From contig NZ_JADQDB010000006.1 in assembly GCF_015694405.1 (NCBI RefSeq), positions 62,001 to 126,000 of the forward strand: a stretch of 64,000 bases of DNA, given 5' to 3'. Positions 1 to 64,000 of the stretch are shown here, in pieces. This stretch comes from Pelagibacterium limicola (GTDB lineage Bacteria; Pseudomonadota; Alphaproteobacteria; Rhizobiales; Devosiaceae). Under the pieces are notes generated by a model. It did no database searches and was not told the DNA's origin. It saw nothing but the letters and a program-made list of their open reading frames with translations. Within the stretch, counting starts at the first letter, position 1; every line of letters starts with the position of its first letter. The position numbers and the translations under genes were made by a program.

Positions 1-150
<150 letters not shown>

Positions 151-184
151 TCAATGCTCCTTGCCAGACGTGCCGAACAGGCCC

Positions 185-1719
<1,535 letters not shown>

Positions 1720-1720
<1 letters not shown>

Positions 1721-2280
1721 TAGCTGATCCCTTTCATGGCGATCTTCATGGCCGAAAGTTTTGTCTTGAGCGAGGTGTCGATCATCTTCGAGCCGACCTT
1801 GACCACAAGGCCCCCGATGAGGCTTTCATCGACACGCGCATTGAGGGTGATATCCTTGCCCAGTTTGCCCTGGAGAACCTTGGCGAGCTCTTTTTCCTGC
1901 GCCGCAGTCAACTTGGTGGCCGAGACGACATCCGCCGCCACCTCGTTGCGCGCCTCGGCGGCTAGCGCCTTGTAGGCGGCAATGATCGCAGGCAGCGCAA
2001 AGAGCCGCCCGTTCCTGGCAACCAGCCGCAGCGTGTTGGCGACGAGCTCGGACGTCTTGGCTTTCCCAAGGATCGCCTCGAGCGCCTCGCGCTTGGCATC
2101 GGCGGAAATGGTTGGGCTTTTGAGAAACCGGGCAAAATCGTCCGAGGACGCGATGAGACCGGAAATGGCATCGAGATCCTTTTCGGTCGCCTCGACAGCC
2201 TTGGCGTCGCTGGCCAGATCGAAAAGCGCTGCCGCATAGGGTCGCGCGATCCCGGTAAGAACGGACAGTGTAGCGCTCAA
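1720..2280 (-). CDS. atpH: ATP synthase F1 delta subunit
   Basis: This 186-residue protein begins [19 protein letters not shown], the typical delta/OSCP N-terminus, and has the conserved C-terminal portion that contacts the b-subunit stalk. Delta connects the F1 head to the peripheral stator. It is the first visible gene of the atp operon. The 231 bases upstream, to the end of priA, hold no convincing gene and presumably contain the operon promoter. The stop overlaps the atpA start. Confidence 0.97.
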
Positions 2281-2511
2281 GCCCTCAAACCCCGCTGCTG
2301 ACCGTCATCTCATTCAACAGGATGGACCCGATGGCCGGTGATGAATGCGAGACGGGCGTGAATACCTCGACGAACCTGGGCTTCACCAGCGGCAAACGCG
2401 CGGTGCGCCTAAAGTTCGGGCTGGCCTTATCATGCCCAAAACGGGCACGCAATCCCAAGCTGGCCAATTTGCGGCGGCTCAAATGTCGCATAAGGGGCAG
2501 ATGCGATCCGC

Positions 2512-4704
2512 TCAATAAAAGCTCATCGGATCGATGTCCACCTGGACCCTCAGGTTCCCCCGCGCCGGAACGGCATTTTCGAGCCAGAAGCGCACATAGC
2601 CCGAGAGGTCGAAACCCTTGGGACTCTGGACCAGTATCCGCACACGGTGCCGCCCCCTGACCATCGCGACCGGGGCATCTGCCGGCCCGAAACGCCGCAC
2701 CTCGCTTGCGAGCGGCGCCGAACCCATCAGCCGTCTCGCGTAATCGGCCGTCTCTGTATGATCCTCGCCCGAAATGATAAGCGCCGCGAGCCTTCCGAAC
2801 GGGGGCAGCCCGCCCTCCTCGCGCACCTTGAGCTCATGGGCGTAAAACCCTTCGCGGTCCCCCGCAATCATCGCCCGCATGACGGCGTGGTCCGGATGGT
2901 AGGTCTGCAGGAGCGCCTTGCCCGACCGGCTGGCCCGCCCTGCCCGGCCGGTCACCTGCGTGAGGATCTGGAAGGTCTTTTCCGCCGCGCGAGGATCGCC
3001 ATGCGCGAGCCCGAGATCGGCGTCGACCACCCCGACAAGGCTGAGCTTTTCAAAGTGATGGCCCTTGGCAACGAGTTGGGTGCCGATAATGACGTCGTAA
3101 TCCCCGCGCGCAATTTCTGAAAATCGCTCGCGGATCTGTGTCATCGACCCCATGTCAGAGGAAAGCACCACGGTTCGCGCGCCGGGAAACCGTTCGGCCA
3201 CTTCCTCGGCCACCCGCTCGATGCCCGGCCCCACCGCCACGAGGGAATCGGTTGCCCCGCATTGCCCGCAAACCTCCGGCGCACGTTCCTCGTGCCCGCA
3301 ATGATGGCACATCAGCACGCCCCTGAATCGGTGCTCGACAAGCCAGGTTGAACATTCAGGGCATTGATATTGATGTCCGCAAGCCCGGCAGAGCGTGAGC
3401 GGCGCATAGCCGCGGCGGTTGAGGAACAAAAGCGCCTGCTCGCCCCTATCGAGCGCATCGAAGACCGCCCGCGCCAGCCTCGGGGCGATCCACTGGCCCT
3501 TTTCCGGACCCTCAACCCGCATGTCGATGGCCGAGATGTCGGGCAATGCGGCATCGGCGAACCGGCTTTCCAGCCTTATATGCGCATAACGCCCGTGCTC
3601 CGCATTATGACGGCTCTCGATGGAAGGCGTGGCCGAAGAAAGAATAACCCGCGCCTCGGCGAGCGAAGCGCGCACCACGGCCATGTCGCGCCCGTGATAA
3701 TTGACCCTGTCCGCCTGCTTGAACGCCCCGTCATGCTCTTCGTCAAGCACGAACAATCCAAGCTCGCGGAACGGCAGGAACAGCGCCGATCGCGCACCGA
3801 TCACCGCCCGGATGTCTCCGCTCAACACCCCGCGCCAGACTTTTGCCCGCTGCACAGGGGTCATGTCCGAATGCCATTCGGCGGCCCGGTGCCCGAAGCG
3901 TTTTTCAAATCGTTCGAGAAAGGTGTGTGTGAGGGCGATCTCGGGAAGGATGATCGCCGCCTGCTTGCCGGCCCTGAGCGCGTCGGCGACGCTCTCGAAA
4001 AACACCTCCGTCTTGCCCGAGCCGGTTATCCCGTCGAGCAGCGCCACCGAAAACCCGCCCTCGGCACCTTTGTCGTGGGCACGCAGCTTTTCGAGCGCGG
4101 CCTGCTGGTCCCCCGAAAGCGTTGCCGGCGCAAAATCGGGCTCGGGCGGGAGGACCGGCGGCGGCGCTGGCATTTCCACCGCTTCTAGTGCCCCGGCCTT
4201 CACCAGCCCGTCGATAACCGAAGCCGAAACCCCGCTCGCCCCGACAAGCGCCGTCTTGGCCCAGGGATGGTCCTCTCCTTCGAAAAAATCGAGCACCCGC
4301 GCCCGCGCCGGCGTCAGCCGTTCGGGCACATGCCCGGTGCGCCTCAGCGCAACGATCGGCCGTGGCGGATCGAGCGCCTCCCGGCTCCGCAATGCCCCGC
4401 GCAGGACCATACCCGGCTGGGCAAGCGTATAGCGAGACACCCAATCGACGGTTTTCAAAAGCTCGTCGGGAAGCGGTGGCAGATCGAAGACATGGGCAAT
4501 GTCTTTTGTGCGGTTGTGGGCGAAATTGTCCTTGGGTGCCCCCCAGACCACGCCGAGTGTCGGACGCGGACCCAGCGGCACGATGACAACAGAGCCGCGC
4601 TCGACCACCATGCCTTCGGGCACGCGATAGGAATACGGTCTGTCCACGGCAACGGCGACCATGACGGCAACGATGGAACCGGGCTCGAACATCATCGGGC
4701 TCAA
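2512..4704 (-). CDS. priA: Primosomal replication-restart helicase PriA
   Basis: This 730-residue protein is a 3'-5' DNA helicase that reloads the replisome at stalled forks. It has the N-terminal 3'-end DNA-binding domain (about 1-115), Walker A GITGSGKT at 225-232, the DEEH box at 321-324, and eight zinc-ligating cysteines at about 439, 442, 448, 451, 466, 469, 479 and 482, followed by helicase motifs V and VI. Length is normal. It is divergent from xerC and upstream of atpH on the same strand, an arrangement often seen in rhizobial relatives. An internal ATG four codons in is an alternative start. Confidence 0.97.
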   Translation of the reverse strand: MSPMMFEPGSIVAVMVAVAVDRPYSYRVPEGMVVERGSVVIVPLGPRPTLGVVWGAPKDNFAHNRTKDIAHVFDLPPLPDELLKTVDWVSRYTLAQPGMVLRGALRSREALDPPRPIVALRRTGHVPERLTPARARVLDFFEGEDHPWAKTALVGASGVSASVIDGLVKAGALEAVEMPAPPPVLPPEPDFAPATLSGDQQAALEKLRAHDKGAEGGFSVALLDGITGSGKTEVFFESVADALRAGKQAAIILPEIALTHTFLERFEKRFGHRAAEWHSDMTPVQRAKVWRGVLSGDIRAVIGARSALFLPFRELGLFVLDEEHDGAFKQADRVNYHGRDMAVVRASLAEARVILSSATPSIESRHNAEHGRYAHIRLESRFADAALPDISAIDMRVEGPEKGQWIAPRLARAVFDALDRGEQALLFLNRRGYAPLTLCRACGHQYQCPECSTWLVEHRFRGVLMCHHCGHEERAPEVCGQCGATDSLVAVGPGIERVAEEVAERFPGARTVVLSSDMGSMTQIRERFSEIARGDYDVIIGTQLVAKGHHFEKLSLVGVVDADLGLAHGDPRAAEKTFQILTQVTGRAGRASRSGKALLQTYHPDHAVMRAMIAGDREGFYAHELKVREEGGLPPFGRLAALIISGEDHTETADYARRLMGSAPLASEVRRFGPADAPVAMVRGRHRVRILVQSPKGFDLSGYVRFWLENAVPARGNLRVQVDIDPMSFY

Positions 4705-4773
4705 AACGGGAAGAGAGGCGCCACAATAGGCGGTAATCGCGATTCGGCCAGACCCTCACGTGACACTCTTCGA

Positions 4774-4785
4774 TCTTTATAAAGA
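4774..4785. promoter_or_regulatory. 12-base AT-rich palindrome in priA/xerC divergent region
   Basis: The sequence TCTTTATAAAGA is a perfect 12-base palindrome 22 bases before the xerC ATG. It sits in the only AT-rich patch of the 102-base divergent spacer, so it may mark promoter or operator sequence. Nothing else supports a specific role. Confidence 0.25.
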
Positions 4786-4806
4786 AAACCGGCCTATCTT
4801 CGGGCC

Positions 4807-5736
4807 ATGACCGACACCGGATTCGCCCTTTCCGAAACCCTCAGACATTTGCGCGCAGGTTGGCTCGAAGAGCTTTCCGCCATCCGCCGCCTGTCGCCCA
4901 AGACCGTCGAGGCCTATGTTCGCGATCTTGATCAGTTGATGTTTTTTCTTTCCGGCCATATCGGCGGCACAATCGATCTTGCCGATCTCAAGTCCTTGCG
5001 GGCCGCCGATCTGCGCGCCTTCCTTGCCGCCCGCCGGCGCGTCGGGATCGGGTCGACCTCGCTGGCGCGCGGGCTTTCGGGGATAAAGTCCTTTTTCGCC
5101 CATCTCGAGCGCAATGGCGTCATGGCGCTCGAAGCCCTTTCGGTTATCCGCACCCCCAAACGGCCTGCAACACTGCCCAAGGCGCTGACCGTTAGCGAAG
5201 CGAAATCGGTCATTGAAACGGTCGACGAGATGGAGACCCGGCCCTGGGTTGCCGCACGCGACGCCGCCGTGATCGCGCTCTGCTATGGGGCGGGCCTGCG
5301 CATCTCCGAAGCGCTCGCCGTCACGCGCCGCGATCTCGATGGGCAGAGCCTGCGGGTTACCGGCAAGGGCGGCCGCGTCCGCCTCGTGCCACTGATCGCC
5401 GCCGTAAGGGAGGCGATCGCTGAGTATTTGAAGCTCTGCCCTTTCGCGACCGGCGCCAGCGAACCGATGTTCAAAGGCACGCGCGGCGGCACACTCTCGC
5501 CCCGCCTCGTCCAGCTCCGCGTGGAGCAATTGCGCGGCGCACTCGGACTTCCGGCATCGGCCACGCCCCACGCCCTGCGCCATTCCTTCGCCACCCATCT
5601 TCTGGGCAGGGGTGGCGACCTGCGCGCCATTCAGGAGCTTCTCGGCCACGCCTCGCTTTCGACAACGCAGATCTATACCCACGTCGATACCCAAAGGCTG
5701 CTCGAAGCCTACGCCCGCGCGCACCCCCGAGGATGA
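4807..5736 (+). CDS. xerC: Tyrosine recombinase XerC (chromosome dimer resolution)
   Basis: This 309-residue tyrosine recombinase carries all six catalytic residues: R165 (GLRISE), K187, H255 and R258 (HALRHSFATH), H281 (LGHASL) and nucleophile Y290 (IYTHVD). With XerD it resolves chromosome dimers at dif. The N-terminal SAM-like core-binding domain covers about 10-105. It sits in core genome next to priA, which favours XerC over a phage integrase. XerC/XerD assignment by sequence alone is slightly uncertain, but the position next to priA is the usual one for alphaproteobacterial xerC. Confidence 0.92.
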   Translation: MTDTGFALSETLRHLRAGWLEELSAIRRLSPKTVEAYVRDLDQLMFFLSGHIGGTIDLADLKSLRAADLRAFLAARRRVGIGSTSLARGLSGIKSFFAHLERNGVMALEALSVIRTPKRPATLPKALTVSEAKSVIETVDEMETRPWVAARDAAVIALCYGAGLRISEALAVTRRDLDGQSLRVTGKGGRVRLVPLIAAVREAIAEYLKLCPFATGASEPMFKGTRGGTLSPRLVQLRVEQLRGALGLPASATPHALRHSFATHLLGRGGDLRAIQELLGHASLSTTQIYTHVDTQRLLEAYARAHPRG

Positions 5737-5783
5737 AAACGGCGGTGGCGGGAACTGCAATCGGGGTGTAGACCCTCTCTATC

Positions 5784-6758
5784 ATGACCGCTCCTTCTTC
5801 ATCCTCCGCCCTTCCCGATCCGCGTGACGAGGCCTGGGGCTTGACCCTGGCCGCCCTCGGCGCTGCCTTCTTTGCGACCAAGGGCATTTTCGTCAAGCTC
5901 GCACTGGCCGACGGGCTCGACCCGGTCACCATCCTCACCTGGCGCATGATCCTGGCTACGCCCGCCTTCATGGTGCTGGGCTGGATGGGCTTTTCGGCGC
6001 GGAAGCGAGGCAGGGGCCGCCATGCGGGGGAGACGGTAGAAATGCGCCCGGTTCTTCTTGCGGCGGGCGTCGGAATTCTCGGCTACTACGGCGCGAGCTA
6101 TCTCGATTTCGCTGCTCTTGCCTTTATTTCCGCCCAGCTCAACCGGCTGGTCCTGCTCACGTACCCCTTCATGGTCCTGATTTTGGGCGCCATCCTGTTC
6201 CGCCGCAAGCTCGCTTGGCAGGCGGTCTTGGCCGCGCTCATAGCTTATTGCGGCATTGCGGTGATCTTTACCCGGGATCTCGCCATCGAGGGTGAGAATG
6301 TACTCGTTGGGACCCTTCTGGTCCTCGGGGCCGCCGTCACCTATGCGCTCTACCAGCTCTTTGCCAAACCCGCGATCGATGCGCTGGGCTCCCAGCTCTT
6401 TACCGGCATAGCGATGAGCGCAGCCGGAGCCGCGGTTTTTACCCATTTCCTATCGACCCACCCGATCACCGCGCTGGCGATCGACGCGTCCACGCTCATG
6501 GTGCTTATGGCGCTTGCCCTCCTGGCAACGGTACTGCCTGTCTTCATGATCGCCGCAGCTATCGGGCGCATCGGGGCCGAGCGCACGGCCGTTTTCGGAA
6601 ACATCTCACCCATCGTCACCATCGTCCTTGCCGTTGTCATTCTGGGGGAGGATTTCACCCTGGTTCACGGGCTCGGAACGGCACTGGTAATTTTCGGCAT
6701 TTTGCTGTTCACTCGCCTCACCCGGCACAAACCGAGACCGGACAACGCCGCGGCCTGA
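5784..6758 (+). CDS. DMT-superfamily (EamA) transporter
   Basis: This 324-residue inner-membrane protein has about ten hydrophobic segments in two EamA halves (roughly 20-150 and 170-315). The N-terminal half starts GLTLAALGAAFFATKGIFVK, and the second repeat has a glutamate-bearing segment ending LGEDFTLVHGLGTALVIFGI, typical of the family. EamA proteins export amino acids or other small metabolites; the substrate cannot be told. It starts 47 bases after xerC and is followed 11 bases later by the repeat-protein gene, so those two may be co-transcribed. Confidence 0.88.
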   Translation: MTAPSSSSALPDPRDEAWGLTLAALGAAFFATKGIFVKLALADGLDPVTILTWRMILATPAFMVLGWMGFSARKRGRGRHAGETVEMRPVLLAAGVGILGYYGASYLDFAALAFISAQLNRLVLLTYPFMVLILGAILFRRKLAWQAVLAALIAYCGIAVIFTRDLAIEGENVLVGTLLVLGAAVTYALYQLFAKPAIDALGSQLFTGIAMSAAGAAVFTHFLSTHPITALAIDASTLMVLMALALLATVLPVFMIAAAIGRIGAERTAVFGNISPIVTIVLAVVILGEDFTLVHGLGTALVIFGILLFTRLTRHKPRPDNAAA

Positions 6759-6769
6759 GGGGACGCAAA

Positions 6770-8509
6770 ATGAGGAAAACGGGCATATTGATGGGCAGCG
6801 CCGTAGTGGCGTTTGCCCTTTTGGCATCCTGGCCTGCGCTGAGCCAGTCCATCGATTTCGGCGACGACACGAGCCGCTGGGCCAATGACGGCCAATGCGA
6901 CGATCCCCGCTTCGAGGGCACTGGCGCCGCCGCCGTTCGCATAGCGGCCGACGAAGGGCGTGACGCAACCGACTGCCGGACAGCATTCGAGGCTGGCACC
7001 GTGACCCTGGTCACGGATGCGCCCGAGCACCAGGCAGAGGTATCCGAAGCCCCCGAGGAAGGCGAAATCGATTTCGGAGATGATTCCGGCACCTGGGCCA
7101 ACGACGGCGAATGCGATGATCCGCGTTTTGGTGGCGGGCTCGAGAGCCACCGCCGCGCCGACGCCACAGATTGCCGCTCCGCCTATGAGGCAGATTCCTC
7201 GATCTACATCGGCGAGAGTGACGTGTCCGACACTGGAGACATCGACTTTGGCGACGATTCCGGTACATGGGCCAATGACGGCGAGTGCGATGACCCGCGT
7301 TTCGGTGGCGGGCTTGAGAGCCACCGCTTCGCCGACGCCACAGATTGCCGCGCTGCTTATGAAGACGATCCCTCGATCTACATCGGCGAGGGAGGCTCGA
7401 ACGGCGACATCGACTTTGGCAACGATTCCGGCTCATGGGCCAACGACGGCGAGTGCGATGACCCACGCTTCGGTGGCGGGCTTGAGAGCCATCGTCGCGC
7501 CGACGCCACAGATTGCCGCGCCGCTTATGAGGCAGATCCCTCGATCTACATCGGCGAGAGTGACGTGTCTGACACCGGAGACATCGACTTTGGCGACGAT
7601 TCCGGCACGTGGGCCAACGACGGTGAGTGCGATGACCCGCGCTTCGGCGGCGGACTTGAAAGCCACCGCCTCGCCGATGCCACGGACTGCCGCGCCGCCT
7701 ATGAGGCCGATCCCTCGATCTATATCGGCGAAAGCGAGACGTCCGATATCGACGGCATCGACTTCGGTGACGATTCGGGCGCCTGGGCCAGCGATGGCGA
7801 ATGCGACGACCCCCGCTTTGGCGGGGGACTTGACAGCCACCGCTTCGCCGACGCCTCGGACTGCCGCGCGGCATACCAGGCCGATCCCTCGATCTATCTC
7901 GGAGACAGCGGACCGGTAACCGGAAGCCTCGATTTCGGCGACGACTCGGGGGACTACACCCATAGCGGCGTGTGCGACGACCCGCGCTTCGAAGGAACGG
8001 GTTCGGCCAGCGTTCTGCTCTTTGCCGACCGCATGGCCGATGCCACCGATTGCGAGACCTTGTATCGTGCCGGCGAAATCACCTTCGCCGGAGTGAGGGG
8101 CGACCCTGCTGTTGCTGGCGTCAACGAGATCGATTTTGGCGACGATACCAGCGACTATGCCAATAACGACAAATGTGACGATCCGCGTTTCGATGGTCCC
8201 GGCACCGACAGTGTCCTGCTGCACGGAGACCGCGGCCATGATGCCAGCGATTGCCGCGCGCTGTTCCTGTCCGGGGAAGTCTGGCTCGCCGGAACGTCAT
8301 CGGACACGACGGGATCGACAAGCGAGTCCTCCTCGTTCCGTATCAATTTCGGCGACGATTCAGGTGACTATCCCCATGACGGCGAGTGCGACGACCCCCG
8401 TTTCCAGGGTCGCGGAGCCGCATCGGAGCTGTTTGAAAGCAATCGCATGCGTGACGCCACCGACTGCCGTGCCGCCTACGACGCCGGCACCGTGACCTAT
8501 GAGCCCTAG
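6770..8509 (+). CDS. Exported acidic protein of nine CDDPRF/DC repeats
   Basis: This 579-residue protein has a signal peptide (hydrophobic stretch 8-23, likely cleavage after ALSQS) followed directly by nine tandem units of 55-72 residues filling the rest of the chain. Each unit begins with a variant of IDFGDDS, continues W/Y-ANDGECDDPRF and ends with D-A-(T/S)-DC. Each therefore has exactly two cysteines about 20 residues apart, probably forming one disulfide in the periplasm. The chain is rich in Asp and Glu and may bind divalent metal, which is inference. Similar single units are recalled at the ends of other alphaproteobacterial exported proteins; their function is not known to me. The ATG has a good ribosome site (GAGGGGAC) 11 bases after the EamA stop. 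Confidence 0.85.
   Translation: MRKTGILMGSAVVAFALLASWPALSQSIDFGDDTSRWANDGQCDDPRFEGTGAAAVRIAADEGRDATDCRTAFEAGTVTLVTDAPEHQAEVSEAPEEGEIDFGDDSGTWANDGECDDPRFGGGLESHRRADATDCRSAYEADSSIYIGESDVSDTGDIDFGDDSGTWANDGECDDPRFGGGLESHRFADATDCRAAYEDDPSIYIGEGGSNGDIDFGNDSGSWANDGECDDPRFGGGLESHRRADATDCRAAYEADPSIYIGESDVSDTGDIDFGDDSGTWANDGECDDPRFGGGLESHRLADATDCRAAYEADPSIYIGESETSDIDGIDFGDDSGAWASDGECDDPRFGGGLDSHRFADASDCRAAYQADPSIYLGDSGPVTGSLDFGDDSGDYTHSGVCDDPRFEGTGSASVLLFADRMADATDCETLYRAGEITFAGVRGDPAVAGVNEIDFGDDTSDYANNDKCDDPRFDGPGTDSVLLHGDRGHDASDCRALFLSGEVWLAGTSSDTTGSTSESSSFRINFGDDSGDYPHDGECDDPRFQGRGAASELFESNRMRDATDCRAAYDAGTVTYEP
6851..8506 (+). repeat. Nine in-frame tandem repeats within the exported protein gene
   Basis: Units start at 6851, 7067, 7241, 7409, 7583, 7757, 7928, 8129 and 8342. 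Units 1, 7, 8 and 9 are of a longer type with an insertion after CDDPRFEG; units 2-6 are a compact type with CDDPRFGGGLESHR and SIYIGE. The compact units are close to identical even at the DNA level, pointing to recent duplication and likely copy-number variation. Confidence 0.9.
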
Positions 8510-8530
8510 GCTTTTCCGGCAGCCCATGAA

Positions 8531-8561
8531 AAAGGGCCGCGTCCCACCGACGCGGCCCTTT
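8531..8561. terminator. Perfect 13-bp hairpin terminator, bidirectional
   Basis: Left arm 8531-8543 (AAAGGGCCGCGTC) and right arm 8549-8561 pair perfectly around the loop CCACC. An A-run precedes and a T-rich run (TTTCTCTTTT) follows, so it can stop both the rightward repeat-protein transcript and the leftward TCA operon that ends with lpdA at 8594. Confidence 0.9.
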
Positions 8562-8593
8562 CTCTTTTCAGCACAGGCGCAGCGCCCGTGCGA

Positions 8594-10000
8594 TCAAATG
8601 TGTATCGAACCGTCCCCGAGCCCCAGCGCAGCCTCGCGCACCGCTTCGCTCATCGTTGGATGCGCATGGCACGTGCGGGCGAGATCTTCGGCTGAACCGC
8701 CGAACTCCATCAGTACCGCAGCCTCGTGGATCATCTCGCCCGCGCCACGTCCAACGATGTGACAGCCCAGCACCCGATCGGTCGCCTTGTCCGCGAGAAT
8801 CTTGACGAACCCGTCGGTCGCCAGCATCGCCTTGGCGCGCCCGTTCGCGGTGAAGGGGAACTTGGCGGCCTTGTAGTCGACACCCTCCGCCTTGAGTTCG
8901 TCTTCCGACTTGCCCACCGAAGCGACTTCGGGACTGGTGTAGACGACCCCCGGGATCACCCCATAATTGACGTGGCCTGCCTGGCCCGCGAGAATTTCAG
9001 CAATTGCGATCCCCTCATCTTCGGCCTTATGCGCCAGCATTGGCCCCGCGATCACATCGCCAATGGCGTAGATGCCATCGACATTGGTCTTGTAATGCCC
9101 GTCGGTCACGACCCGCCCGCGCTTGTCGAGCTCGACCCCCACGCCGTCGAGCCCAAGTCCTTCAGTATAAGGCACGCGCCCAATGGCGACCAACGCGACA
9201 TCGACCTCGATGCTCGCCGCTTCCCCGCCCTGAGCCGGTTCGATCTGCGCAATAAGGCCCTGGTCCGATTTCTCGATTCCCGTGACCTTGGTTCCCAGCT
9301 TGAACTCGAAACCCTGCTTGGACAGCATCCGCTGGAACTGCTTGGCGACCTCGCCATCCATCCCCGGCAGGATGCGATCGAGGAATTCGACGACGGTCAC
9401 CTTCGCCCCAAGCCGCGCCCAGACTGAACCGAGTTCGAGCCCTATGACCCCAGCACCGATCACCAGAAGATGGCCCGGCACCTTGTCGAGCTCGAGCGCA
9501 CCCGTCGACGTCACGATCTTTTCCTCGTCGATCTCGATGCCCGGCAGGTTCGCCGGCACAGAACCCGTCGCGATGACGATGTTCTTGGTGGTGATCTCGC
9601 TCACCGTGCCGTCTTCGGCAGTGACCGTCACCTTCCCCGCCGCCGCGATTGTGCCTGTGCCGTAAAACGCCGTGATCTTGTTTTTCTTGAACAGATACTC
9701 GATGCCGCTGGTGTTGGATGCAACCACGTCGTCCTTGTGCGCCATCATTGCTTCGAGATTGATTCTTGGCGCATCGACCTCAATGCCGAGTTGGGGGAAG
9801 CTGTGCCTGGCTTCCTCAAAAAGCTCGGAGACATGCAGCAAGGCCTTGGAGGGAATGCAGCCGATATTGAGACAGGTGCCGCCGAACGTCGGCCACTTCT
9901 CGACCACGGCAACCTTCATGCCCAACTGCGCCGCGCGCACCGCGCAAACATAGCCGCCCGGTCCGGTGCCGATAACGGTAAGATCGAAAGTGTCGGCCAT
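8594..10000 (-). CDS. lpdA: Dihydrolipoyl dehydrogenase (E3)
   Basis: This 468-residue flavoprotein reoxidises dihydrolipoamide in 2-oxoglutarate dehydrogenase and related complexes, passing electrons to NAD+. It shows the FAD-binding GTGPGG at 11-16, the redox disulfide C43/C48 in [13 protein letters not shown], the NAD-binding [17 protein letters not shown] segment and the C-terminal [10 protein letters not shown] with the active-site histidine. An upstream in-frame ATG at 10057 would add 19 unlikely residues; [11 protein letters not shown] fits the family. It is the last gene of the mdh-suc operon, 37 bases after the MAPEG gene. Confidence 0.97.
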
Positions 10001-10037
10001 GATGGTGTTCCTTAGCTCATTATCTTTTGAGGATAGA

Positions 10038-10427
10038 TCAGACGACGATCCCGGCAAACATCAGGATCAACCCGACCGCCGAAACGATCCAGATCGCGCT
10101 GCGCAGATAGGGTATGCCCGCCAGATAGAGAGGGAGATAGGCCCAGCGACTCCAAAAGTAGAGATGCGCGCCCCACAAAGTCAGCTCGCCGCCGCGCCCG
10201 CTCAATTCGACGGCTACGACGAGGGCGACAAAAACAGCATAGGTTTCGAGCAGGTTGCGCAGGGCTCTCTCGGCCCTGCCATTGAGCACGTTCGGCGGCG
10301 CTTCACCGTCGCGCGCGCCCCCCGCGAACACAACCCCATGCTGCAGCCGGTAACAAACTGACTGCGCGAGGACATAGAACGCGACCAGCGGCACGCTCCA
10401 GACAAGAAGATTCAGTTCGCCGGACAT
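10038..10427 (-). CDS. MAPEG-family membrane protein
   Basis: This 129-residue protein has about four transmembrane helices and the MAPEG pattern: a short cytoplasmic segment with N-R-A-x-R-A after helix 1 ([14 protein letters not shown]) and a helix-3 motif with R-x-x-Y ([14 protein letters not shown]). The family includes eicosanoid and glutathione-linked enzymes, but bacterial members are mostly uncharacterised. It lies between sucB (20 bases upstream) and lpdA (37 bases downstream), so it is co-expressed with the 2-oxoglutarate dehydrogenase genes. No functional link is demonstrated. Confidence 0.82.
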
Positions 10428-10447
10428 AGCGGCTTCCCCGCTAAACC

Positions 10448-11671
10448 CTAGAGATCGAGCACCAGCCGTTGCGGATCCTCGAGGCTCTCCTTGACCCGCA
10501 CGAGGAAGGTCACCGCTTCCTTGCCGTCCACGATCCGGTGATCGTATGAGAGCGCCAGATACATCATCGGGCGGATGGCGATCTGTCCGTCCACCACCAC
10601 GGGGCGCTCCTGGATCTTGTGCATCCCGAGGATGCCCGACTGCGGCGCGTTGAGGATCGGGGTCGACATCAGCGAACCATAGACCCCGCCATTGGAAATG
10701 GTGAAGGTCCCGCCCTGCATGTCGGCCATCGAAAGCTGGCCGTCGCGGGCTGCGCGGCCGAGCCGGCCGATTTCCTTTTCGATCTCGGCAATCGTCATCT
10801 GGTCGGCATCGCGCACCACCGGCACTACGAGACCCTTGTCAGTCCCGACCGCGACCCCGATATGGGCGAAATTCTTGTAGATGATGTCTGTGCCGTCGAT
10901 CTCGGCATTGACCGCCGGGATTTCCTTGAGCGCATGGACCACGGCCTTGGTGAAAAAGCCCATGAAGCCGAGCTTGACGCCGTGCTTTTTCTCGAAGAGG
11001 TCCTTGTAGGCGTTGCGCAGGTCCATGACCGGCTTCATGTCCACCTCGTTGAAGGTGGTGAGCATGGCGGCGGTCGCTTGCGCATCCTTCAAGCGCTTGG
11101 CAATAGTCTGACGCAGCCGGGTCATCTTGACCCGCTCTTCGCGGGCCGCATCCTCGCCCTGGGACGGCGCGCGGGCAGCAGCCGGAGCAGGCTGGGCGGC
11201 GGGCGCCGATCCGGTGCCCTCGAGCGCCTTCATGACGTCTTCCTTCAGGACCTGCCCCCGCTTGCCCGAACCGGCGACATCGGTGGTGTCGACCTCTTTT
11301 TCGGTCGCGAGCTTGGCGGCCGAGGGTGCAGGTGGCATTTCGGTCTTGGTTGGCGTGGCGGCAGGTTTGGGCGTCTCCTCTGCCTTGGCTTTTGGTGCTT
11401 CGGCGGGCTTTTCGACCGCTTTTGCCGGCGCGGCCCCGGCCGCGATTGCCGCGATCAGCGCGCCCACCTCGACCGTGTCCCCTTCATTGACCGAGATCGC
11501 TTCGAGCGTACCTGACACCGGCGCAGGCACTTCAATGGTCACCTTGTCGGTTTCAAGCTCGACAATCGGCTCGTCGGCAGCGACCGCATCGCCCACCTTC
11601 TTGAACCATTGCCCGATGGTGGCTTCGGTGACGCTTTCCCCGAGGGTCGGAACGCGGACTTCAGTGGACAT
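10448..11671 (-). CDS. sucB: 2-oxoglutarate dehydrogenase E2, dihydrolipoyl succinyltransferase
   Basis: This 407-residue E2 has one lipoyl domain (1-75; lipoylated K43 in ETDKVTIEV), an Ala/Pro/Lys-rich linker, a peripheral-subunit-binding domain with [11 protein letters not shown] near 135-150, and the catalytic domain ending with [12 protein letters not shown] (active-site His and Asp). It transfers succinyl groups to CoA. Length and single lipoyl domain separate it from the multi-lipoyl pyruvate dehydrogenase E2. It follows sucA by 77 bases. Confidence 0.97.
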
Positions 11672-11748
11672 CTCTTGGGTATCCTTTTGTTTGTCTCATC
11701 TGGGCGCGGCAAATGCGTGAGGCCGCCGCGCGCCCGTCAATCGGTTGT

Positions 11749-14736
11749 TCAGTCGAACGCTTCGTCGAGAAAGGCCTGCAACTGCGCGATATGGGTGCGC
11801 ATCAGTCCCGTCGCCGTCGAAGCCGAAGCCGGACGGCCCACATAGCGCGGCCGGTCGCCCGGACGTCCCATCTGCTCGAGCACCCATTCGATATAGGGCT
11901 GCACGAACGCCCAGGCGCCCATGTTCTTGGGTTCTTCCTGACACCAGACGACCTCGGCGTTCTTGAAGCGCGAAAGCTCGTCGATCAGGGCCTTGGCCGG
12001 GAACGGATAGAGCTGTTCGAGGCGCATCAGGTACACATCGTTGATCCCGCGTTTTTCGCGGTCTTCGAGAAGGTCGTAGTAGACCTTGCCCGTACAGATG
12101 ATGACACGGCGGATCTTGTCGTCGGACACCAGATTTACGTCGGTCTTGGGCAGGCCTGGCGCTTCCGCGTCGTCCCAGAGAAGCCGGTGGAAATAGCTCT
12201 CGGCGCCCATTTCGTTAAGCCCCGACACCGCGCGCTTGTGCCGCAAGAGCGATTTGGGCGTGAAGATCACCAGGGGTTTACGGAAATCGCGTTTCAATTG
12301 CCGCCGCAACGCATGGAAATAGTTGGCCGGCGTCGTGCAATTGAGAACCTGCAAGTTGTCCTCGGCGCACAATTGCAGGAACCGCTCGGGCCGTGCCGAG
12401 GAGTGCTCTGGCCCCTGCCCTTCATAGCCGTGGGGCAGGAGCATCACGAGCCCCGACATCCGCAGCCATTTGCGCTCGCCCGATGAGATGAACTGGTCGA
12501 TCACCACTTGTGCGCCGTTGACGAAATCGCCGAACTGCGCCTCCCAGACGGTGAGAGCATTGGGTTCGGATAGTGAATAGCCGTATTCGAAGCCGAGCAC
12601 GGCTTCTTCCGAGAGCATCGAGTTGATGACCTCGTAACGCGCCTGATTCTCACCGATATGGTTGAACGGCGTGTAGGTCGCCTCATTCTCCTGGTCGTAG
12701 AGCACGGTATGGCGCTGGGAGAAGGTGCCGCGCTCGACGTCCTGGCCCGAAAGCCGTACCGGGTGGCCGTCATCGAGCAGCGAAGTGAACGCCAGCGCTT
12801 CCGCCGTTGCCCAGTCGATGCCCTCGCCCTCGGCGATGGCCTTCCTCCGATTGTCGAGGAAACGCTGCACCGTGCGGTGGACATTGAAGTCCTGCGGCAC
12901 TGTGGTCATCTTCTCGCCCAGAGCGCGCAGCTTTGAAACGTCGACCCCGGTAATCCCGCGGCGCGGACCGTCAGCTTCGGCGAGCTTTATGTTCTTCCAC
13001 GCGCCGTCGAGCCAGTCGGCCTTGTTGGGACGGTAATCCTGTCCGGATTCGAACTCGGTTTCGAGATGTGCCCGCCAATCTGCCTTGATCTGCTCGACCT
13101 CTTCAGGGCTGACGACACCCTCGTTGACCAGCCGCTCGCCATAAAGCTCGAAGGTCGTCTTGTGGCCGCGGATAGCCTTGTACATCAGGGGTTGGGTGAA
13201 GCTCGGTTCGTCGCCCTCGTTGTGGCCGAACCGGCGGTAGCAGAACATGTCGATGACGACAGGCTTGCCGAATTTCTGGCGGAACTCGATCGCGATCTTG
13301 GCTGCATAGACCACAGCCTCGGGATCGTCGCCGTTGACGTGGAACACCGGCGCCTCGATCATCTTGGCGACATCGGTCGGGTAGGGCGAGGAGCGCGAGA
13401 AGTGCGGCGAGGTCGTGAACCCGATCTGGTTGTTGACCACCACATGGATCGACCCGCCCGTACGATGCCCCTTTAGGCCCGAAAGCCCGAAGCATTCGGC
13501 AACGACGCCTTGGCCGGCAAAAGCCGCATCGCCATGCAGCAGCAGCGGCAGCACGGATGTGCGGTCGGTATCGCGCGTATCCTCGATAAACCTGCCCCCC
13601 TTGGCCGAATTCTGGTCCTGCTTGGCCCGCGCCTTGCCCAGAACCACAGGGTCGACGATCTCGAGGTGCGAGGGGTTGGCGGTGAGCGAAAGGTGCACCT
13701 TGTTGCCGTCGAACTCGCGGTCCGAGGAGGCGCCAAGATGGTATTTGACGTCACCCGATCCCTCGACATCGTCGGGGTAGAATGCGCCGCCCTTGAACTC
13801 GTGAAAGAGCGCCCGGTGCGGCTTGCCCATCACCTGCGTCAGGACGTTGAGCCGACCGCGATGCGGCATCCCGAGAACGATATCCTTGACCCCCAGCGCA
13901 CCACCGCGCTTGATGATCTGCTCCAGCGCCGGAATCAGCGCTTCACCGCCATCGAGCCCGAACCGCTTGGTGCCGGTATATTTGACATCGAGGAACTTCT
14001 CGAATCCTTCGGCTTCGGCGAGCTTGGCGAGAATCGCCCGCTTGCCGTTGCTCGTGAAGGTGATTTCCTTGTCGGGGCCCTCGATGCGCTCCTGGATCCA
14101 CGCCTTGGCCTCGGGATCGGAGATGTGCATGAACTCGACGCCCATCGTCCCGCAATAGGTGCGCTTCAAAATCTCGAGCATCTGCGGCACGGTCGCAAAT
14201 TCGAGCCCGAGATAGTTGTCGATGAAAATCTCGCGCGCATAGTCCGCCTCGGTGAACCCGTAGGCGGCGGGATCGAGTTCGGGCGCTTCTTCCCTCACCT
14301 CTAGCCCGAGCGGGTCCAGATTGGCGTGCAGGTGGCCGCGCATGCGGTAGGCGCGGATCATCATGATCGCGTGGATCGAGTCCCGCGTCGCCTGCATGAC
14401 ATCGGCGGTCGAAACCGGTGAATCGGCCGCCTTGGCCTTTTCGATCACTGCCTTTTGCGACTTGATGGCAATCTCGCCCCAGTTCCCGTCCAGCGCGGAA
14501 ACCAGTTCGCCATTCCCGGTTCGCGGCCAGTCGGTGCGCCGCCAGCTCGGCCCTTCGGCGTTCTTCTTCACGTCTTCATTTGAATCCGGAAGCCCGCCGA
14601 AAAACTCCGCCCAGCTCGACTCGACGCTTTTAGGGTCGGCCTTGAACCGCGCGTAAAGCGCCTCGATGTAGTCGGCATTGCCGCCATAAAGGAAGGAAGT
14701 AAGGAGGAACGCTTCGTTCTGGTCCTGTCGTGCCAT
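11749..14736 (-). CDS. sucA: 2-oxoglutarate dehydrogenase E1
   Basis: This 995-residue thiamine-diphosphate enzyme decarboxylates 2-oxoglutarate and passes the succinyl group to SucB. It begins with the family N-terminal segment (SFLYGGNADYIEALYARFK) and shows the ThDP/E1 motifs MPHRGRLNVL, FGHNEGDEPSFTQP and the C-terminal LLPHGYEGQGPEHSSARPER. Length is full. It follows sucD by 141 bases; that spacer holds a nested inverted repeat. An AGAGA ribosome site precedes the ATG. Confidence 0.98.
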   Translation of the reverse strand: MARQDQNEAFLLTSFLYGGNADYIEALYARFKADPKSVESSWAEFFGGLPDSNEDVKKNAEGPSWRRTDWPRTGNGELVSALDGNWGEIAIKSQKAVIEKAKAADSPVSTADVMQATRDSIHAIMMIRAYRMRGHLHANLDPLGLEVREEAPELDPAAYGFTEADYAREIFIDNYLGLEFATVPQMLEILKRTYCGTMGVEFMHISDPEAKAWIQERIEGPDKEITFTSNGKRAILAKLAEAEGFEKFLDVKYTGTKRFGLDGGEALIPALEQIIKRGGALGVKDIVLGMPHRGRLNVLTQVMGKPHRALFHEFKGGAFYPDDVEGSGDVKYHLGASSDREFDGNKVHLSLTANPSHLEIVDPVVLGKARAKQDQNSAKGGRFIEDTRDTDRTSVLPLLLHGDAAFAGQGVVAECFGLSGLKGHRTGGSIHVVVNNQIGFTTSPHFSRSSPYPTDVAKMIEAPVFHVNGDDPEAVVYAAKIAIEFRQKFGKPVVIDMFCYRRFGHNEGDEPSFTQPLMYKAIRGHKTTFELYGERLVNEGVVSPEEVEQIKADWRAHLETEFESGQDYRPNKADWLDGAWKNIKLAEADGPRRGITGVDVSKLRALGEKMTTVPQDFNVHRTVQRFLDNRRKAIAEGEGIDWATAEALAFTSLLDDGHPVRLSGQDVERGTFSQRHTVLYDQENEATYTPFNHIGENQARYEVINSMLSEEAVLGFEYGYSLSEPNALTVWEAQFGDFVNGAQVVIDQFISSGERKWLRMSGLVMLLPHGYEGQGPEHSSARPERFLQLCAEDNLQVLNCTTPANYFHALRRQLKRDFRKPLVIFTPKSLLRHKRAVSGLNEMGAESYFHRLLWDDAEAPGLPKTDVNLVSDDKIRRVIICTGKVYYDLLEDREKRGINDVYLMRLEQLYPFPAKALIDELSRFKNAEVVWCQEEPKNMGAWAFVQPYIEWVLEQMGRPGDRPRYVGRPASASTATGLMRTHIAQLQAFLDEAFD

Positions 14737-14772
14737 TTTTCTCTCTTGGGGGTCCCGATCCCCCCGCTATTA

Positions 14773-14814
14773 TCCAACCAGCCGGCCCGCCATAGGGCCA
14801 CAAATTGGGTTGGA
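14773..14814 (-). promoter_or_regulatory. Nested hairpin in sucD-sucA spacer
   Basis: Outer arms TCCAACC (14773-14779) and GGTTGGA (14808-14814) enclose a second pair, GGCCC (14784-14788) and GGGCC (14795-14799). In the transcript this forms a two-tier hairpin ending 37 bases before the sucA ATG. It may be an mRNA stability or leader element separating sucA from sucD. No U-run follows, so it is not an ordinary terminator. Confidence 0.4.
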
Positions 14815-14877
14815 ACTATGACCGCGCCCGCCTCTCGTTTCGGTTAACCGCCAACAATCGGCGGGCGCGTTCGATCA

Positions 14878-15783
14878 CTATCCCTTGAGGACCTCGACCA
14901 GCGTCGCCCCGATGCGCGCGGGCGATTTCGACACCTTGATGCCCGCCGCTTCCATCGCCGCGATCTTGTCCTCGGCGCCGCCCTTGCCGCCCGAGATCAC
15001 CGCCCCGGCATGGCCCATGGTGCGGCCCTTTGGCGCGGTGAGCCCCGCGATGAACCCGGCCATCGGCTTTTTCCGGCCGCGCTTTGCTTCATCGATCAGG
15101 AACTGGGCAGCGTCTTCTTCCGCCGAACCCCCGATTTCCCCGATCATGATGATCGACTTCGTTGCCTCGTCGGCCAGAAACATCTCGAGCACGTCGATGA
15201 ACTCGGTGCCCTTGACCGGATCGCCGCCGATCCCGACCGCTGTCGTCTGCCCCAGCCCTTCATTGGTGGTCTGGAACACTGCCTCATAGGTCAACGTGCC
15301 CGAGCGTGAAACGATGCCGACAGAACCCTTGGAAAAGATATTGCCCGGCATGATACCGATCTTGCATTCCTCAGGCGTCAGCACGCCCGGGCAGTTGGGG
15401 CCGATCAGCCGCGAGTTGGATTTTTCGAGCCTCGACTTGACCTTGACCATATCGAGCACCGGCACCCCTTCGGTGATGCAGACGATCAAATCGATTTCCG
15501 CTTCGATGGCCTCGATGATCGCATCGGCAGCGCCAGCAGGCGGCACATAGATGACCGAGGCGCTGGCGCCGGTCTTTTCCTTGCCCTCGGCCACCGAGGC
15601 AAAAACGGGAAGCGACGTGCCGTCGACACCCGACGCCCAGCTTTCCCCGCCCTTCTTGGGGTGGATTCCGCCCACCATCTGCGTGCCGAAATAGGCAAGC
15701 GCCTGTTCGGTATGGAAAGTGCCAGTCTTGCCGGTCAGCCCCTGGACCAGAACCTTGGTGTCTTTGTTGACGAGAATGGACAT
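14878..15783 (-). CDS. sucD: Succinyl-CoA synthetase alpha subunit
   Basis: This 301-residue subunit makes succinate from succinyl-CoA with substrate-level phosphorylation. It has the CoA-binding Rossmann N-terminus ([14 protein letters not shown]), the ATP-citrate-lyase/SCS signature around SRSGTLTYE, and the phosphorylated histidine H258 in [11 protein letters not shown]. It lies 8 bases after the small cupin gene and is separated by it from sucC, which is unusual because sucC and sucD are normally adjacent. Confidence 0.98.
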
Positions 15784-15791
15784 TGCGTTTC

Positions 15792-16166
15792 CTAAAGTCT
15801 CTTGAGTTCTGTGACAGTCAGCGCGCTGTTGCTGGCATTGCCGGTATTGAGGGTCGTCGCTGGTTCGAACATCAGGACGATGGGTTCGTGGGTGAGGGCA
15901 CGCGGCCGGTGCTCGACGGTTTTGGGGATGGTGAGGAAATCGCCCTCGTCCATCTCGACAACGCCGTCGCGGAAATCGATGGCTACGCGCCCGCGGAGAA
16001 CGAGGAACGCTTCATCCTCGTTCTCGTGCGCGTGCCAATCGAAAACCTCGCCGAACTTGGCGATCTTGACCTGGGACTCGTTGACGTCGCCGGCGACGTG
16101 CGGATCGAAGACTTTCGCGATCCGCTTTTCGGCTTCCTCAACGAGGCTGATCTTGCGCGGCGGCAC
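15792..16166 (-). CDS. Small cupin-domain protein inside the sucCD operon
   Basis: This 124-residue protein carries a single cupin barrel: the metal motif H-x-H with downstream E ([17 protein letters not shown]) and a second motif with [22 protein letters not shown]. Such one-domain cupins bind Fe or Mn, or act as sugar- or metabolite-binding proteins; the substrate is unknown. The start chosen is GTG at 16166, five bases after the sucC stop, with AGGA in front; no ATG fits. Its stop is 8 bases before sucD, so it is part of the TCA operon. Confidence 0.8.
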
Positions 16167-16171
16167 CGGTC

Positions 16172-17365
16172 CTACTTCCCTACTGCCTTGACGATCTTTT
16201 GCGCGGCATCGTCGAGATCGTCGGCAGAAATCACGTTGAGCCCGCTCTCGTCGATGGTCTTCTTGCCTTCGGCCACCCTGGTGCCTTCGAGCCGCACGAC
16301 CAGCGGCACATTGAGCCCGACGTCCTTGACCGCCGCGATCACGCCCTCGGCAATCACGTCGCACCGCATGATCCCACCAAAGATGTTGACCAGGATACCT
16401 TTGACGTTGGGATCGGCGGTGATGATCTTGAAGGCGGCCGTCACTTTTTCCTTCGAGGCCCCGCCCCCCACGTCGAGGAAGTTGGCCGGTTCGGCACCAT
16501 AGAGTTTGATGATGTCCATCGTGGCCATCGCCAGCCCTGCGCCGTTGACCATGCACCCGATATTGCCGTCGAGCGCGACATAGGCGAGGTCCCACTTGGA
16601 GGCCTCGATCTCCTTGTCGTCCTCTTCGGTGAGGTCCCGAAGCTCGACGATGTCGGGATGGCGGAAGAGCGCATTGTTGTCGAACGAAACCTTGGCATCG
16701 AGCACGCGGACGTCGCCATTGTCCATGACGATGAAAGGATTGATCTCGAGAAGGCTCATGTCCTTTTCGACGAATGCCTTGTACAAGAGCTTGAAGACGC
16801 TCTTGGCCTGATCGGCGGTGTTGCCTTCGAGCTTGAGCGAAGCGGCCAGCCTGTCGGCATCGCTATCGGTCACCCCGGTATCGGGGTCGATCGGCAGGGT
16901 AAGGATCTTTTCGGGCGTTTCCTCGGCGACGGTCTCGATATCCATGCCGCCTTCGGTCGAGGCAACGAAGGCCACCCGGCCCGTCGTGCGGTCGACCAGC
17001 AGCGAAAGATAGAGCTCGCGCGCGATATCGGCGCCATCCTCGATATAGAGCCGGTTGACCTGCTTGCCCGCGTCGCCCGTCTGCTTGGTGACGAGCGTAT
17101 TGCCAAGCATTTCCCTCGAATGGGCGACGGCCTCCTCGATCGAGAACGCCAGTCGCACGCCGCCCTTGGCGTCAGGTCCAAGCTCGGTGAACTTGCCTTT
17201 GCCGCGCCCGCCGGCGTGGATTTGGGATTTGACAACATAAAGAGGCCCTGGAAGCGACTTCGCAGCCGCTTCGGCTTCGTCCGCCGAAAAGATCGCAACG
17301 CCCTGCGCCACCGGCGCGCCATAGGATTTCAAGAGTTCCTTGGCCTGATATTCGTGGATGTTCAT
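16172..17365 (-). CDS. sucC: Succinyl-CoA synthetase beta subunit
   Basis: This 397-residue ATP-grasp subunit begins [16 protein letters not shown] and has the nucleotide-grasp region ([14 protein letters not shown], 46-59) and the C-terminal CoA-ligase domain with [15 protein letters not shown]. It pairs with SucD. It follows mdh by 103 bases and precedes the cupin gene by 5 bases. Confidence 0.98.
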
Positions 17366-17468
17366 CTCTGGAAATGATCCTTTACGATGCCGCCGCCCGG
17401 GTTCGGACAGAAAGGAGAGGAAGCGGATTTAAAAGAACCCGGACGTTCTGGATCGCCCGGGCAGATAA

Positions 17469-18443
<975 letters not shown>

Positions 18444-18550
18444 CTATAGGTAAAGTTGTGGTTTTCCCGCGCCCCTCTTAGCCCTTGTGACAATCGGACG
18501 CAAGTGAACCCTTCGTCTAACAGCCGGATTTCTTGACCGGCCATAATCTG

Positions 18551-18600
18551 ATGGGTCTGCAAGGCTGACACTTTCCGCGACAGGGAAAGTTCCGACCCAT
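18551..18600 (-). promoter_or_regulatory. Nested inverted repeat just downstream of zapE
   Basis: Outer arms ATGGGTC (18551-18557) and GACCCAT (18594-18600) enclose inner arms ACTTTCC (18570-18576) and GGAAAGT (18584-18590) with a seven-base loop. The structure begins six bases after the zapE stop, so in the zapE transcript it is a 3' hairpin; there is no U-tract. It may be a transcript-end or processing signal, or the leader of mdh. Confidence 0.4.
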
Positions 18601-18606
18601 AACAAT

Positions 18607-19752
18607 CTACGTCCGCCCGGTCTGTCGCAGTGGCTGAGCGATATAATCGGCTGACCGCATCTCCTCGAGACGGGATAGGCAGCGCTGGAACTCGAAAGCG
18701 GTCTTGTCGTCCTTGGCGAGATTTTCCAGCGGAGCGGCAAAGCTCGCCGCGAGCTTGATCCCCCGGTCATAGAGCGTATCGATCAGGAGGATAAACCGCT
18801 TGGCCGCATCCGACCGGAGCTTGGAGAACACCGGAACGCCGTCGATGACCAGCGTATGATACTGATTGGCAAGTTTGAGGTAATCGCGCGCGCCGAGAGG
18901 TTTTTCGCACAGATCGGCAAAGGAAAACCGCGCCACGCCCATAGCCTGGGCCGGTACGACGATCACGCGTCCGAGATTTTCGAGGGCATCCGGCTTGACC
19001 TCCGCCCCGCCGGTCAGATGCGCAAAAAGCGCATCCATTTCCGCGCTTATCCCTGGTCCTTCGCCGACACGGTAGACGTCCTGTGCATCGAGCTTTTCGC
19101 GCCGATAATCGGTCGCCGCATCGAGATTGAGCACTTCGGTATGGGCCTTGAGCAGATCGATGAACGGCAGGAAGAGCTGCCGGTTGAGCCCGTTCCAGTA
19201 GAGCCTGTCGGGCGGAATATTGGAGGTCGCAACCACGACCACGCCGTCCCGGAAGAGGATTTCGAACAACCGGCTCAATAACATCGCATCGGTGATATCG
19301 GAGACGAAGAACTCGTCGAAACACAAAAGCCGTACCGCGCGGCTGATCGGGCGGGCCACCGCCGGGATCGGATCGCGCGCGCCCTTGGTCCCCGGATTTT
19401 GGGCCCGGAACGTGGCAATCGCCTCATGGACCTCGTTCATGAACTCATGAAAATGTACCCGCCGCTTGGCCGCAATCGGGACCGAGGCAAAGAACAGATC
19501 CATCAGCATGGTCTTGCCGCGCCCCACATCCCCCCAGATATAGAGCCCCTTGGGCGTTTGCCGCTTTTTCCTGAAGAGCTGGGCCAAAACCGAACCCGAC
19601 CCGGCCTCGAGGTCGGCAAGCTGGTCAGCCAGAGCGCCAAGTTTTCCTGCGACGTCTCTTTGCGCCGGGTCGGGACGCACCTGCCCCGAAACGACCATGT
19701 CGGCATAAGTGTCGAGAAGCGAGGCGTCCGCCCCCCGGGCGCCGGAACTCAA
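18607..19752 (-). CDS. zapE: AFG1/ZapE-family ATPase
   Basis: This 381-residue P-loop ATPase of the AFG1 family, called ZapE in bacteria, is a cell-division-associated factor; mitochondrial relatives act on respiratory-complex subunits. Walker A is WGDVGRGKTMLMD, Walker B is LLCFDEFFVSDI, and ATSNIPPDRLYWNGLNRQ is typical sensor-region sequence. In Hyphomicrobiales it commonly stands beside mdh, as here. It begins 4 bases after the stop of the lipoprotein gene. Confidence 0.93.
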   Translation of the reverse strand: MSSGARGADASLLDTYADMVVSGQVRPDPAQRDVAGKLGALADQLADLEAGSGSVLAQLFRKKRQTPKGLYIWGDVGRGKTMLMDLFFASVPIAAKRRVHFHEFMNEVHEAIATFRAQNPGTKGARDPIPAVARPISRAVRLLCFDEFFVSDITDAMLLSRLFEILFRDGVVVVATSNIPPDRLYWNGLNRQLFLPFIDLLKAHTEVLNLDAATDYRREKLDAQDVYRVGEGPGISAEMDALFAHLTGGAEVKPDALENLGRVIVVPAQAMGVARFSFADLCEKPLGARDYLKLANQYHTLVIDGVPVFSKLRSDAAKRFILLIDTLYDRGIKLAASFAAPLENLAKDDKTAFEFQRCLSRLEEMRSADYIAQPLRQTGRT

Positions 19753-19756
19753 TAGA

Positions 19757-20383
19757 TCAGCCCACCATGGAGACGGCTTGGCCTCCGGCCAGTGTACCGA
19801 CGAATCTGTCCCCGCTCTTGAGAAGCGTACCGACGATCTCGTCGGCTTCGTTGTAGAGTTGGATCTGATTGCCCAGAAGCTGCCAGGAGGTCACGGTCGC
19901 CAGAACCGGTTGGTTGCAGGCCGGGGTCGACGCGCGGTAGCGTCCCGTGGCGCCCTTGGCAGTGTAGGTAAGGTTGAGCCGGCATTGCTCGGCCCCGGAA
20001 ATGATCGTCCAGCCTCCAAGCAGCTTTTCCATGGTCAGCGCGCCCGAAAGGTCGCGCCCGCCCATCGTGTTACCGGGCGCACCCATGCCGTCGAGCGACA
20101 CGAAACCGTCGGTGGAGGCGGTCTGGTTCAGCGGGTCGTAGAGCCCGGTCGTGTTGGCAGGATAGGCTCCGGTTGTGCCGGTGGTGGGGCTGGCCGCTGC
20201 GGGCTGACCACCGATCGGCGGCAGGTCTGCCGTCTGGACCGTGCTCGTGGCAACCGGCGCCGAGGCCTGTGGCTGGGGCAGCGGCGCTGGACGACTGCCG
20301 GTCGTGGGAGAACATCCCGCAATGACCGCGGCAAGCGCGACGCCCGCACCAAGCAAGCCCATGCGCGTGATCGAACGTGTCAT
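19757..20383 (-). CDS. Lipoprotein with protease-inhibitor Inh/Omp19-like domain
   Basis: This 208-residue lipoprotein has an N-terminal signal ending at a lipobox (AAVIAGCSPT), a Pro/Thr/Ala-rich linker, and a C-terminal beta-barrel domain of the AprI/Inh type (about 105-208: LLGGWTIISGAEQC to VGTLAGGQAVSM) with two conserved cysteines. The family includes Brucella Omp19 and metalloprotease inhibitors; surface or periplasmic location is expected. The ATG at 20383 has GGAGAG seven bases upstream; a TTG two codons earlier is less likely. It is followed 4 bases later by zapE. Confidence 0.82.
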   Translation of the reverse strand: MTRSITRMGLLGAGVALAAVIAGCSPTTGSRPAPLPQPQASAPVATSTVQTADLPPIGGQPAAASPTTGTTGAYPANTTGLYDPLNQTASTDGFVSLDGMGAPGNTMGGRDLSGALTMEKLLGGWTIISGAEQCRLNLTYTAKGATGRYRASTPACNQPVLATVTSWQLLGNQIQLYNEADEIVGTLLKSGDRFVGTLAGGQAVSMVG

Positions 20384-20528
20384 CGTCAACTCTCCTCGGC
20401 CATCCGCGCTCGCGGCGATCCAATGGCGCGGTTATGGAATTTCGGAACGGCTCAGGCAAGCCCGCAAACATCTGCCCCCGTCCCTAAGCGCCACAATGTG
20501 GCAGTTTTAAGCATTTGCCGCGATTCGC

Positions 20529-20756
20529 TTATGCTTCCATATCGGCAAGCAGTGCCTCCGCGAGCGGCTTGGCGTCCGCCGCTTCCTCCTCGGGCACCGC
20601 AATCGGCACCCCCGTACCCGAAAACCCCGCACTTACCCCGGGCAAGCCGCCATCGGCGATATCGCGCGGCGAAAACCCGTGTGCCCTTAGCGCTGCGATC
20701 AGGACGCGCGCGCGCGCCTCGCTTCTTACATAAACAATGGTTTCGTATTCGGTCAT
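20529..20756 (-). CDS. Small DUF2007-like protein
   Basis: This 75-residue acidic protein begins MTEYETIVYVRSEARARVLI and resembles the short DUF2007/putative signal-transducing family: a ferredoxin-like half with strand-helix (residues 4-25) and an Ala/Glu-rich tail. Function is unknown. It sits behind the sdhB terminator and before the Inh lipoprotein on the same strand, 145 bases away. The family assignment is tentative. Confidence 0.6.
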   Translation of the reverse strand: MTEYETIVYVRSEARARVLIAALRAHGFSPRDIADGGLPGVSAGFSGTGVPIAVPEEEAADAKPLAEALLADMEA

Positions 20757-20770
20757 GGGACGAGCCTATC

Positions 20771-20800
20771 ACAAAAGAAGGGCCGTTTCCGGCCCTCTTT
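20771..20800 (-). terminator. Rho-independent terminator of the sdh operon
   Basis: On the minus strand AGGGCCG (complement of 20790-20796), loop GAAA, and CGGCCCT (complement of 20779-20785) form a 7-bp GC-rich stem followed by TCTTTTGT. It lies 26 bases after the sdhB stop. Confidence 0.8.
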
Positions 20801-20825
20801 CAAATCGCCGGTCGCAGGACGAAAA

Positions 20826-21611
20826 TTACGCGACCTTGCGCTCGACCATCATCTTCTTGATTTCAGCAATGGCCTTTGCCGGGTTAAGCCCCTTGGGGCA
20901 GACCTTGGCGCAATTCATGATCGTGTGGCAGCGATAGAGCTTGAACGGATCCTCGAGATTGTCGAGCCGTTCGCTGGTCGCCTCGTCGCGGCTATCGATC
21001 AGCCAGCGATAGGCCTGCAGCAGCACCGCCGGTCCGAGATATTTCTCCCCGTTCCACCAATAGGACGGGCACGAGGTCGAGCAGCATGCGCAAAGGATGC
21101 ACTCGTACAACCCGTCGAGTTTGGCCCGGTCTTCCCGGCTTTGCAGCCATTCCGTATCGGGCGTGGGCGATTTCGTCTGAAGCCAGGGCTCCACCGATTT
21201 GTGCTGTTCGTAAAAGGTCGTGAGATCCGGCACCAGGTCCTTGACCACCGGCATATGCGGCAGGGGATAGACTTTGACAGGCCCCGCAGAAACTTCGTCC
21301 ATGCCCTTTGTGCAAGCGAGCGTATTGGCGCCGTCGATGTTCATGGCGCACGATCCGCAAATTCCTTCGCGGCACGAGCGGCGAAGCGTCAGGGTCGGAT
21401 CGACATTGTTCTTGATCCACAAGAGGGCGTCGAGAATCATCGGCCCGCAATCGTCGAGATCGACGAAATAGGTATCGATCCGCGGGTTGGCCTCGGTGTC
21501 CGGGTCATAGCGATAGACCTGGTATTCCCGGATATTGGTCGTGCCCTCCGGCTTGGGCCAGACCTTGCCCTTTTTTGGGCGGGAGCGCTTGTCGAGGATG
21601 AGTTCAGCCAT
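20826..21611 (-). CDS. sdhB: Succinate dehydrogenase iron-sulfur subunit
   Basis: This 261-residue subunit of complex II carries the [2Fe-2S] cysteines ([16 protein letters not shown] and following LAC) and the C-terminal clusters [12 protein letters not shown] and [14 protein letters not shown] for [4Fe-4S] and [3Fe-4S]. It relays electrons from SdhA to quinone. The ATG at 21611 ([15 protein letters not shown]) is chosen; a longer in-frame start at 21953 would overlap the DUF3052 gene. It is the last gene of the sdh operon. Confidence 0.98.
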
Positions 21612-21622
21612 TTGGTCTGTTC

Positions 21623-22069
21623 CTAATGCAGGTGGCGCCTGTCCTTGCGGATGACGAGTTTGAGACCCGACCACACCGCATCGACGGCACAGACTTTTAC
21701 ATCGACGAGATCGCGCTTGAGGGCCTCGTCCCTGACTACGTCTTCGGTAACGTCGGTTTCGAGCTTGGCCGCTTTTTTGGGCCATGAAATCCAGATCGTG
21801 CCATCGGGAGTAATCGCGGATTGAAGGGCGTCGGTCGAGGCGGACAATTCGGCATGTGAGCGCGTGAAGGCGTGGATCACATCGTAGCGCGTTGAAGGCG
21901 CCGTGAACCCGGCGAGCCCCGCCTGCCGGTCGACGGTGAGGAAACGGCAGCACGAGGCCAGCGCTTCGAGGTCTTGGGGCAACCCCACGAACAGGACGCG
22001 CTGGCCGTCCGCAAAGCCCAGCTTTTTGGGCAGCGGCGTTCCCGAATATCCTGTCGTCGCCAGCACCAT
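21623..22069 (-). CDS. DUF3052-family protein inserted between sdhA and sdhB
   Basis: This 148-residue protein resembles DUF3052: [18 protein letters not shown] at the start, a nucleotide-fold-like strand (RVLFVGLP) and a late TIWISWPKK segment. Function unknown; it does not look like a complex II subunit. It is 12 bases after sdhA and 11 before sdhB, so it is certainly co-transcribed. GC and codon character look like the neighbours. Confidence 0.75.
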
Positions 22070-22081
22070 CCCGCCCGTTCC

Positions 22082-23881
22082 CTAATAAACGCGCGCCTTG
22101 GGCGCGATTTTTTGCAGATCGATGCCATCGGTCAGCGGATCGACATGCACAGGTCGGTAGTCGAGCGTCACCCTGCCGGCCTCATCGACCCACGATAGCG
22201 TATGCTTGCGCCAATTGGCGTCGTCGCGTTCGGTGAAATCCTCGCGCGCATGTGCCCCGCGGCTCTCCTTGCGCGCCTCGGCCGAATAGACCGTGGTGAT
22301 CGCGTTGACCATCAGGTTCTCGAGCTCGAGCGTTTCCACAAGATCGGAATTCCAGATCATCGAACGGTCGGTCACCTTGATGTCGGCCATCTCCGCCCAG
22401 ATCTCGGACACCCTGCGGCAACCCGTCTCGAGCGTTTCTTGGGTACGGAACACCGCAGCGTCTTCCTGCATGGCGCGCTGCATCTTGTCCCTGAGCTGGG
22501 CCGTCGGCGTTCCGCCATTGGCGTGCCGAAGCCGGTCGAAACGGCCGAGAATTTTTTCCTCCACCGCCGTGTTCACGTCGGGGATCGCCGCATTGCGATC
22601 GATGATTTCGCCGGCACGGATCGCTGCAGCACGCCCGAAGACCACCAGATCGATAAGCGAGTTCGAGCCCAGACGATTGGCGCCGTGCACGGAGGCACAG
22701 GCCGCCTCGCCCACCGCCATCAGTCCTGGCACTGTCGCATCCGGGCCGCCACGGCGGGTATCGATCGCCTCGCCCCAATAGGTCGTCGGGATACCGCCCA
22801 TATTGTAGTGGACCGTCGGGATCACCGGGATCGGCGCGCGGGTGAGATCGACCCCGGCAAAAATCTTTGCCGATTCCGAGATCCCCGGCAGCCGCTCGTG
22901 CAGCACCGCGGGATCAAGGTGGTCGAGGTGGAGGAAGATGTGGTCCTTTTTCGGTCCCACGCCCCGCCCCTCGCGGATTTCCATCGTCATGCAGCGCGAA
23001 ACGACGTCCCGGCTCGCAAGATCCTTGGCATTGGGCGCATAACGCTCCATGAAGCGCTCGCCTTCGGAATTGACGAGATACCCGCCTTCCCCGCGCGCGC
23101 CCTCGGTGATGAGGCATCCCGAGCCGTAAATGCCCGTAGGGTGGAATTGGACGAACTCCATGTCCTGGAGCGGAAGCCCGGCGCGCGCCACCATGCCGTT
23201 GCCGTCGCCGGTGCAGGTATGGGCCGAGGTCGCCGAAAAATAGGCGCGCCCGTACCCGCCGGTTGCCAGCACCACCATCTTGGCGCGGAACCGGTGCAGC
23301 GTGCCGTCGTCGAGCTTCCAGGCGATGACCCCTTGGCAGGCGCCATCCGCGCTCATCAGCAGATCGAGGGCGAAATATTCGACGAAGAACTCGGCATTGT
23401 TTCTGAGCGACTGGCCATAAAGCGTATGGAGGATCGCATGGCCGGTGCGGTCGGCCGCCGCGCAGGTGCGCTGTACGGGGGGGCCGTCGCCATAATTTTG
23501 CATATGGCCCCCGAACGGGCGCTGGTAGATCTTGCCCTCTTCGGTGCGCGAGAACGGTACGCCGTAATGTTCGAGCTCGTAGACCGCCTGCGGCGCCTCG
23601 CGCGCGAGATATTCCATCGCATCGTTGTCGCCCAGCCAGTCCGACCCTTTGACGGTATCGTACATGTGCCACTGCCAGCTATCGGGGCCCATGTTCGAGA
23701 GCGATGCGGCAATCCCGCCCTGCGCGGCGACCGTATGCGAGCGCGTGGGAAACACCTTGGTCACGCACGCGGTCTTGAACCCCTGCTCGGCCATGCCGAG
23801 GGTCGCGCGCAAACCTGCGCCGCCTGCGCCGACCACAACGACATCATAGGCGTGGTCAACGATGGTATAAGCCGAAGCCAT
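22082..23881 (-). CDS. sdhA: Succinate dehydrogenase flavoprotein subunit
   Basis: This 599-residue subunit oxidises succinate to fumarate. It has the N-terminal FAD motif [12 protein letters not shown], the covalently flavinylated histidine H49 in [10 protein letters not shown], and active-site segments HPTGIYGSG and [17 protein letters not shown]. Length is normal. It lies 5 bases after sdhD. Flavination would be assisted by the sdhAF4 homologue encoded at 44,110. Confidence 0.98.
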
Positions 23882-23886
23882 ATGTT

Positions 23887-24234
23887 CTAGCCTCCGAACG
23901 CGAGGACGAGCACCGCGATGACGGCAACGGCGCCGATGGCGATGGTGAAGACGGTATTGGCGAGCTTTGCGAGATTATGCAGCGCCGGCGCGTGGACATA
24001 GTCCTCGATGATCTCGTTCATCCCGATTCGCATATGCGTGAGTGCCGATCCGATGAGAACCAGTGCCAGGATATAGACGATGGGGTTCGAGAACGTCGCG
24101 ACCATCTGCGCCCTGTTCGCGCCCTGGAGCGAGACGATCAGCCAGATGAAGAACCCGATGAGGGGAATGTTGAGCGCGCCCGTTATGCGTTGACGGATAA
24201 AGGTCGCCGTACCCTTGTTGCCCGAATGTGCCAT
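23887..24234 (-). CDS. sdhD: Succinate dehydrogenase membrane anchor SdhD
   Basis: This 115-residue hydrophobic protein has three transmembrane helices. The second contains [19 protein letters not shown], with the heme-ligand histidine and the conserved D-Y pair near the quinone site. It anchors SdhAB with SdhC. It is 12 bases after sdhC and 5 before sdhA. Confidence 0.93.
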
Positions 24235-24246
24235 CCGCGTGCTCCC

Positions 24247-24630
24247 CTAGAACCAGATGAAGACGGACCAGACGATGAGTGTCATCGAAACCGAAAAGAC
24301 GATGGTCGCGATAGAGATCGCATCGCGTGGCCCCGCCTCGAACCCGTGTCCCGTGTCCCAGACGAAATGCTTGATGCCCCCGGCCATGTGGTGGAACAGC
24401 GTCAGCGTATAGAGAAAGAGCACCACCTGGAGAAGCGGGTGCGCGAAAAACGCGTTGACCGTCGCGAGTGGCTCGTCGCCTAGGGCCGCCGCCCCGAGCC
24501 ACAGTACAAACAGCAGCGTTCCAACGTAAAGGCCGACCCCCAGAATACGGTGCAGGATCGACAACGTCATGGTGAGGGTGAAGCGCCAGATCGAAAGATG
24601 CGGCGAGGTCGGTCGGAAGATTTGGGCCAT
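24247..24630 (-). CDS. sdhC: Succinate dehydrogenase cytochrome b556 subunit SdhC
   Basis: This 127-residue membrane anchor has three helices, the N-terminal signature RPTSPHLSIWRFTLTMTLSI with HRILG (quinone-site Ser and His), and the heme-binding HHMAGGIKHFVWD. It is the first gene of sdhCDAB; the 238-base region upstream, shared with nudK, contains the promoter. Confidence 0.95.
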   Translation of the reverse strand: MAQIFRPTSPHLSIWRFTLTMTLSILHRILGVGLYVGTLLFVLWLGAAALGDEPLATVNAFFAHPLLQVVLFLYTLTLFHHMAGGIKHFVWDTGHGFEAGPRDAISIATIVFSVSMTLIVWSVFIWF

Positions 24631-24840
24631 TTTTGCCTCTGTGCCTCCGTGCCCCCCGGATCGAGGGCGAGGTTCGGTTTATCCTTCTCTAATCGCGCTT
24701 TCCCCATTCGTCAAAGGGCGCAGCCTAGACATTTTGTCTGAGGCAGCCCCAAGTAAAATATTGAGTTTCCTTATCATATTTAATTTCCCTCTGGTCTCTT
24801 TAGCCCAAACCGCAGCAAGGACTAAGAAAAGTCAGCTTGG

Positions 24841-24857
24841 TTTACCTATAACGTAAA
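24841..24857. promoter_or_regulatory. TTTAC-7-GTAAA inverted repeat before nudK
   Basis: TTTAC and GTAAA face each other across seven bases, 11 bases before the nudK ATG. It could be a repressor site in the nudK/sdhC divergent region. It is a short repeat, so the call is weak. Confidence 0.3.
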
Positions 24858-24868
24858 GCAGTGCCATA

Positions 24869-25450
24869 ATGGTTCGAATCCCTGCGATTCTTTCAATGAA
24901 AATTCTTTTCCAGGGCTGGAACACCCTCAGCCGGTACGAAATCGCGTTGCCCGGCCCGGAAGGCACGCTTGACCCGCACGGTCGCGAAGTCGCCGATCAC
25001 GGACACGCCGCCGTTGTCCTGCTGATCGACAGGGAGAAAAAACGTATCACACTGGTACGTCAGTTCCGCCTGCCCGCCCATCTCAATGGTGACGACGGCT
25101 TCCTGCTCGAAGCCTGCGCCGGCCTTCTCGATGGCGACGACCCGGAGACCTGTGCGAAACGCGAGGCGATCGAAGAGACCGGTATTGCACTCCACACGCT
25201 GATCCCCGTCTTCGACATCTATGCCAGCCCCGGTTCACTGACCGAAAAGAGCCATTGCTTCATCGGACTTTACAACGAGACGGACCGGATCGGCGCGGGC
25301 GGCGGACTCGCGCATGAAGGCGAGGAGATAGAGATCGTCGAAGTCCCCTTCGCCGATGCCCTGAACTTGATTCGCTCCGGCAGCATCGTGGACGCCAAGA
25401 CGGTCGCCCTCATTCAGCACGCGCTTATTGAAGGATTTTTAGATGGCTAG
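24869..25450 (+). CDS. nudK: NUDIX hydrolase, GDP-mannose pyrophosphatase-like (NudK)
   Basis: This 193-residue Nudix enzyme matches the NudK subgroup: RLPAHLNGDDGFLLEACAGL, then the Nudix helix KREAIEETGI, followed by the characteristic ASPGSLTEKSHCFIGLY and a Gly-rich AGGGLAHEGEEIEIVEVPF. NudK-type enzymes hydrolyse GDP-mannose and related nucleotide sugars. The start is either ATG 24869 or ATG 24896 (MKILFQGWNTLSRYEI); the latter is nearer the usual family start. Neither has a strong ribosome site. Confidence 0.85.
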   Translation: MVRIPAILSMKILFQGWNTLSRYEIALPGPEGTLDPHGREVADHGHAAVVLLIDREKKRITLVRQFRLPAHLNGDDGFLLEACAGLLDGDDPETCAKREAIEETGIALHTLIPVFDIYASPGSLTEKSHCFIGLYNETDRIGAGGGLAHEGEEIEIVEVPFADALNLIRSGSIVDAKTVALIQHALIEGFLDG

Positions 25451-25471
25451 AGGGGTGGCGCAGCGCGCTCC

Positions 25472-25912
25472 CTATACCTCCCCACGGTCGTAGGCGAAAA
25501 CCCGCGCCAAACCTCTCGCCGCACCGCCCAACACGTCCCACTCGGCTTCGCTGAAATCGACAAGCACCTCGGCCAGGGCGGCTTCCCGCGCCCTACACGC
25601 AATCTCGACTGCGCGCCGCCCTCGCTCCGTCGCCCGAAGGTGCACCGTCCGCCTGTCCGCCGCATAGACCTCCCGCTCCACAAGCCCTGATCTGACGAGC
25701 GTTTCGATGATCCGTGATGCCGTTGGCACGCTGATTCGCTCCCGAGCTGCCAACCCGGACAGTGTTGAAACACTGGTATAAATCAACAGCCCAAGTGCGG
25801 AGAGCTGGGCCGCGCTGCACCCTGTCGCCCGGTCGGCAGTCTGGAGCGCGCGGTCGAGTGGCAACACCACCCGGTGCAATAGTTGCAGGGTCCGCCCCCT
25901 GTCATAGTGCAT
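25472..25912 (-). CDS. MarR-family transcriptional regulator
   Basis: This 146-residue winged-helix protein has the MarR layout: a helix pair, a recognition region LAARERISVPTASRIIETLV, and a wing with the conserved D-R-R (AADRRTVHLRATERG). It is divergent from the VOC gene, with a palindrome in the 76-base spacer, so it likely represses the VOC/YdeI operon and itself. The ligand is unknown. Confidence 0.88.
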   Translation of the reverse strand: MHYDRGRTLQLLHRVVLPLDRALQTADRATGCSAAQLSALGLLIYTSVSTLSGLAARERISVPTASRIIETLVRSGLVEREVYAADRRTVHLRATERGRRAVEIACRAREAALAEVLVDFSEAEWDVLGGAARGLARVFAYDRGEV

Positions 25913-25926
25913 CCCGATTTTTCCTT

Positions 25927-25947
25927 TAGCATTGCTAATTATTGCTA
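25927..25947. promoter_or_regulatory. MarR-type operator
   Basis: TAGCA-T-TGCTA (25927-25937) is a perfect palindrome, and ATTGCTA recurs ten bases on (25931-25937 and 25941-25947), i.e. one helical turn apart. It lies between marR and the VOC gene, a normal place for a MarR dimer to act on both. Confidence 0.6.
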
Positions 25948-25988
25948 GAGCTTATAGTATGGCTCCGCTCATAACAAGGGAGGACGAA

Positions 25989-26402
25989 ATGCAGCACCAT
26001 CGCGGCCGGTTGATCGATCATCTCCACCTGCGCGTCGCCGATCTGGAAAAAAGCCGTGCCTTCTACCGCGCAGTCCTTGAAGCTCTGGGACGCGACATCA
26101 CCTACGAGACCGAGCATTTCTTTGCCGCCGACGAACTGCTCGTGGATGCCGCTGCCGACTACTCCTCCCGTTGCCACCTTGCCTTCCAGGCGCCGGATCG
26201 CGAGACCGTCGCCCGCTTCCATGAAGTAGGCCTTGCCAATGGCGGGACAGACAATGGAGCACCCGGCGAGCGGGCGTATCACCCGGGCTATTACGCCGCC
26301 TATTTCCTCGATCCCGATGGCAACAATCTCGAAGCGGTGTGGCACGGCCCGGCAACCCGTAGCGCCGGCAGCATCGTCATTACGCCCGAAGGAGAGACCT
26401 GA
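25989..26402 (+). CDS. VOC-family (glyoxalase/dioxygenase-like) protein
   Basis: This 137-residue vicinal-oxygen-chelate protein begins LIDHLHLRVADLEKSRAFYR, with a metal-ligand histidine in the first strand, and ends with YYAAYFLDPDGNNLEAVWHG, the classic second metal-ligand segment (Glu). It may be a lyase, a dioxygenase or a resistance protein. The ATG at 25989 has the ribosome site AGGGAGG; earlier in-frame ATGs lie in the operator region. It is adjacent to a downstream YdeI-type gene in one operon. Confidence 0.85.
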   Translation: MQHHRGRLIDHLHLRVADLEKSRAFYRAVLEALGRDITYETEHFFAADELLVDAAADYSSRCHLAFQAPDRETVARFHEVGLANGGTDNGAPGERAYHPGYYAAYFLDPDGNNLEAVWHGPATRSAGSIVITPEGET

Positions 26403-26403
26403 A

Positions 26404-26643
26404 ATGGCGCTCACCCGCGCGACAAACCCCATGCCGTCCGATATCGCCGCTCTGCTCGATAAACGCGGGCTGCGCACGGCCTATGACGCCCGGCCAGCCT
26501 ATCAGCGCAACGATTATTTAGGCTGGATCGGCGGCGCAAAACGCCCCGAGACGCGCCGAAAGCGCCTCGACCAGATGCTCGATGAACTCGAACGCGGCGG
26601 GGTCTATATGAATATGGTTTGGCGCGGAGGCTCTGGGTCCTAG
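26404..26643 (+). CDS. Short YdeI/OmpD-associated-family protein
   Basis: This 79-residue protein ends with YLGWIGGAKRPETRRKRLDQ and MLDELERGGVYMNM, the C-terminal signature of the YdeI/OmpD-associated family (helical, DNA- or envelope-stress-linked). It is much shorter than typical YdeI and keeps only this module. The ATG starts one base after the VOC stop, so it is coupled to it; its 3' end overlaps the convergent DUF1737 gene by four bases. Confidence 0.7.
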   Translation: MALTRATNPMPSDIAALLDKRGLRTAYDARPAYQRNDYLGWIGGAKRPETRRKRLDQMLDELERGGVYMNMVWRGGSGS

Positions 26644-26849
26644 ACGTACTCGGTGAGTTTCTTGTCCGGATCGTAGATCTGCTCGGAGACCTCTTTGGTC
26701 ACCGCCTGCCCGCAGCGCATTTTCCCAGCAATCGGGTCGAAAACATAGTGCGGTTCGCCATAGAGCAGCCAGCCTTCGGATAGCGCCTTGGTCACCTTGT
26801 GGCAAAACGCCGAGTCATCATCGCCCGACAGGAACCTGTAGATCACCAT
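26640..26849 (-). CDS. DUF1737-domain small protein
   Basis: This 69-residue protein reads MVIYRFLSGDDDSAFCHKVT and continues ALSEGWLLYGEP and CGQAVTKEV, which is the DUF1737 pattern: a small alpha-beta fold of unknown role. It is divergent from the carbonic anhydrase gene and convergent with the YdeI-type gene, overlapping it by four bases. Confidence 0.8.
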   Translation of the reverse strand: MVIYRFLSGDDDSAFCHKVTKALSEGWLLYGEPHYVFDPIAGKMRCGQAVTKEVSEQIYDPDKKLTEYV

Positions 26850-26937
26850 CGATAGGGCCTCCGGATGTCAAATAGATTGATATTGCCTCTCTATACCGCT
26901 AATCGCTCCGGGCGGCTCGGAAAAACGGCGAGGCGAA

Positions 26938-27582
26938 ATGGCCCAACAGTTCCCTCAATTCCTTCTCGATGGCTACAAGAGTTTCATGTCCGGCCGCTAT
27001 GCCGGAGAAAGGGATCGCTATAGGGCGCTTGCCCAGAACGGGCAGAAACCCACCACCCTCATGATCGCGTGCTGCGATTCCCGCGCCGCGCCGGAAACGA
27101 TTTTCGATTGCGGTCCCGGCCAGCTCTTTGTGCTGCGCAACGTCGCCAATCTCGTGCCGCCCTTCGGGCCCGATGGAACCTACCACGCGACCTCCGCCGC
27201 CATCGAATATGCCGTCGTGCATTTGAAGGTTGCCCATATCGTCGTCATGGGACACGGGCGGTGCGGGGGCATAGAGGCCGCGCTCGCCACTGCCGCCGGC
27301 AAGGCCCCCGAGGGCGACTTCATCGGCAAATGGCTCTCGATGGTCAAGCCGGTCGCCGCCAAGGTCGAGGCCAATGATCTGCTGACCCCCTCCGAGCGTC
27401 AGACGGCGCTCGAACGCATCGCCATCCGTCAGTCGCTTGGCAATCTCTCGAGCTTCCCTTCTATCCGCTCCCGCGTCGAAGCTGGCGAAATCTCGCTCTA
27501 CGGCGCCTGGTTCGACATATCGACCGGCGAGCTATGGGTCATGAACGGGGAAAGCGGCGACTTCACGCGACCTGACATCTAG
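26938..27582 (+). CDS. Beta-class carbonic anhydrase
   Basis: This 214-residue enzyme interconverts CO2 and bicarbonate. Zinc ligands are C46 (CCDSRAAPE, with catalytic D47-R49), H106 and C109 (MGHGRCGG). Length is standard. It supplies bicarbonate for carboxylases. It has its own promoter region, divergent from the DUF1737 gene. An SbtA-type bicarbonate transporter is encoded at 37,155, so the two may serve one purpose. Confidence 0.95.
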   Translation: MAQQFPQFLLDGYKSFMSGRYAGERDRYRALAQNGQKPTTLMIACCDSRAAPETIFDCGPGQLFVLRNVANLVPPFGPDGTYHATSAAIEYAVVHLKVAHIVVMGHGRCGGIEAALATAAGKAPEGDFIGKWLSMVKPVAAKVEANDLLTPSERQTALERIAIRQSLGNLSSFPSIRSRVEAGEISLYGAWFDISTGELWVMNGESGDFTRPDI

Positions 27583-27634
27583 GCAGAAGGGCTCGAATAA
27601 GGCTCAAAGTTGCTACACGGGACGCGGTCTCGCG

Positions 27635-28519
27635 CTAAGCTCCGGGCTGGAGCGGCGCCTGTTTCGGGCGGATCTTGAGTACCGTCAGCGCCAATCCGAT
27701 CAGCACCAGCACGCCACCCGCCACATCGGCGGGATGGATCGGCTCGCCGAGGACCAGGACGCCCGATGCGATCCCCGTAATCGGCACAAGGAGCGTGAAG
27801 GGCGCAACCGTCGCCGCCGAATGGCGCGACAACAGCCCCGACCACATCGCAAACCCGAAAAGCGTCGTCGGATAGGCAAGAAAGGCAATCAGCCCGATAA
27901 CCGTCAGGCTGGGCGGGAAGACATTGACCAGAACACCCGGCCCGCCTTCAAAAAGAAAGGAAAGGGCAAACAGCGGCACGCAACCGATGGCGTTGCCCCA
28001 CACCGTAAAGGGCACCATGGGGATCGATCCCGCTTTCTTGGAAACGACATTAGCCACCGCCCATGAAAGCGCGGCCAGCATCAGCACCCCCAGCGGGATG
28101 AGCCCCGCCCCCTGCCAGTGACCCGCCGCAATCACCCCGATCCCTGAAATGGCCACCGCCGCGCCGACGATCTGGAGCTTGCGTGGCACTTCGCCGAGCA
28201 CGAAGAACGCCAGCGCTATCGTGAACATGGCCTGCATCTGCAACGCAAGCGAGGCGAGCGAGGCCGGCATACCGAGCGCTATCGAGGTGTTGAGGAACGC
28301 ATAGAGAGCGCATCCCATCGAAAGCCCGTAACCGACGACCAGCGTCCAGGGCGCCTTGGGGCGCGGGATAAAGAAGATGACCGGCACGGCAGCGAAAAAG
28401 AACCGCAGGGCTGCTGCCAGAAGCGGCGGCAACTCGGTAACCGAGAGCTTGATGACGGTGAAATTGACGCCCCAGATCGAAACGACGGCAAGGGCGATGA
28501 GCACATCGCGAAGGGGCAT
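27635..28519 (-). CDS. EamA/DMT-family exporter
   Basis: This 294-residue membrane protein has ten hydrophobic helices in two EamA repeats (MPLRDVLIALAVVSIWGVNF at the start; VLVLGEPIHPADVAGGVLVLI near the end). It is similar to O-acetylserine/cysteine exporters such as EamA, but the substrate is not determinable. The ATG at 28519 is chosen over an ATG at 28582 that adds a basic, non-membrane extension. It is convergent with the carbonic anhydrase gene. Confidence 0.88.
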   Translation of the reverse strand: MPLRDVLIALAVVSIWGVNFTVIKLSVTELPPLLAAALRFFFAAVPVIFFIPRPKAPWTLVVGYGLSMGCALYAFLNTSIALGMPASLASLALQMQAMFTIALAFFVLGEVPRKLQIVGAAVAISGIGVIAAGHWQGAGLIPLGVLMLAALSWAVANVVSKKAGSIPMVPFTVWGNAIGCVPLFALSFLFEGGPGVLVNVFPPSLTVIGLIAFLAYPTTLFGFAMWSGLLSRHSAATVAPFTLLVPITGIASGVLVLGEPIHPADVAGGVLVLIGLALTVLKIRPKQAPLQPGA

Positions 28520-28589
28520 GAAACCGGGGAAGCGTTGAAAGAGACGATTTGACGTTTCTATCGCCTTCCGACAGAAAGGCAAAGAACCC

Positions 28590-28611
28590 GCCTGCCGGTT
28601 TTCCGGCAGGC
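28590..28611 (-). terminator. Hairpin terminator after the asd-yciI operon
   Basis: Arms GCCTGCCGG (28590-28598) and CCGGCAGGC (28603-28611) pair perfectly around TTTT. On the minus strand the stem is followed by GGGTTCTTTGCCTTTC, a weak U-rich tail, 12 bases after the YciI stop. Confidence 0.65.
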
Positions 28612-28623
28612 AGGGGAATTATG

Positions 28624-28932
28624 TCACGCGGTTGGGGCGATCGCTACATCCTCAAAACCCGGAGCCGTGCCCCAGGCATAGACCCGCACCAAGGCCCGCA
28701 GGCCTTCGCGGTGGAAGGGATCTTCGCGGATGATCGCTTCCACCTCTTCGCGAGTATCGGCTTCGAACACCCATAGCCCGCCCACGGGCTTGCCATCCGG
28801 CGCCGGACGCATTGCGCCGGCCAGAACGATCTTGCCCTTGTTGGCCCTGAGAAAAGCCTGGTGGGCATCGGTGAACCGGGCGCGGATATCCGCACCATCG
28901 GTCTTGTCCTCGAACAACGCCACCCAGCGCAT
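28624..28932 (-). CDS. YciI-family protein
   Basis: This 102-residue ferredoxin-like protein has the YciI pattern: MRWVALFEDKTD, AHQAFLRANKGKIVLAGAM, the conserved histidine in DPFHREGL and the late VRVYAWG. Family members are dehydrogenase/chlorohydrolase-like or of unknown role. The ATG overlaps the asd stop by one base (TGATG), so the gene is translated with asd. Confidence 0.85.
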   Translation of the reverse strand: MRWVALFEDKTDGADIRARFTDAHQAFLRANKGKIVLAGAMRPAPDGKPVGGLWVFEADTREEVEAIIREDPFHREGLRALVRVYAWGTAPGFEDVAIAPTA

Positions 28933-29975
28933 CACGCAGCCACCTTTTCGGAAACCAGCCCGCGTTCGATCAGCGCCTCGGCGATCTGGATGGTGTTGAG
29001 CGCGGCGCCTTTCCGCAGATTGTCCGAAACGACCCACATCGAAAGCCCGTTCTCGACCGTAGCATCCTCCCGGATGCGCGAAACATAGGTAGCATCCTCG
29101 CCCTTGGCCTCGACCGGCGTGATGTAGCCACCCGGTTCGCGCTTGTCGATAACGATCACTCCGGGTGCCTCGCGCAGCGCATCGCGCGCCTCGTCGGGTG
29201 TGATCGGCTGGGCGAATTCGAGATTGACCGCTTCCGAATGCCCCACGAACACCGGCACGCGCACCGCCGTGCAGGTCACCTTGATCTTGGGATCGAGAAT
29301 CTTCTTGGTCTCGGCCAGGACCTTCCACTCTTCCTTTGTGTAGCCGTCCTCCATGAACACATCGATATGGGGGATGACGTTGAAGGCAATCTGCTTTGAG
29401 AACTTCCTGGCCTCGGGTGTATCGTTGACGAATATGCCCTTGGTCTGCGCCCAGAGCTCGTCCATCCCTTCCTTGCCGGCACCGGAAACCGACTGATAGG
29501 TCGAAACCACGACCCTCGTGATCGTCGCCAGATCGTGCAGCGGCTTCAAGGCGACGACGAGCTGAGCCGTCGAGCAGTTGGGGTTGGCGATAATGTTCTT
29601 GCGATCGTTCCTTGCCATATAGGCATCGAGCACCGCGCCATTTACCTCCGGCACGACCAGCGGCACGTCCTCGTGATAGCGCCAGGCCGAAGAATTATCG
29701 ATAACGATAGCGCCAGTCGCCCCAATCCTCGGTGCCCATTGCTTGGAGATATCGCCCCCAGCGCTCATCAGCACGAAATCGGTGCCGGCAAAATCGAAAT
29801 CATCGAGGTTGCGGCACTTCAGCACCTCGTCGCCAAAGCTCACCTCGCGCCCGACCGAGCGGGATGAGGCAAGCGGGACGAGTTCGGAAACCGGAAAATT
29901 GCGCTCGGCGAGAATGTCGAGCATTTCGCGCCCGACATTGCCTGTGGCGCCGACGACTGCAACCTTGAAACCCAT
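28932..29975 (-). CDS. asd: Aspartate-semialdehyde dehydrogenase
   Basis: This 347-residue NADPH enzyme converts aspartyl phosphate to aspartate semialdehyde for lysine, threonine, methionine and cell-wall diaminopimelate. It has VVGATGNVGREML (7-19) for NADP and catalytic C134 in NPNCSTAQLV, plus the substrate segment GYTKEEWKVLAETKKIL. Complete and typical in length. Leftward it overlaps the yciI-like gene. Confidence 0.97.
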   Translation of the reverse strand: MGFKVAVVGATGNVGREMLDILAERNFPVSELVPLASSRSVGREVSFGDEVLKCRNLDDFDFAGTDFVLMSAGGDISKQWAPRIGATGAIVIDNSSAWRYHEDVPLVVPEVNGAVLDAYMARNDRKNIIANPNCSTAQLVVALKPLHDLATITRVVVSTYQSVSGAGKEGMDELWAQTKGIFVNDTPEARKFSKQIAFNVIPHIDVFMEDGYTKEEWKVLAETKKILDPKIKVTCTAVRVPVFVGHSEAVNLEFAQPITPDEARDALREAPGVIVIDKREPGGYITPVEAKGEDATYVSRIREDATVENGLSMWVVSDNLRKGAALNTIQIAEALIERGLVSEKVAA

Positions 29976-30294
29976 TCGCTTGATCCTTTTTTACCACCTC
30001 CCGCGCCGGTTCGGCCACCGGCGGCCCAAGGGCCATTGCCGCCCTCCCCGCCGGGAGGAAGGCCCGGGGAGCGCGTCAGAAGGTTTTGGTGGTTTTTGCT
30101 GCGCGCGGCTTTACAGCCGATGCAGTTGCACCGGCAGGGCAAGTCGACTTCCAACGGATCCGCTGATCGGTCACTGGCGCACGCTCCAATATTGGAGCGT
30201 GTCATACGCCCTCTGGGAAAATAGTCAATTGCCAGTGGTCTGGGGCGGGCTTATTGGTGAGCCGATCTTGGCCGGAGGACGACAGGGGGCAGCG
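29976..30294. other. Intergenic region between asd and a small membrane-protein gene
   Basis: These 319 bases separate the leftward asd from a rightward TTG-started gene. No convincing coding sequence or RNA was seen. The notable item is a perfect palindrome at 30180-30201. A GC-rich run near 30003-30075 includes CCTCCCCGCCGGGAGG, probably a small hairpin. Confidence 0.6.
30180..30201. promoter_or_regulatory. 22-base perfect palindrome, likely operator
   Basis: CACGCTCCAAT is followed directly by its reverse complement ATTGGAGCGTG, with no loop. It lies 94 bases before the TTG start of the three-helix protein and 205 bases before asd. A palindrome of this length without a spacer suggests a dimeric repressor or activator site; the regulator is unknown. 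Confidence 0.55.
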
Positions 30295-30579
30295 TTGGAT
30301 CGTCGGGTTTGGAGCTACTGGTTCCTGGGGGTGTCGCTGGCATTGTTCTGTGCCGCGCTCTTTGTTTTCCCGTTTTTGCTGGAAGCACCCGAGCCAGACA
30401 CCGAACGGTTCACGCTAGCCCAGTCGTTTCTGGGCGGCACCACGCTCGCTGCCCTCGGGCTCGTGGTAACGGGCATAAAGTACTGGCACTACCTGCTCGA
30501 CGAGGGCTGGCTACCGACGGCATTGGCAGCATTCTTGCTGCTCTCGGCGCTCTTTTCAGGCATTCTTTATCTGGCGTGA
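30295..30579 (+). CDS. Small three-helix membrane protein, unknown function
   Basis: This 94-residue protein has three hydrophobic segments: WSYWFLGVSLALFCAALFVF, TLAALGLVVTG with a following YWHYLLDEGW, and LPTALAAFLLLSALFSGIL. No family was recognised. The start is inferred to be TTG at 30295 because AGGGGG stands six bases upstream and the chain then begins LDRRVWSYW; longer in-frame reading is possible. Its stop is 4 bases from the convergent PagL-like gene. Confidence 0.6.
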   Translation: MDRRVWSYWFLGVSLALFCAALFVFPFLLEAPEPDTERFTLAQSFLGGTTLAALGLVVTGIKYWHYLLDEGWLPTALAAFLLLSALFSGILYLA

Positions 30580-30583
30580 CGAC

Positions 30584-31165
30584 CTAGAACTTGAACCCCA
30601 CCTGCACCCCTACGTGAGAAATGCCGTCATTGGGTGTGCAGATCCCGAGGTTCGAGATGTGCTCGTAGACCAGCGTTGCCGTCACGGTTTCGCTCAAGTG
30701 TGCGCCGATCCCGAACGATTCGTAGAAATTGAGGGGGCAGCCGAAATTGCGTGCAGGGGCCGTTGCGCCGGAAAGCGCGCCATCTGTGAGGCTCGCGCCG
30801 AAACCAAGCTCGAGATAGAGCGGCGTCTCGAAGAGTCCGATCTGCCAGTTAAGATTGGCATGGACAAAATTCTCGCGTCGCCCGGCGAGATTGAATGTGC
30901 CGCCCATTTCGATACGCGGCGAACCGATCCAGGTGAAGGCGTCGATCTCTGGGGAGGCAAACAGCGCTGAAAACTTGACGTTTTCGATGCGCGAGAAATC
31001 GAAATTGGTCGAAGTGGGAACAAAGCCCACATACGCGTTGTGAGCGAACACCCCCGCCCTCAACTCATCGAGCACCAGGGCCTGCGACATCGCCGGGCTG
31101 GCAAGGAGCAAAGGGAGCGACGCGGCAGCAATACCGCCGAAGAGCGTTTTTGCGAGTCTTCTCAT
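30584..31165 (-). CDS. PagL-like outer-membrane barrel (acyloxyacyl-hydrolase family)
   Basis: This 193-residue protein has a signal peptide (MRRLAKTLFGGI to ASPAMSQA) and a beta-barrel body ending VGVQVGFKF, typical of outer-membrane proteins. The final part, VYEHISNLGICTPNDGIS, matches the PagL active-site region with its H-x-S pair. PagL removes the 3-O acyl chain from lipid A. The glutamate expected 14 residues after that histidine appears to be a serine here, so activity is uncertain. The ATG at 31165 has GAGGG just upstream. Confidence 0.7.
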   Translation of the reverse strand: MRRLAKTLFGGIAAASLPLLLASPAMSQALVLDELRAGVFAHNAYVGFVPTSTNFDFSRIENVKFSALFASPEIDAFTWIGSPRIEMGGTFNLAGRRENFVHANLNWQIGLFETPLYLELGFGASLTDGALSGATAPARNFGCPLNFYESFGIGAHLSETVTATLVYEHISNLGICTPNDGISHVGVQVGFKF

Positions 31166-31263
31166 ATCCCTCTTTATCGCTTCCCAAAGAGTCGATGACG
31201 GCACCGGAACGCCAGCGAACCTTTAAGCGTTCCTGTCGCACCACGCAACGGAGATGTGCCATC

Positions 31264-31752
31264 ATGTCGATCGCCTCACTCGAAGATCTTTTCATCCATA
31301 CGCTCGAAGACGTCTATTTCGCCGAGAACCTTCTCGCCAAGAAGCTTCCCGAAATGGCGAAAAAGTCGTCCGCCACCGCGCTCAAGAATGCCTTTGAAGA
31401 GCATCTTGCCGAGACCAGGACCCACATCTCGCGGCTTGATGAAGTGTTCAAGTCGCTGGGCCGGAAGCCTTCGGCAGAAGAGTGCCCCGCCATCGAAGGC
31501 ATTCTCGAGGAGGCCGAAGAGCTTTTGGAGGAAATCACCAACGCCAAGACGCGCGATGCTGCGTTGATCGCGTCCGCGCAAGCCGCCGAACACTATGAGA
31601 TCACCCGGTATGGCACGCTGATCGCCTGGGCGCGCGAGCTGGGTCATGAAGACATCCTGCCCCATCTCCGCGAAACGCTGGCCGAAGAAAAGAACGCCGA
31701 CAACAAGCTTCTCCGGCTCGGCGAAGACCAGATCAACGCCAAGGCGGCGTAA
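31264..31752 (+). CDS. Ferritin-like DUF892 (YciE/YciF) protein
   Basis: This 162-residue four-helix protein matches DUF892: LEDLFIHTLEDVYFAENLLA, EEHLAETRTHISRLDEVFK, QAAEHYEITRYGTL and LAEEKNADNKL, with Glu/His residues suited to a di-iron site. These proteins are linked to general stress. The ATG at 31264 has GGAG nearby. It precedes the LLM oxidoreductase gene on the same strand. Confidence 0.9.
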   Translation: MSIASLEDLFIHTLEDVYFAENLLAKKLPEMAKKSSATALKNAFEEHLAETRTHISRLDEVFKSLGRKPSAEECPAIEGILEEAEELLEEITNAKTRDAALIASAQAAEHYEITRYGTLIAWARELGHEDILPHLRETLAEEKNADNKLLRLGEDQINAKAA

Positions 31753-31814
31753 ACGGAAAAAACCTCTGGCGAGCGCGCTTGACCCCAGGCGCGCTCACGC
31801 CCATGTCTTGGGCC

Positions 31815-32807
31815 ATGACAACGCCCCTCTCCATCCTCGACCTTGCCCCGATCGCGCAAGGGTTTTCCGCCGCCCAGGCCCTCGCCAGAACGCTCGACCT
31901 CGCCCGGCTCGGCGACGAAATGGGGTTTACCCGTCTCTGGTATGCCGAACATCATGGCATGGCGTCCATCGCCTCATCCGCCCCCGATATCCTGATCGGC
32001 AGTGCCGCGGCCCACACACATCGCATCCGGATCGGGTCCGGCGGGGTCATGCTGCCCAATCACGTCCCCTTGCGCGTCGTCGAGACCTTTCGGACGCTTG
32101 CCGGACTCTATCCCGGACGTATCGATCTCGGGATAGGCCGCGCCGGCGGTTCGGACGGACTGACGCTGCAGGCTCTCCGCTCCTTCGGCGGAGAAAGCTT
32201 TCCGGAAAACTTCGCCGAACTCATCGCTTTCGAGCAAGGGAGCTTCCCGTCCGATCATCCCTTTGCTCGCGTCAAGGTCGTACCCGGCGAAATCGCCTTG
32301 CCCCCGATCTATCTGCTGGGTTCCTCGGGCGCTTCCGCGCAGATGGCGGGCCAATACGGCACGGGCTACGGCTTTGCCGCACACTTCTCCGCCACCCCGC
32401 CACGACCGGCCTTCGAGGCCTATCGCCGCAGCTTCCGCCCCTCGGACAGCTTTGAAAAACCACACGCCATTCTTTGCCTCTCGGTCATTTGCGCTCCAAC
32501 CGACGAGGAGGCGAAATATCTCTCAAAGTCGATGGAACTGACCTGGCTGCGCCTGCGCCAGAACAAGCCGCAAAAGATAGCCTCCCCCGAGGAGGCCGAC
32601 GCCTACTCCTGGACCGAGAGCGAGCGCGCCTTCATCGAAAGCCAGTCGGATCTTTGGATCACCGGCAGCCCGCAAACGGTCAAGGCGGCGATGGAAGAAA
32701 AAATCGCGGCAACCGGTGCCGACGAAGTGATGATCGCCACGACCATCCACGACTATGAAAAACGCCTCGAAAGCTATCGCCTGCTCGGCGAGACCTGGGG
32801 TCTCTGA
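31815..32807 (+). CDS. LLM-class (luciferase-like) flavin-dependent oxidoreductase
   Basis: This 330-residue TIM-barrel protein has the LLM pattern: LSILDLAPIAQGFSAAQAL, then RLWYAEHHGM, IRIGSGGVMLPNHVPLRVVE and PGRIDLGIGRAGG, the flavin/substrate strand. It belongs to the MsnO8-type subgroup of LLM oxidoreductases with unknown substrate. Start candidates are ATG 31803 and 31815; the second gives the usual TPLSILDL start. It is 62 bases after the DUF892 gene. Confidence 0.88.
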   Translation: MTTPLSILDLAPIAQGFSAAQALARTLDLARLGDEMGFTRLWYAEHHGMASIASSAPDILIGSAAAHTHRIRIGSGGVMLPNHVPLRVVETFRTLAGLYPGRIDLGIGRAGGSDGLTLQALRSFGGESFPENFAELIAFEQGSFPSDHPFARVKVVPGEIALPPIYLLGSSGASAQMAGQYGTGYGFAAHFSATPPRPAFEAYRRSFRPSDSFEKPHAILCLSVICAPTDEEAKYLSKSMELTWLRLRQNKPQKIASPEEADAYSWTESERAFIESQSDLWITGSPQTVKAAMEEKIAATGADEVMIATTIHDYEKRLESYRLLGETWGL

Positions 32808-32869
32808 CCCCTCGCAACGGCCAAGGGTTCGCGCTATGCTATGTGGGGCACAAACGGCGGAGGCCATGA

Positions 32870-33325
32870 ATGCACATCGCATCCCTTGGAGGAGCGCTGG
32901 GGCTCGTACTACTGGCTTGGCCTCTCACCGCGCAGGAGCACCCACACATCGTTGACCGTGCCTTTGTGGTGACGGTGACCGACGCAGCTGGCAATGCCGA
33001 GAGCAAATACACAACCCGTGTGCCCCTCCTGCCGCGCCAGGCGTGTTTTTCCTGGCATATCCGCTTCGAAGGCGCCCCTTCCGAGTTGAAAATCACTGAG
33101 ATCCTGCAGCTGCCTGCACCGGCTCAGATCTGGGAGACCGCCGGTTCGCAGATTTCTGCGGACCGGACCGCCGCCAAGACCACGCGCACAATCACCGTCG
33201 AAGAGGGCTGGATCGGAGCCTACTGGTGTCTGGCGGAAGGCGATCCCGCCGGACCACACACCATTGCCGTCTCATCGGGCGCTTGGCTTGACGAAACCTT
33301 TTCCTTTGAGGTCGTCGAGCGCTAG
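32870..33325 (+). CDS. Exported protein of unknown function
   Basis: This 151-residue protein has a short signal peptide ([20 protein letters not shown], cleavage near AQE). The mature part is mostly beta-strand and has two cysteines, in [11 protein letters not shown] and [10 protein letters not shown], probably a disulfide. It has no family I recognise. Its stop overlaps the convergent leuB stop at a CTAG. Confidence 0.65.
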
Positions 33326-34419
33326 CCGAGCTTGGCGATGATCGCATCGCCCATCTCGGCCGTACCGACGCGCTTGCAGCCATCCTGCATGATATCCCCC
33401 GTCCGCAACCCGTCCTCGAGCACATCCGAGATCGCCTTTTCCACGCGTCCGGCCAAGTCGATCATGCCGAACGAATAGCGCAGCGCCATGGCGAACGAGG
33501 CGATCATCGCGATGGGGTTGGCCACGCCCTGCCCTGCGATATCGGGCGCCGAGCCGTGTACCGGCTCGTAAAGCGCCTTGCGCTTGCCGGTCTGAGCATC
33601 GGGCGCGCCGAGCGAAGCCGACGGCAACATGCCGAGCGATCCGGTCAGCATCGCAGCGGCATCCGACAGGATATCTCCGAAGAGATTGTCGGTGACCATC
33701 ACGTCGAACTGCTTCGGATTGCGCACCAGCTGCATCGCAGCGTTGTCGGCGAGAATGTGATACAGTTCGATCTCGGGGTAGTCCCCGGCCGCCTGCCGGA
33801 CCACTTCGTCCCACAGGACCCCCGACTTCATGACGTTCTTCTTGTCGGCCGAATGCACCTTCTTGCCGCGAGTCATCGCCAAATCGAACGCAACGCGCGC
33901 AATTCGATCGATCTCGTAGCTCTCATAGACCTGCGTATCGACGGCCCGCTTCTGGCCGTTGCCAAGCTCGGTGATTTCCTTGGGCTCGCCGAAATAGACC
34001 CCGCCGGTCAATTCGCGGACGATCAGGATATCGAGCCCCTCGACCAGTTCCTTTTTGAGCGATGACGCCTCGGCCAGCGCGGAATAGCAGATGGCCGGCC
34101 TGAGATTGGCAAAGAGCCCCAGATCCTTACGCAACCGCAAGAGCCCGGCCTCGGGCCGCACCTCATAGGGCACACTGTCCCATTTCGCCCCGCCGACAGC
34201 CCCGAAGATCACCGCATCGGCACCAAGCGCCTTTTCCATGTCCTCTTCGGAAATCGCCACCCCATGCGCATCGTAGGCGCTGCCCCCGACGAGCCCGTTC
34301 TCGGTGGTAAAGTCGGTCCAGCCCTTGGCATTGGTATGCGCAATCAGCTTTTCGACCTCGGCCATGATTTCTGTGCCGATACCATCGCCGGGAAGAAGAA
34401 AGAGGGAGTGGGTGGCCAT
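33322..34419 (-). CDS. leuB: 3-isopropylmalate dehydrogenase
   Basis: This 365-residue enzyme performs the oxidative decarboxylation step in leucine synthesis. It starts [17 protein letters not shown], has the substrate arginines near [16 protein letters not shown], and the signature [20 protein letters not shown]. The ATG at 34419 (with GAGGAC upstream) is preferred over in-frame codons to 34521. It lies downstream of the GNAT gene and leuD on the same strand. Confidence 0.97.
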
Positions 34420-34536
34420 GCTTGGTCCTCGCCGTACTGGTGGGTACACCTGAATTTGTGCCGACATAGCCGGTTTTTGGATCCCCGCGCAAGGCGGCTT
34501 CAACAACTCCGTCCGAGGCAATGTCTTTGGGAAGCT

Positions 34537-34965
34537 CTAAGTCAGCCGCTTCTGGAAGAATATGCGGCGCGAGCCTGCGGGATGGTCTTCGATTGTGCCG
34601 AACTCGGTAAATCCCAGGGCGCGATAAAAATCGGGTGCTTGGAAAGCAAAGGTATCGAGCCACATGCCCCCCAAGCCCTCCGCCCGTGCCCAGATCTCGG
34701 CCTGTTCTATCAGGAGCTTGCCAAAGCCTTGGCCGCGCAGATCCTCGGAAATGGCGATGAACTGGATAAACATCCAGTCGTAAAGCACATAGCCGGTGAG
34801 GCCGCCGACAATTACGCCGGCCTCATTCTTGAGCAGAAATCCATAGTCGCGGTAGTTGCCGCCCGGGCGCTGCGCCTCAGCGGCTGCGCCCAGGATGGCG
34901 GTGACGGCCTCGATGTCGGCCGAACCGGGCTCGTCAACGAATTCAAGGCGTGGTGCGTGGGTCAC
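34537..34965 (-). CDS. GNAT-family N-acetyltransferase
   Basis: This 142-residue acetyltransferase has the acetyl-CoA motif ISEDLRGQGFGKLLIEQAE and a late DFYRALGFTEFG segment, both typical of GNAT. The substrate is unknown. The start is GTG at 34965, overlapping the RidA stop by four bases (GTGA), so the two are translationally coupled. No ATG gives a better start. Confidence 0.85.
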   Translation of the reverse strand: MTHAPRLEFVDEPGSADIEAVTAILGAAAEAQRPGGNYRDYGFLLKNEAGVIVGGLTGYVLYDWMFIQFIAISEDLRGQGFGKLLIEQAEIWARAEGLGGMWLDTFAFQAPDFYRALGFTEFGTIEDHPAGSRRIFFQKRLT

Positions 34966-35351
34966 GATGTGGCAGCGCCTATCCGCGCGGTGACCTCGAT
35001 TTCGAGTTTCATTTCCGGCGTCGTCAGCCCGCAAACGATCATCGTTGCAGCGGGCCGGATGTCACCGAACACATAGCCAGCCACCCCGACCAGCGCGTCG
35101 TAATCTTCCATGTCGACAAGATAATAAACAACCCGCACCACGTCCCTAAGCGAGGCACCCGCTTCCACAAGAGCCTTTTCAATCGTCGCGAATGCATTGC
35201 GCGCCTGCGCCGCGGCCTCCTGGGGCATGGTCATGGTCGCGTAATCATAGCCCGTCGTACCCGAGACATAGACCATGTCGCGATCAACGACCGCCCGCGA
35301 ATACCCGATCCGTGCTTCGAACGGCGAGCCCGATGAAATCCGCCTGACCAT
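34962..35351 (-). CDS. RidA/YjgF-family protein, catalytic Arg apparently absent
   Basis: This 129-residue trimeric-type fold contains YVSGTTGYD, a helix QARNAFATIEKALVEAGAS, and a C-terminal EIEVTARIG, matching RidA. RidA enzymes hydrolyse reactive enamine/imine intermediates using an Arg in the P-A-R-(S/T) motif; here the equivalent reads RPAATMIV, so the Arg looks replaced by Ala. It may be a non-deaminase member. It is 6 bases after leuD and coupled to the GNAT gene. Confidence 0.82.
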   Translation of the reverse strand: MVRRISSGSPFEARIGYSRAVVDRDMVYVSGTTGYDYATMTMPQEAAAQARNAFATIEKALVEAGASLRDVVRVVYYLVDMEDYDALVGVAGYVFGDIRPAATMIVCGLTTPEMKLEIEVTARIGAATS

Positions 35352-35357
35352 CGCAGG

Positions 35358-35963
35358 CTAAACCCAGGGGCGGTTTTCTGCCATCTTGCCCTCGAACCCG
35401 GCAATCGCCGTGGCCTTCTTGAGCGTCATGGCGATATCGTCGAGCCCTTCGAGCAGTACCTGCTTGCGCGCCGGATCGATATCGAAATGGATCGTCCCCC
35501 CGTCAGGTCCCGAAATCGTCTGGGTTTCGAGATCGACTGTCAGCGTGGCGTTCGAGCCGCGCGAAGCATCATCGAGAAGAAGTTCGAGTTGCTCTGGCGT
35601 CACGACGACCGGCAGGATGCCATTCTTGAAGCAGTTGTTGTAGAAAATGTCGGCAAAACTCGTCGAAATGACGCAGCGGATACCGTAGTCGAGCAGTGCC
35701 CATGGCGCATGTTCGCGCGAGGATCCGCAGCCGAAATTGTCCCCGGCGATAACGATCTGCGCCTTGCGGTAGGCGGGCTGATTAAGGATGAAATCCTCTT
35801 TCTCGCTGCCGTCCTCATTGTAGCGCATCTCGGCAAAAAGCGCCGTACCGAGCCCGGTGCGCTTGATGGTCTTCAAATACTGCTTGGGAATGATCATGTC
35901 GGTATCGACATTGATGATCGGCAGTGGTGCTGCCACACCGGTCAAACTCGTGAACTTGTCCAT
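35358..35963 (-). CDS. leuD: 3-isopropylmalate dehydratase small subunit
   Basis: This 201-residue swivel-domain subunit starts [20 protein letters not shown] and holds the conserved [17 protein letters not shown] loop. With LeuC (not in the window) it isomerises 2- to 3-isopropylmalate. It is 6 bases before the RidA-like gene and divergent from deoD. The leuB gene lies about 0.9 kb downstream. Confidence 0.96.
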
Positions 35964-36127
35964 TCTTCCAAACGCTCCCCGAAAAAATGCGCGGGCTATA
36001 TCCTGTTGGCCAGACCTCTAATCCATGCGCGCGCGCTTGCCAAGCGCAAGTGCGGAACCGCCCTCTTGCGTCTGGCAAAGCGGCGGCCCTATGGTGCGCG
36101 TGGACAAATTTTGACCAAGAGATAAAA

Positions 36128-36844
36128 ATGACGCCGCATAACCACGCACAGCCCGGGGATTACGCCGAGGCAATCCTTCTTCCCGGCGACCCCCTGCGCG
36201 CCAAATGGATCGCCGAGACCTTTTTCGAGGACGCCAGGGAAGTCAATTCGGTCCGCAACTGCCTCGGTTTCACCGGTACCTATAAAGGCAAGCCGGTCTC
36301 GGTGCAGGCCACCGGCATGGGCCAGCCGTCCACCGCAATCTATGTCCACGAGCTCATCAATATCTATGGCGTCAAGACGCTCGTCCGCGTGGGCACCTGC
36401 GGGGGGCTTAACGCCAAGGTCAAGGTTCGGGACGTCGTGATCGGCGCTTCGGCCTCGACCGACTCGACCATCGTCAAGGACGGTTTCGGCGCCTACAATT
36501 TCGCGCCGGCGGCGGATTATTCCCTGCTGCGCGCCGCCGATGATGCGGCGCACGCCAAGGGCAAGACGGTCCATGTGGGCGGCATCCTCTCTTCCGACAT
36601 CTTCTATCACCCCTCAGGGCTCGAAACCTATTCGAGGCTCATTGCCCACGGTGTGCTCGGGGTGGAGATGGAAGCGGCAACGCTCTATACGCTCGCCGCG
36701 CGCTTCGGCGCCAGGGCGCTCGCCATTTGCACGATGACCGACTGCCTCATCACCGGCGAGGAGATCGATGCTGCCGCGCGGCAATCCTCGCTCACTGACA
36801 TGATCGAGATCGCGCTCGAGGTCGCAATCGGTTCGAACGGCTAG
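36128..36844 (+). CDS. deoD: Purine-nucleoside phosphorylase DeoD
   Basis: This 238-residue hexameric-type phosphorylase cleaves purine nucleosides with phosphate. It has AILLPGDPLRAKWIAETFF at the start, GMGQPSTAIYVHEL, the phosphate-binding RVGTCGGL, and GVEMEAATLY for ribose. The ATG at 36128 follows a short GAGATAAAA. Its end overlaps the convergent PII-like gene by four bases. Confidence 0.96.
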   Translation: MTPHNHAQPGDYAEAILLPGDPLRAKWIAETFFEDAREVNSVRNCLGFTGTYKGKPVSVQATGMGQPSTAIYVHELINIYGVKTLVRVGTCGGLNAKVKVRDVVIGASASTDSTIVKDGFGAYNFAPAADYSLLRAADDAAHAKGKTVHVGGILSSDIFYHPSGLETYSRLIAHGVLGVEMEAATLYTLAARFGARALAICTMTDCLITGEEIDAAARQSSLTDMIEIALEVAIGSNG

Positions 36845-37158
36845 AACCGCTCGGACCGGATCACCTCGACGGGGCTCCGCCAGACGATAAGCCGGTAGCT
36901 GTCGAGAAGCGGGGTCAGCGCCTCGACCAGCCGGTCGGCGGCGTCGGCGGTGGTTACCGTGAGAAAGACGAGCTTGGTGTCCGCCGCGCCGGTTACCCGG
37001 TCCTCGCGCCACGCCCCGCCGCTGCCTTCTCCGCCCAGCGCACGCAGTAGCGTATGGCCCGTCACCCCGGCCTCTTTTGCCGCGGCCACCACCAGCCGCA
37101 CGAGCGGCGCATCGACCAGAACCTCGATCTTCACCCTTTGCGTTGTCGTGATGCTCAT
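36841..37158 (-). CDS. PII-like (SbtB-type) protein partnered with SbtA
   Basis: This 105-residue protein has the ferredoxin-like PII pattern: MSITTTQRVKIEVLVDAPLV, a T-loop-like Gly-rich segment (LGGEGSGGAWREDRVTG), then KLVFLTVTTADAADRLVEAL. It starts four bases inside the end of the SbtA-like gene (ATGA), as in cyanobacteria where SbtB regulates SbtA by binding adenyl nucleotides. The cyanobacterial C-terminal CGPxGC redox loop is absent. Regulation of the transporter is inferred from this pairing. Confidence 0.72.
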   Translation of the reverse strand: MSITTTQRVKIEVLVDAPLVRLVVAAAKEAGVTGHTLLRALGGEGSGGAWREDRVTGAADTKLVFLTVTTADAADRLVEALTPLLDSYRLIVWRSPVEVIRSERF

Positions 37159-38120
37159 AGGCCCGAGAGTCCTTGTGCGAGGGCTGAATAAAGCGGAATG
37201 CCGAAAAGGATATTGAAGGGGAAGGTAACTGCAAGCGACATCGCAAGATAGAGCCCCGGATCGGCCTGCGGCAGGGCAAGCCGCATCGCGGCAGGCACCG
37301 CGATATAGGACGCGCTGGCCGCAAGGATCGTCAACGCCGCGACCGAACCGGGATCGAGCCCGATCAGCGTGCCCAGCACGGCGCCGATCGCCCCATTGAT
37401 CAGGGGGATAAGGATGGCCAGTCCGGCCAGCCGGAAGGTCAGCGAACGGGCTTCCCGCAGGCGTCTTACGGCGATCAGCCCCAGATCGAGCAGGAACAGG
37501 CAAAGCATGCCCCGGAATCCGGCGTCAAAAACCGGCGCGATCTGCGTAAAGCCGTCTTTGCCGATCAGGACACCGATGACGAAACTGCCCATCAGCAGCA
37601 CGACCGAACCGTTGAGTAGCGTTTCGCGCAGCAATTCCCCGCGCCCGTGAACGGCGGCGTCCGTCCGTCCTCGCGCCAGAACCAGCCCCATGATGATGGC
37701 CGGGGTCTCCATAAGCGCGAGCACGGCGACCATATAGCCCGCCGGCGGCATGCCACCCGTCGTCAGCACCTCGACGCCGGTGACGAAAGTCACCACCGAA
37801 ACCGAACCGTAATGCGCCGCCACCGCGCCGCCATTGGTCCGATCGAGCCGGCCGAGCCGCGTCAAAAGGAAATAGGCCGGCAGGGGCAGCAATAAGCTTA
37901 AGCCCACCCCGGCCAGCGCGGCCAGCACCATTTCGACCGAAAAGCCCGCTGCCGAAACCTCGACCCCGCCCTTGAGCCCGATGGCAGCCATGAGATAGAG
38001 GGATATGCCCTTTCCCACCGCCTCAGGAATGGTGAGATCGGAACGCGCGACCGCAGCCAGCGCGCCCAGGATAAAGAACAAGATGACGGGCGAAAACAGA
38101 ACGCCCATAGAACCGGCCAT
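37155..38120 (-). CDS. sbtA: SbtA-type sodium-dependent bicarbonate transporter
   Basis: This 321-residue membrane protein has about ten helices and the SbtA family start MGVLFSPVILFFILGALAAV, then LTIPEAVGKGISLYLMAAIG and a middle with HYGSVSVVTFVTG. Family members carry bicarbonate with sodium. The ATG at 38120 is chosen over a TTG at 38144. The stop overlaps the PII-like gene. A TTTACC/GGTAAA hairpin lies just upstream, in the 57 bases after purH. Confidence 0.85.
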   Translation of the reverse strand: MAGSMGVLFSPVILFFILGALAAVARSDLTIPEAVGKGISLYLMAAIGLKGGVEVSAAGFSVEMVLAALAGVGLSLLLPLPAYFLLTRLGRLDRTNGGAVAAHYGSVSVVTFVTGVEVLTTGGMPPAGYMVAVLALMETPAIIMGLVLARGRTDAAVHGRGELLRETLLNGSVVLLMGSFVIGVLIGKDGFTQIAPVFDAGFRGMLCLFLLDLGLIAVRRLREARSLTFRLAGLAILIPLINGAIGAVLGTLIGLDPGSVAALTILAASASYIAVPAAMRLALPQADPGLYLAMSLAVTFPFNILFGIPLYSALAQGLSGL

Positions 38121-38177
38121 CGCCACACCCGCTTGTTTTACCAAAGGCTTACGGTAAAGCCCGGCAAAAAGGCAAGA

Positions 38178-39770
38178 TCAGTGCCTGAAATGCCGCGTGC
38201 CGGTAAACACCATTGCCAGTCCCGCCGCATCCGCCGCCGCGATCACTTCGTCGTCGCGCATGGAGCCGCCTGGCTGGATCACCGCCGTCGCCCCGGCCGC
38301 GATCAGCGCTTCCAGCCCGTCGGCAAACGGAAAGAACGCGTCGGACGCAACGACCGAGCCGTTGGTCAACGCACCCTCGATCCCCGCCGCCTCGGCAGCA
38401 TCGACCGATTTGCGGTGCGCGATGCGCGCCGAATCCACCCGGCTCATCTGCCCCGCGCCGATCCCCACCGTCGCGCCGTCCTTGACGTAAATGATGGCGT
38501 TGGACTTGACGTGCTTGGCGACCTTTGCCGCCACCAGCAGATCGGCCATTTCCTTGTCGGTCGGCGCCCTTTTGGTCACGACCTTGAGATCGTAATCGTC
38601 GGCATTGACGTTGTCGCGCGTTTGGACGAGCAGCCCCCCCGCGACCGAGCGCACCGTCATCCCCGACGCCTTTGGGTCGGGGAGCCCGCCGGTCACGAGA
38701 AGCCGAAGGTTTTTCTTTGCCTCGACGATCGCGATGGCTTCTTCCGAGGCGCCCGGCGCGATGATCACCTCGGTGAACAGCTTGACGATCTCGGTCGCCG
38801 CTTCCGCATCGAGAGGACGGTTGAGCGCCACGATCCCGCCAAAGGCTGAAACCGGATCGCACAACAATGCCGATTTATAGGCCTCTGCAAGCGTTGCCGC
38901 GAGCCCCACCCCGCACGGATTGGCGTGCTTGATGATCGCCACCGCCGCCGACTTTTCGGGGTCGAACTCGGCCACCAGTTCGAACGCCGCGTCGGTATCG
39001 TTGATGTTGTTGAACGAGAGCGTTTTGCCCTGCACCTGTCGCGCTGTCGCGACCCCGGGGCGCTCCGACCCATCGGTATAGAATGCCGCCCATTGGTGCG
39101 GATTTTCGCCGTAGCGCATCGTTTCGCGTATCGCCCCGGCAAAGCTGCGATGCCCCAGATCGGGCACATCAAGCGTTTTCGAGAACCAGTTCGAGATCGC
39201 CGCATCGTAAGCCGCGGTCCGTGCGTAAGCCTTGCCCGCCAGCCGCTTGCGATCTTGGAGCGGCACCTCGCCAGTGGCCGCAATCGCCTCGAGCACCATC
39301 CCATAGTCGGCGGGATCGACGAGCACGGTGACGTCTCCATGATTCTTGGCCGCCGCGCGGATCATTGCCGGCCCGCCGATATCGATGTTCTCGATCGTGG
39401 TTTCGTAATCGGCGCCGGCCTTCACCGTCGCTTCGAACGGATAAAGATTAACCGCGAGCAGGTCTATGCCCCCGATCTCGTGGGCCTCCATCGCCGCCCG
39501 GTGCTCGGAATTCTCCCGGACGGCCAGCAGCCCCCCATGCACCTTTGGATGGAGCGTCTTCACCCGTCCGTCCATGATCTCTGGAAACCCGGTCACCTCG
39601 GAAATGTCGATCACCGCCACCCCGGCCTCGGCAAGCGCCTTGCGGGTTCCGCCGGTCGAGATGATCTCGACCCCCAGCGCGGCAAGTTTCTGTGCGAAAT
39701 CGACAATCCCCGACTTGTCCGAAACCGACAAAAGCGCGCGCTTGACCTTCAGAGAACCCGATTGCGGCAT
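38178..39770 (-). CDS. purH: Bifunctional AICAR formyltransferase / IMP cyclohydrolase
   Basis: This 530-residue enzyme catalyses the last two steps of purine synthesis. The N-terminal cyclohydrolase domain has [17 protein letters not shown] and STGGT; the C-terminal formyltransferase has the K-H pair in IIKHANPCG. The ATG at 39770 is chosen; the in-frame codons further upstream are not family sequence. It follows the heparinase-family gene by 85 bases. Confidence 0.97.
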
Positions 39771-39855
39771 GGGCGATAATCCTTCGTGGCGAGGGGAGGA
39801 GGGTAATGGCCGCGCCCTATCACGGATCGGGTGGGGAGAAAACGGTAAAATAGGC

Positions 39856-41499
39856 CTACTGGCGGGTGAAAACCCAGGCCACCTCGTGCCCTGCCCGCAC
39901 CCGGCCCGATAGGACGATCTGGTTGGTGCGCAAAAGCCCGAAATGCGCCGAATGGCGCACACTGTCCTCGATGTCGGCGTCCGCGCCCTCCCAGAGGAAC
40001 GACCACGCCTCGCCGTTCTTGTGGACGATGCGGATGAGGTCTTCCGAGCCGGCGCGTTCGAGTGCAGCCCCCGGTGCGAGGTGAAACCGCAGGCTGAACC
40101 CGCCCTCGCGCCCCGGTTGACGACCTGCGGCGATGAAGCGGTCCTGACCGACGAGCGTGTGTCCTGCCCCCATAAGGGTCAGGCGCCGCGCGACATCGAT
40201 CCCGAAACGCCCGCGATAGGCTGAAGAGAGCATTTCCAGCGCGTTTTCGTCCTCGATCAGCCGCACCGAAGGCGCGGGGCCAATGGGACGCAATCGGTCG
40301 GCGAGAAATCCGCGCCCCCCGACCTCCGCGCTCGATATATCATCGATGGTCGGCGCCGAATGCGCCGAGGAATGGCGGAATAGATTACGGCTCTCGGGCA
40401 ACTGGCTCGGTGCCGGCCCGCAGCTCCCCGCCACCAGCGTCGTTCCCGAGGAGAACTCGAAACTCAGGGCGCCCGCATGCGCATGGCCCGCAAAGCCAAG
40501 GGGTGGCACAAGCCCGCTGTCGGCCACGAGCTTGCCGGCACCGTCGACGAGGATCCCATATCCCCCGCCTAGACCCGAACCCTGGGCCCGAGCGCCTGAT
40601 TGCGCCCCGATCGACAGAATCAGATCGACCGGCACCTGCCCGCAGCCGTTCATATAGGCCGGTTCGCGTGTCCCGAGGACCAGCCTGTCGAGCATCCGGT
40701 GCATCGCCTCGGTCCGCGACGCGATCATTGCGGCAAGCCCGGCATGACGCTGCTTTAGAAGCTGGATCACGGGAATGAGTTCGCTCAGCAGCCGGATCTG
40801 GACCAGCGGCGATCGGGAAAGATGCATTCCATCGGCATCGAATTGCCGGCCGGCCAGGGCCTCGAGTTCGCGGACCAGCGTTCCAAGCGACTTTGGTTCC
40901 TCGGCCGCCGACAACGCCGCCCCGGTCAGTGCGATGGCCGCCATCAGCTGCGCTTCCGGGTCGGGATCGTATTGTGCCCGCAGCTTGAGCGATTGCACCT
41001 GGCTGTCGATGGCCGAATTGATGCGCCTTATCTCGTCAGGCCCTGCTTCTTCGGTCAGCAGCGCGTAGGATTTGAGCCAGTTGAGTACGCGGCGCGCCGT
41101 GATGAACACCCCCCAGCTATCGCGGTCGAAACGCCGGTTGCGCGCGATCCAGTCGAGCACCAGCGTGCGCGCGAACCGCCGCTGGCCGGTGTCGGTGAGG
41201 TCACGGAAATGCCTCAGCCACCCGAAAGCATTGAGATCGGCAAACCAGGCGTCCGAGCCGATGTCGATGGCAAAGGGCGAAATTCCCGCCGTATCGACCA
41301 TTTCGCCGGCGAGCAGGTATTTGCCTTCCATCATTTCGAGAACGGACTGGCTGTCGGTGGGCCGGAACTCAGCAAGCCGCGCGACATAGCCCCCGCCGGA
41401 AGAATCCGCCCAGGTCCACGAAAATATCGGATTTGTGACAAACCTGTCCGCAAGGGACAAGGCAGTCCGCTGCAGAACGAAACGCAATACTTCCAGCAC
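39856..41499 (-). CDS. Heparinase II/III-family protein
   Basis: This 547-residue protein has the N-terminal alpha-helical toroid (about 60-290, with [20 protein letters not shown]) and a C-terminal beta-sandwich of the heparinase II/III family ([20 protein letters not shown] onward). No signal peptide is seen. In Hyphomicrobiales this gene often sits between rsmB and purH; its substrate is not established. The start is GTG at 41499 with GAGGC in front. Confidence 0.85.
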
Positions 41500-41701
41500 G
41501 CCGCTGCCTCAACACCACTCGCAATTTTCACAATAGCATCAACTGCGCGTTGACCACAAACGCCGAGTGCCGGGCGTTCGCGCGGCTTGAGGTATTCCAA
41601 TGTCTGGGCTTATGCAGGGCCGCCGCTCGGGGCCAGGGTTCATCGTTCCGGAAATCATGGACCCTGGCTGTCCTCAGGGGGCATGAACGGCAGCCAATAA
41701 C

Positions 41702-43006
41702 CTATGACCGCCGAACAAATCGCGCCGCGAAGAACCCATCGAGCGTTCCGCCCGCTTCGCCGGGAACAGTGAGCGCTGGATGGGTGCGCAGGGCACCGGC
41801 AGCGTTCAGCGCCTCAGTCCAGCTTTCGATCTCTTCAGCCCGGACCGGATCGAAAATAAGCCCCTCAACCGAATCCCGGACCCAGTCGAGTTGGGCTTCG
41901 CCTTCTTCAGCCTCGAGCGAGCAGACCGCATAGACCAACCGCCCGCCCGGCTTTAAAAGCCCTGCCGCCTTTTCGATGAGCGCGCGCTGCAGCGCGACCC
42001 GGCCCGCGACATCCTTTTTACTCCGCGAAAAGACCACCTCGGGGTGCCGCCGCAACGTACCGGTCGCCGAACACGGCGCATCGAGCAGCACGGCATCGAA
42101 TTTTTTCCCCGGCTCGTATTTCAACGCGTCCGCAACAACGATCTCGGCATCAAGACCCAACCGGAGAAGATTCTCCTCGACCCGTTTCATGCGCTCGAGC
42201 GAGATATCGAGTGCTGTAACCGCGGCGCCCGCCGCCGCAAGTTGCGCCGTCTTGCCCCCCGGCGCCGCACAAAGGTCGAGCACGGATTCGCCGGCTTTTG
42301 CCGCCACGAACCGCGCGGGCAAGGCCGCCGCTACGTCCTGCACCCACCATTTGCCCTCTGCAAACCCCGGCAGATCGGCAACCGCCGCCTCGCGGGTCTC
42401 GAGCCTGTACGAACCCCCGAGCACCGGGATTGCGCCCAATTGCCCGGCGAGTTCCGCGTCGGGCGCTTTGAATGAAAGATCGAGCGGCGCACCATTCAAA
42501 AGCGCTTGCGCGAAAAGCGAAACAGCCGCCTCGCCGTAGAGCGTAGTCCAGCTTTCCTTGAGCCGATCGGGGAACAATAAGACCGGATCGAGCTCCCGCC
42601 AGCGTTCCGCCTCGCGCTGCACGGCCCGCAAGGCTCCGTTGACCAGTTTGTCGAACCGTCCTGCACGCCGGTCACGCCGCACGGCTTCAACCGAAAGATG
42701 GAGCGCGGAGTGATCCGCAATATCGTTCGAATAAAGCAATTGGGCGATACCCAACCGCAGGACCGCCTCAAGGAGCCCCGACCGCGGCGGGATACCTTTT
42801 GCCAGCACCCCATGGATGACGATGGAAATATGCCCGTGCCGCCTGAGCGCCAGCGTCGCCAACCGGTTGGCCAGCGCGCGATCGCGGCTGTCGCTGAATT
42901 TATCCGCTGCAAGCGGCACGAACGATTTGCCCGCCAGCACATCCCGCAAAGCCCAGGCGGCCTCGAGGCGGGGCCTGAGACCGGGTATGGAATCGATATC
43001 GCGCAA
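41702..43006 (-). CDS. rsmB: 16S rRNA m5C methyltransferase RsmB-like
   Basis: This 434-residue SAM-dependent enzyme has an N-terminal NusB-like helical domain (about 10-140) and a catalytic domain with DLCAAPGGKTAQL, DAPCSATGTLRRHPEV (motif IV Cys) and VYAVCSLEAEE (motif VI Cys). It likely methylates a cytosine of 16S rRNA. No ATG fits; TTG at 43006 is the likely start, 14 bases after htpX. Confidence 0.88.
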   Translation of the reverse strand: MRDIDSIPGLRPRLEAAWALRDVLAGKSFVPLAADKFSDSRDRALANRLATLALRRHGHISIVIHGVLAKGIPPRSGLLEAVLRLGIAQLLYSNDIADHSALHLSVEAVRRDRRAGRFDKLVNGALRAVQREAERWRELDPVLLFPDRLKESWTTLYGEAAVSLFAQALLNGAPLDLSFKAPDAELAGQLGAIPVLGGSYRLETREAAVADLPGFAEGKWWVQDVAAALPARFVAAKAGESVLDLCAAPGGKTAQLAAAGAAVTALDISLERMKRVEENLLRLGLDAEIVVADALKYEPGKKFDAVLLDAPCSATGTLRRHPEVVFSRSKKDVAGRVALQRALIEKAAGLLKPGGRLVYAVCSLEAEEGEAQLDWVRDSVEGLIFDPVRAEEIESWTEALNAAGALRTHPALTVPGEAGGTLDGFFAARFVRRS

Positions 43007-43020
43007 GCGGACGTCCGTTC

Positions 43021-43995
43021 TTATCCCCAGGGCCCTGAAGGACCTTCATCGCGCGGCCTTGTTCCCGGCGTGCGCCAGCTCTGCCCGGGCCGCGACGCGA
43101 CGGGCCGCGTGTTGCTAGCACGGGAACGGGCGAATTGACCACCGCCGCCGCCACCCATACGGGCGATTTCGGTGAGTGCCGCGACGCGGTTCTCCACGTT
43201 GGGGTGGGTAGCAAAGAGGTTATCCATCCGCGCGCCAGAGAGGGGGTTGGAGATGTACATATGCGCCATGGCCGGGGCGCGCTCGGCGGCCATGTTGACC
43301 GTCCGACGACCGGTCGCCGAGATCTTTTGCAGCGCGCTGGCCAGGGCCATCGGATCCCCGCAGATCGCCGCGCCGTCTCGGTCGGCCTCGTATTCGCGTG
43401 TCCGGCTCACCGCCATCTGGACGAGCATCGCCGCGATCGGCGCCAGAATCACCATTGCGATGGTGCCGATCGCTCCCACGGGCGAATCATTGTTGCGCCC
43501 GCCAAAGAACAGCCCGAACTGGGCCAGCATCGAGATCGCGCCGGCCAGCGTCGCCGTTACTGTCATGGTCAGCGTGTCGCGATTCTTGATATGCGCCAAC
43601 TCGTGCGCCACCACCGCCGCAACCTCTCGGCTGTCGAGATGGCGCAACAGCCCCCGCGTTACCGCAACCGCGCTGTTCTGCGGATTTCGCCCCGTAGCAA
43701 AGGCATTGGGCTGCTCGGTATCGATGACATAGAGCCTGGGCATGGGCAGCCCGGCATTATCGGCCAGGCGCTGGGTCATTGCGTAAAGTTCAGGGGCGGA
43801 CTGGGGACTGATCTCCCGCGCGCCCTGCATCGAGAGCACCATCCTGTCCGAGTTCCAGTATGCAAAGACGTTCATGCCCGCCGCGACGACGAGCGCGATT
43901 ATCATCCCGCCCTGCCCGCCGATGAGAAAACCCACGCCCATAAAGAGTGCGGTCATCCCGGCAAGAAGAACGGTGGTCCGCAATGTATTCATCAT
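43021..43995 (-). CDS. htpX: Membrane zinc metalloprotease HtpX
   Basis: This 324-residue protein has two N-terminal hydrophobic segments, the zinc motif HELAH at 131-135, two further hydrophobic stretches and a downstream zinc-ligand region, [11 protein letters not shown]. HtpX degrades misfolded membrane proteins. The C-terminus has a Gly run and a basic tail. It is divergent from the SdhAF4 gene and followed closely by rsmB. Confidence 0.95.
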
Positions 43996-44109
43996 CGTTG
44001 TTGCTCGGCTTTCATTAAAACCCTCTTTGGCCTATAGGATGGTGTCCGGAAAGGGGCCGGACAAGTCCTGCCTTTCCTAAACTCTTTGTCATGAATTGGG
44101 TTGCCCGCC

Positions 44110-44298
44110 ATGACCGCGCCGAACCACAAACGCCCCGACCCCGAAATCGCCCGGCGTGCGCTCGCCGAAGCTCAGGCGCGCAAGGCCGAAATCGACGAAA
44201 AGACGAAGAACGCGCCAAAGGAAATCGATGGCCGCGGCGGCCTCGACCCGGCACGCTATGGCGATTGGGAAGTCAAGGGAATTGCTCCGGATTTCTGA
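44110..44298 (+). CDS. SdhAF4-like succinate dehydrogenase assembly factor (DUF1674)
   Basis: This 62-residue protein ends with the DUF1674 signature GGLDPARYGDWEVKGIAPDF. Family members bind free SdhA and aid its flavination and assembly with SdhB. An ATG at 44110 is chosen; an in-frame start three codons earlier is not ATG. The sdh operon is about 20 kb away, so regulation is likely separate. Confidence 0.88.
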   Translation: MTAPNHKRPDPEIARRALAEAQARKAEIDEKTKNAPKEIDGRGGLDPARYGDWEVKGIAPDF

Positions 44299-44404
44299 GG
44301 CCCGGAGCGGGCACAACTTAATCCTCGCGGGGGCAAGATGGGCGACAATCGCAGGTTGCCCTCGCCGCACCGGGACCACAAGACCCGAGATTGCGAATTT
44401 TAAC

Positions 44405-44440
44405 TGAACGAATTGAACGAATTTCGTCCAATTCGTTCAA
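44405..44440. repeat. TGAACGAAT direct/inverted repeat cluster
   Basis: TGAACGAAT occurs twice in tandem (44405-44413, 44414-44422). TTGAACGAATT (44413-44423) pairs perfectly with AATTCGTTCAA (44430-44440). It lies just downstream of the DUF1761 gene, 12 bases from its stop, so it may be that gene's transcript-end hairpin or a protein-binding site. Confidence 0.55.
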
Positions 44441-44452
44441 TAAAGTATCCAG

Positions 44453-44866
44453 CTAGCCCAGAAGACCGAAGACCACGCCCTGGACGATCATGACGCCCAG
44501 GAGATAACCGCCATCGATTATCGCCAGCGACCATTTCTGACCCTGATAACGGTGATTGAGGATCATGGAGGTGACCATGAACCCGGCCCACAGATGGATA
44601 CCGACGATCACGGTATTGGCGATGGTTACATCGCCCATGATCTGCGGCGTCAGGAGCGCGAGGAAATAGGCCATGACGAGCTCCATCGCCGCCCCCCAGA
44701 TAAAGGGCGTCGCCTGTCCACCCGATCCGGCCATGATTTCTTCGGCACTCTTGCCCGTCGCGGCCAGCCATTGCTTGGAAAGCCCGGTGTACCACGCTGC
44801 GCCGAGCGCCATCGATGCGATCATCGCCAGCAGCACGGCCAGCCAGTTGACGTCGAGATAGTTCAT
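44453..44866 (-). CDS. DUF1761 membrane protein
   Basis: This 137-residue protein has four hydrophobic helices and the DUF1761 pattern: NWLAVLLAMIASMALGAAWY, a central WGAAMELVMAYFLA and IIDGGYLLGVMIVQGVVFG at the end. Function unknown. It stands alone between the EVE gene and the repeat cluster. Confidence 0.85.
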   Translation of the reverse strand: MNYLDVNWLAVLLAMIASMALGAAWYTGLSKQWLAATGKSAEEIMAGSGGQATPFIWGAAMELVMAYFLALLTPQIMGDVTIANTVIVGIHLWAGFMVTSMILNHRYQGQKWSLAIIDGGYLLGVMIVQGVVFGLLG

Positions 44867-44931
44867 TTTCCCCTCCCCACAGGGTCAGCCAATAGACACC
44901 CCAATCTGCACCCGAAACGGTGGCAAGTCCA

Positions 44932-45348
44932 TCAGGGCGCGACGCCGCCCAGCCCGCAGATGATCTTCCATTCCTTTTCGCTGACCGGCTGCACAGAAAG
45001 CCGTGAATTGTTGACCAGCACCATCTTGCCCAGCTCCGGATGCGCCTTGATTTCATCGAGCGTCACAGGCCGGCCGAAGGGTCTGACCGCCTCGATATCG
45101 ACGCACTCCCAGCGCGGATCGTCCGTTGTCGAATCCGGATGCGCCAGCGCCGCGACCTTGACGATTCCCACCACGGCCTTTTCCTTGACCGAATGGTAGA
45201 AGAAGCCCAATTCCCCGAGCTTCATCTCGCGCATGTTGTTGCGCGCCTGGTAATTGCGCACCCCGCTCCATTCTTCCGGAGCGCCCTTTTTCACTTGATC
45301 GTCCCAGCCCCAGGTTTCCGGCTCGGATTTGAACAGCCAATAAGCCAT
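44932..45348 (-). CDS. EVE-domain protein
   Basis: This 138-residue PUA-like fold begins MAYWLFKSEPETWGWDDQ and contains WSGVRNYQARNNMREMKLGE and FFYHSV, the EVE pattern. EVE domains read modified nucleotides in DNA or RNA. It follows gpsA by 9 bases on the same strand. Confidence 0.93.
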   Translation of the reverse strand: MAYWLFKSEPETWGWDDQVKKGAPEEWSGVRNYQARNNMREMKLGELGFFYHSVKEKAVVGIVKVAALAHPDSTTDDPRWECVDIEAVRPFGRPVTLDEIKAHPELGKMVLVNNSRLSVQPVSEKEWKIICGLGGVAP

Positions 45349-45357
45349 GACTACCCC

Positions 45358-46350
45358 CTATTGTTCGCGCTTGAGCGGACGCATCATCAGCATCGGCACC
45401 AGCGTATCGATTTTTGCATGTCCCGAAAGCAGAAGATTGACCGCTTCGATGAGCGGCGCATCGACGCCCTTTTCGCGCGCCAGCGCCAGCGCCACCGGTG
45501 CGGTAAAGACGCCCTCGGCCAACCCCAGCCCCCTCTCGCGGATAGTTTCGACCGTCCCGCCTTCGCCCAGGGCCACCCCGAACGCGTAATTGCGCGAGGA
45601 TGGCGAGGTGCAACTCAGGGCCAGATCGCCGATTCCCGAAAGCCCGGCCAGCGTCACCTCGCTCCCCCCATGCGCCACGATCACCCGCCCCATCTCGGTA
45701 AAAGCGCGGGCAAGGAATGCCGAACGCGCCGAAAGCCCCAGCCCCGCACCCTCGATGGCCCCAGCCCCGAGCGCATAGACGTTCTTGAGCCCCCCGCACA
45801 TCTCGACCCCCGTCAAGTCCCCCGAGGCATAGGGCCTGAAGGAGGGGCCCGCGAGCAGCGCCGCAACCGCCTCGGCGCGTTCGACCGCTCGCCCGGCCAG
45901 TGTCACTGCCGTCGGCTTGCCCAAGGCGACGTCATGGGCAAAGGACGGACCGGACAGGACGAAGGGTTCTGCGTCCGGCGCGCATTGGGCAAGGATTTCG
46001 CTCTGGCGCCTGTTGGATCCCTTCTCGAACCCCTTGGCACAAAGCACCACCGGCTTGCCCGCCAGGCGCTTCGGCCCGATGGCGGCGACGGTTTCCCGCG
46101 TTGCCTGAGCCGGCACAACCATCAGGACAAGATCCGCCTCTTCAAGCCCTGCCACCCCGATCTGGGCCTCAAGCGCCGGATCGAGAACGATATCTCCGAG
46201 ATAGGAGGGCAGGCGATGCGTCTCGTTGATCGCATCGACCGCCGGTGCGTTCCGCCCGACAAGACGAACCTCATGGCCCGCCGCCCGGGCAGCCTGCCCG
46301 AGCGCCGCCCCCCAGGCGCCCGCACCGATAACGAAAACCTTCCCCATCAT
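45358..46350 (-). CDS. gpsA: Glycerol-3-phosphate dehydrogenase (NAD(P)+)
   Basis: This 330-residue enzyme makes glycerol-3-phosphate for phospholipids. It has the Rossmann [17 protein letters not shown] (5-21), [12 protein letters not shown] and the catalytic-domain [14 protein letters not shown]. The ATG overlaps the tsaD stop by four bases (ATGA); this pairing is common in alphaproteobacteria. Confidence 0.96.
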
Positions 46351-47402
46351 GCGGTTCTCATGAGTGGCGTTTCCTCGAGCGGCCAGCGCGGGCGCGCGGC
46401 AACGTCGAACCCGTCAAACGCCCCGAGCGCGTACCGCTCCGCCCCCGCCCAGGCCACCATCGCCCCATTGTCGGTGCAAAGCACCGGCGGCGGGACGATC
46501 AGTTCGGCCCCCGCCGCGTCGGTTACCGCTTGCAGGGCGGCACCAATCGCCCTGTTGGCCGCCACCCCGCCCGCAACCACGAAACGCAATTGCGTGTTGG
46601 GATTTTCCGTCGCGAACCGCGACAATGCTGCGGCGCTGCGCGCCGACACGATATCGGTCACCGCCCCCTGAAAGCTCGCGCAGAGATCGGCGATATCCTT
46701 GTCCGACACCGGCGCCACCGATTCGGCGGCCAGCCGCAGCGCTGTCTTCAAGCCCGAAAAGGAAAAATCGAGCCGCTTTTCTTTCAGAAGCGGTCGCGGC
46801 AGGTCGAACCGGCGCGAATCGCCCTTCTGCGCCCATTTTTCGACCTCCGGACCACCCGGATAACCCAGCCCCAAAAGCTTTGCCGCCTTGTCGAAAGCCT
46901 CGCCCAAGGCATCGTCGATGGTCGTACCCCAAACCGTGTAGCGCCCCACCCCTTCGACCAGAACGAACTGGCTGTGCCCACCCGAGACGAGCAGCATCAG
47001 ATAGGGAAATCCGACGCCGTGCGTCAGCCGTACCGTCAGCGCATGCGCTTCAAGGTGATTGACGGCAATCAGCGGCTTGGCCCGCGCCGCGGCAATCGCC
47101 TTGGCCGTCGTCAGGCCAACAAGGACACCCCCGATTAGCCCCGGCCCCGCCGTCGCGGCGATGGCGGAAAGATCGTCGAGCTTCGTCCCGGCCCCGTCCA
47201 GCGCCGCCTTGATGATGCGGTCGAGATGGACCACATGCGCGCGCGCCGCCAGTTCGGGCACCACCCCGCCGAAATCAGCGTGCTCGGAAAGCTGCGAGCG
47301 CACGATATTGGAGAGTATTTCGCCCCGTCCGTCCTCATGACGGCGGACGACGGCAGCCGCCGTTTCGTCGCAACTGGTTTCAATGCCGAGGATGAGCGTC
47401 AT
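46347..47402 (-). CDS. tsaD: tRNA threonylcarbamoyladenosine synthase subunit TsaD
   Basis: This 351-residue ASKHA-fold protein has [19 protein letters not shown], the metal histidines H116 and H120 in NHLEAH, and [10 protein letters not shown]. With TsaB/E it adds threonylcarbamoyl to A37 of ANN-decoding tRNAs. It is divergent from hemC (111-base spacer) and coupled to gpsA. Confidence 0.97.
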
Positions 47403-47513
47403 TGCGGCGATCTGGTCTCTGGCCTTCGGTTATGGTCTGATGGCACAAGGGAACGAAACTTTGGCGCCATATTTTCCCCTGTGCGCCCATTCTCTTACAC
47501 CGACGAGGCCACA

Positions 47514-48461
47514 TTGCAATCGCAACCGACCCCGCTATTGACCATCGGCACCCGCGGCTCACCGCTCGCGCTCGCCCAGGCCCATGAGGTGCGCGACAGG
47601 CTCTGCGCCATCCATGGCTTTGACCCCGAGACCCTCGCGATAAAGGTCATCAGGACCAGCGGAGACGCCATTCAGGACAAGCCTTTGGCCGAAGTCGGCG
47701 GCAAGGGGCTCTTCACCAAAGAGATCGAAGAACAACTTTTGTCCGGGGAAATCGATCTGGCGGTTCATTCCTCCAAGGACATGCCCACCCGCCTCCCCGA
47801 TGGGCTGGTGCTCTCGGCCTTTCTCGAGCGCGAGGACGTCCGCGACGCCTTCATCTCGCTCATCGCCAGGAGCCCCGATCACCTTCCCGAGGGCGCGCGC
47901 ATTGGCACATCCTCGCTGCGTCGCGCCGCGCAGATGAAACGGTTCCGGGGCGATTTCCGCATCGTGCCGTTCAGGGGTAACGTCCAGACCCGCCTCAAAA
48001 AACTCGCCGACGGGCAAGCCGACGCAACGCTACTCGCGCTCGCCGGGCTCAATAGGCTCGGAGAGAACAATCGTGCGACGTTGGTCCTTGATGAAGTCCG
48101 GTTTCCCCCTGCTCCGGCGCAGGGTGCAATCTGCATCGAGACCCGGACCGACGACACCGCCACCGGCCGGCTTGTCGCCGCGCTCGACCATCCTCAAACG
48201 CGGCAAAAAGTCGAGGCCGAGCGCGGCTTTCTCGCCAGCCTCGACGGCTCCTGCCGCACCCCGATAGCAGCGCTTTCCCGCCTCGATGGCGGCACGCTCA
48301 CGCTTCTGGGCCAATTGCTCTCTGTCGACGGGCAGCAAGCGTTCGAGGAGGAAATATCGGGCGATGCCGATGCCGGGCCGGAGCTGGGCCGACGGCTGGG
48401 GGAAAAACTCAAAGCCGCGGCCGGCGAGGATTTTCTCAACACACTAAACGGGGCTGAATGA
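47514..48461 (+). CDS. hemC: Porphobilinogen deaminase
   Basis: This 315-residue enzyme joins four porphobilinogens into hydroxymethylbilane. It has LLTIGTRGSPLALAQAHEV, the HSSKDMPTRLPDGL active region, GTSSLRRAAQ and the dipyrromethane-binding Cys in LDGSCRTPIAA. No ATG fits; TTG at 47514 has GAGG upstream, and GTG at 47481 is the alternative. It overlaps hemD by four bases. Confidence 0.96.
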   Translation: MQSQPTPLLTIGTRGSPLALAQAHEVRDRLCAIHGFDPETLAIKVIRTSGDAIQDKPLAEVGGKGLFTKEIEEQLLSGEIDLAVHSSKDMPTRLPDGLVLSAFLEREDVRDAFISLIARSPDHLPEGARIGTSSLRRAAQMKRFRGDFRIVPFRGNVQTRLKKLADGQADATLLALAGLNRLGENNRATLVLDEVRFPPAPAQGAICIETRTDDTATGRLVAALDHPQTRQKVEAERGFLASLDGSCRTPIAALSRLDGGTLTLLGQLLSVDGQQAFEEEISGDADAGPELGRRLGEKLKAAAGEDFLNTLNGAE

Positions 48462-49201
48462 GCGGACGGATCAAACTTCTCGTCACACGGCCGGAGCCCG
48501 ATGCGACACGCACCGCAGCCCATCTCGCCGCGCTCGATCTCGAGCCGGTGGTCGCCCCGATGCTCGAGGCAATCGCCCAGAGCGACCCCTTGCCCGAGCC
48601 CGAAACCTTTTTCGCTCTTGCAGCGACCTCGGTCAACGCGGTCCGCTTTCTCGCTGACCGCAACCCTCACCCGGCCTTTTTCAAAAAGCCGCTCTATGCC
48701 GTGGGCGAAGCCACAGCCGATGCGGCGCGCGACGCCGGGTTCGACATGGTCTCCGCGGCAGAGGGGACGCTTGCCGATCTGGTTGCCCTGATTGTCCGAA
48801 CCCATCGAGGCGGTCCGATCTTTCACCCCGCCGCGCGCGATCTGAGTGGGTCGCTCGGCGCTGCGCTCAAACCTCATTCGATAGATGTGCTGGTTGCAAC
48901 GCTTTATGCGATGGAACAGGTTCCGGCGCTCCCCGCAAAGGCGCGGGCCGAGCTCGTTGCAGGCGAGATCGCCGGCGCGCTTTTTTTTTCGCGGCGCACG
49001 GCCGAGGCCTTTGCCCGGCTCGCCACGGGTCCCGATTTCATCCTTCCAAAGACCATGCTCCATTGCCTGTGCCTTTCGGAAAACTGTGCCGAACCGCTCG
49101 TGGAGCATCACTTCCTGCGCATTGCGCTCGCCGACCATCCCTCCCACGAGGCGATGATGGCGCTTGCGCTCGCTTTCGCCCGCGACCAAATCAGGGCATG
49201 A
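48458..49201 (+). CDS. hemD: Uroporphyrinogen-III synthase
   Basis: This 247-residue protein begins IKLLVTRPEPDATRTAAHLA and has the weakly conserved HemD two-domain pattern (FAATSVNAVRFLADR; LYAVGEATADAARDAGF). It cyclises hydroxymethylbilane to uroporphyrinogen III. It is coupled to hemC (ATGA) and 39 bases before the mitofilin-like gene. Confidence 0.92.
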   Translation: MSGRIKLLVTRPEPDATRTAAHLAALDLEPVVAPMLEAIAQSDPLPEPETFFALAATSVNAVRFLADRNPHPAFFKKPLYAVGEATADAARDAGFDMVSAAEGTLADLVALIVRTHRGGPIFHPAARDLSGSLGAALKPHSIDVLVATLYAMEQVPALPAKARAELVAGEIAGALFFSRRTAEAFARLATGPDFILPKTMLHCLCLSENCAEPLVEHHFLRIALADHPSHEAMMALALAFARDQIRA

Positions 49202-49240
49202 TTGCCCTCAGACCGAGAAGAACAAAGAGGCGCCACCGCC

Positions 49241-50521
49241 ATGGCCGATAAACCAACCGGACCCGTCAAGCCGCCTACTCTCGATCTCACCGCCCGCAAG
49301 CCCGCGCCCGATATCGAAAAGAAAGAAAATCCTGCCGCGCCGAGCGAACCGGCGCCGGCACAAAAACCCGCCGCCGAGACAAAGCCCGCTGCCGCTGCTG
49401 CAGCCCCCAGGGACGCGCCTAAAAACATGTCCGGCCCGCAAAAACCTTCTGTAGCCGCGAACCCGGCCCCGCCACCACCCCTTCTTGCGCTTGCCGCCAC
49501 GGGCCTTGGCGGCGCCCTGGCGGGACTTGCCGCAGCCTATGGATTGGCGATAGCGGGGCATTGGCCGCAGGCTGGAGGCGTATCGCAGGATGCCTTTTCC
49601 GCTCTCGAAATCCGCATGGGCCGGGCCGAAAACCGGCTGGAACTGAATACCGCCAACCTCTCAGGGCTGGAGGAGCGTGTCGGAGCCGTGGAAGCCGCGC
49701 CTGTTCCCCAATTGCCATCCGACCTTTTGACGCCGGACGCCCTTGCTCCTCTGGAAGAGCGCGTCTTATCGCTGGACGAGAGAATCGAGGCCGTCGCGAC
49801 GGGCATCCCCGCCGATCAGTCCTCGGCATTCTCCGAGGAAATCGCCCGGCTCGGCGGCGCACTGGCCGAAATCGAATCTCGGCTCGATCAGCCCGACGAT
49901 GTGGTGGACGCGCTGTCAACGAGCCTCGAAACGCTATCTTCGCGCCTCCAGGCCCTCGAATCGATGGCCGCGGCGCAAGCGGATATCGACGCCATGCGCG
50001 CCGAACGCGATCGGTTCGCGCGGCTGCCTGCTGCGACAGCCGCGCTCGAAACCGCCGTCACCGCCGGCCAGCCTTTCGGCGCCGAACTTGCGGCTGTGGA
50101 GACCCTCGTACCCGAGCTCGGCATCACCAATGCCGTGCGCACCATTGCCGCCAACGGCGTCAAGCCCACCCGCGAGATCGCGCGCAATTTCCGGGCCCTT
50201 GTCCCCGCCTTGCTTGCCGCCCGCCCACAGGATCCGCAGGCGGGATGGCTCGATACCTTCCTGGCCCAGGCGCAGTCGGCAATTGCCCTGCGGCCCATCG
50301 AGGGAGAGGAGGACACACCCGAGGTGGCTGTCGGGCGTATCGAGAGGGCGCTCGATAATGACGATGCCGCTGCGGCCCGCGCCCTCATCCTCGATCTTCC
50401 CGAACCCATGCAGGCGGTTGCAGCCCCGGTCAGGACCGATCTCGACGCCGTGATCGCCGCCCGCGCTCTGGTGAGCGATATCCGCGCCCTGGCACCCGCA
50501 GCCGAGGAGGCCGCCCGATGA
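49241..50521 (+). CDS. Mitofilin/Mic60-like inner-membrane protein
   Basis: This 426-residue protein has a Pro/Ala/Lys-rich N-terminus, one transmembrane helix (about 85-107, LLALAATGLGGALAGLAAAY), a long coiled-coil region rich in Glu/Arg/Leu (about 115-270), and a C-terminal helical domain as in the alphaproteobacterial Mic60/COG4223 group found beside hemY. These may shape inner-membrane invaginations. The ATG at 49241 is preferred over an in-frame start at 49202. It overlaps hemY by four bases. Confidence 0.82.
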   Translation: MADKPTGPVKPPTLDLTARKPAPDIEKKENPAAPSEPAPAQKPAAETKPAAAAAAPRDAPKNMSGPQKPSVAANPAPPPPLLALAATGLGGALAGLAAAYGLAIAGHWPQAGGVSQDAFSALEIRMGRAENRLELNTANLSGLEERVGAVEAAPVPQLPSDLLTPDALAPLEERVLSLDERIEAVATGIPADQSSAFSEEIARLGGALAEIESRLDQPDDVVDALSTSLETLSSRLQALESMAAAQADIDAMRAERDRFARLPAATAALETAVTAGQPFGAELAAVETLVPELGITNAVRTIAANGVKPTREIARNFRALVPALLAARPQDPQAGWLDTFLAQAQSAIALRPIEGEEDTPEVAVGRIERALDNDDAAAARALILDLPEPMQAVAAPVRTDLDAVIAARALVSDIRALAPAAEEAAR

Positions 50522-51903
50522 CGCGCCTCGTAATCTGGCTTGCGATCAGCCTGGGCCTCGCGCTGGGCGCAGCCTGGCTCATCGCCCTGCCCGGCACCGT
50601 CGCCATTGACATCGGCCGCTACCGGCTCGAACCGGGCCTCGGCACGGCGATCTTTGCCGTCATTGTGGTCATCTTCGTTTCGATCCTTGTCTGGGCGCTC
50701 CTGCGGCGCGTCATCGAAGCACCCGCCCGCCTGGCCCGCCACACCGAAGCCCGGAAAAAGCAGGCTGGGGTCGACGCACTGTCGGATGGCTATATCGCGC
50801 TTGAAGCAGGCGAGTTCTCCCGCGCCCGGCATCTGGCGCGCGAAGCGCAGGCAAGGCTTGCCGATTCGACCGCTGCCCAGCTGCTCGAAGCCCGCGCCGA
50901 TCTGGCGCTGGGCGATTTTGCTGCCGCCCGCGAGCATTACCGCGCCCTGATCGCCAACCCCAAGACCGCGATCGCTGCCCTTGCCGGGCTCTACGAACAG
51001 GCGAAAACGCAGGACCGCTCCCGCGCCGCCCTCACATTTGCCCGCAAGGCCCTCACTCTCGCCCCGACACTCGACTGGGCGAGCCAAGCTGTATTTGAAG
51101 ATCTGGCCGCGCGTGGCGCCTGGTCCGAAGCCCTCAAGATGACTGCAAGCCTTCCGGCGCGCACGCGCGGCCAAAAATCCGCGAAAAGGCACCGGCAAGG
51201 CGTCCTGGAAACCGCTCTTGCCATATCGCTCGAGTCGACTGAACCCAATGCAGCGCTCGAGCACGCCAATGCGGCGCTTAAATCGATCCCCGATTTTCCC
51301 CCCGCCGCGCTTGTGGCCGCGCGCATCCACATCAACCGCGACGAGACCCGCAAGGCGATGAGCCTTTTAAAGCGCGTCTGGACCGCCACCGGGCATCCCG
51401 ACGCCGCCACCCTCTACGCCCATGTCAAACCGGGCGCTTCGGCTCTTGAGCGCTTGAAGCGTCTTCAGGGCCTGATCGGCGATCCGGGCACCAGCCCGGC
51501 GGCGGCCATCGTCCTGGCCCGCACCGCGATCGATGCTTATGAATGGAGTCTCGCGCGCAACGCCCTTGCGCCTCTCGTGGCCAACGCCCCTACCCGCATG
51601 ATGTGCCTTCTGATGGCCGAGATCGAGGAAGGGCAACTGGGCGATCAGGGCAAGGCGCGCACCTGGGTCTCTCGCGCCCTGAGCGCCCCAGCCGATCCCA
51701 CCTGGGTCGCCGACGGGGTGACCTCGGACGAATGGGCTCCAGCCTCCCCCGTCACCGGCCGGCTTGATGCCTTCGAGTGGAAAATCCCCGTCACGGCTGC
51801 TTCCCCCATCCTGATCGAAGCCGACGATTCGGCCCGACCGCCCGACATGCTCGAGCTCCCTCAGGAAAAGGAGAAACGTCCTTATCATCAGCCAGCGAAC
51901 TGA
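50518..51903 (+). CDS. hemY: HemY-like TPR membrane protein
   Basis: This 461-residue protein has two N-terminal helices (LVIWLAISLGLALGAAWLIA; TAIFAVIVVIFVSILVWALL) and the HemY N-terminal domain, then TPR-like helical repeats (RARHLAREAQARLADSTAAQ, LALGDFAAAREHYRAL). HemY is linked to heme synthesis; its exact role is not settled. ATGA overlap with the mitofilin-like gene. Last gene of the hem operon, 56 bases before the tRNA remnant. Confidence 0.92.
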   Translation: MTRLVIWLAISLGLALGAAWLIALPGTVAIDIGRYRLEPGLGTAIFAVIVVIFVSILVWALLRRVIEAPARLARHTEARKKQAGVDALSDGYIALEAGEFSRARHLAREAQARLADSTAAQLLEARADLALGDFAAAREHYRALIANPKTAIAALAGLYEQAKTQDRSRAALTFARKALTLAPTLDWASQAVFEDLAARGAWSEALKMTASLPARTRGQKSAKRHRQGVLETALAISLESTEPNAALEHANAALKSIPDFPPAALVAARIHINRDETRKAMSLLKRVWTATGHPDAATLYAHVKPGASALERLKRLQGLIGDPGTSPAAAIVLARTAIDAYEWSLARNALAPLVANAPTRMMCLLMAEIEEGQLGDQGKARTWVSRALSAPADPTWVADGVTSDEWAPASPVTGRLDAFEWKIPVTAASPILIEADDSARPPDMLELPQEKEKRPYHQPAN

Positions 51904-51959
51904 TCGTCTGTTCGCTCTTGCGCTCCCGCGCGCCCCTAAGTAAAAGACGAGCCCATCGG

Positions 51960-51998
51960 GCCGCTTTAGCTCAGTTGGTAGAGCACATCATTCGTAAT
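51960..51998 (+). pseudogene. 5' half of tRNA-Thr(CGU), truncated after the anticodon loop
   Basis: The segment GCCGCTTTAGCTCAG onward matches the intact tRNA at 52097 base for base from 51966 to 51998 and differs only at one acceptor position (T versus A). Identity stops one base after the anticodon loop TTCGTAA. The 3' acceptor strand, T-arm and CCA are missing, so it cannot make a functional tRNA. It probably marks an integration junction. Confidence 0.88.
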
Positions 51999-52096
51999 TA
52001 GCGGGTCCGCTAGAGAATGAGCTTCGAAGCCAGTGGGTTGGCGAAGTGGGTAGTGAATTAGTATTTCTATAGTAGGGTTCGCCCTGCGTTTGGTAA

Positions 52097-52172
52097 GCCG
52101 CATTAGCTCAGTTGGTAGAGCACATCATTCGTAATGATGGGGTCAGGTGTTCGAGTCACCTATGCGGCACCA
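52097..52172 (+). tRNA. tRNA-Thr (anticodon CGU)
   Basis: This 76-base cloverleaf folds fully: acceptor GCCGCAT pairs with ATGCGGC, D-arm AGCTCAGTTGGTAGAGC, anticodon stem CATCA/TGATG with loop TTCGTAA (anticodon CGT), T-arm AGGTG-TTCGAGT-CACCT, discriminator A and encoded CCA. It decodes ACG. It lies 98 bases after the broken copy and may be element-borne. Confidence 0.96.
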
Positions 52173-52281
52173 GCTTCCCTCATCTTTCACTAGGTGAGTA
52201 CGCATGGCGGTTGCAGAAATCGCTGCGTCAGGTTCTGATCGCATCAGCTAAAATAGATTTTACTTCGTTCTTCGTTACCCA

Positions 52282-53190
52282 TCAAAATCCGCACTCCTGC
52301 CGTGTCACCATGACCGCACCGATTTCGCGCCCGCTTCGCTCGACATAAATCTCGCGGATTGTCGCCCCAGCACGAAGTAGCGGCTCGAAAGGCTCGTAGG
52401 CACAGATGCCATTACGGCTTCCCCGCTGAAATTGGTCTGTCATCGTCATACCTTCGAAATCGACGATATAAGTTCGACGCAACTGCGTCCCTATCGCTTC
52501 GATCCTAGCGAGCGTCGTCACGTTGTCCACCGTGATCGGTGTTTGCGACTCATCGGCAAGCAACTTGAGCGTTCCTTCGAGGCCGTTCGAGCGGATCAGG
52601 AAGTCAATGCCAGCCTGCTGCGACATCGGCTCAAGCTGAGCACGCTGCTCCATTTGCCGTGCTTGTTCTTCAATGTAGACGGTCACGCCGATGGTAGCAG
52701 CTAACAAGATAAAGCCCGTTACTACGCCAAGGCCACCGCTCAGGATGGGAATTGTTGGGACACGATTCGCGGATATCGCGTGCTTGGAGGGCGTCATCAG
52801 GAGCCAGAAGTTCGCAATCGGAATGAATGCGAGCAACGCCATACGGCTATGTCCGTAGGCATCTCGTGACCGAGCTATGGCTATACGGCAGAAAAAGAAG
52901 CCGCCAGCGACAGACGCCGCCAACGAGATCGCCATGAGCGCCCAAAGATAGCCGCCTATCATCGCGGGTAGCGACTGTAGCCATACCACTTGCACGGCGG
53001 ACACCAGGAAAAAGATCAAGGTCGAGTAGGCAAAGTATGGTGCGCGGGCAATTTCTGTTTTGGATCGTGTAACGAAGGCTGCGATAACTGCACCGATCAC
53101 GACAAAGCCAAAACCAATTTGTTGAAGTGTAGATTCGCTTTGATTTACGAATTGAATGGCAATTTCTTCAAGCAATGTCCTGTCCCCCAT
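52282..53190 (-). CDS. Multi-pass membrane protein of unknown function, island cargo
   Basis: This 302-residue protein has about five N-terminal hydrophobic segments within residues 20-175 (FGFVVIGAVIAAFV; YSTLIFFLVSAVQVVWL; GGYLWALMAISLAASVAGGF; ALLAFIPIANFWLLM; LGVVTGFILLAATIGVTVYI), then a soluble C-terminal domain of about 120 residues with two cysteines. The C-terminal part (TYIVDFEGMTMTDQF to RNGICAYEPFEPLL) looks like an independent folded domain. I do not recognise the family. It stands alone, 109 bases after the tRNA. Confidence 0.7.
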   Translation of the reverse strand: MGDRTLLEEIAIQFVNQSESTLQQIGFGFVVIGAVIAAFVTRSKTEIARAPYFAYSTLIFFLVSAVQVVWLQSLPAMIGGYLWALMAISLAASVAGGFFFCRIAIARSRDAYGHSRMALLAFIPIANFWLLMTPSKHAISANRVPTIPILSGGLGVVTGFILLAATIGVTVYIEEQARQMEQRAQLEPMSQQAGIDFLIRSNGLEGTLKLLADESQTPITVDNVTTLARIEAIGTQLRRTYIVDFEGMTMTDQFQRGSRNGICAYEPFEPLLRAGATIREIYVERSGREIGAVMVTRQECGF

Positions 53191-53428
53191 TTTCTGGAAA
53201 AATCACTCACGGGCATCCGAATAGCAAGGAATAACCGTGTTTCTCGCGAGGCCTCCTGCCGCACACCCCTCCAGTAACGAGAGCGAGAGTTCAATTCCGA
53301 CAGTCGAGCATTCCGTCACCTACGAATCCATCATGCAGATTCACAGAAACGGCGAAGCCGAACACTCGGAGCGCGCGGATTGTGCTACCTTGTATGGAGG
53401 TGGCCTGCTCTCGTCGTCGCGACGATAT

Positions 53429-53731
53429 TCATAGCTCCTCCAGCCGCCGCCTGACGGCCTTCCGCACGCGATACCAGTAGGTCTGCTCCGCGCCGTCGCT
53501 GCGATACCACGCGCGTTCGTGGCGGGCGAAAGCCTCAAGCTCCGGGTTGGGATAGCTGGCGATAATATCCTCAGCCACGCGGTCGATTTCCCGCATGGGG
53601 ATCAACCTCGGCTTGATGGCGTCGGTCCAGACCATCCACAGAACCAAGCCGATGAAGATGACCGCCTGTCCGCCGAAGAAGGCGAGCAAGAGCCAGTGCA
53701 AGGCCGTGAGGAGCAGATCAACTATCATCAT
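53429..53731 (-). CDS. Small one-helix membrane protein, unknown function
   Basis: This 100-residue protein (ATG 53731) has a hydrophobic N-terminus (IVDLLLTALHWLLLAFFGGQ, continuing to WMVW) and a basic, cytoplasmic tail rich in Arg and Glu (HERAWYRSDGAEQTYWYRVR). A longer start at 53782 would place the N-terminus inside the XRE operator region. No family recognised. It lies divergent from the XRE gene. Confidence 0.55.
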   Translation of the reverse strand: MMIVDLLLTALHWLLLAFFGGQAVIFIGLVLWMVWTDAIKPRLIPMREIDRVAEDIIASYPNPELEAFARHERAWYRSDGAEQTYWYRVRKAVRRRLEEL

Positions 53732-53775
53732 GAGCGGAACCACAGCATCTGACTTGCATGAATGAGATGTTATAG

Positions 53776-53818
53776 TTCTCATATTTGAGAATGCAAAGTT
53801 CTCATTTCTCGATTTGAG
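53776..53818. promoter_or_regulatory. XRE-type operator repeats
   Basis: TTCTCA-TATT-TGAGAA (53776-53791) is a perfect inverted repeat. A second TTCTCA at 53799-53804 is followed by TTGAG at 53814-53818, a looser copy. They lie 38-80 bases before the XRE ATG, and upstream of the divergent small membrane gene, so they fit autoregulation. Confidence 0.6.
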
Positions 53819-53855
53819 TATCCCGTTGCCGCCTCTCTTGGGAAGAGGTGCGCAT

Positions 53856-54182
53856 ATGGAGCTTCAACGTCTTTTCGGCGCGAATGTCCGCCATCACCGG
53901 AAGGCCAAGGGCTGGACCCTTGAGCAGCTTTCCGGGCAGACTGGTATTTCACGTGAGACCATCGGCAAGATCGAGCGGGGTGTCGCCGCGCCACTTTTCG
54001 AGACGGCCGAGAAGATAGCGGCGGCGCTAGACGTTCCCGCGCCCACCCTATTCGGTGCCGACGCTGTGCCCGGCGCGGGCGAGCGGGCACGGCTGCTGAC
54101 CGAGATCAACGGTACCCTCTCCCGCATGAACGACGACCAGCTTGGTCGCGCCGCGAAGATGCTGAAAGCGTTTGTAGGGTAG
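53856..54182 (+). CDS. XRE/HTH_3-family repressor
   Basis: This 108-residue protein has a Cro/C1-type helix-turn-helix at 6-58 (LFGANVRHHRKAKGWTLEQL, SGQTGISRETIGKIERGVAA) and a helical C-terminus that may dimerise. It has no peptidase domain, so it is not a LexA-like cleavable repressor. The ATG at 53856 has GAGG upstream. Its role as the island's control switch is inferred from position. Confidence 0.85.
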   Translation: MELQRLFGANVRHHRKAKGWTLEQLSGQTGISRETIGKIERGVAAPLFETAEKIAAALDVPAPTLFGADAVPGAGERARLLTEINGTLSRMNDDQLGRAAKMLKAFVG

Positions 54183-54555
54183 CAAGCGAGCAGCATCCCC
54201 GAAGGATGCCAAATAGGTGAAAGATTGACCCCAGGCCGAGGGCAATGGACCTGCTGCCCGTATCGACGCGCCTAACTGCGACCCTCACGCGCCGCAAAAC
54301 CCAACCTGCCGCACATAACCCCGCCGCGCTGGCCCTCAGAGCGCCCCGCAGGCCCATTTTAGGCTAAGCCAGCGCCTTACACCACCCTGCCGCTGCCTGC
54401 GCCTCCGAGGGCGGCTAAGGCGGCAATAAAAATGCGGGCGGCGGTGGACTTGCCACCACCGCCCGGTTTGAACAGGTATGGCAGGTTTTTGCGCAGCCAT
54501 GCGGGCCAAATAAAACCCGGCAAACCAGCCCAAACCTGCCCGTCCGTCGCTTCGA
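54183..54555. other. 373-base non-coding region between the XRE and primase 3' ends
   Basis: This convergent gap holds no convincing reading frame. It includes a hairpin terminator for the primase gene at 54435-54465 and GC-rich sequence with short, imperfect repeats such as AAATAAAACCCGGCAAACC. I see no clear iterons or origin. Confidence 0.5.
54435..54465 (-). terminator. Rho-independent terminator of the primase gene
   Basis: CGGGCGGCGGTGG (54435-54447) and CCACCACCGCCCG (54453-54465) form a 13-bp stem with one mismatch and loop ACTTG. On the minus strand it is followed by CATTTTTATT, a good U-tract. It lies about 90 bases after the primase stop. Confidence 0.78.
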
Positions 54556-56964
54556 TCAGAACGGGACACCTTCTGACGATTCAGGCTCCTCCTGTCGCCG
54601 TCCGGATTCAAGCACACGGTAGTGTTTGATGCCGGAACTGTCGGTCTCGGCCTTGAGGATCATTCCGCCTGCGACTCGACCCATATGCTTCCGTAGAAAT
54701 TTCCCGGCGCTCCGTGTGTTGAACACTCTGCCGTTGGTGTTGGCGATCAGCTCATTGATGATCGCTTGCGCACCTTCATGGCCTTCATCCGAGGCAATGT
54801 GGCCGACTTCACTGAGGCTCAGCTGCCGGTCCTGAAAGACATCACGCCAGAGCCGCAGGAAATCGACCAGAAGCGCTTTGTGCGGATCGTCGGCCATCAC
54901 CAGTTCGCGGGTTAGCTCAGGGTCCGGCTGATCGAGCCAGACCAGAGCCTCGCGGATCAGACCCCACTGCTCGAAGCCGCCAATTTTCTTAAGCGGCTTC
55001 GGTCTGCCCGCCACAATATACGCGCGCAGGATCGTCAGCGCCGCTACGACAAGCTGAGGCCGCGTCTCAGTGGTCTCGGCAATCGCGTCGAAGCTGTACT
55101 CGATTTTATCGGGCCGCTCCTCGCCGGTGTCGATCCGGCAAAAGAGCGTTCGGCGCGTTATGTCGCCCGCAAGTTCGATGTTATTGCCGGTGGCGATGAC
55201 AAGGCTACCGGTAGGCACGTTGGCGACTTCGGATCGACCGAGGATACGCGGCCTCACCTTTTCCTGAGTCAACATCGTGCAAAGGAAATCTCCTTCTATC
55301 GGGCGATCACAATTGTCGATGACAATCACAGGGTCGCCCGCCATCAGCACTGACGACAGCCGCTTTTCGTTCTCCTCATCCGACTTGCCCTGAGACATCA
55401 TCGCGGGTTTATGTCCGGTTGCAATTATGCAGACGATTTCCGAGAGCAGCGACTTGCCGGACCCAGCGGTGGGCGCGTCGAGGGCGATCAGCGGAGCGGA
55501 TGGGAACATGCGACGCACCAGTGCCGTCATAACGGCGGCGAGTGCGACGCTGCGATGCGGTTCGCCACCGAACCGGACTTCGCGGAACGGGCGCTTCAGA
55601 ACCTCCAGCGCCGCGCGAGCCTCCTCCTTCGTCGGGTTGTCGGGAATTCTTGCAAACTCCGTTCGCCCCGGATCGTAGAGAAGGCCAGTATCGGGATCGT
55701 AGCCCTTATCCTGAAGGACGGACCCGTCCGGTCGAAGTGTCGGCGCTTGAATGACGCCTTTCAGGAAACGCAGTCTCCAGTTGCCGACGCGCGCGAGATA
55801 GGCGGTGGCGGCCTCGCTCGGCGGATCAATGGGGACAAACTTCTTTTTCTGCTTTCTGGCCCATCGGGCATGCCGCGCGAATTGTTCCCGCAGCCAAGGT
55901 GACGTCACGGTTTGCAGCACCAGCGCGCCGGTTTCACGCTTGATCCCATCGCTTTCGGCACTGGTCTGAATCCGCGCAACCCGCACCAAGGATTCAAAAC
56001 GCTGGAAAATATCGACGTTATTGTCGATCAAAGCCTGTTCGGCCCGATCCACTGCCTGCGGGAGTTCGCCGGGCCTCACAACGATGGCGTTTGGGTCAAC
56101 CCCATCTCCGTCATCGCTAAGCCATTTCCGGAGCGTCTTTTCCATCGGCTCGATGCCAAGAAATTCGCAGAGGGTGGGGAGACCCCACGTCTCCTCGCCG
56201 GCCTCGAACTTCTCCCGGCTCGCTGCAGCCTTGCCGCCGCGCTTCTCGGCCTCGTCGTCTCCGGCGAGAGAGGCGACATGCATGACCCACGCGTCTATCT
56301 CCTCGTCGGCGAACCCGGCCCGAACAAGCGCCCCCGTGAGAGCAAGACATATATTGTCCCGATTGCCTGTCCCGCGCGGATAGCGTTTCAAAACAACGGA
56401 AAGGAACGCAACGCACCCGGCATAGCGTTCGAGTTCTGCGCCTTCCACCTCGGGGATGTTACGGGGATCGTCGTGCCACCGCAGAAGCTCGCCATTCGGA
56501 TGAACGGAAGGCGGCACCATCGTCTGCATTTTGTTGCCGCGAAGTTCGAGCACAGTGTCTTTGTCAGCACCGAACACATCACTCATATCGGGGGGAATTT
56601 TGTACTGTCGATTTTTCGGCAGCACACCTCTGACAAAGCGGTGGCTGTTCTGCGACGTTGCCCGGCCAAAGCTGGGATACGCGGAAAACACCAGTTTCCC
56701 GACCAGCGCCGCTTCCGACCAATCATTGTCAATGTCGATCAGACCGCTGGAGCGTTCGCCCAAGGCGATACCGACATTGCTTACTGCACCATAGGCAAAG
56801 AACAGCTCCTCGTCGGTTCGTTCGACAACGGTTCCCCATTTGCCCTTAGGAGCCTTTTCACGGGCCGGGAGCACAATAGGCTCCCAGCCCAAAGATTTAT
56901 AGAAGACGGCGGCATCGCCGGGCGTTTTGAACTGCTTTTCGGAAGTGAGGTTGAACTGCGTCAT
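54556..56964 (-). CDS. Primase-polymerase/helicase fusion, element replication protein
   Basis: This 802-residue protein has an N-terminal bifunctional primase-polymerase domain (about 10-200: catalytic D77-x-D79 in GLIDIDND, H108 in SQNSHRF and LRGNK at 141-145) and a C-terminal P-loop ATPase (Walker A APTAGSGKS at 497-505, Walker B VIVIDNCD at 546-553) of the kind used by satellites and plasmids to initiate replication. The ATG at 56964 has GGAGGTGGGG upstream and overlaps the alpA stop (ATGA). It suggests the element can replicate after excision. Confidence 0.85.
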   Translation of the reverse strand: MTQFNLTSEKQFKTPGDAAVFYKSLGWEPIVLPAREKAPKGKWGTVVERTDEELFFAYGAVSNVGIALGERSSGLIDIDNDWSEAALVGKLVFSAYPSFGRATSQNSHRFVRGVLPKNRQYKIPPDMSDVFGADKDTVLELRGNKMQTMVPPSVHPNGELLRWHDDPRNIPEVEGAELERYAGCVAFLSVVLKRYPRGTGNRDNICLALTGALVRAGFADEEIDAWVMHVASLAGDDEAEKRGGKAAASREKFEAGEETWGLPTLCEFLGIEPMEKTLRKWLSDDGDGVDPNAIVVRPGELPQAVDRAEQALIDNNVDIFQRFESLVRVARIQTSAESDGIKRETGALVLQTVTSPWLREQFARHARWARKQKKKFVPIDPPSEAATAYLARVGNWRLRFLKGVIQAPTLRPDGSVLQDKGYDPDTGLLYDPGRTEFARIPDNPTKEEARAALEVLKRPFREVRFGGEPHRSVALAAVMTALVRRMFPSAPLIALDAPTAGSGKSLLSEIVCIIATGHKPAMMSQGKSDEENEKRLSSVLMAGDPVIVIDNCDRPIEGDFLCTMLTQEKVRPRILGRSEVANVPTGSLVIATGNNIELAGDITRRTLFCRIDTGEERPDKIEYSFDAIAETTETRPQLVVAALTILRAYIVAGRPKPLKKIGGFEQWGLIREALVWLDQPDPELTRELVMADDPHKALLVDFLRLWRDVFQDRQLSLSEVGHIASDEGHEGAQAIINELIANTNGRVFNTRSAGKFLRKHMGRVAGGMILKAETDSSGIKHYRVLESGRRQEEPESSEGVPF

Positions 56965-57230
56965 CGCCCCACCTCCTCTGGATTGCATTCGCGCTCTTTG
57001 AGGTATGTCAGGATATCCGACCAACGATAGCGAATTGCTCCTGCACTAAGCCGGAGATACTTCGGTCCCCAACCGTATATCCGACCTTTCTCCAGCCAGG
57101 ACATGCTCATTCCGGTTAGGGTCGCCACCTGTCCGGTGGTCAAGAGTCTTTCAGGATTGGCGGGCTGGCGGATTAAGGCTGAAGTGCTCGCGCCTTCAGG
57201 ACGGGCGCGTGATTTGGTTTCCACATACAT
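56961..57230 (-). CDS. AlpA-like helix-turn-helix regulator
   Basis: This 89-residue protein has a MerR-like HTH_17 domain: RLLTTGQVATLTGMSMSWLE, then KGRIYGWGPKYLRLSAG and RYRWSDILTYLKER, the excisionase/AlpA pattern. AlpA proteins activate integrase or excision genes in satellites. It is coupled to the primase (ATGA). The ATG at 57230 has AGAGG in front. Confidence 0.85.
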   Translation of the reverse strand: MYVETKSRARPEGASTSALIRQPANPERLLTTGQVATLTGMSMSWLEKGRIYGWGPKYLRLSAGAIRYRWSDILTYLKERECNPEEVGR

Positions 57231-57519
57231 TGCGGTGACCTCTGGGTAGCGCCCTGCCAAGGCGCGAACGGGAGGTACAGGCCACCAGTCTCATTTGATC
57301 GGTCATCGGTGGGAGGACATGGCAGGGCAATATTCCCCTAAAGGGTGTGGTCCAGAGGGTCGGTGCCCAAGGTCACCCGCCGCGGAAATTCATCCGCTGG
57401 ATGCTGTCAACTCATCCGTCTTCATAATGGCATAAGTCGCAGGCTGCCTCAATCTGTAACTGCCGTCAGCGAAATAGTGTCCAACAGTCTCAGCATAAGT
57501 TCCTGATCGCACGAGAGTA

Positions 57520-58032
57520 TTAATTCGGGCGGATGCTGAGATTGTCCCATTCGGCAAGTTCACCGATTATTCGCTGAACCGCCTCCGCTTCCAGCGCCTC
57601 CCGCACTGCGTCTGGCTCCGCGCAAGCAGCATTGCCACGCCTGCGGAACATGTCGCAAAGTACATGGGCGGTCTCCTGCACATCGGCTGCACTGGTACAG
57701 CCCATGACCTCACGCGCTGCGAGGTGTGCCAATTCCAGAATCGTCCGTACCGCGTCGATGGGGGCAACCGAGCAGGAGCGCAACGCGCGCATCTCAACGT
57801 CGCAGACATCCCGCTGTCTCTGCCTCGCCATAAATTGCAGCGCGCGTTCCAAGTCGTGCCCGAACTGTGTCGCCGGCCCGATCAGTGCCATCATCGCGGC
57901 GTCTAGCCGCTCCTGCTGACGGCCTTCGGTTTCGTTGGTCGTATGGGCATTGATAATGGCGAGCAAAACACGTTCCAGCACGCTTGCGCCATCGCAGAAA
58001 TCCGCCCGGCAAATGGAGTCATCAACTGACAT
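57520..58032 (-). CDS. Hypothetical protein between integrase and alpA
   Basis: This 170-residue largely helical protein begins MSVDDSICRADFCDGASVLE and overlaps the integrase end by 11 bases. It contains several cysteines and long Ala/Glu/Arg-rich helices, with no recognised domain. The overlap indicates co-translation with the integrase. The 289 bases between it and alpA hold no clear gene; an inverted pair GCCCTGCC/GGCAGGGC at 57251 and 57321 is the only notable feature there. Confidence 0.6.
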   Translation of the reverse strand: MSVDDSICRADFCDGASVLERVLLAIINAHTTNETEGRQQERLDAAMMALIGPATQFGHDLERALQFMARQRQRDVCDVEMRALRSCSVAPIDAVRTILELAHLAAREVMGCTSAADVQETAHVLCDMFRRRGNAACAEPDAVREALEAEAVQRIIGELAEWDNLSIRPN

Positions 58033-59185
58033 CGGCCAAATCCAATATCCGGGCCGCGACCAGCTCCACCGGGGCGCGCAAACGTTCGGCGTTGACGACG
58101 ATGTAGCCGCCCGTGACGTCGCCATTGGCGCGGTGGTTCAGCAGGCGCTTGAGCGCGTAGTAGGGAACGTCGAGGCTTTCGGCGATGGTGATAAACGTCC
58201 GCCGCAGATCGTGCAGCGTGAAGTTCACGCCCGACCCGGTGCTGACCCGAAGCAGGAACTTCTTGGTTTCCACTAAATGCCCGTTCTTGCCGGGACCGGG
58301 GAATACCCAAGGAGACCCTTCGGTTTGTTCCTTACGCTTTGTCAGCAGGTCCGCGAGGAATGCCGACAAAGGCAGGTTCAGCGGGTCACCGTTCTTGGTT
58401 GTGGGCAGGTGCAGCGTGCGCGCCTGTAGGTCCACGTTTTCCCAGCGCAGCTTCATCAGCTCGCCCCGGCGCATCCCGGTGAACAGCGCCGTGAGCAGGA
58501 AGTCGCGGGAATAGTCCGGCTCGGCCATGACCGCTTTCCACCACATGGGCAGGTCTTGCGCGGTCACCAAGGTCTGCCGCCGCCGCTCGCGATGCCATGC
58601 CCGTGCTTGGCTCAGGATCAGCACCGGGTTCGGTGGATAGTCGTCCTGCGTGGCAGCAATGAAATTGTAGACCGAGCGCAGATGGCGCATCGCGTTGTTG
58701 GCCGTCACCTCGCCGCGCGTTCTGGCAATTTCCTGATGCTTGGCCAGCACCATTTGCCGGGTGATCTGGTTCATGGGCTTTTTGCGCCATGCCTTGAGGT
58801 AGAACTTGGCGGTGCGCCCATAATTAGTGACCGTGTGCGGCGACAGCTTGTTGCGCGCCTCAAAGAACCGTTCGAAGGCCACAGCCAGCGTGACGCGCTC
58901 AGCGGTTTCCTTGCGCTTTTCCTCGTTGGGATTGCGCCCCTCGGCCATTTCCCCCAGCACCGCCAGCGCCTTCTTGCGCGCCACCTCAGGCGCAAACAGA
59001 TCGGCGCGGCCAATGGTCACGCGCCGGGTTGTGCGGTTCACCTGCCCTTCGGCGAAATAGACCTTGGAGCGGCTGCCGACCCGAAGGCCGAAACCGGAAA
59101 GCAGCGTATCGCGGTAGAAGACTTGGCCGCTTGCCGAGAACGGTATGTCGTCAATGGCGCGGCGGGTAAGACGTAAGCTAGGCAT
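58022..59185 (-). CDS. int: Tyrosine-family site-specific integrase
   Basis: This 387-residue recombinase has an N-terminal DUF4102-type arm-DNA-binding domain (1-85), a SAM-like core-binding domain (about 100-190) and a catalytic domain with R239 (TGMRRGE), K264, H325 and R328 (LHDLRRTF), H351 and Y361. It is the P4-like type that targets tRNA genes. It probably inserted the island at tRNA-Thr. It lies about 6 kb from that tRNA with genes on both sides, so it is not at the left end of the element. Confidence 0.93.
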   Translation of the reverse strand: MPSLRLTRRAIDDIPFSASGQVFYRDTLLSGFGLRVGSRSKVYFAEGQVNRTTRRVTIGRADLFAPEVARKKALAVLGEMAEGRNPNEEKRKETAERVTLAVAFERFFEARNKLSPHTVTNYGRTAKFYLKAWRKKPMNQITRQMVLAKHQEIARTRGEVTANNAMRHLRSVYNFIAATQDDYPPNPVLILSQARAWHRERRRQTLVTAQDLPMWWKAVMAEPDYSRDFLLTALFTGMRRGELMKLRWENVDLQARTLHLPTTKNGDPLNLPLSAFLADLLTKRKEQTEGSPWVFPGPGKNGHLVETKKFLLRVSTGSGVNFTLHDLRRTFITIAESLDVPYYALKRLLNHRANGDVTGGYIVVNAERLRAPVELVAARILDLADVS

Positions 59186-59373
59186 TGAGACCTCCTTTTG
59201 GCCTCAACTCAAACTAACTAAATCATCTTGAAAAAGCAAGCAATATCAGATACTTATCACACAATGGCCAGCCCGATCCAACACAAGGAAACACTGTCCA
59301 TCGCCTGCGCACGCGTGAGCGGACGAACACGAGGTTCAGCCGTTTCAGTTTAGCCAAGCGGCAAAGTAGTAGG

Positions 59374-60891
59374 TTATTGAGCCTGTTGCGCTTGCAGGGC
59401 CTCAATCTCATCCAGACGGCTCGCAGCCCGATAGATCGCACCTCGCAGCACAGCATCGCCATGCGCCGCATCATGCAATCCGTCTAGTAGGTCCAGCAGA
59501 GGCAGAATGTTCTCGAAATCGTCTGGCAGACCTTGGATCGCTCGTGCGATGAGCGAGGGTGCATGGCGATCACCTATACCTTCAATTTGGCCCGCCTGAA
59601 TCTCAGCGGCGACCGGCACCGCCGCACCGGTTGGAGCTGTATAGGCACTACGCTCACCACGTAGCCGCTCCAAGGCACGTTGCTTTGAATTCTGGTAGAC
59701 GCAGTCTGCGCCCTCTAGCGCCTGAACAGCGGCATCGGTTTCTTGACCGCTGAGGCGAACAAAATAGTGAAGCGGCAACCATTGGCGCTGCACGTGCGCA
59801 GAGAGGCAAACATACTCCATCGGCATCCGAACTTGCTCCCTACGCAAGTATGACTTCACCGCCATATCGGCGGTTAGAGCGCGCGCCTCGACCCGCTCAC
59901 GCACCTGCCCGGCAGCATCGACCGCGCGAACATCCCCCACGAGCCGAAGCGTAGGTGCTCCCTCGCGCTCCTCAAACTCTCCTTCGCGAATGAACTCCAA
60001 TTGCTCGGCTAGTTCCCGATCAATTGTTATCTGCCTCTCACCGGCATCCACCGTTCCTTCGCGGGTATCAACAATGAGGGCCTTGTCAGTGCCGATCTCG
60101 GACAGTCGTGCAGCGCTGGACAGGAGCAAGGCGTGCGCCGAACGATCACGTTCGCGCAGCATGGCGAGAAGATCGCCGTACTTAATTCGTGCAGATTGGC
60201 CGGGATAACGGAACAGAATAGTTCCGTCCGTCAGGCCATCGCCGTCTCGGCAGACGATCACGGGGGGCAAGGTGTGCTTCTCAACATGAAGCACACCGAC
60301 TTCAACACCGTCCAAGTCGAGCAGACATTTTGAAAACACCGGCGTTGGCGTGAGAAACGTTTTCACCTTGTCCGCAACAGTCACGATGTCGGTATCACGG
60401 AAGGCTGCATCGGCCAGTCCAACGGCTTTGCATTCGCCATCGGCAACACCAATAAAGACAAAGCCGCCCCTGTTATTAGCCAAACCAGCGATCGCCTTGA
60501 TTATCGGGTTCAGACGTTTTGGATCGAAAGTTTCTTTACATTCCTGCTCGGAAGTTTCGCCATCGGCGAGATACCAGAGTCCATCGGCGCGGCGCTCGAA
60601 TCTGGCGCGCGCTTGGTCGGCTAAGCTTTGTCTTGCCGGGATAACGTTCCCATTGATGGCAACGCCGATTTCAGCAGGCGCGAAAGTAGCAAGAAAAGCA
60701 TCCAAGTCCTCATTCGAAGCTTGCGGCACATCTGGTCCGTAGTCGCCAGTCCGAATGCCGGTGATCCGCCCTGAGTTCACCGGGCGATCCTGTCGATTGA
60801 AGTAAAATTGGATGTCCCGGTTGCGCATGTCGCGCGCAAGCATCGCCTTTATGAGGCCGATTTCCTCGTCGGTGATGCTGCGCTTTGCCAT
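59374..60891 (-). CDS. Schlafen/AlbA_2-domain protein coupled to the nuclease-methyltransferase
   Basis: This 505-residue protein has an N-terminal helical, probably DNA-binding region (1-60, SITDEEIGLIKAMLARDM) and an AlbA_2 (Schlafen core) domain near 114-240, with EQECKETF and AIAGLANNRGGFVFIGVADG. The rest is of unknown fold, with alpha helices near the end (LLDLLDGLHDAAHGDAVLRG). AlbA_2 domains bind or cut nucleic acids. The ATG overlaps the stop of the gene at 60891 (TAATG). I do not know this exact pairing as a named defence system. Confidence 0.78.
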   Translation of the reverse strand: MAKRSITDEEIGLIKAMLARDMRNRDIQFYFNRQDRPVNSGRITGIRTGDYGPDVPQASNEDLDAFLATFAPAEIGVAINGNVIPARQSLADQARARFERRADGLWYLADGETSEQECKETFDPKRLNPIIKAIAGLANNRGGFVFIGVADGECKAVGLADAAFRDTDIVTVADKVKTFLTPTPVFSKCLLDLDGVEVGVLHVEKHTLPPVIVCRDGDGLTDGTILFRYPGQSARIKYGDLLAMLRERDRSAHALLLSSAARLSEIGTDKALIVDTREGTVDAGERQITIDRELAEQLEFIREGEFEEREGAPTLRLVGDVRAVDAAGQVRERVEARALTADMAVKSYLRREQVRMPMEYVCLSAHVQRQWLPLHYFVRLSGQETDAAVQALEGADCVYQNSKQRALERLRGERSAYTAPTGAAVPVAAEIQAGQIEGIGDRHAPSLIARAIQGLPDDFENILPLLDLLDGLHDAAHGDAVLRGAIYRAASRLDEIEALQAQQAQ

Positions 60892-63746
60892 TACGCCTCT
60901 TCCAATGCAATTTCCTCACCGTCGTTAATTTCAGGAAGCGCTTCATCGCCCCGACCGTCGATGGCATTGTTGAATGCCATCATTGCGCTTCCCATTAAGT
61001 CTATTGCTTGCCGCTGCCCGTTTCGTGCTTCCACAAGGCGAGCGATTAGGGCCAGCTGGGCTTCGCGATCAGGCGGAAACGCAATCTCCAAGTCTTCAAA
61101 ATCTCCGACCTGGGTGCGTCGGCGATTGCTGTGTCCAGTCGTAATCGCCCGGAAGGCCCGCTGATAGTAACGACTGCGCAGGAGGCAAGAGAGGAACACC
61201 GGATCCAGTCGGTCGTCGGTGATCTCGTAGATCGGAAATTCCTTCGTGACGAGCGCCCCGTCAAACTCGGGCGGGACGACCGCAACGCATCCTTTCCAGA
61301 GGTCAATGGAGCTGAACACCACATCGCCAGCGCGCGCGGCGAACCATGTTGAAGGTATATCCTCGAAATACATGCCGAGCCATTCCGGTGGGTTACGCCC
61401 CTTGCCAGCCTCGCGCGGTCGGATTTCGCCCGTCTGCCCAAGCGTCATCACAACGACGCGCTCGTCCGGGCGCGTTTCTGGGTTTACTTGAACCATGCGC
61501 CGCCGCAGCACATCCCGGATCGGCATCTTCACCCAGCCGTCTGGAACGACATTTTGCTCCTCTCGTTTGAACAGGTGGTATTTCGGATCGAGGCGATGGC
61601 TCGGATGAGCGCGCCAAAGTTCGCCTGCCGAAATTGCCATGCAGTCGGGCGATTTACGACCCGCGTAGTTTTCGGGGTCGGCGCGGAACGCTCGATACTC
61701 TCCGAGTATCGTCCCTTCCTGATCGTCCACCAATCTGCCGCCAGCAGAGCCGCGATATAAGTCGTTCAAATCCGAGTGAATGCCCGTGGACGTGTAGCCG
61801 ACCCAATTTGCCTCTGCGAGAAACACTTTGTAGTCCATCGCATCGAGCGCCATCGCGACCGCTTCTTCCTCGGATGCGCCATTCTCAAGCGCTTCATCAT
61901 AAACCTGATTAAACGCGGTTTTTTGCCATTTTTGGAACTTACGGAAATACAGTATCGACGTCTTGTTCTGTGCACCCGACTTGCGGAATGCGTAGTCAGG
62001 CAGCGACACAATAGCCTCGATCAAGCCATTCTTTGCGAGATACCTGCGCACCGAGGGGCAGTTGCTCTGCTCGCCCTGATTGTTGAACAGGCCATCGGGC
62101 AAGATCAGGCCAAGCTCGCCGCCCGGCTCAAGGAAATCGACCGACCGTTCTAGGATGACGTGCTCGGACGCGACCTTGGTCCGGTTATCGGCCACCTTAA
62201 ACGACTCAAGCGTGTTAGCCCCGAGGTGGTCATCATCACCCGCCTGCACCTCGTCACCGAAGGGCGGGTTGCCAAACAGCTTCGTAAACTTGTCCTTCGG
62301 CGGGTTCAGACGCGGATGAGCGAATACAACGTCAAGGCACGATCGATCTGCCTCGATATTCGTATGGCCGTCATGGTGTAGCAGCAGATTGATCTTGCAG
62401 ATGCGCCCGAGAATGTCATGTATCTCGATACCGAAAACGTTGGTGCGGGAGAAATCCATCTTCGCCCGGTTGATCTCGTTCTCCGGTTGCCCCTCGTACT
62501 CGCGGTCGATCTTGTGCCAGACCTGCAGCAGGGCTTCTAGCAAGAATCCACCGCTGCCAGCAGTCGGGTCGATGACGTAGTCGGTTTCCCCGATGCCAAG
62601 CATGGCAACCGTGAACCGCGACAACTGGCGCATCGTGAAATACTGCCCAAGCTCTCCGCGAAACACCGCTCCGAAGAAGTTTTCAAAGGCCGCGCCGATG
62701 CTATCGACGTCTGTCCGCAGGAAACTCACCTCTTGCAAGGTCAGAACGATCTCGTAGATCTTCTTGTCTGTCAGGCGAATGCGAGCGTTTGCGGGGAAGA
62801 TTGTAGGGTCCTGCTTGCACGCCTGCGCAAATAGAGTGTGGACGCGCCCAGCGACGGCGGCGGTAGTCTCGTTGGTGCCGACCTGAAAGTGCCGGAACTC
62901 GCCGGAACGGCGATTGCGTTCGTCGACCACCTTCGCAAACAAGAGTTTGCTCCACTCATCGAACGAGGTCAGGGGGTCACGTTTACCACCGGCCCAGATA
63001 AGTGAGTGTACACGCTTGATCTTGGCTTCAAGCAGGTGTGAGGCAACGGGATGGATATCCATCTCGCTGCCCGCGACGTAGGCATAGGCCGGAACCTCAC
63101 CAAACTGCTCGGGCACCGCATCGCGCCCGCCGAGCAGATTTCGCTGGCGTTCCGTAGGCTCGAAGTTGCCTACATCGTAGAAGCGTGACTCCCCATACTC
63201 CTCGTACAGGCCGAGGGGAATGCGCAGGGAGTTGGCATTGCCAAAAAGTTGCTCGACGCCCTGATCCCGCCCCGCCCTCGATTGCACATCGCTCTTACAC
63301 TCAACGACGAGATAAGGATCGCGGCAGGCTTCGTCGCGGTAAACGACGATGTCGGCAAAGTCGCTTGGAGTACGACGAGGCACCTGTACCTCAACCCGCA
63401 TCTGAGTCGCAGGATACTTCTTATCGATCACCAAGTTTGCGATAGCGATGCAGCGAACCCATTCTTCGGGGTCACTCCACGCATACGATTTCTTGTGGTT
63501 AAGGTGGTAAGTTACCTTTCCGCTGGCAATCTCAATTACTCCGCGCGCGACGCACTCCGCTACGTTGGCGTTCTCGATTGCAATTTCTGGCGTCAGCTTC
63601 ATTTGTTCATCCCAGCCTTCTTCGCGGGGACAATCTCTGAATGCTGCTTTTGTGTCAAGAGCGGATATAAGAGCGGTTCGCTCAGAAAGCACGGACGCCA
63701 TCGGCGATTTGCTTTTATCTATCTGAATAATAGATGTTTTTTCCAC
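60891..63746 (-). CDS. Single-chain nuclease / N6-adenine methyltransferase / specificity protein
   Basis: This 951-residue protein (GTG start at 63746 with AGGGG before it; ATG 63779 is an alternative) has a PD-(D/E)xK nuclease near 120-160 (D132 in FADIVVY, E149-C-K151 in VVECKSD) like the HsdR N-terminus, then an HsdM-type methyltransferase (GELGQYFTMRQLSRF, DPTAGSGG at 393-400, NPPF at 493-496), and a C-terminal HsdS-like recognition domain (FAARAGDVVFSSIDLWKG; FPPDREAQLALIARLVEA). No translocase helicase is present. That makes it MmeI/type IIG-like in layout. It cuts and methylates presumably at one site; the target is unknown. Confidence 0.82.
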   Translation of the reverse strand: MEKTSIIQIDKSKSPMASVLSERTALISALDTKAAFRDCPREEGWDEQMKLTPEIAIENANVAECVARGVIEIASGKVTYHLNHKKSYAWSDPEEWVRCIAIANLVIDKKYPATQMRVEVQVPRRTPSDFADIVVYRDEACRDPYLVVECKSDVQSRAGRDQGVEQLFGNANSLRIPLGLYEEYGESRFYDVGNFEPTERQRNLLGGRDAVPEQFGEVPAYAYVAGSEMDIHPVASHLLEAKIKRVHSLIWAGGKRDPLTSFDEWSKLLFAKVVDERNRRSGEFRHFQVGTNETTAAVAGRVHTLFAQACKQDPTIFPANARIRLTDKKIYEIVLTLQEVSFLRTDVDSIGAAFENFFGAVFRGELGQYFTMRQLSRFTVAMLGIGETDYVIDPTAGSGGFLLEALLQVWHKIDREYEGQPENEINRAKMDFSRTNVFGIEIHDILGRICKINLLLHHDGHTNIEADRSCLDVVFAHPRLNPPKDKFTKLFGNPPFGDEVQAGDDDHLGANTLESFKVADNRTKVASEHVILERSVDFLEPGGELGLILPDGLFNNQGEQSNCPSVRRYLAKNGLIEAIVSLPDYAFRKSGAQNKTSILYFRKFQKWQKTAFNQVYDEALENGASEEEAVAMALDAMDYKVFLAEANWVGYTSTGIHSDLNDLYRGSAGGRLVDDQEGTILGEYRAFRADPENYAGRKSPDCMAISAGELWRAHPSHRLDPKYHLFKREEQNVVPDGWVKMPIRDVLRRRMVQVNPETRPDERVVVMTLGQTGEIRPREAGKGRNPPEWLGMYFEDIPSTWFAARAGDVVFSSIDLWKGCVAVVPPEFDGALVTKEFPIYEITDDRLDPVFLSCLLRSRYYQRAFRAITTGHSNRRRTQVGDFEDLEIAFPPDREAQLALIARLVEARNGQRQAIDLMGSAMMAFNNAIDGRGDEALPEINDGEEIALEEA

Positions 63747-63781
63747 AATCAAACCCCTGCCACAAAACCCTATGTGCATAT

Positions 63782-63819
63782 TTTTGATATTTCAGAGTTC
63801 GCTACTCTGAAAGTCAAAA
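63782..63819. promoter_or_regulatory. 38-base imperfect palindrome in the divergent control region
   Basis: TTTCAGAGT (63790-63798) and ACTCTGAAA (63804-63812) form a perfect 9-bp pair with loop TCGCT. Outer arms TTTTGA (63782-63787) and TCAAAA (63814-63819) add six more pairs past a small bulge. It lies between the leftward nuclease-methyltransferase gene and the rightward nuclease-like gene, so it can govern both. Confidence 0.6.
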
Positions 63820-63885
63820 GTTGGAGGGAGTTGGGATTGTGCGTTGCTACCAGTTCGGGCAAATTGGAGGGGCTTGGGGGATATA

Positions 63886-64000
63886 ATGAGTGACATCAAA
63901 CTTTTCCGAACGGACAGCGCTTCAGTTGTCGAGCTGCGCGGTAGCGCGGTTGCACTAGAAAAATCGCTGCAGACCCTGATTGAACGCAACATGGAAGCGT
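63886..64000 (+). CDS. DUF5655/NucS-like nuclease, N-terminal part (cut by window edge)
   Basis: The first 38 codons begin MSDIKLFRTDSASVVELRGS and continue AVALEKSLQTLIERNME, which match the start of a family that carries a NucS/Mrr-like PD-(D/E)xK domain followed by DUF5655. The ATG has GGGGGA upstream. The catalytic part lies beyond the right edge, so the family call rests on the N-terminus only. It is divergent from the nuclease-methyltransferase operon. Confidence 0.65.
   Translation, partial: MSDIKLFRTDSASVVELRGSAVALEKSLQTLIERNMEA

Follow-up and report, generated by a model that had tools for sequence, protein, structure and literature searches.

A Type IIG restriction enzyme and a Schlafen-fold AlbA_2 partner, a possible backup effector, on a tRNA-Thr-integrated element of Pelagibacterium limicola

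Restriction often fails against phages that carry anti-restriction proteins or modified DNA. To our knowledge, the backup RNases linked to restriction-modification (RM) systems are mainly HEPN proteins such as PrrC. A 64,000-nucleotide stretch of the P. limicola genome (hereafter, the window) encodes a single polypeptide composed of nuclease, methyltransferase and specificity parts, and the stop codon of its gene overlaps the start codon of a gene for an AlbA_2 protein. This arrangement raises the question of whether the two proteins form an obligatory pair, as the original prediction had it, or whether the AlbA_2 protein is an accessory of the enzyme, and, if so, of what kind. The genes and the parts of the fused enzyme are located as follows.

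60891..63746, (-): restriction-modification-specificity (R-M-S) fusion enzyme of Type IIG organisation, 951 aa, GTG start at 63746
63216..63470, (-): HSDR_N_2 PD-(D/E)xK nuclease domain of the fusion, with D132, E149 and K151 (951-aa numbering)
61920..62705, (-): gamma-class N6-adenine methyltransferase domain (N6_Mtase) of the fusion, with DPTAGSGG and NPPF
60993..61364, (-): single HsdS-like target-recognition domain (TRD), C-terminal part and the next helix, recognised by HsdS-like profiles
60889..60893, (-): TAATG junction, in which the fusion stop overlaps the AlbA_2 start by 1 nt
59374..60891, (-): SLFN_AlbA_2 protein of three-part architecture, 505 aa

The coordinates, strand, domain content and TAATG junction agree with those originally given. 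The GTG at 63746 is a better candidate for the start of the fusion than the in-frame ATG at 63779, which would give a protein of 962 aa, because GGCAGGGG stands just before the GTG and an equivalent start fits the relatives in Ciceribacter lividus (L004) and in a Rhodobiaceae metagenome-assembled genome (MAG, L005); no ribosome-binding site is visible in front of the ATG. Pfam searches with the 962-aa reading placed HSDR_N_2 at residues 104-188 (1e-12) and N6_Mtase at 359-620 (1.3e-24), and returned no match to a helicase family. The C-terminus of the fusion (approximately 806-929) matched HsdS-like profiles (PADLOC Specificity_I, 3e-17), and solved S subunits matched residues 778-905 in the 951-aa numbering. 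The Pfam and HsdS-like profile matches thus bear out the predicted R-M-S fusion devoid of a helicase. The D132...E149-x-K151, DPTxGSGG and NPPF motifs are invariant in three to four homologues of the fusion, with identities ranging from 48% to 100%, the most distant being that of Collinsella aerofaciens (Actinomycetota; 48%). Between the window and C. lividus enzymes 49.8% of fourfold sites differ versus 9.6% of amino acids, which indicates strong purifying selection and excludes a chance open reading frame. The scan of viral contigs with the fusion profile gave no match.

Its domain organisation places the fusion among the Type IIG (R~M~S) enzymes, of which it is an ordinary member. The PD-(D/E)xK nuclease and the gamma-class adenine methyltransferase reside in one chain, with one HsdS-like TRD at the C-terminus of the same chain, and this layout fits the description of Type IIG enzymes as an N-terminal cleavage domain, a gamma-class methyltransferase and a TRD, without a translocase (PMC3874165). 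The same order of parts is found in Eco57I and HaeIV, as well as in the IIB relatives RM.BsaXI/BcgI and AloI/TstI. The best solved match to the fusion was RM.BsaXI (3e-24); type I M subunits came next, and S subunits matched the C-terminus. Nevertheless, BsaXI relies on a separate S subunit with two TRDs, and AloI and TstI contain two TRDs, whereas the fusion is one polypeptide with a single HsdS-like TRD; its sequence is remote from every solved IIG enzyme and, unlike the named ones, it is trailed by an AlbA_2 gene. HaeIV, also a single-TRD enzyme, is described as a probable homodimer acting on a bipartite site that is symmetric (PMC3874165), and from its single TRD the fused enzyme is probably a homodimer with a symmetric bipartite site as well. 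It would be a self-sufficient R-M enzyme (R~gammaM~single TRD) that methylates adenine within the bipartite site and, where DNA lacks this modification, cleaves it at a fixed distance with no need to translocate. Taken alone, it would represent a compact new restriction specificity, otherwise ordinary.

Other assignments of the fused enzyme were considered. Its original comparison to fused R-M-S enzymes such as MmeI was apt for the Type IIG kind but not for the MmeI family: only MmeI_Mtase was matched, at 18.7 bits versus a cut-off of 27, the remaining MmeI domains (N, hel, TRD, C) were unmatched, and the closer solved kin is BsaXI. The methyltransferases of MADS (MAD2), BREX and DISARM have an N6 methyltransferase core related to that of the fusion (MAD2 profile, 8.6e-56). 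Classification as MADS was rejected, as the MAD2 profile scored 189.5 bits versus a cut-off of 720 and the accompanying mad genes are absent, a sub-threshold echo of the S subunit (MAD5) being the only other trace. Concerning Type I R-M, an SF2 translocase and a separate HsdR are absent from the fusion and from its neighbours inside the element that carries it.

The second gene of the pair is the sole SLFN_AlbA_2 gene of the host genome. Its product consists of three parts, the first of which is termed HTH-like from its predicted helix pattern.

60682..60891, (-): N-terminal HTH-like adaptor domain, residues 1-70, also present in DUF3644/HEPN proteins and in one metallo-beta-lactamase-like protein
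60193..60558, (-): Schlafen/AlbA_2 domain, residues 112-233 (Pfam SLFN_AlbA_2, 9e-11), with E112, E117 and D151
59380..59871, (-): C-terminal all-helical domain, residues 341-504, a confident model prediction

Both the profile search and the model of the central domain (about 88-242) point to the Schlafen core fold. The profile search retrieved Schlafen 5, 8, 11, 12 and 14 chains together with 5yd0, the entry of the SLFN13 N-domain, and the modelled fold matched SLFN5 (Z 9.9), the tRNase domain of SAMD9 (Z 9.4), SLFN11 and SLFN13. The residues E112 and E117 are invariant in the family, with the five-residue spacing of the essential E205 and E210 of SLFN13, and D151 aligns with D248 of SLFN13, completing the counterpart of its acidic triad; this aspartate is kept in all family members but two (E in L025, P in L055). 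The C-terminal domain, modelled with a pLDDT of 88, had no convincing fold match (best Z 4.7). The Schlafen/SAMD9 tRNases (SLFN11, SLFN13, SLFN14), TrlG and the BREX-linked Schlafens share with the AlbA_2 partner the core fold and the E-x4-E plus D residues. In contrast to these proteins, a single Schlafen lobe is placed here between the HTH-like adaptor and the helical C-terminal domain, and the HATPase or wHTH C-terminus of the TrlG and BREX-linked forms is missing. No PADLOC defence model covered the AlbA_2 protein (best PDC-M02B, E 0.017), although two of its distant relatives weakly matched PDC-S50. No relative of the AlbA_2 protein or of its adaptor domain was found in phage genome records, and the scan for promoters and terminators gave fewer predicted sites than shuffled sequences.

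The N-terminal domain is shared with proteins bearing other effectors. The search with a hand-made consensus of the 70 N-terminal residues of the family found it at the N-termini of DUF3644 proteins encoded on Phaeobacter, Rhizobium, Falsirhodobacter and Pseudorhodobacter plasmids (E 4e-10 to 6e-7), and the comparison of profiles built from real sequences (hhalign) supported its relation to the DUF3644 N-termini with a probability of 99.5%. These adaptor-bearing proteins contain the HEPN RNase motif R-x4-H. The DUF3644/HEPN proteins are a single-gene defence candidate in PADLOC (PDC-S19), whose profile leaves out the N-terminal domain; several alphaproteobacterial plasmid members carry the same adaptor as the AlbA_2 partner but a HEPN effector instead of the Schlafen one. 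In Tistrella the domain joined to the adaptor is metallo-beta-lactamase-like, with an HxDxDH motif and a weak match in Pfam, and a HEPN_LA2681 gene lies next to this gene. The loci sharing the adaptor, all on plasmids of Alphaproteobacteria, are L065-L069, L073 and L075. The fusion of the HTH-like domain to Schlafen, DUF3644/HEPN and metallo-beta-lactamase-like domains makes it look like an adaptor with exchangeable nucleases. HEPN families overlapping DUF3644 have been described in R-M operons, some with an N-terminal wHTH (PMC3710099).

The obligatory pairing of the fused enzyme with the AlbA_2 protein is refuted by its relatives. The C. lividus enzyme, 90% identical and at the same island position, is followed by a short intergenic stretch and then the integrase, and neither an AlbA_2 gene nor its remnant was found behind it; the Collinsella enzyme, 48% identical, also stands without an AlbA_2 gene, and the motifs of both enzymes are intact. 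The pair is conserved between the window and the Rhodobiaceae element but not in Ciceribacter or Collinsella, and AlbA_2 relatives are also encoded beside restriction systems of other types or by themselves. Relatives of equal architecture form about 14 distinct lineages. R-M genes adjoin the AlbA_2 gene in about five of these 14, a raw count in which defence islands may give such adjacency by chance. As a rough expectation, only ~1% of random genes would lie that near an R-M gene. The arrangements with R-M genes, the window included, are the following.

Window element: AlbA_2 gene behind the Type IIG fusion, 1-nt overlap
L023: AlbA_2 relative behind a type III mod gene, 3-nt gap
L026: AlbA_2 relative, apparently frameshifted, behind type I M-S-R genes
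L057: AlbA_2 relative in a type III operon that also encodes an LmuB-like ATPase
L058: AlbA_2 relative with an HEC-07 gene 20 nt upstream and a convergent gene for an MmeI-type enzyme at 0.5 kb

The last of these encodes the nearest relative of the window AlbA_2 protein (62% identity). A shorter AlbA_2 protein is encoded behind a type I M-S-R set on a Psychrobacter plasmid. Over half of the family (L024, L025, L027, L044, L045, L055, L056 and L059) has no R-M neighbour; in L024 the gene adjoins an AIPR/AbiU-like gene. In L028 (11690-15667), a 1325-aa Mrr-like/TPR-S/GreAB-C/PIN protein is encoded directly upstream of a decayed AlbA_2 relative. On the Rhizobium plasmid pHM2 (L063, 6869-13899), an AlbA_2 gene has in its vicinity RloB, a gene for abortive infection and one for a large DNA methyltransferase. 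As AlbA_2 relatives occur with several different restriction systems, the AlbA_2 partner is probably an add-on, a further layer of phage defence that the fused enzyme can do without.

What would such an add-on do? We give about even credence to the view that a mobile element integrated at tRNA-Thr carries, as its cargo, an operon for a Type IIG enzyme and an accessory AlbA_2 effector, which would serve as a PrrC-like backup RNase. The AlbA_2 protein, with its DNA-binding-like HTH adaptor, Schlafen-fold RNase-type domain and helical C-terminal domain, would be translated off the message of the restriction gene via stop-start coupling and would most likely be kept in check as long as restriction is effective. 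Once a phage had overcome or swamped the restriction enzyme, the AlbA_2 protein would cleave tRNA or other RNA, leading to the arrest of growth, a logic like that of PrrC with EcoprrI. The analysis shows the anatomy of the operon, the conserved catalytic residues, the mobility and the exchange of partners and effectors; that the protein is an RNase, that the RM enzyme silences it and what releases it are inferred. PrrC has been described as an RM guardian (PMC12707154), R-M-linked HEPN RNases have been proposed to be kept silent, like PrrC, by the R-M enzyme (PMC3710099), Schlafen RNases have been reported to be auxiliary effectors beside BREX (PMC12839542), and TrlG, a bacterial AlbA_2 protein, restricts Photorhabdus growth at high temperature (PMC7554251). 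As in PrrC/EcoprrI and the R-M-linked HEPN RNases, where an RNase-type effector gene within the R-M operon is the proposed second line of defence (PMC12707154, PMC3710099), the effector gene lies within the R-M operon, directly so in the window and in L023. The known effectors are of the HEPN/ABC-ATPase type, whereas the AlbA_2 partner is of the Schlafen fold and tied to a Type IIG enzyme, which may silence it. No description of an AlbA_2 or Schlafen partner for Type IIG enzymes was found in the literature searched. We regard the AlbA_2 partner as an accessory of a moderately new kind, a Schlafen protein in the place that HEPN RNases take in other R-M operons, with an adaptor domain common to both.

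Several observations count against the backup-RNase reading, namely the AlbA_2 lineages without an RM neighbour, the persistence of the RM enzyme without its partner in Ciceribacter and Collinsella, and the replacement of the third acidic residue in L025 and L055. Moreover, DNA-binding is the annotation given to many AlbA_2 proteins of bacteria, and folds of the Alba type bind nucleic acid but leave it uncut, which speaks against an RNase. In the main rival reading, the AlbA_2 gene would by itself provide a defence or addiction effector independent of the enzyme, behind which it happens to have settled in the cargo slot, co-transcribed but functionally uncoupled. Most relatives stand by themselves or adjoin defence genes of another kind, for example the AIPR/AbiU-like gene of L024 and the Mrr-TPR-GreAB-PIN gene of L028, the close C. 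lividus relative has the enzyme without AlbA_2, and defence genes cluster in islands by chance. We see this as a real but rather doubtful possibility, given the 1-nt overlap with the fusion and the 3-nt spacing behind the type III mod gene, the position of AlbA_2 genes directly behind RM genes of at least three types, and the apparent movement of the RM enzyme, AlbA_2 and PDC-S18 genes between elements as one block (see below).

The roles of a pure controller and of an essential subunit are less likely than those of a backup RNase or an independent effector. That the AlbA_2 protein controls the expression of the restriction enzyme in the manner of a C protein, one of the roles originally suggested, would agree with its N-terminal HTH-like domain and with the common annotation of AlbA_2 as DNA-binding (PMC6299218). 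This is nonetheless unlikely, since the gene is the last of the operon, not the first, the enzyme occurs without it in Ciceribacter and Collinsella, the Schlafen nuclease residues, needless in a regulator, are kept, and the HTH-like domain is also fused to HEPN and metallo-beta-lactamase-like domains. The RNase-type residues and the effector-swap architecture favour, of the originally proposed roles, the second effector over the control factor. The translational coupling and the tight co-conservation between the window and the Rhodobiaceae element might even suggest an essential subunit of the restriction enzyme. We find this highly improbable, as the Ciceribacter and Collinsella enzymes lack AlbA_2 while retaining all motifs, and Type IIG enzymes built in this way work by themselves or together with additional methyltransferases (PMC3874165).

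Should the backup-RNase reading be true, a Schlafen counterpart linked to types I, IIG and III would extend the backup-RNase logic to the family of animal antiviral tRNases, and the shared adaptor domain would provide a handle for finding more members and probing their activation. A broader version, in which the HTH-like adaptor with swappable nucleases is a general mobile guard that docks on type I, IIG and III enzymes, senses the failure of restriction and stops translation, is more speculative, and we put it forward only tentatively.

The operon is part of an integrative element, which encodes an integrase and is bounded by direct att repeats, one of them in a tRNA gene. Its remaining features in the window are these.

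52127..52179, (+): att repeat, 53 bp, 3' part of tRNA-Thr (52097-52172)
53856..54182, (+): HTH_3 regulator
54556..57024, (-): Prim-Pol primase
58022..59185, (-): tyrosine integrase
63886..64000, (+): start of the divergent neighbour of the fusion (NucS_C and DUF5655, PADLOC candidate PDC-S18), which ends at the equivalent of 64815, beyond the window (L002, 13886-14815)

The second att copy is found beyond the window (positions equivalent to 66747-66799); the two copies differ by five mismatches over 53 bp and flank 14.6 kb. Between the two copies are the genes for the HTH regulator, the Prim-Pol primase, the tyrosine integrase, the AlbA_2 protein, the fused enzyme and the NucS_C/DUF5655 protein, a TauD-like gene and an unknown gene. 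The same att sequence is present beside the related elements of C. lividus and the Rhodobiaceae MAG, and a PDC-S18-type NucS_C/DUF5655 gene adjoins the fused enzyme, in an unchanged position, in all three elements. The fourfold divergence between the window and the Rhodobiaceae element is about 1-2% in the enzyme, AlbA_2 and PDC-S18 genes versus 15% in the integrase and 23% in the primase; the simplest reading of this difference is that the three genes were exchanged as a unit on a diverged backbone. In Ciceribacter, a UvrD-like helicase gene (L004, 3704-5632) occupies the place of the TauD-like and unknown genes, showing variable cargo beside the att site. The 5' half of tRNA-Thr is partly repeated over 48 bp (51960-52007; L002, 1960-2007) immediately upstream of the complete gene, and this fragment is perhaps the trace of an earlier integration.
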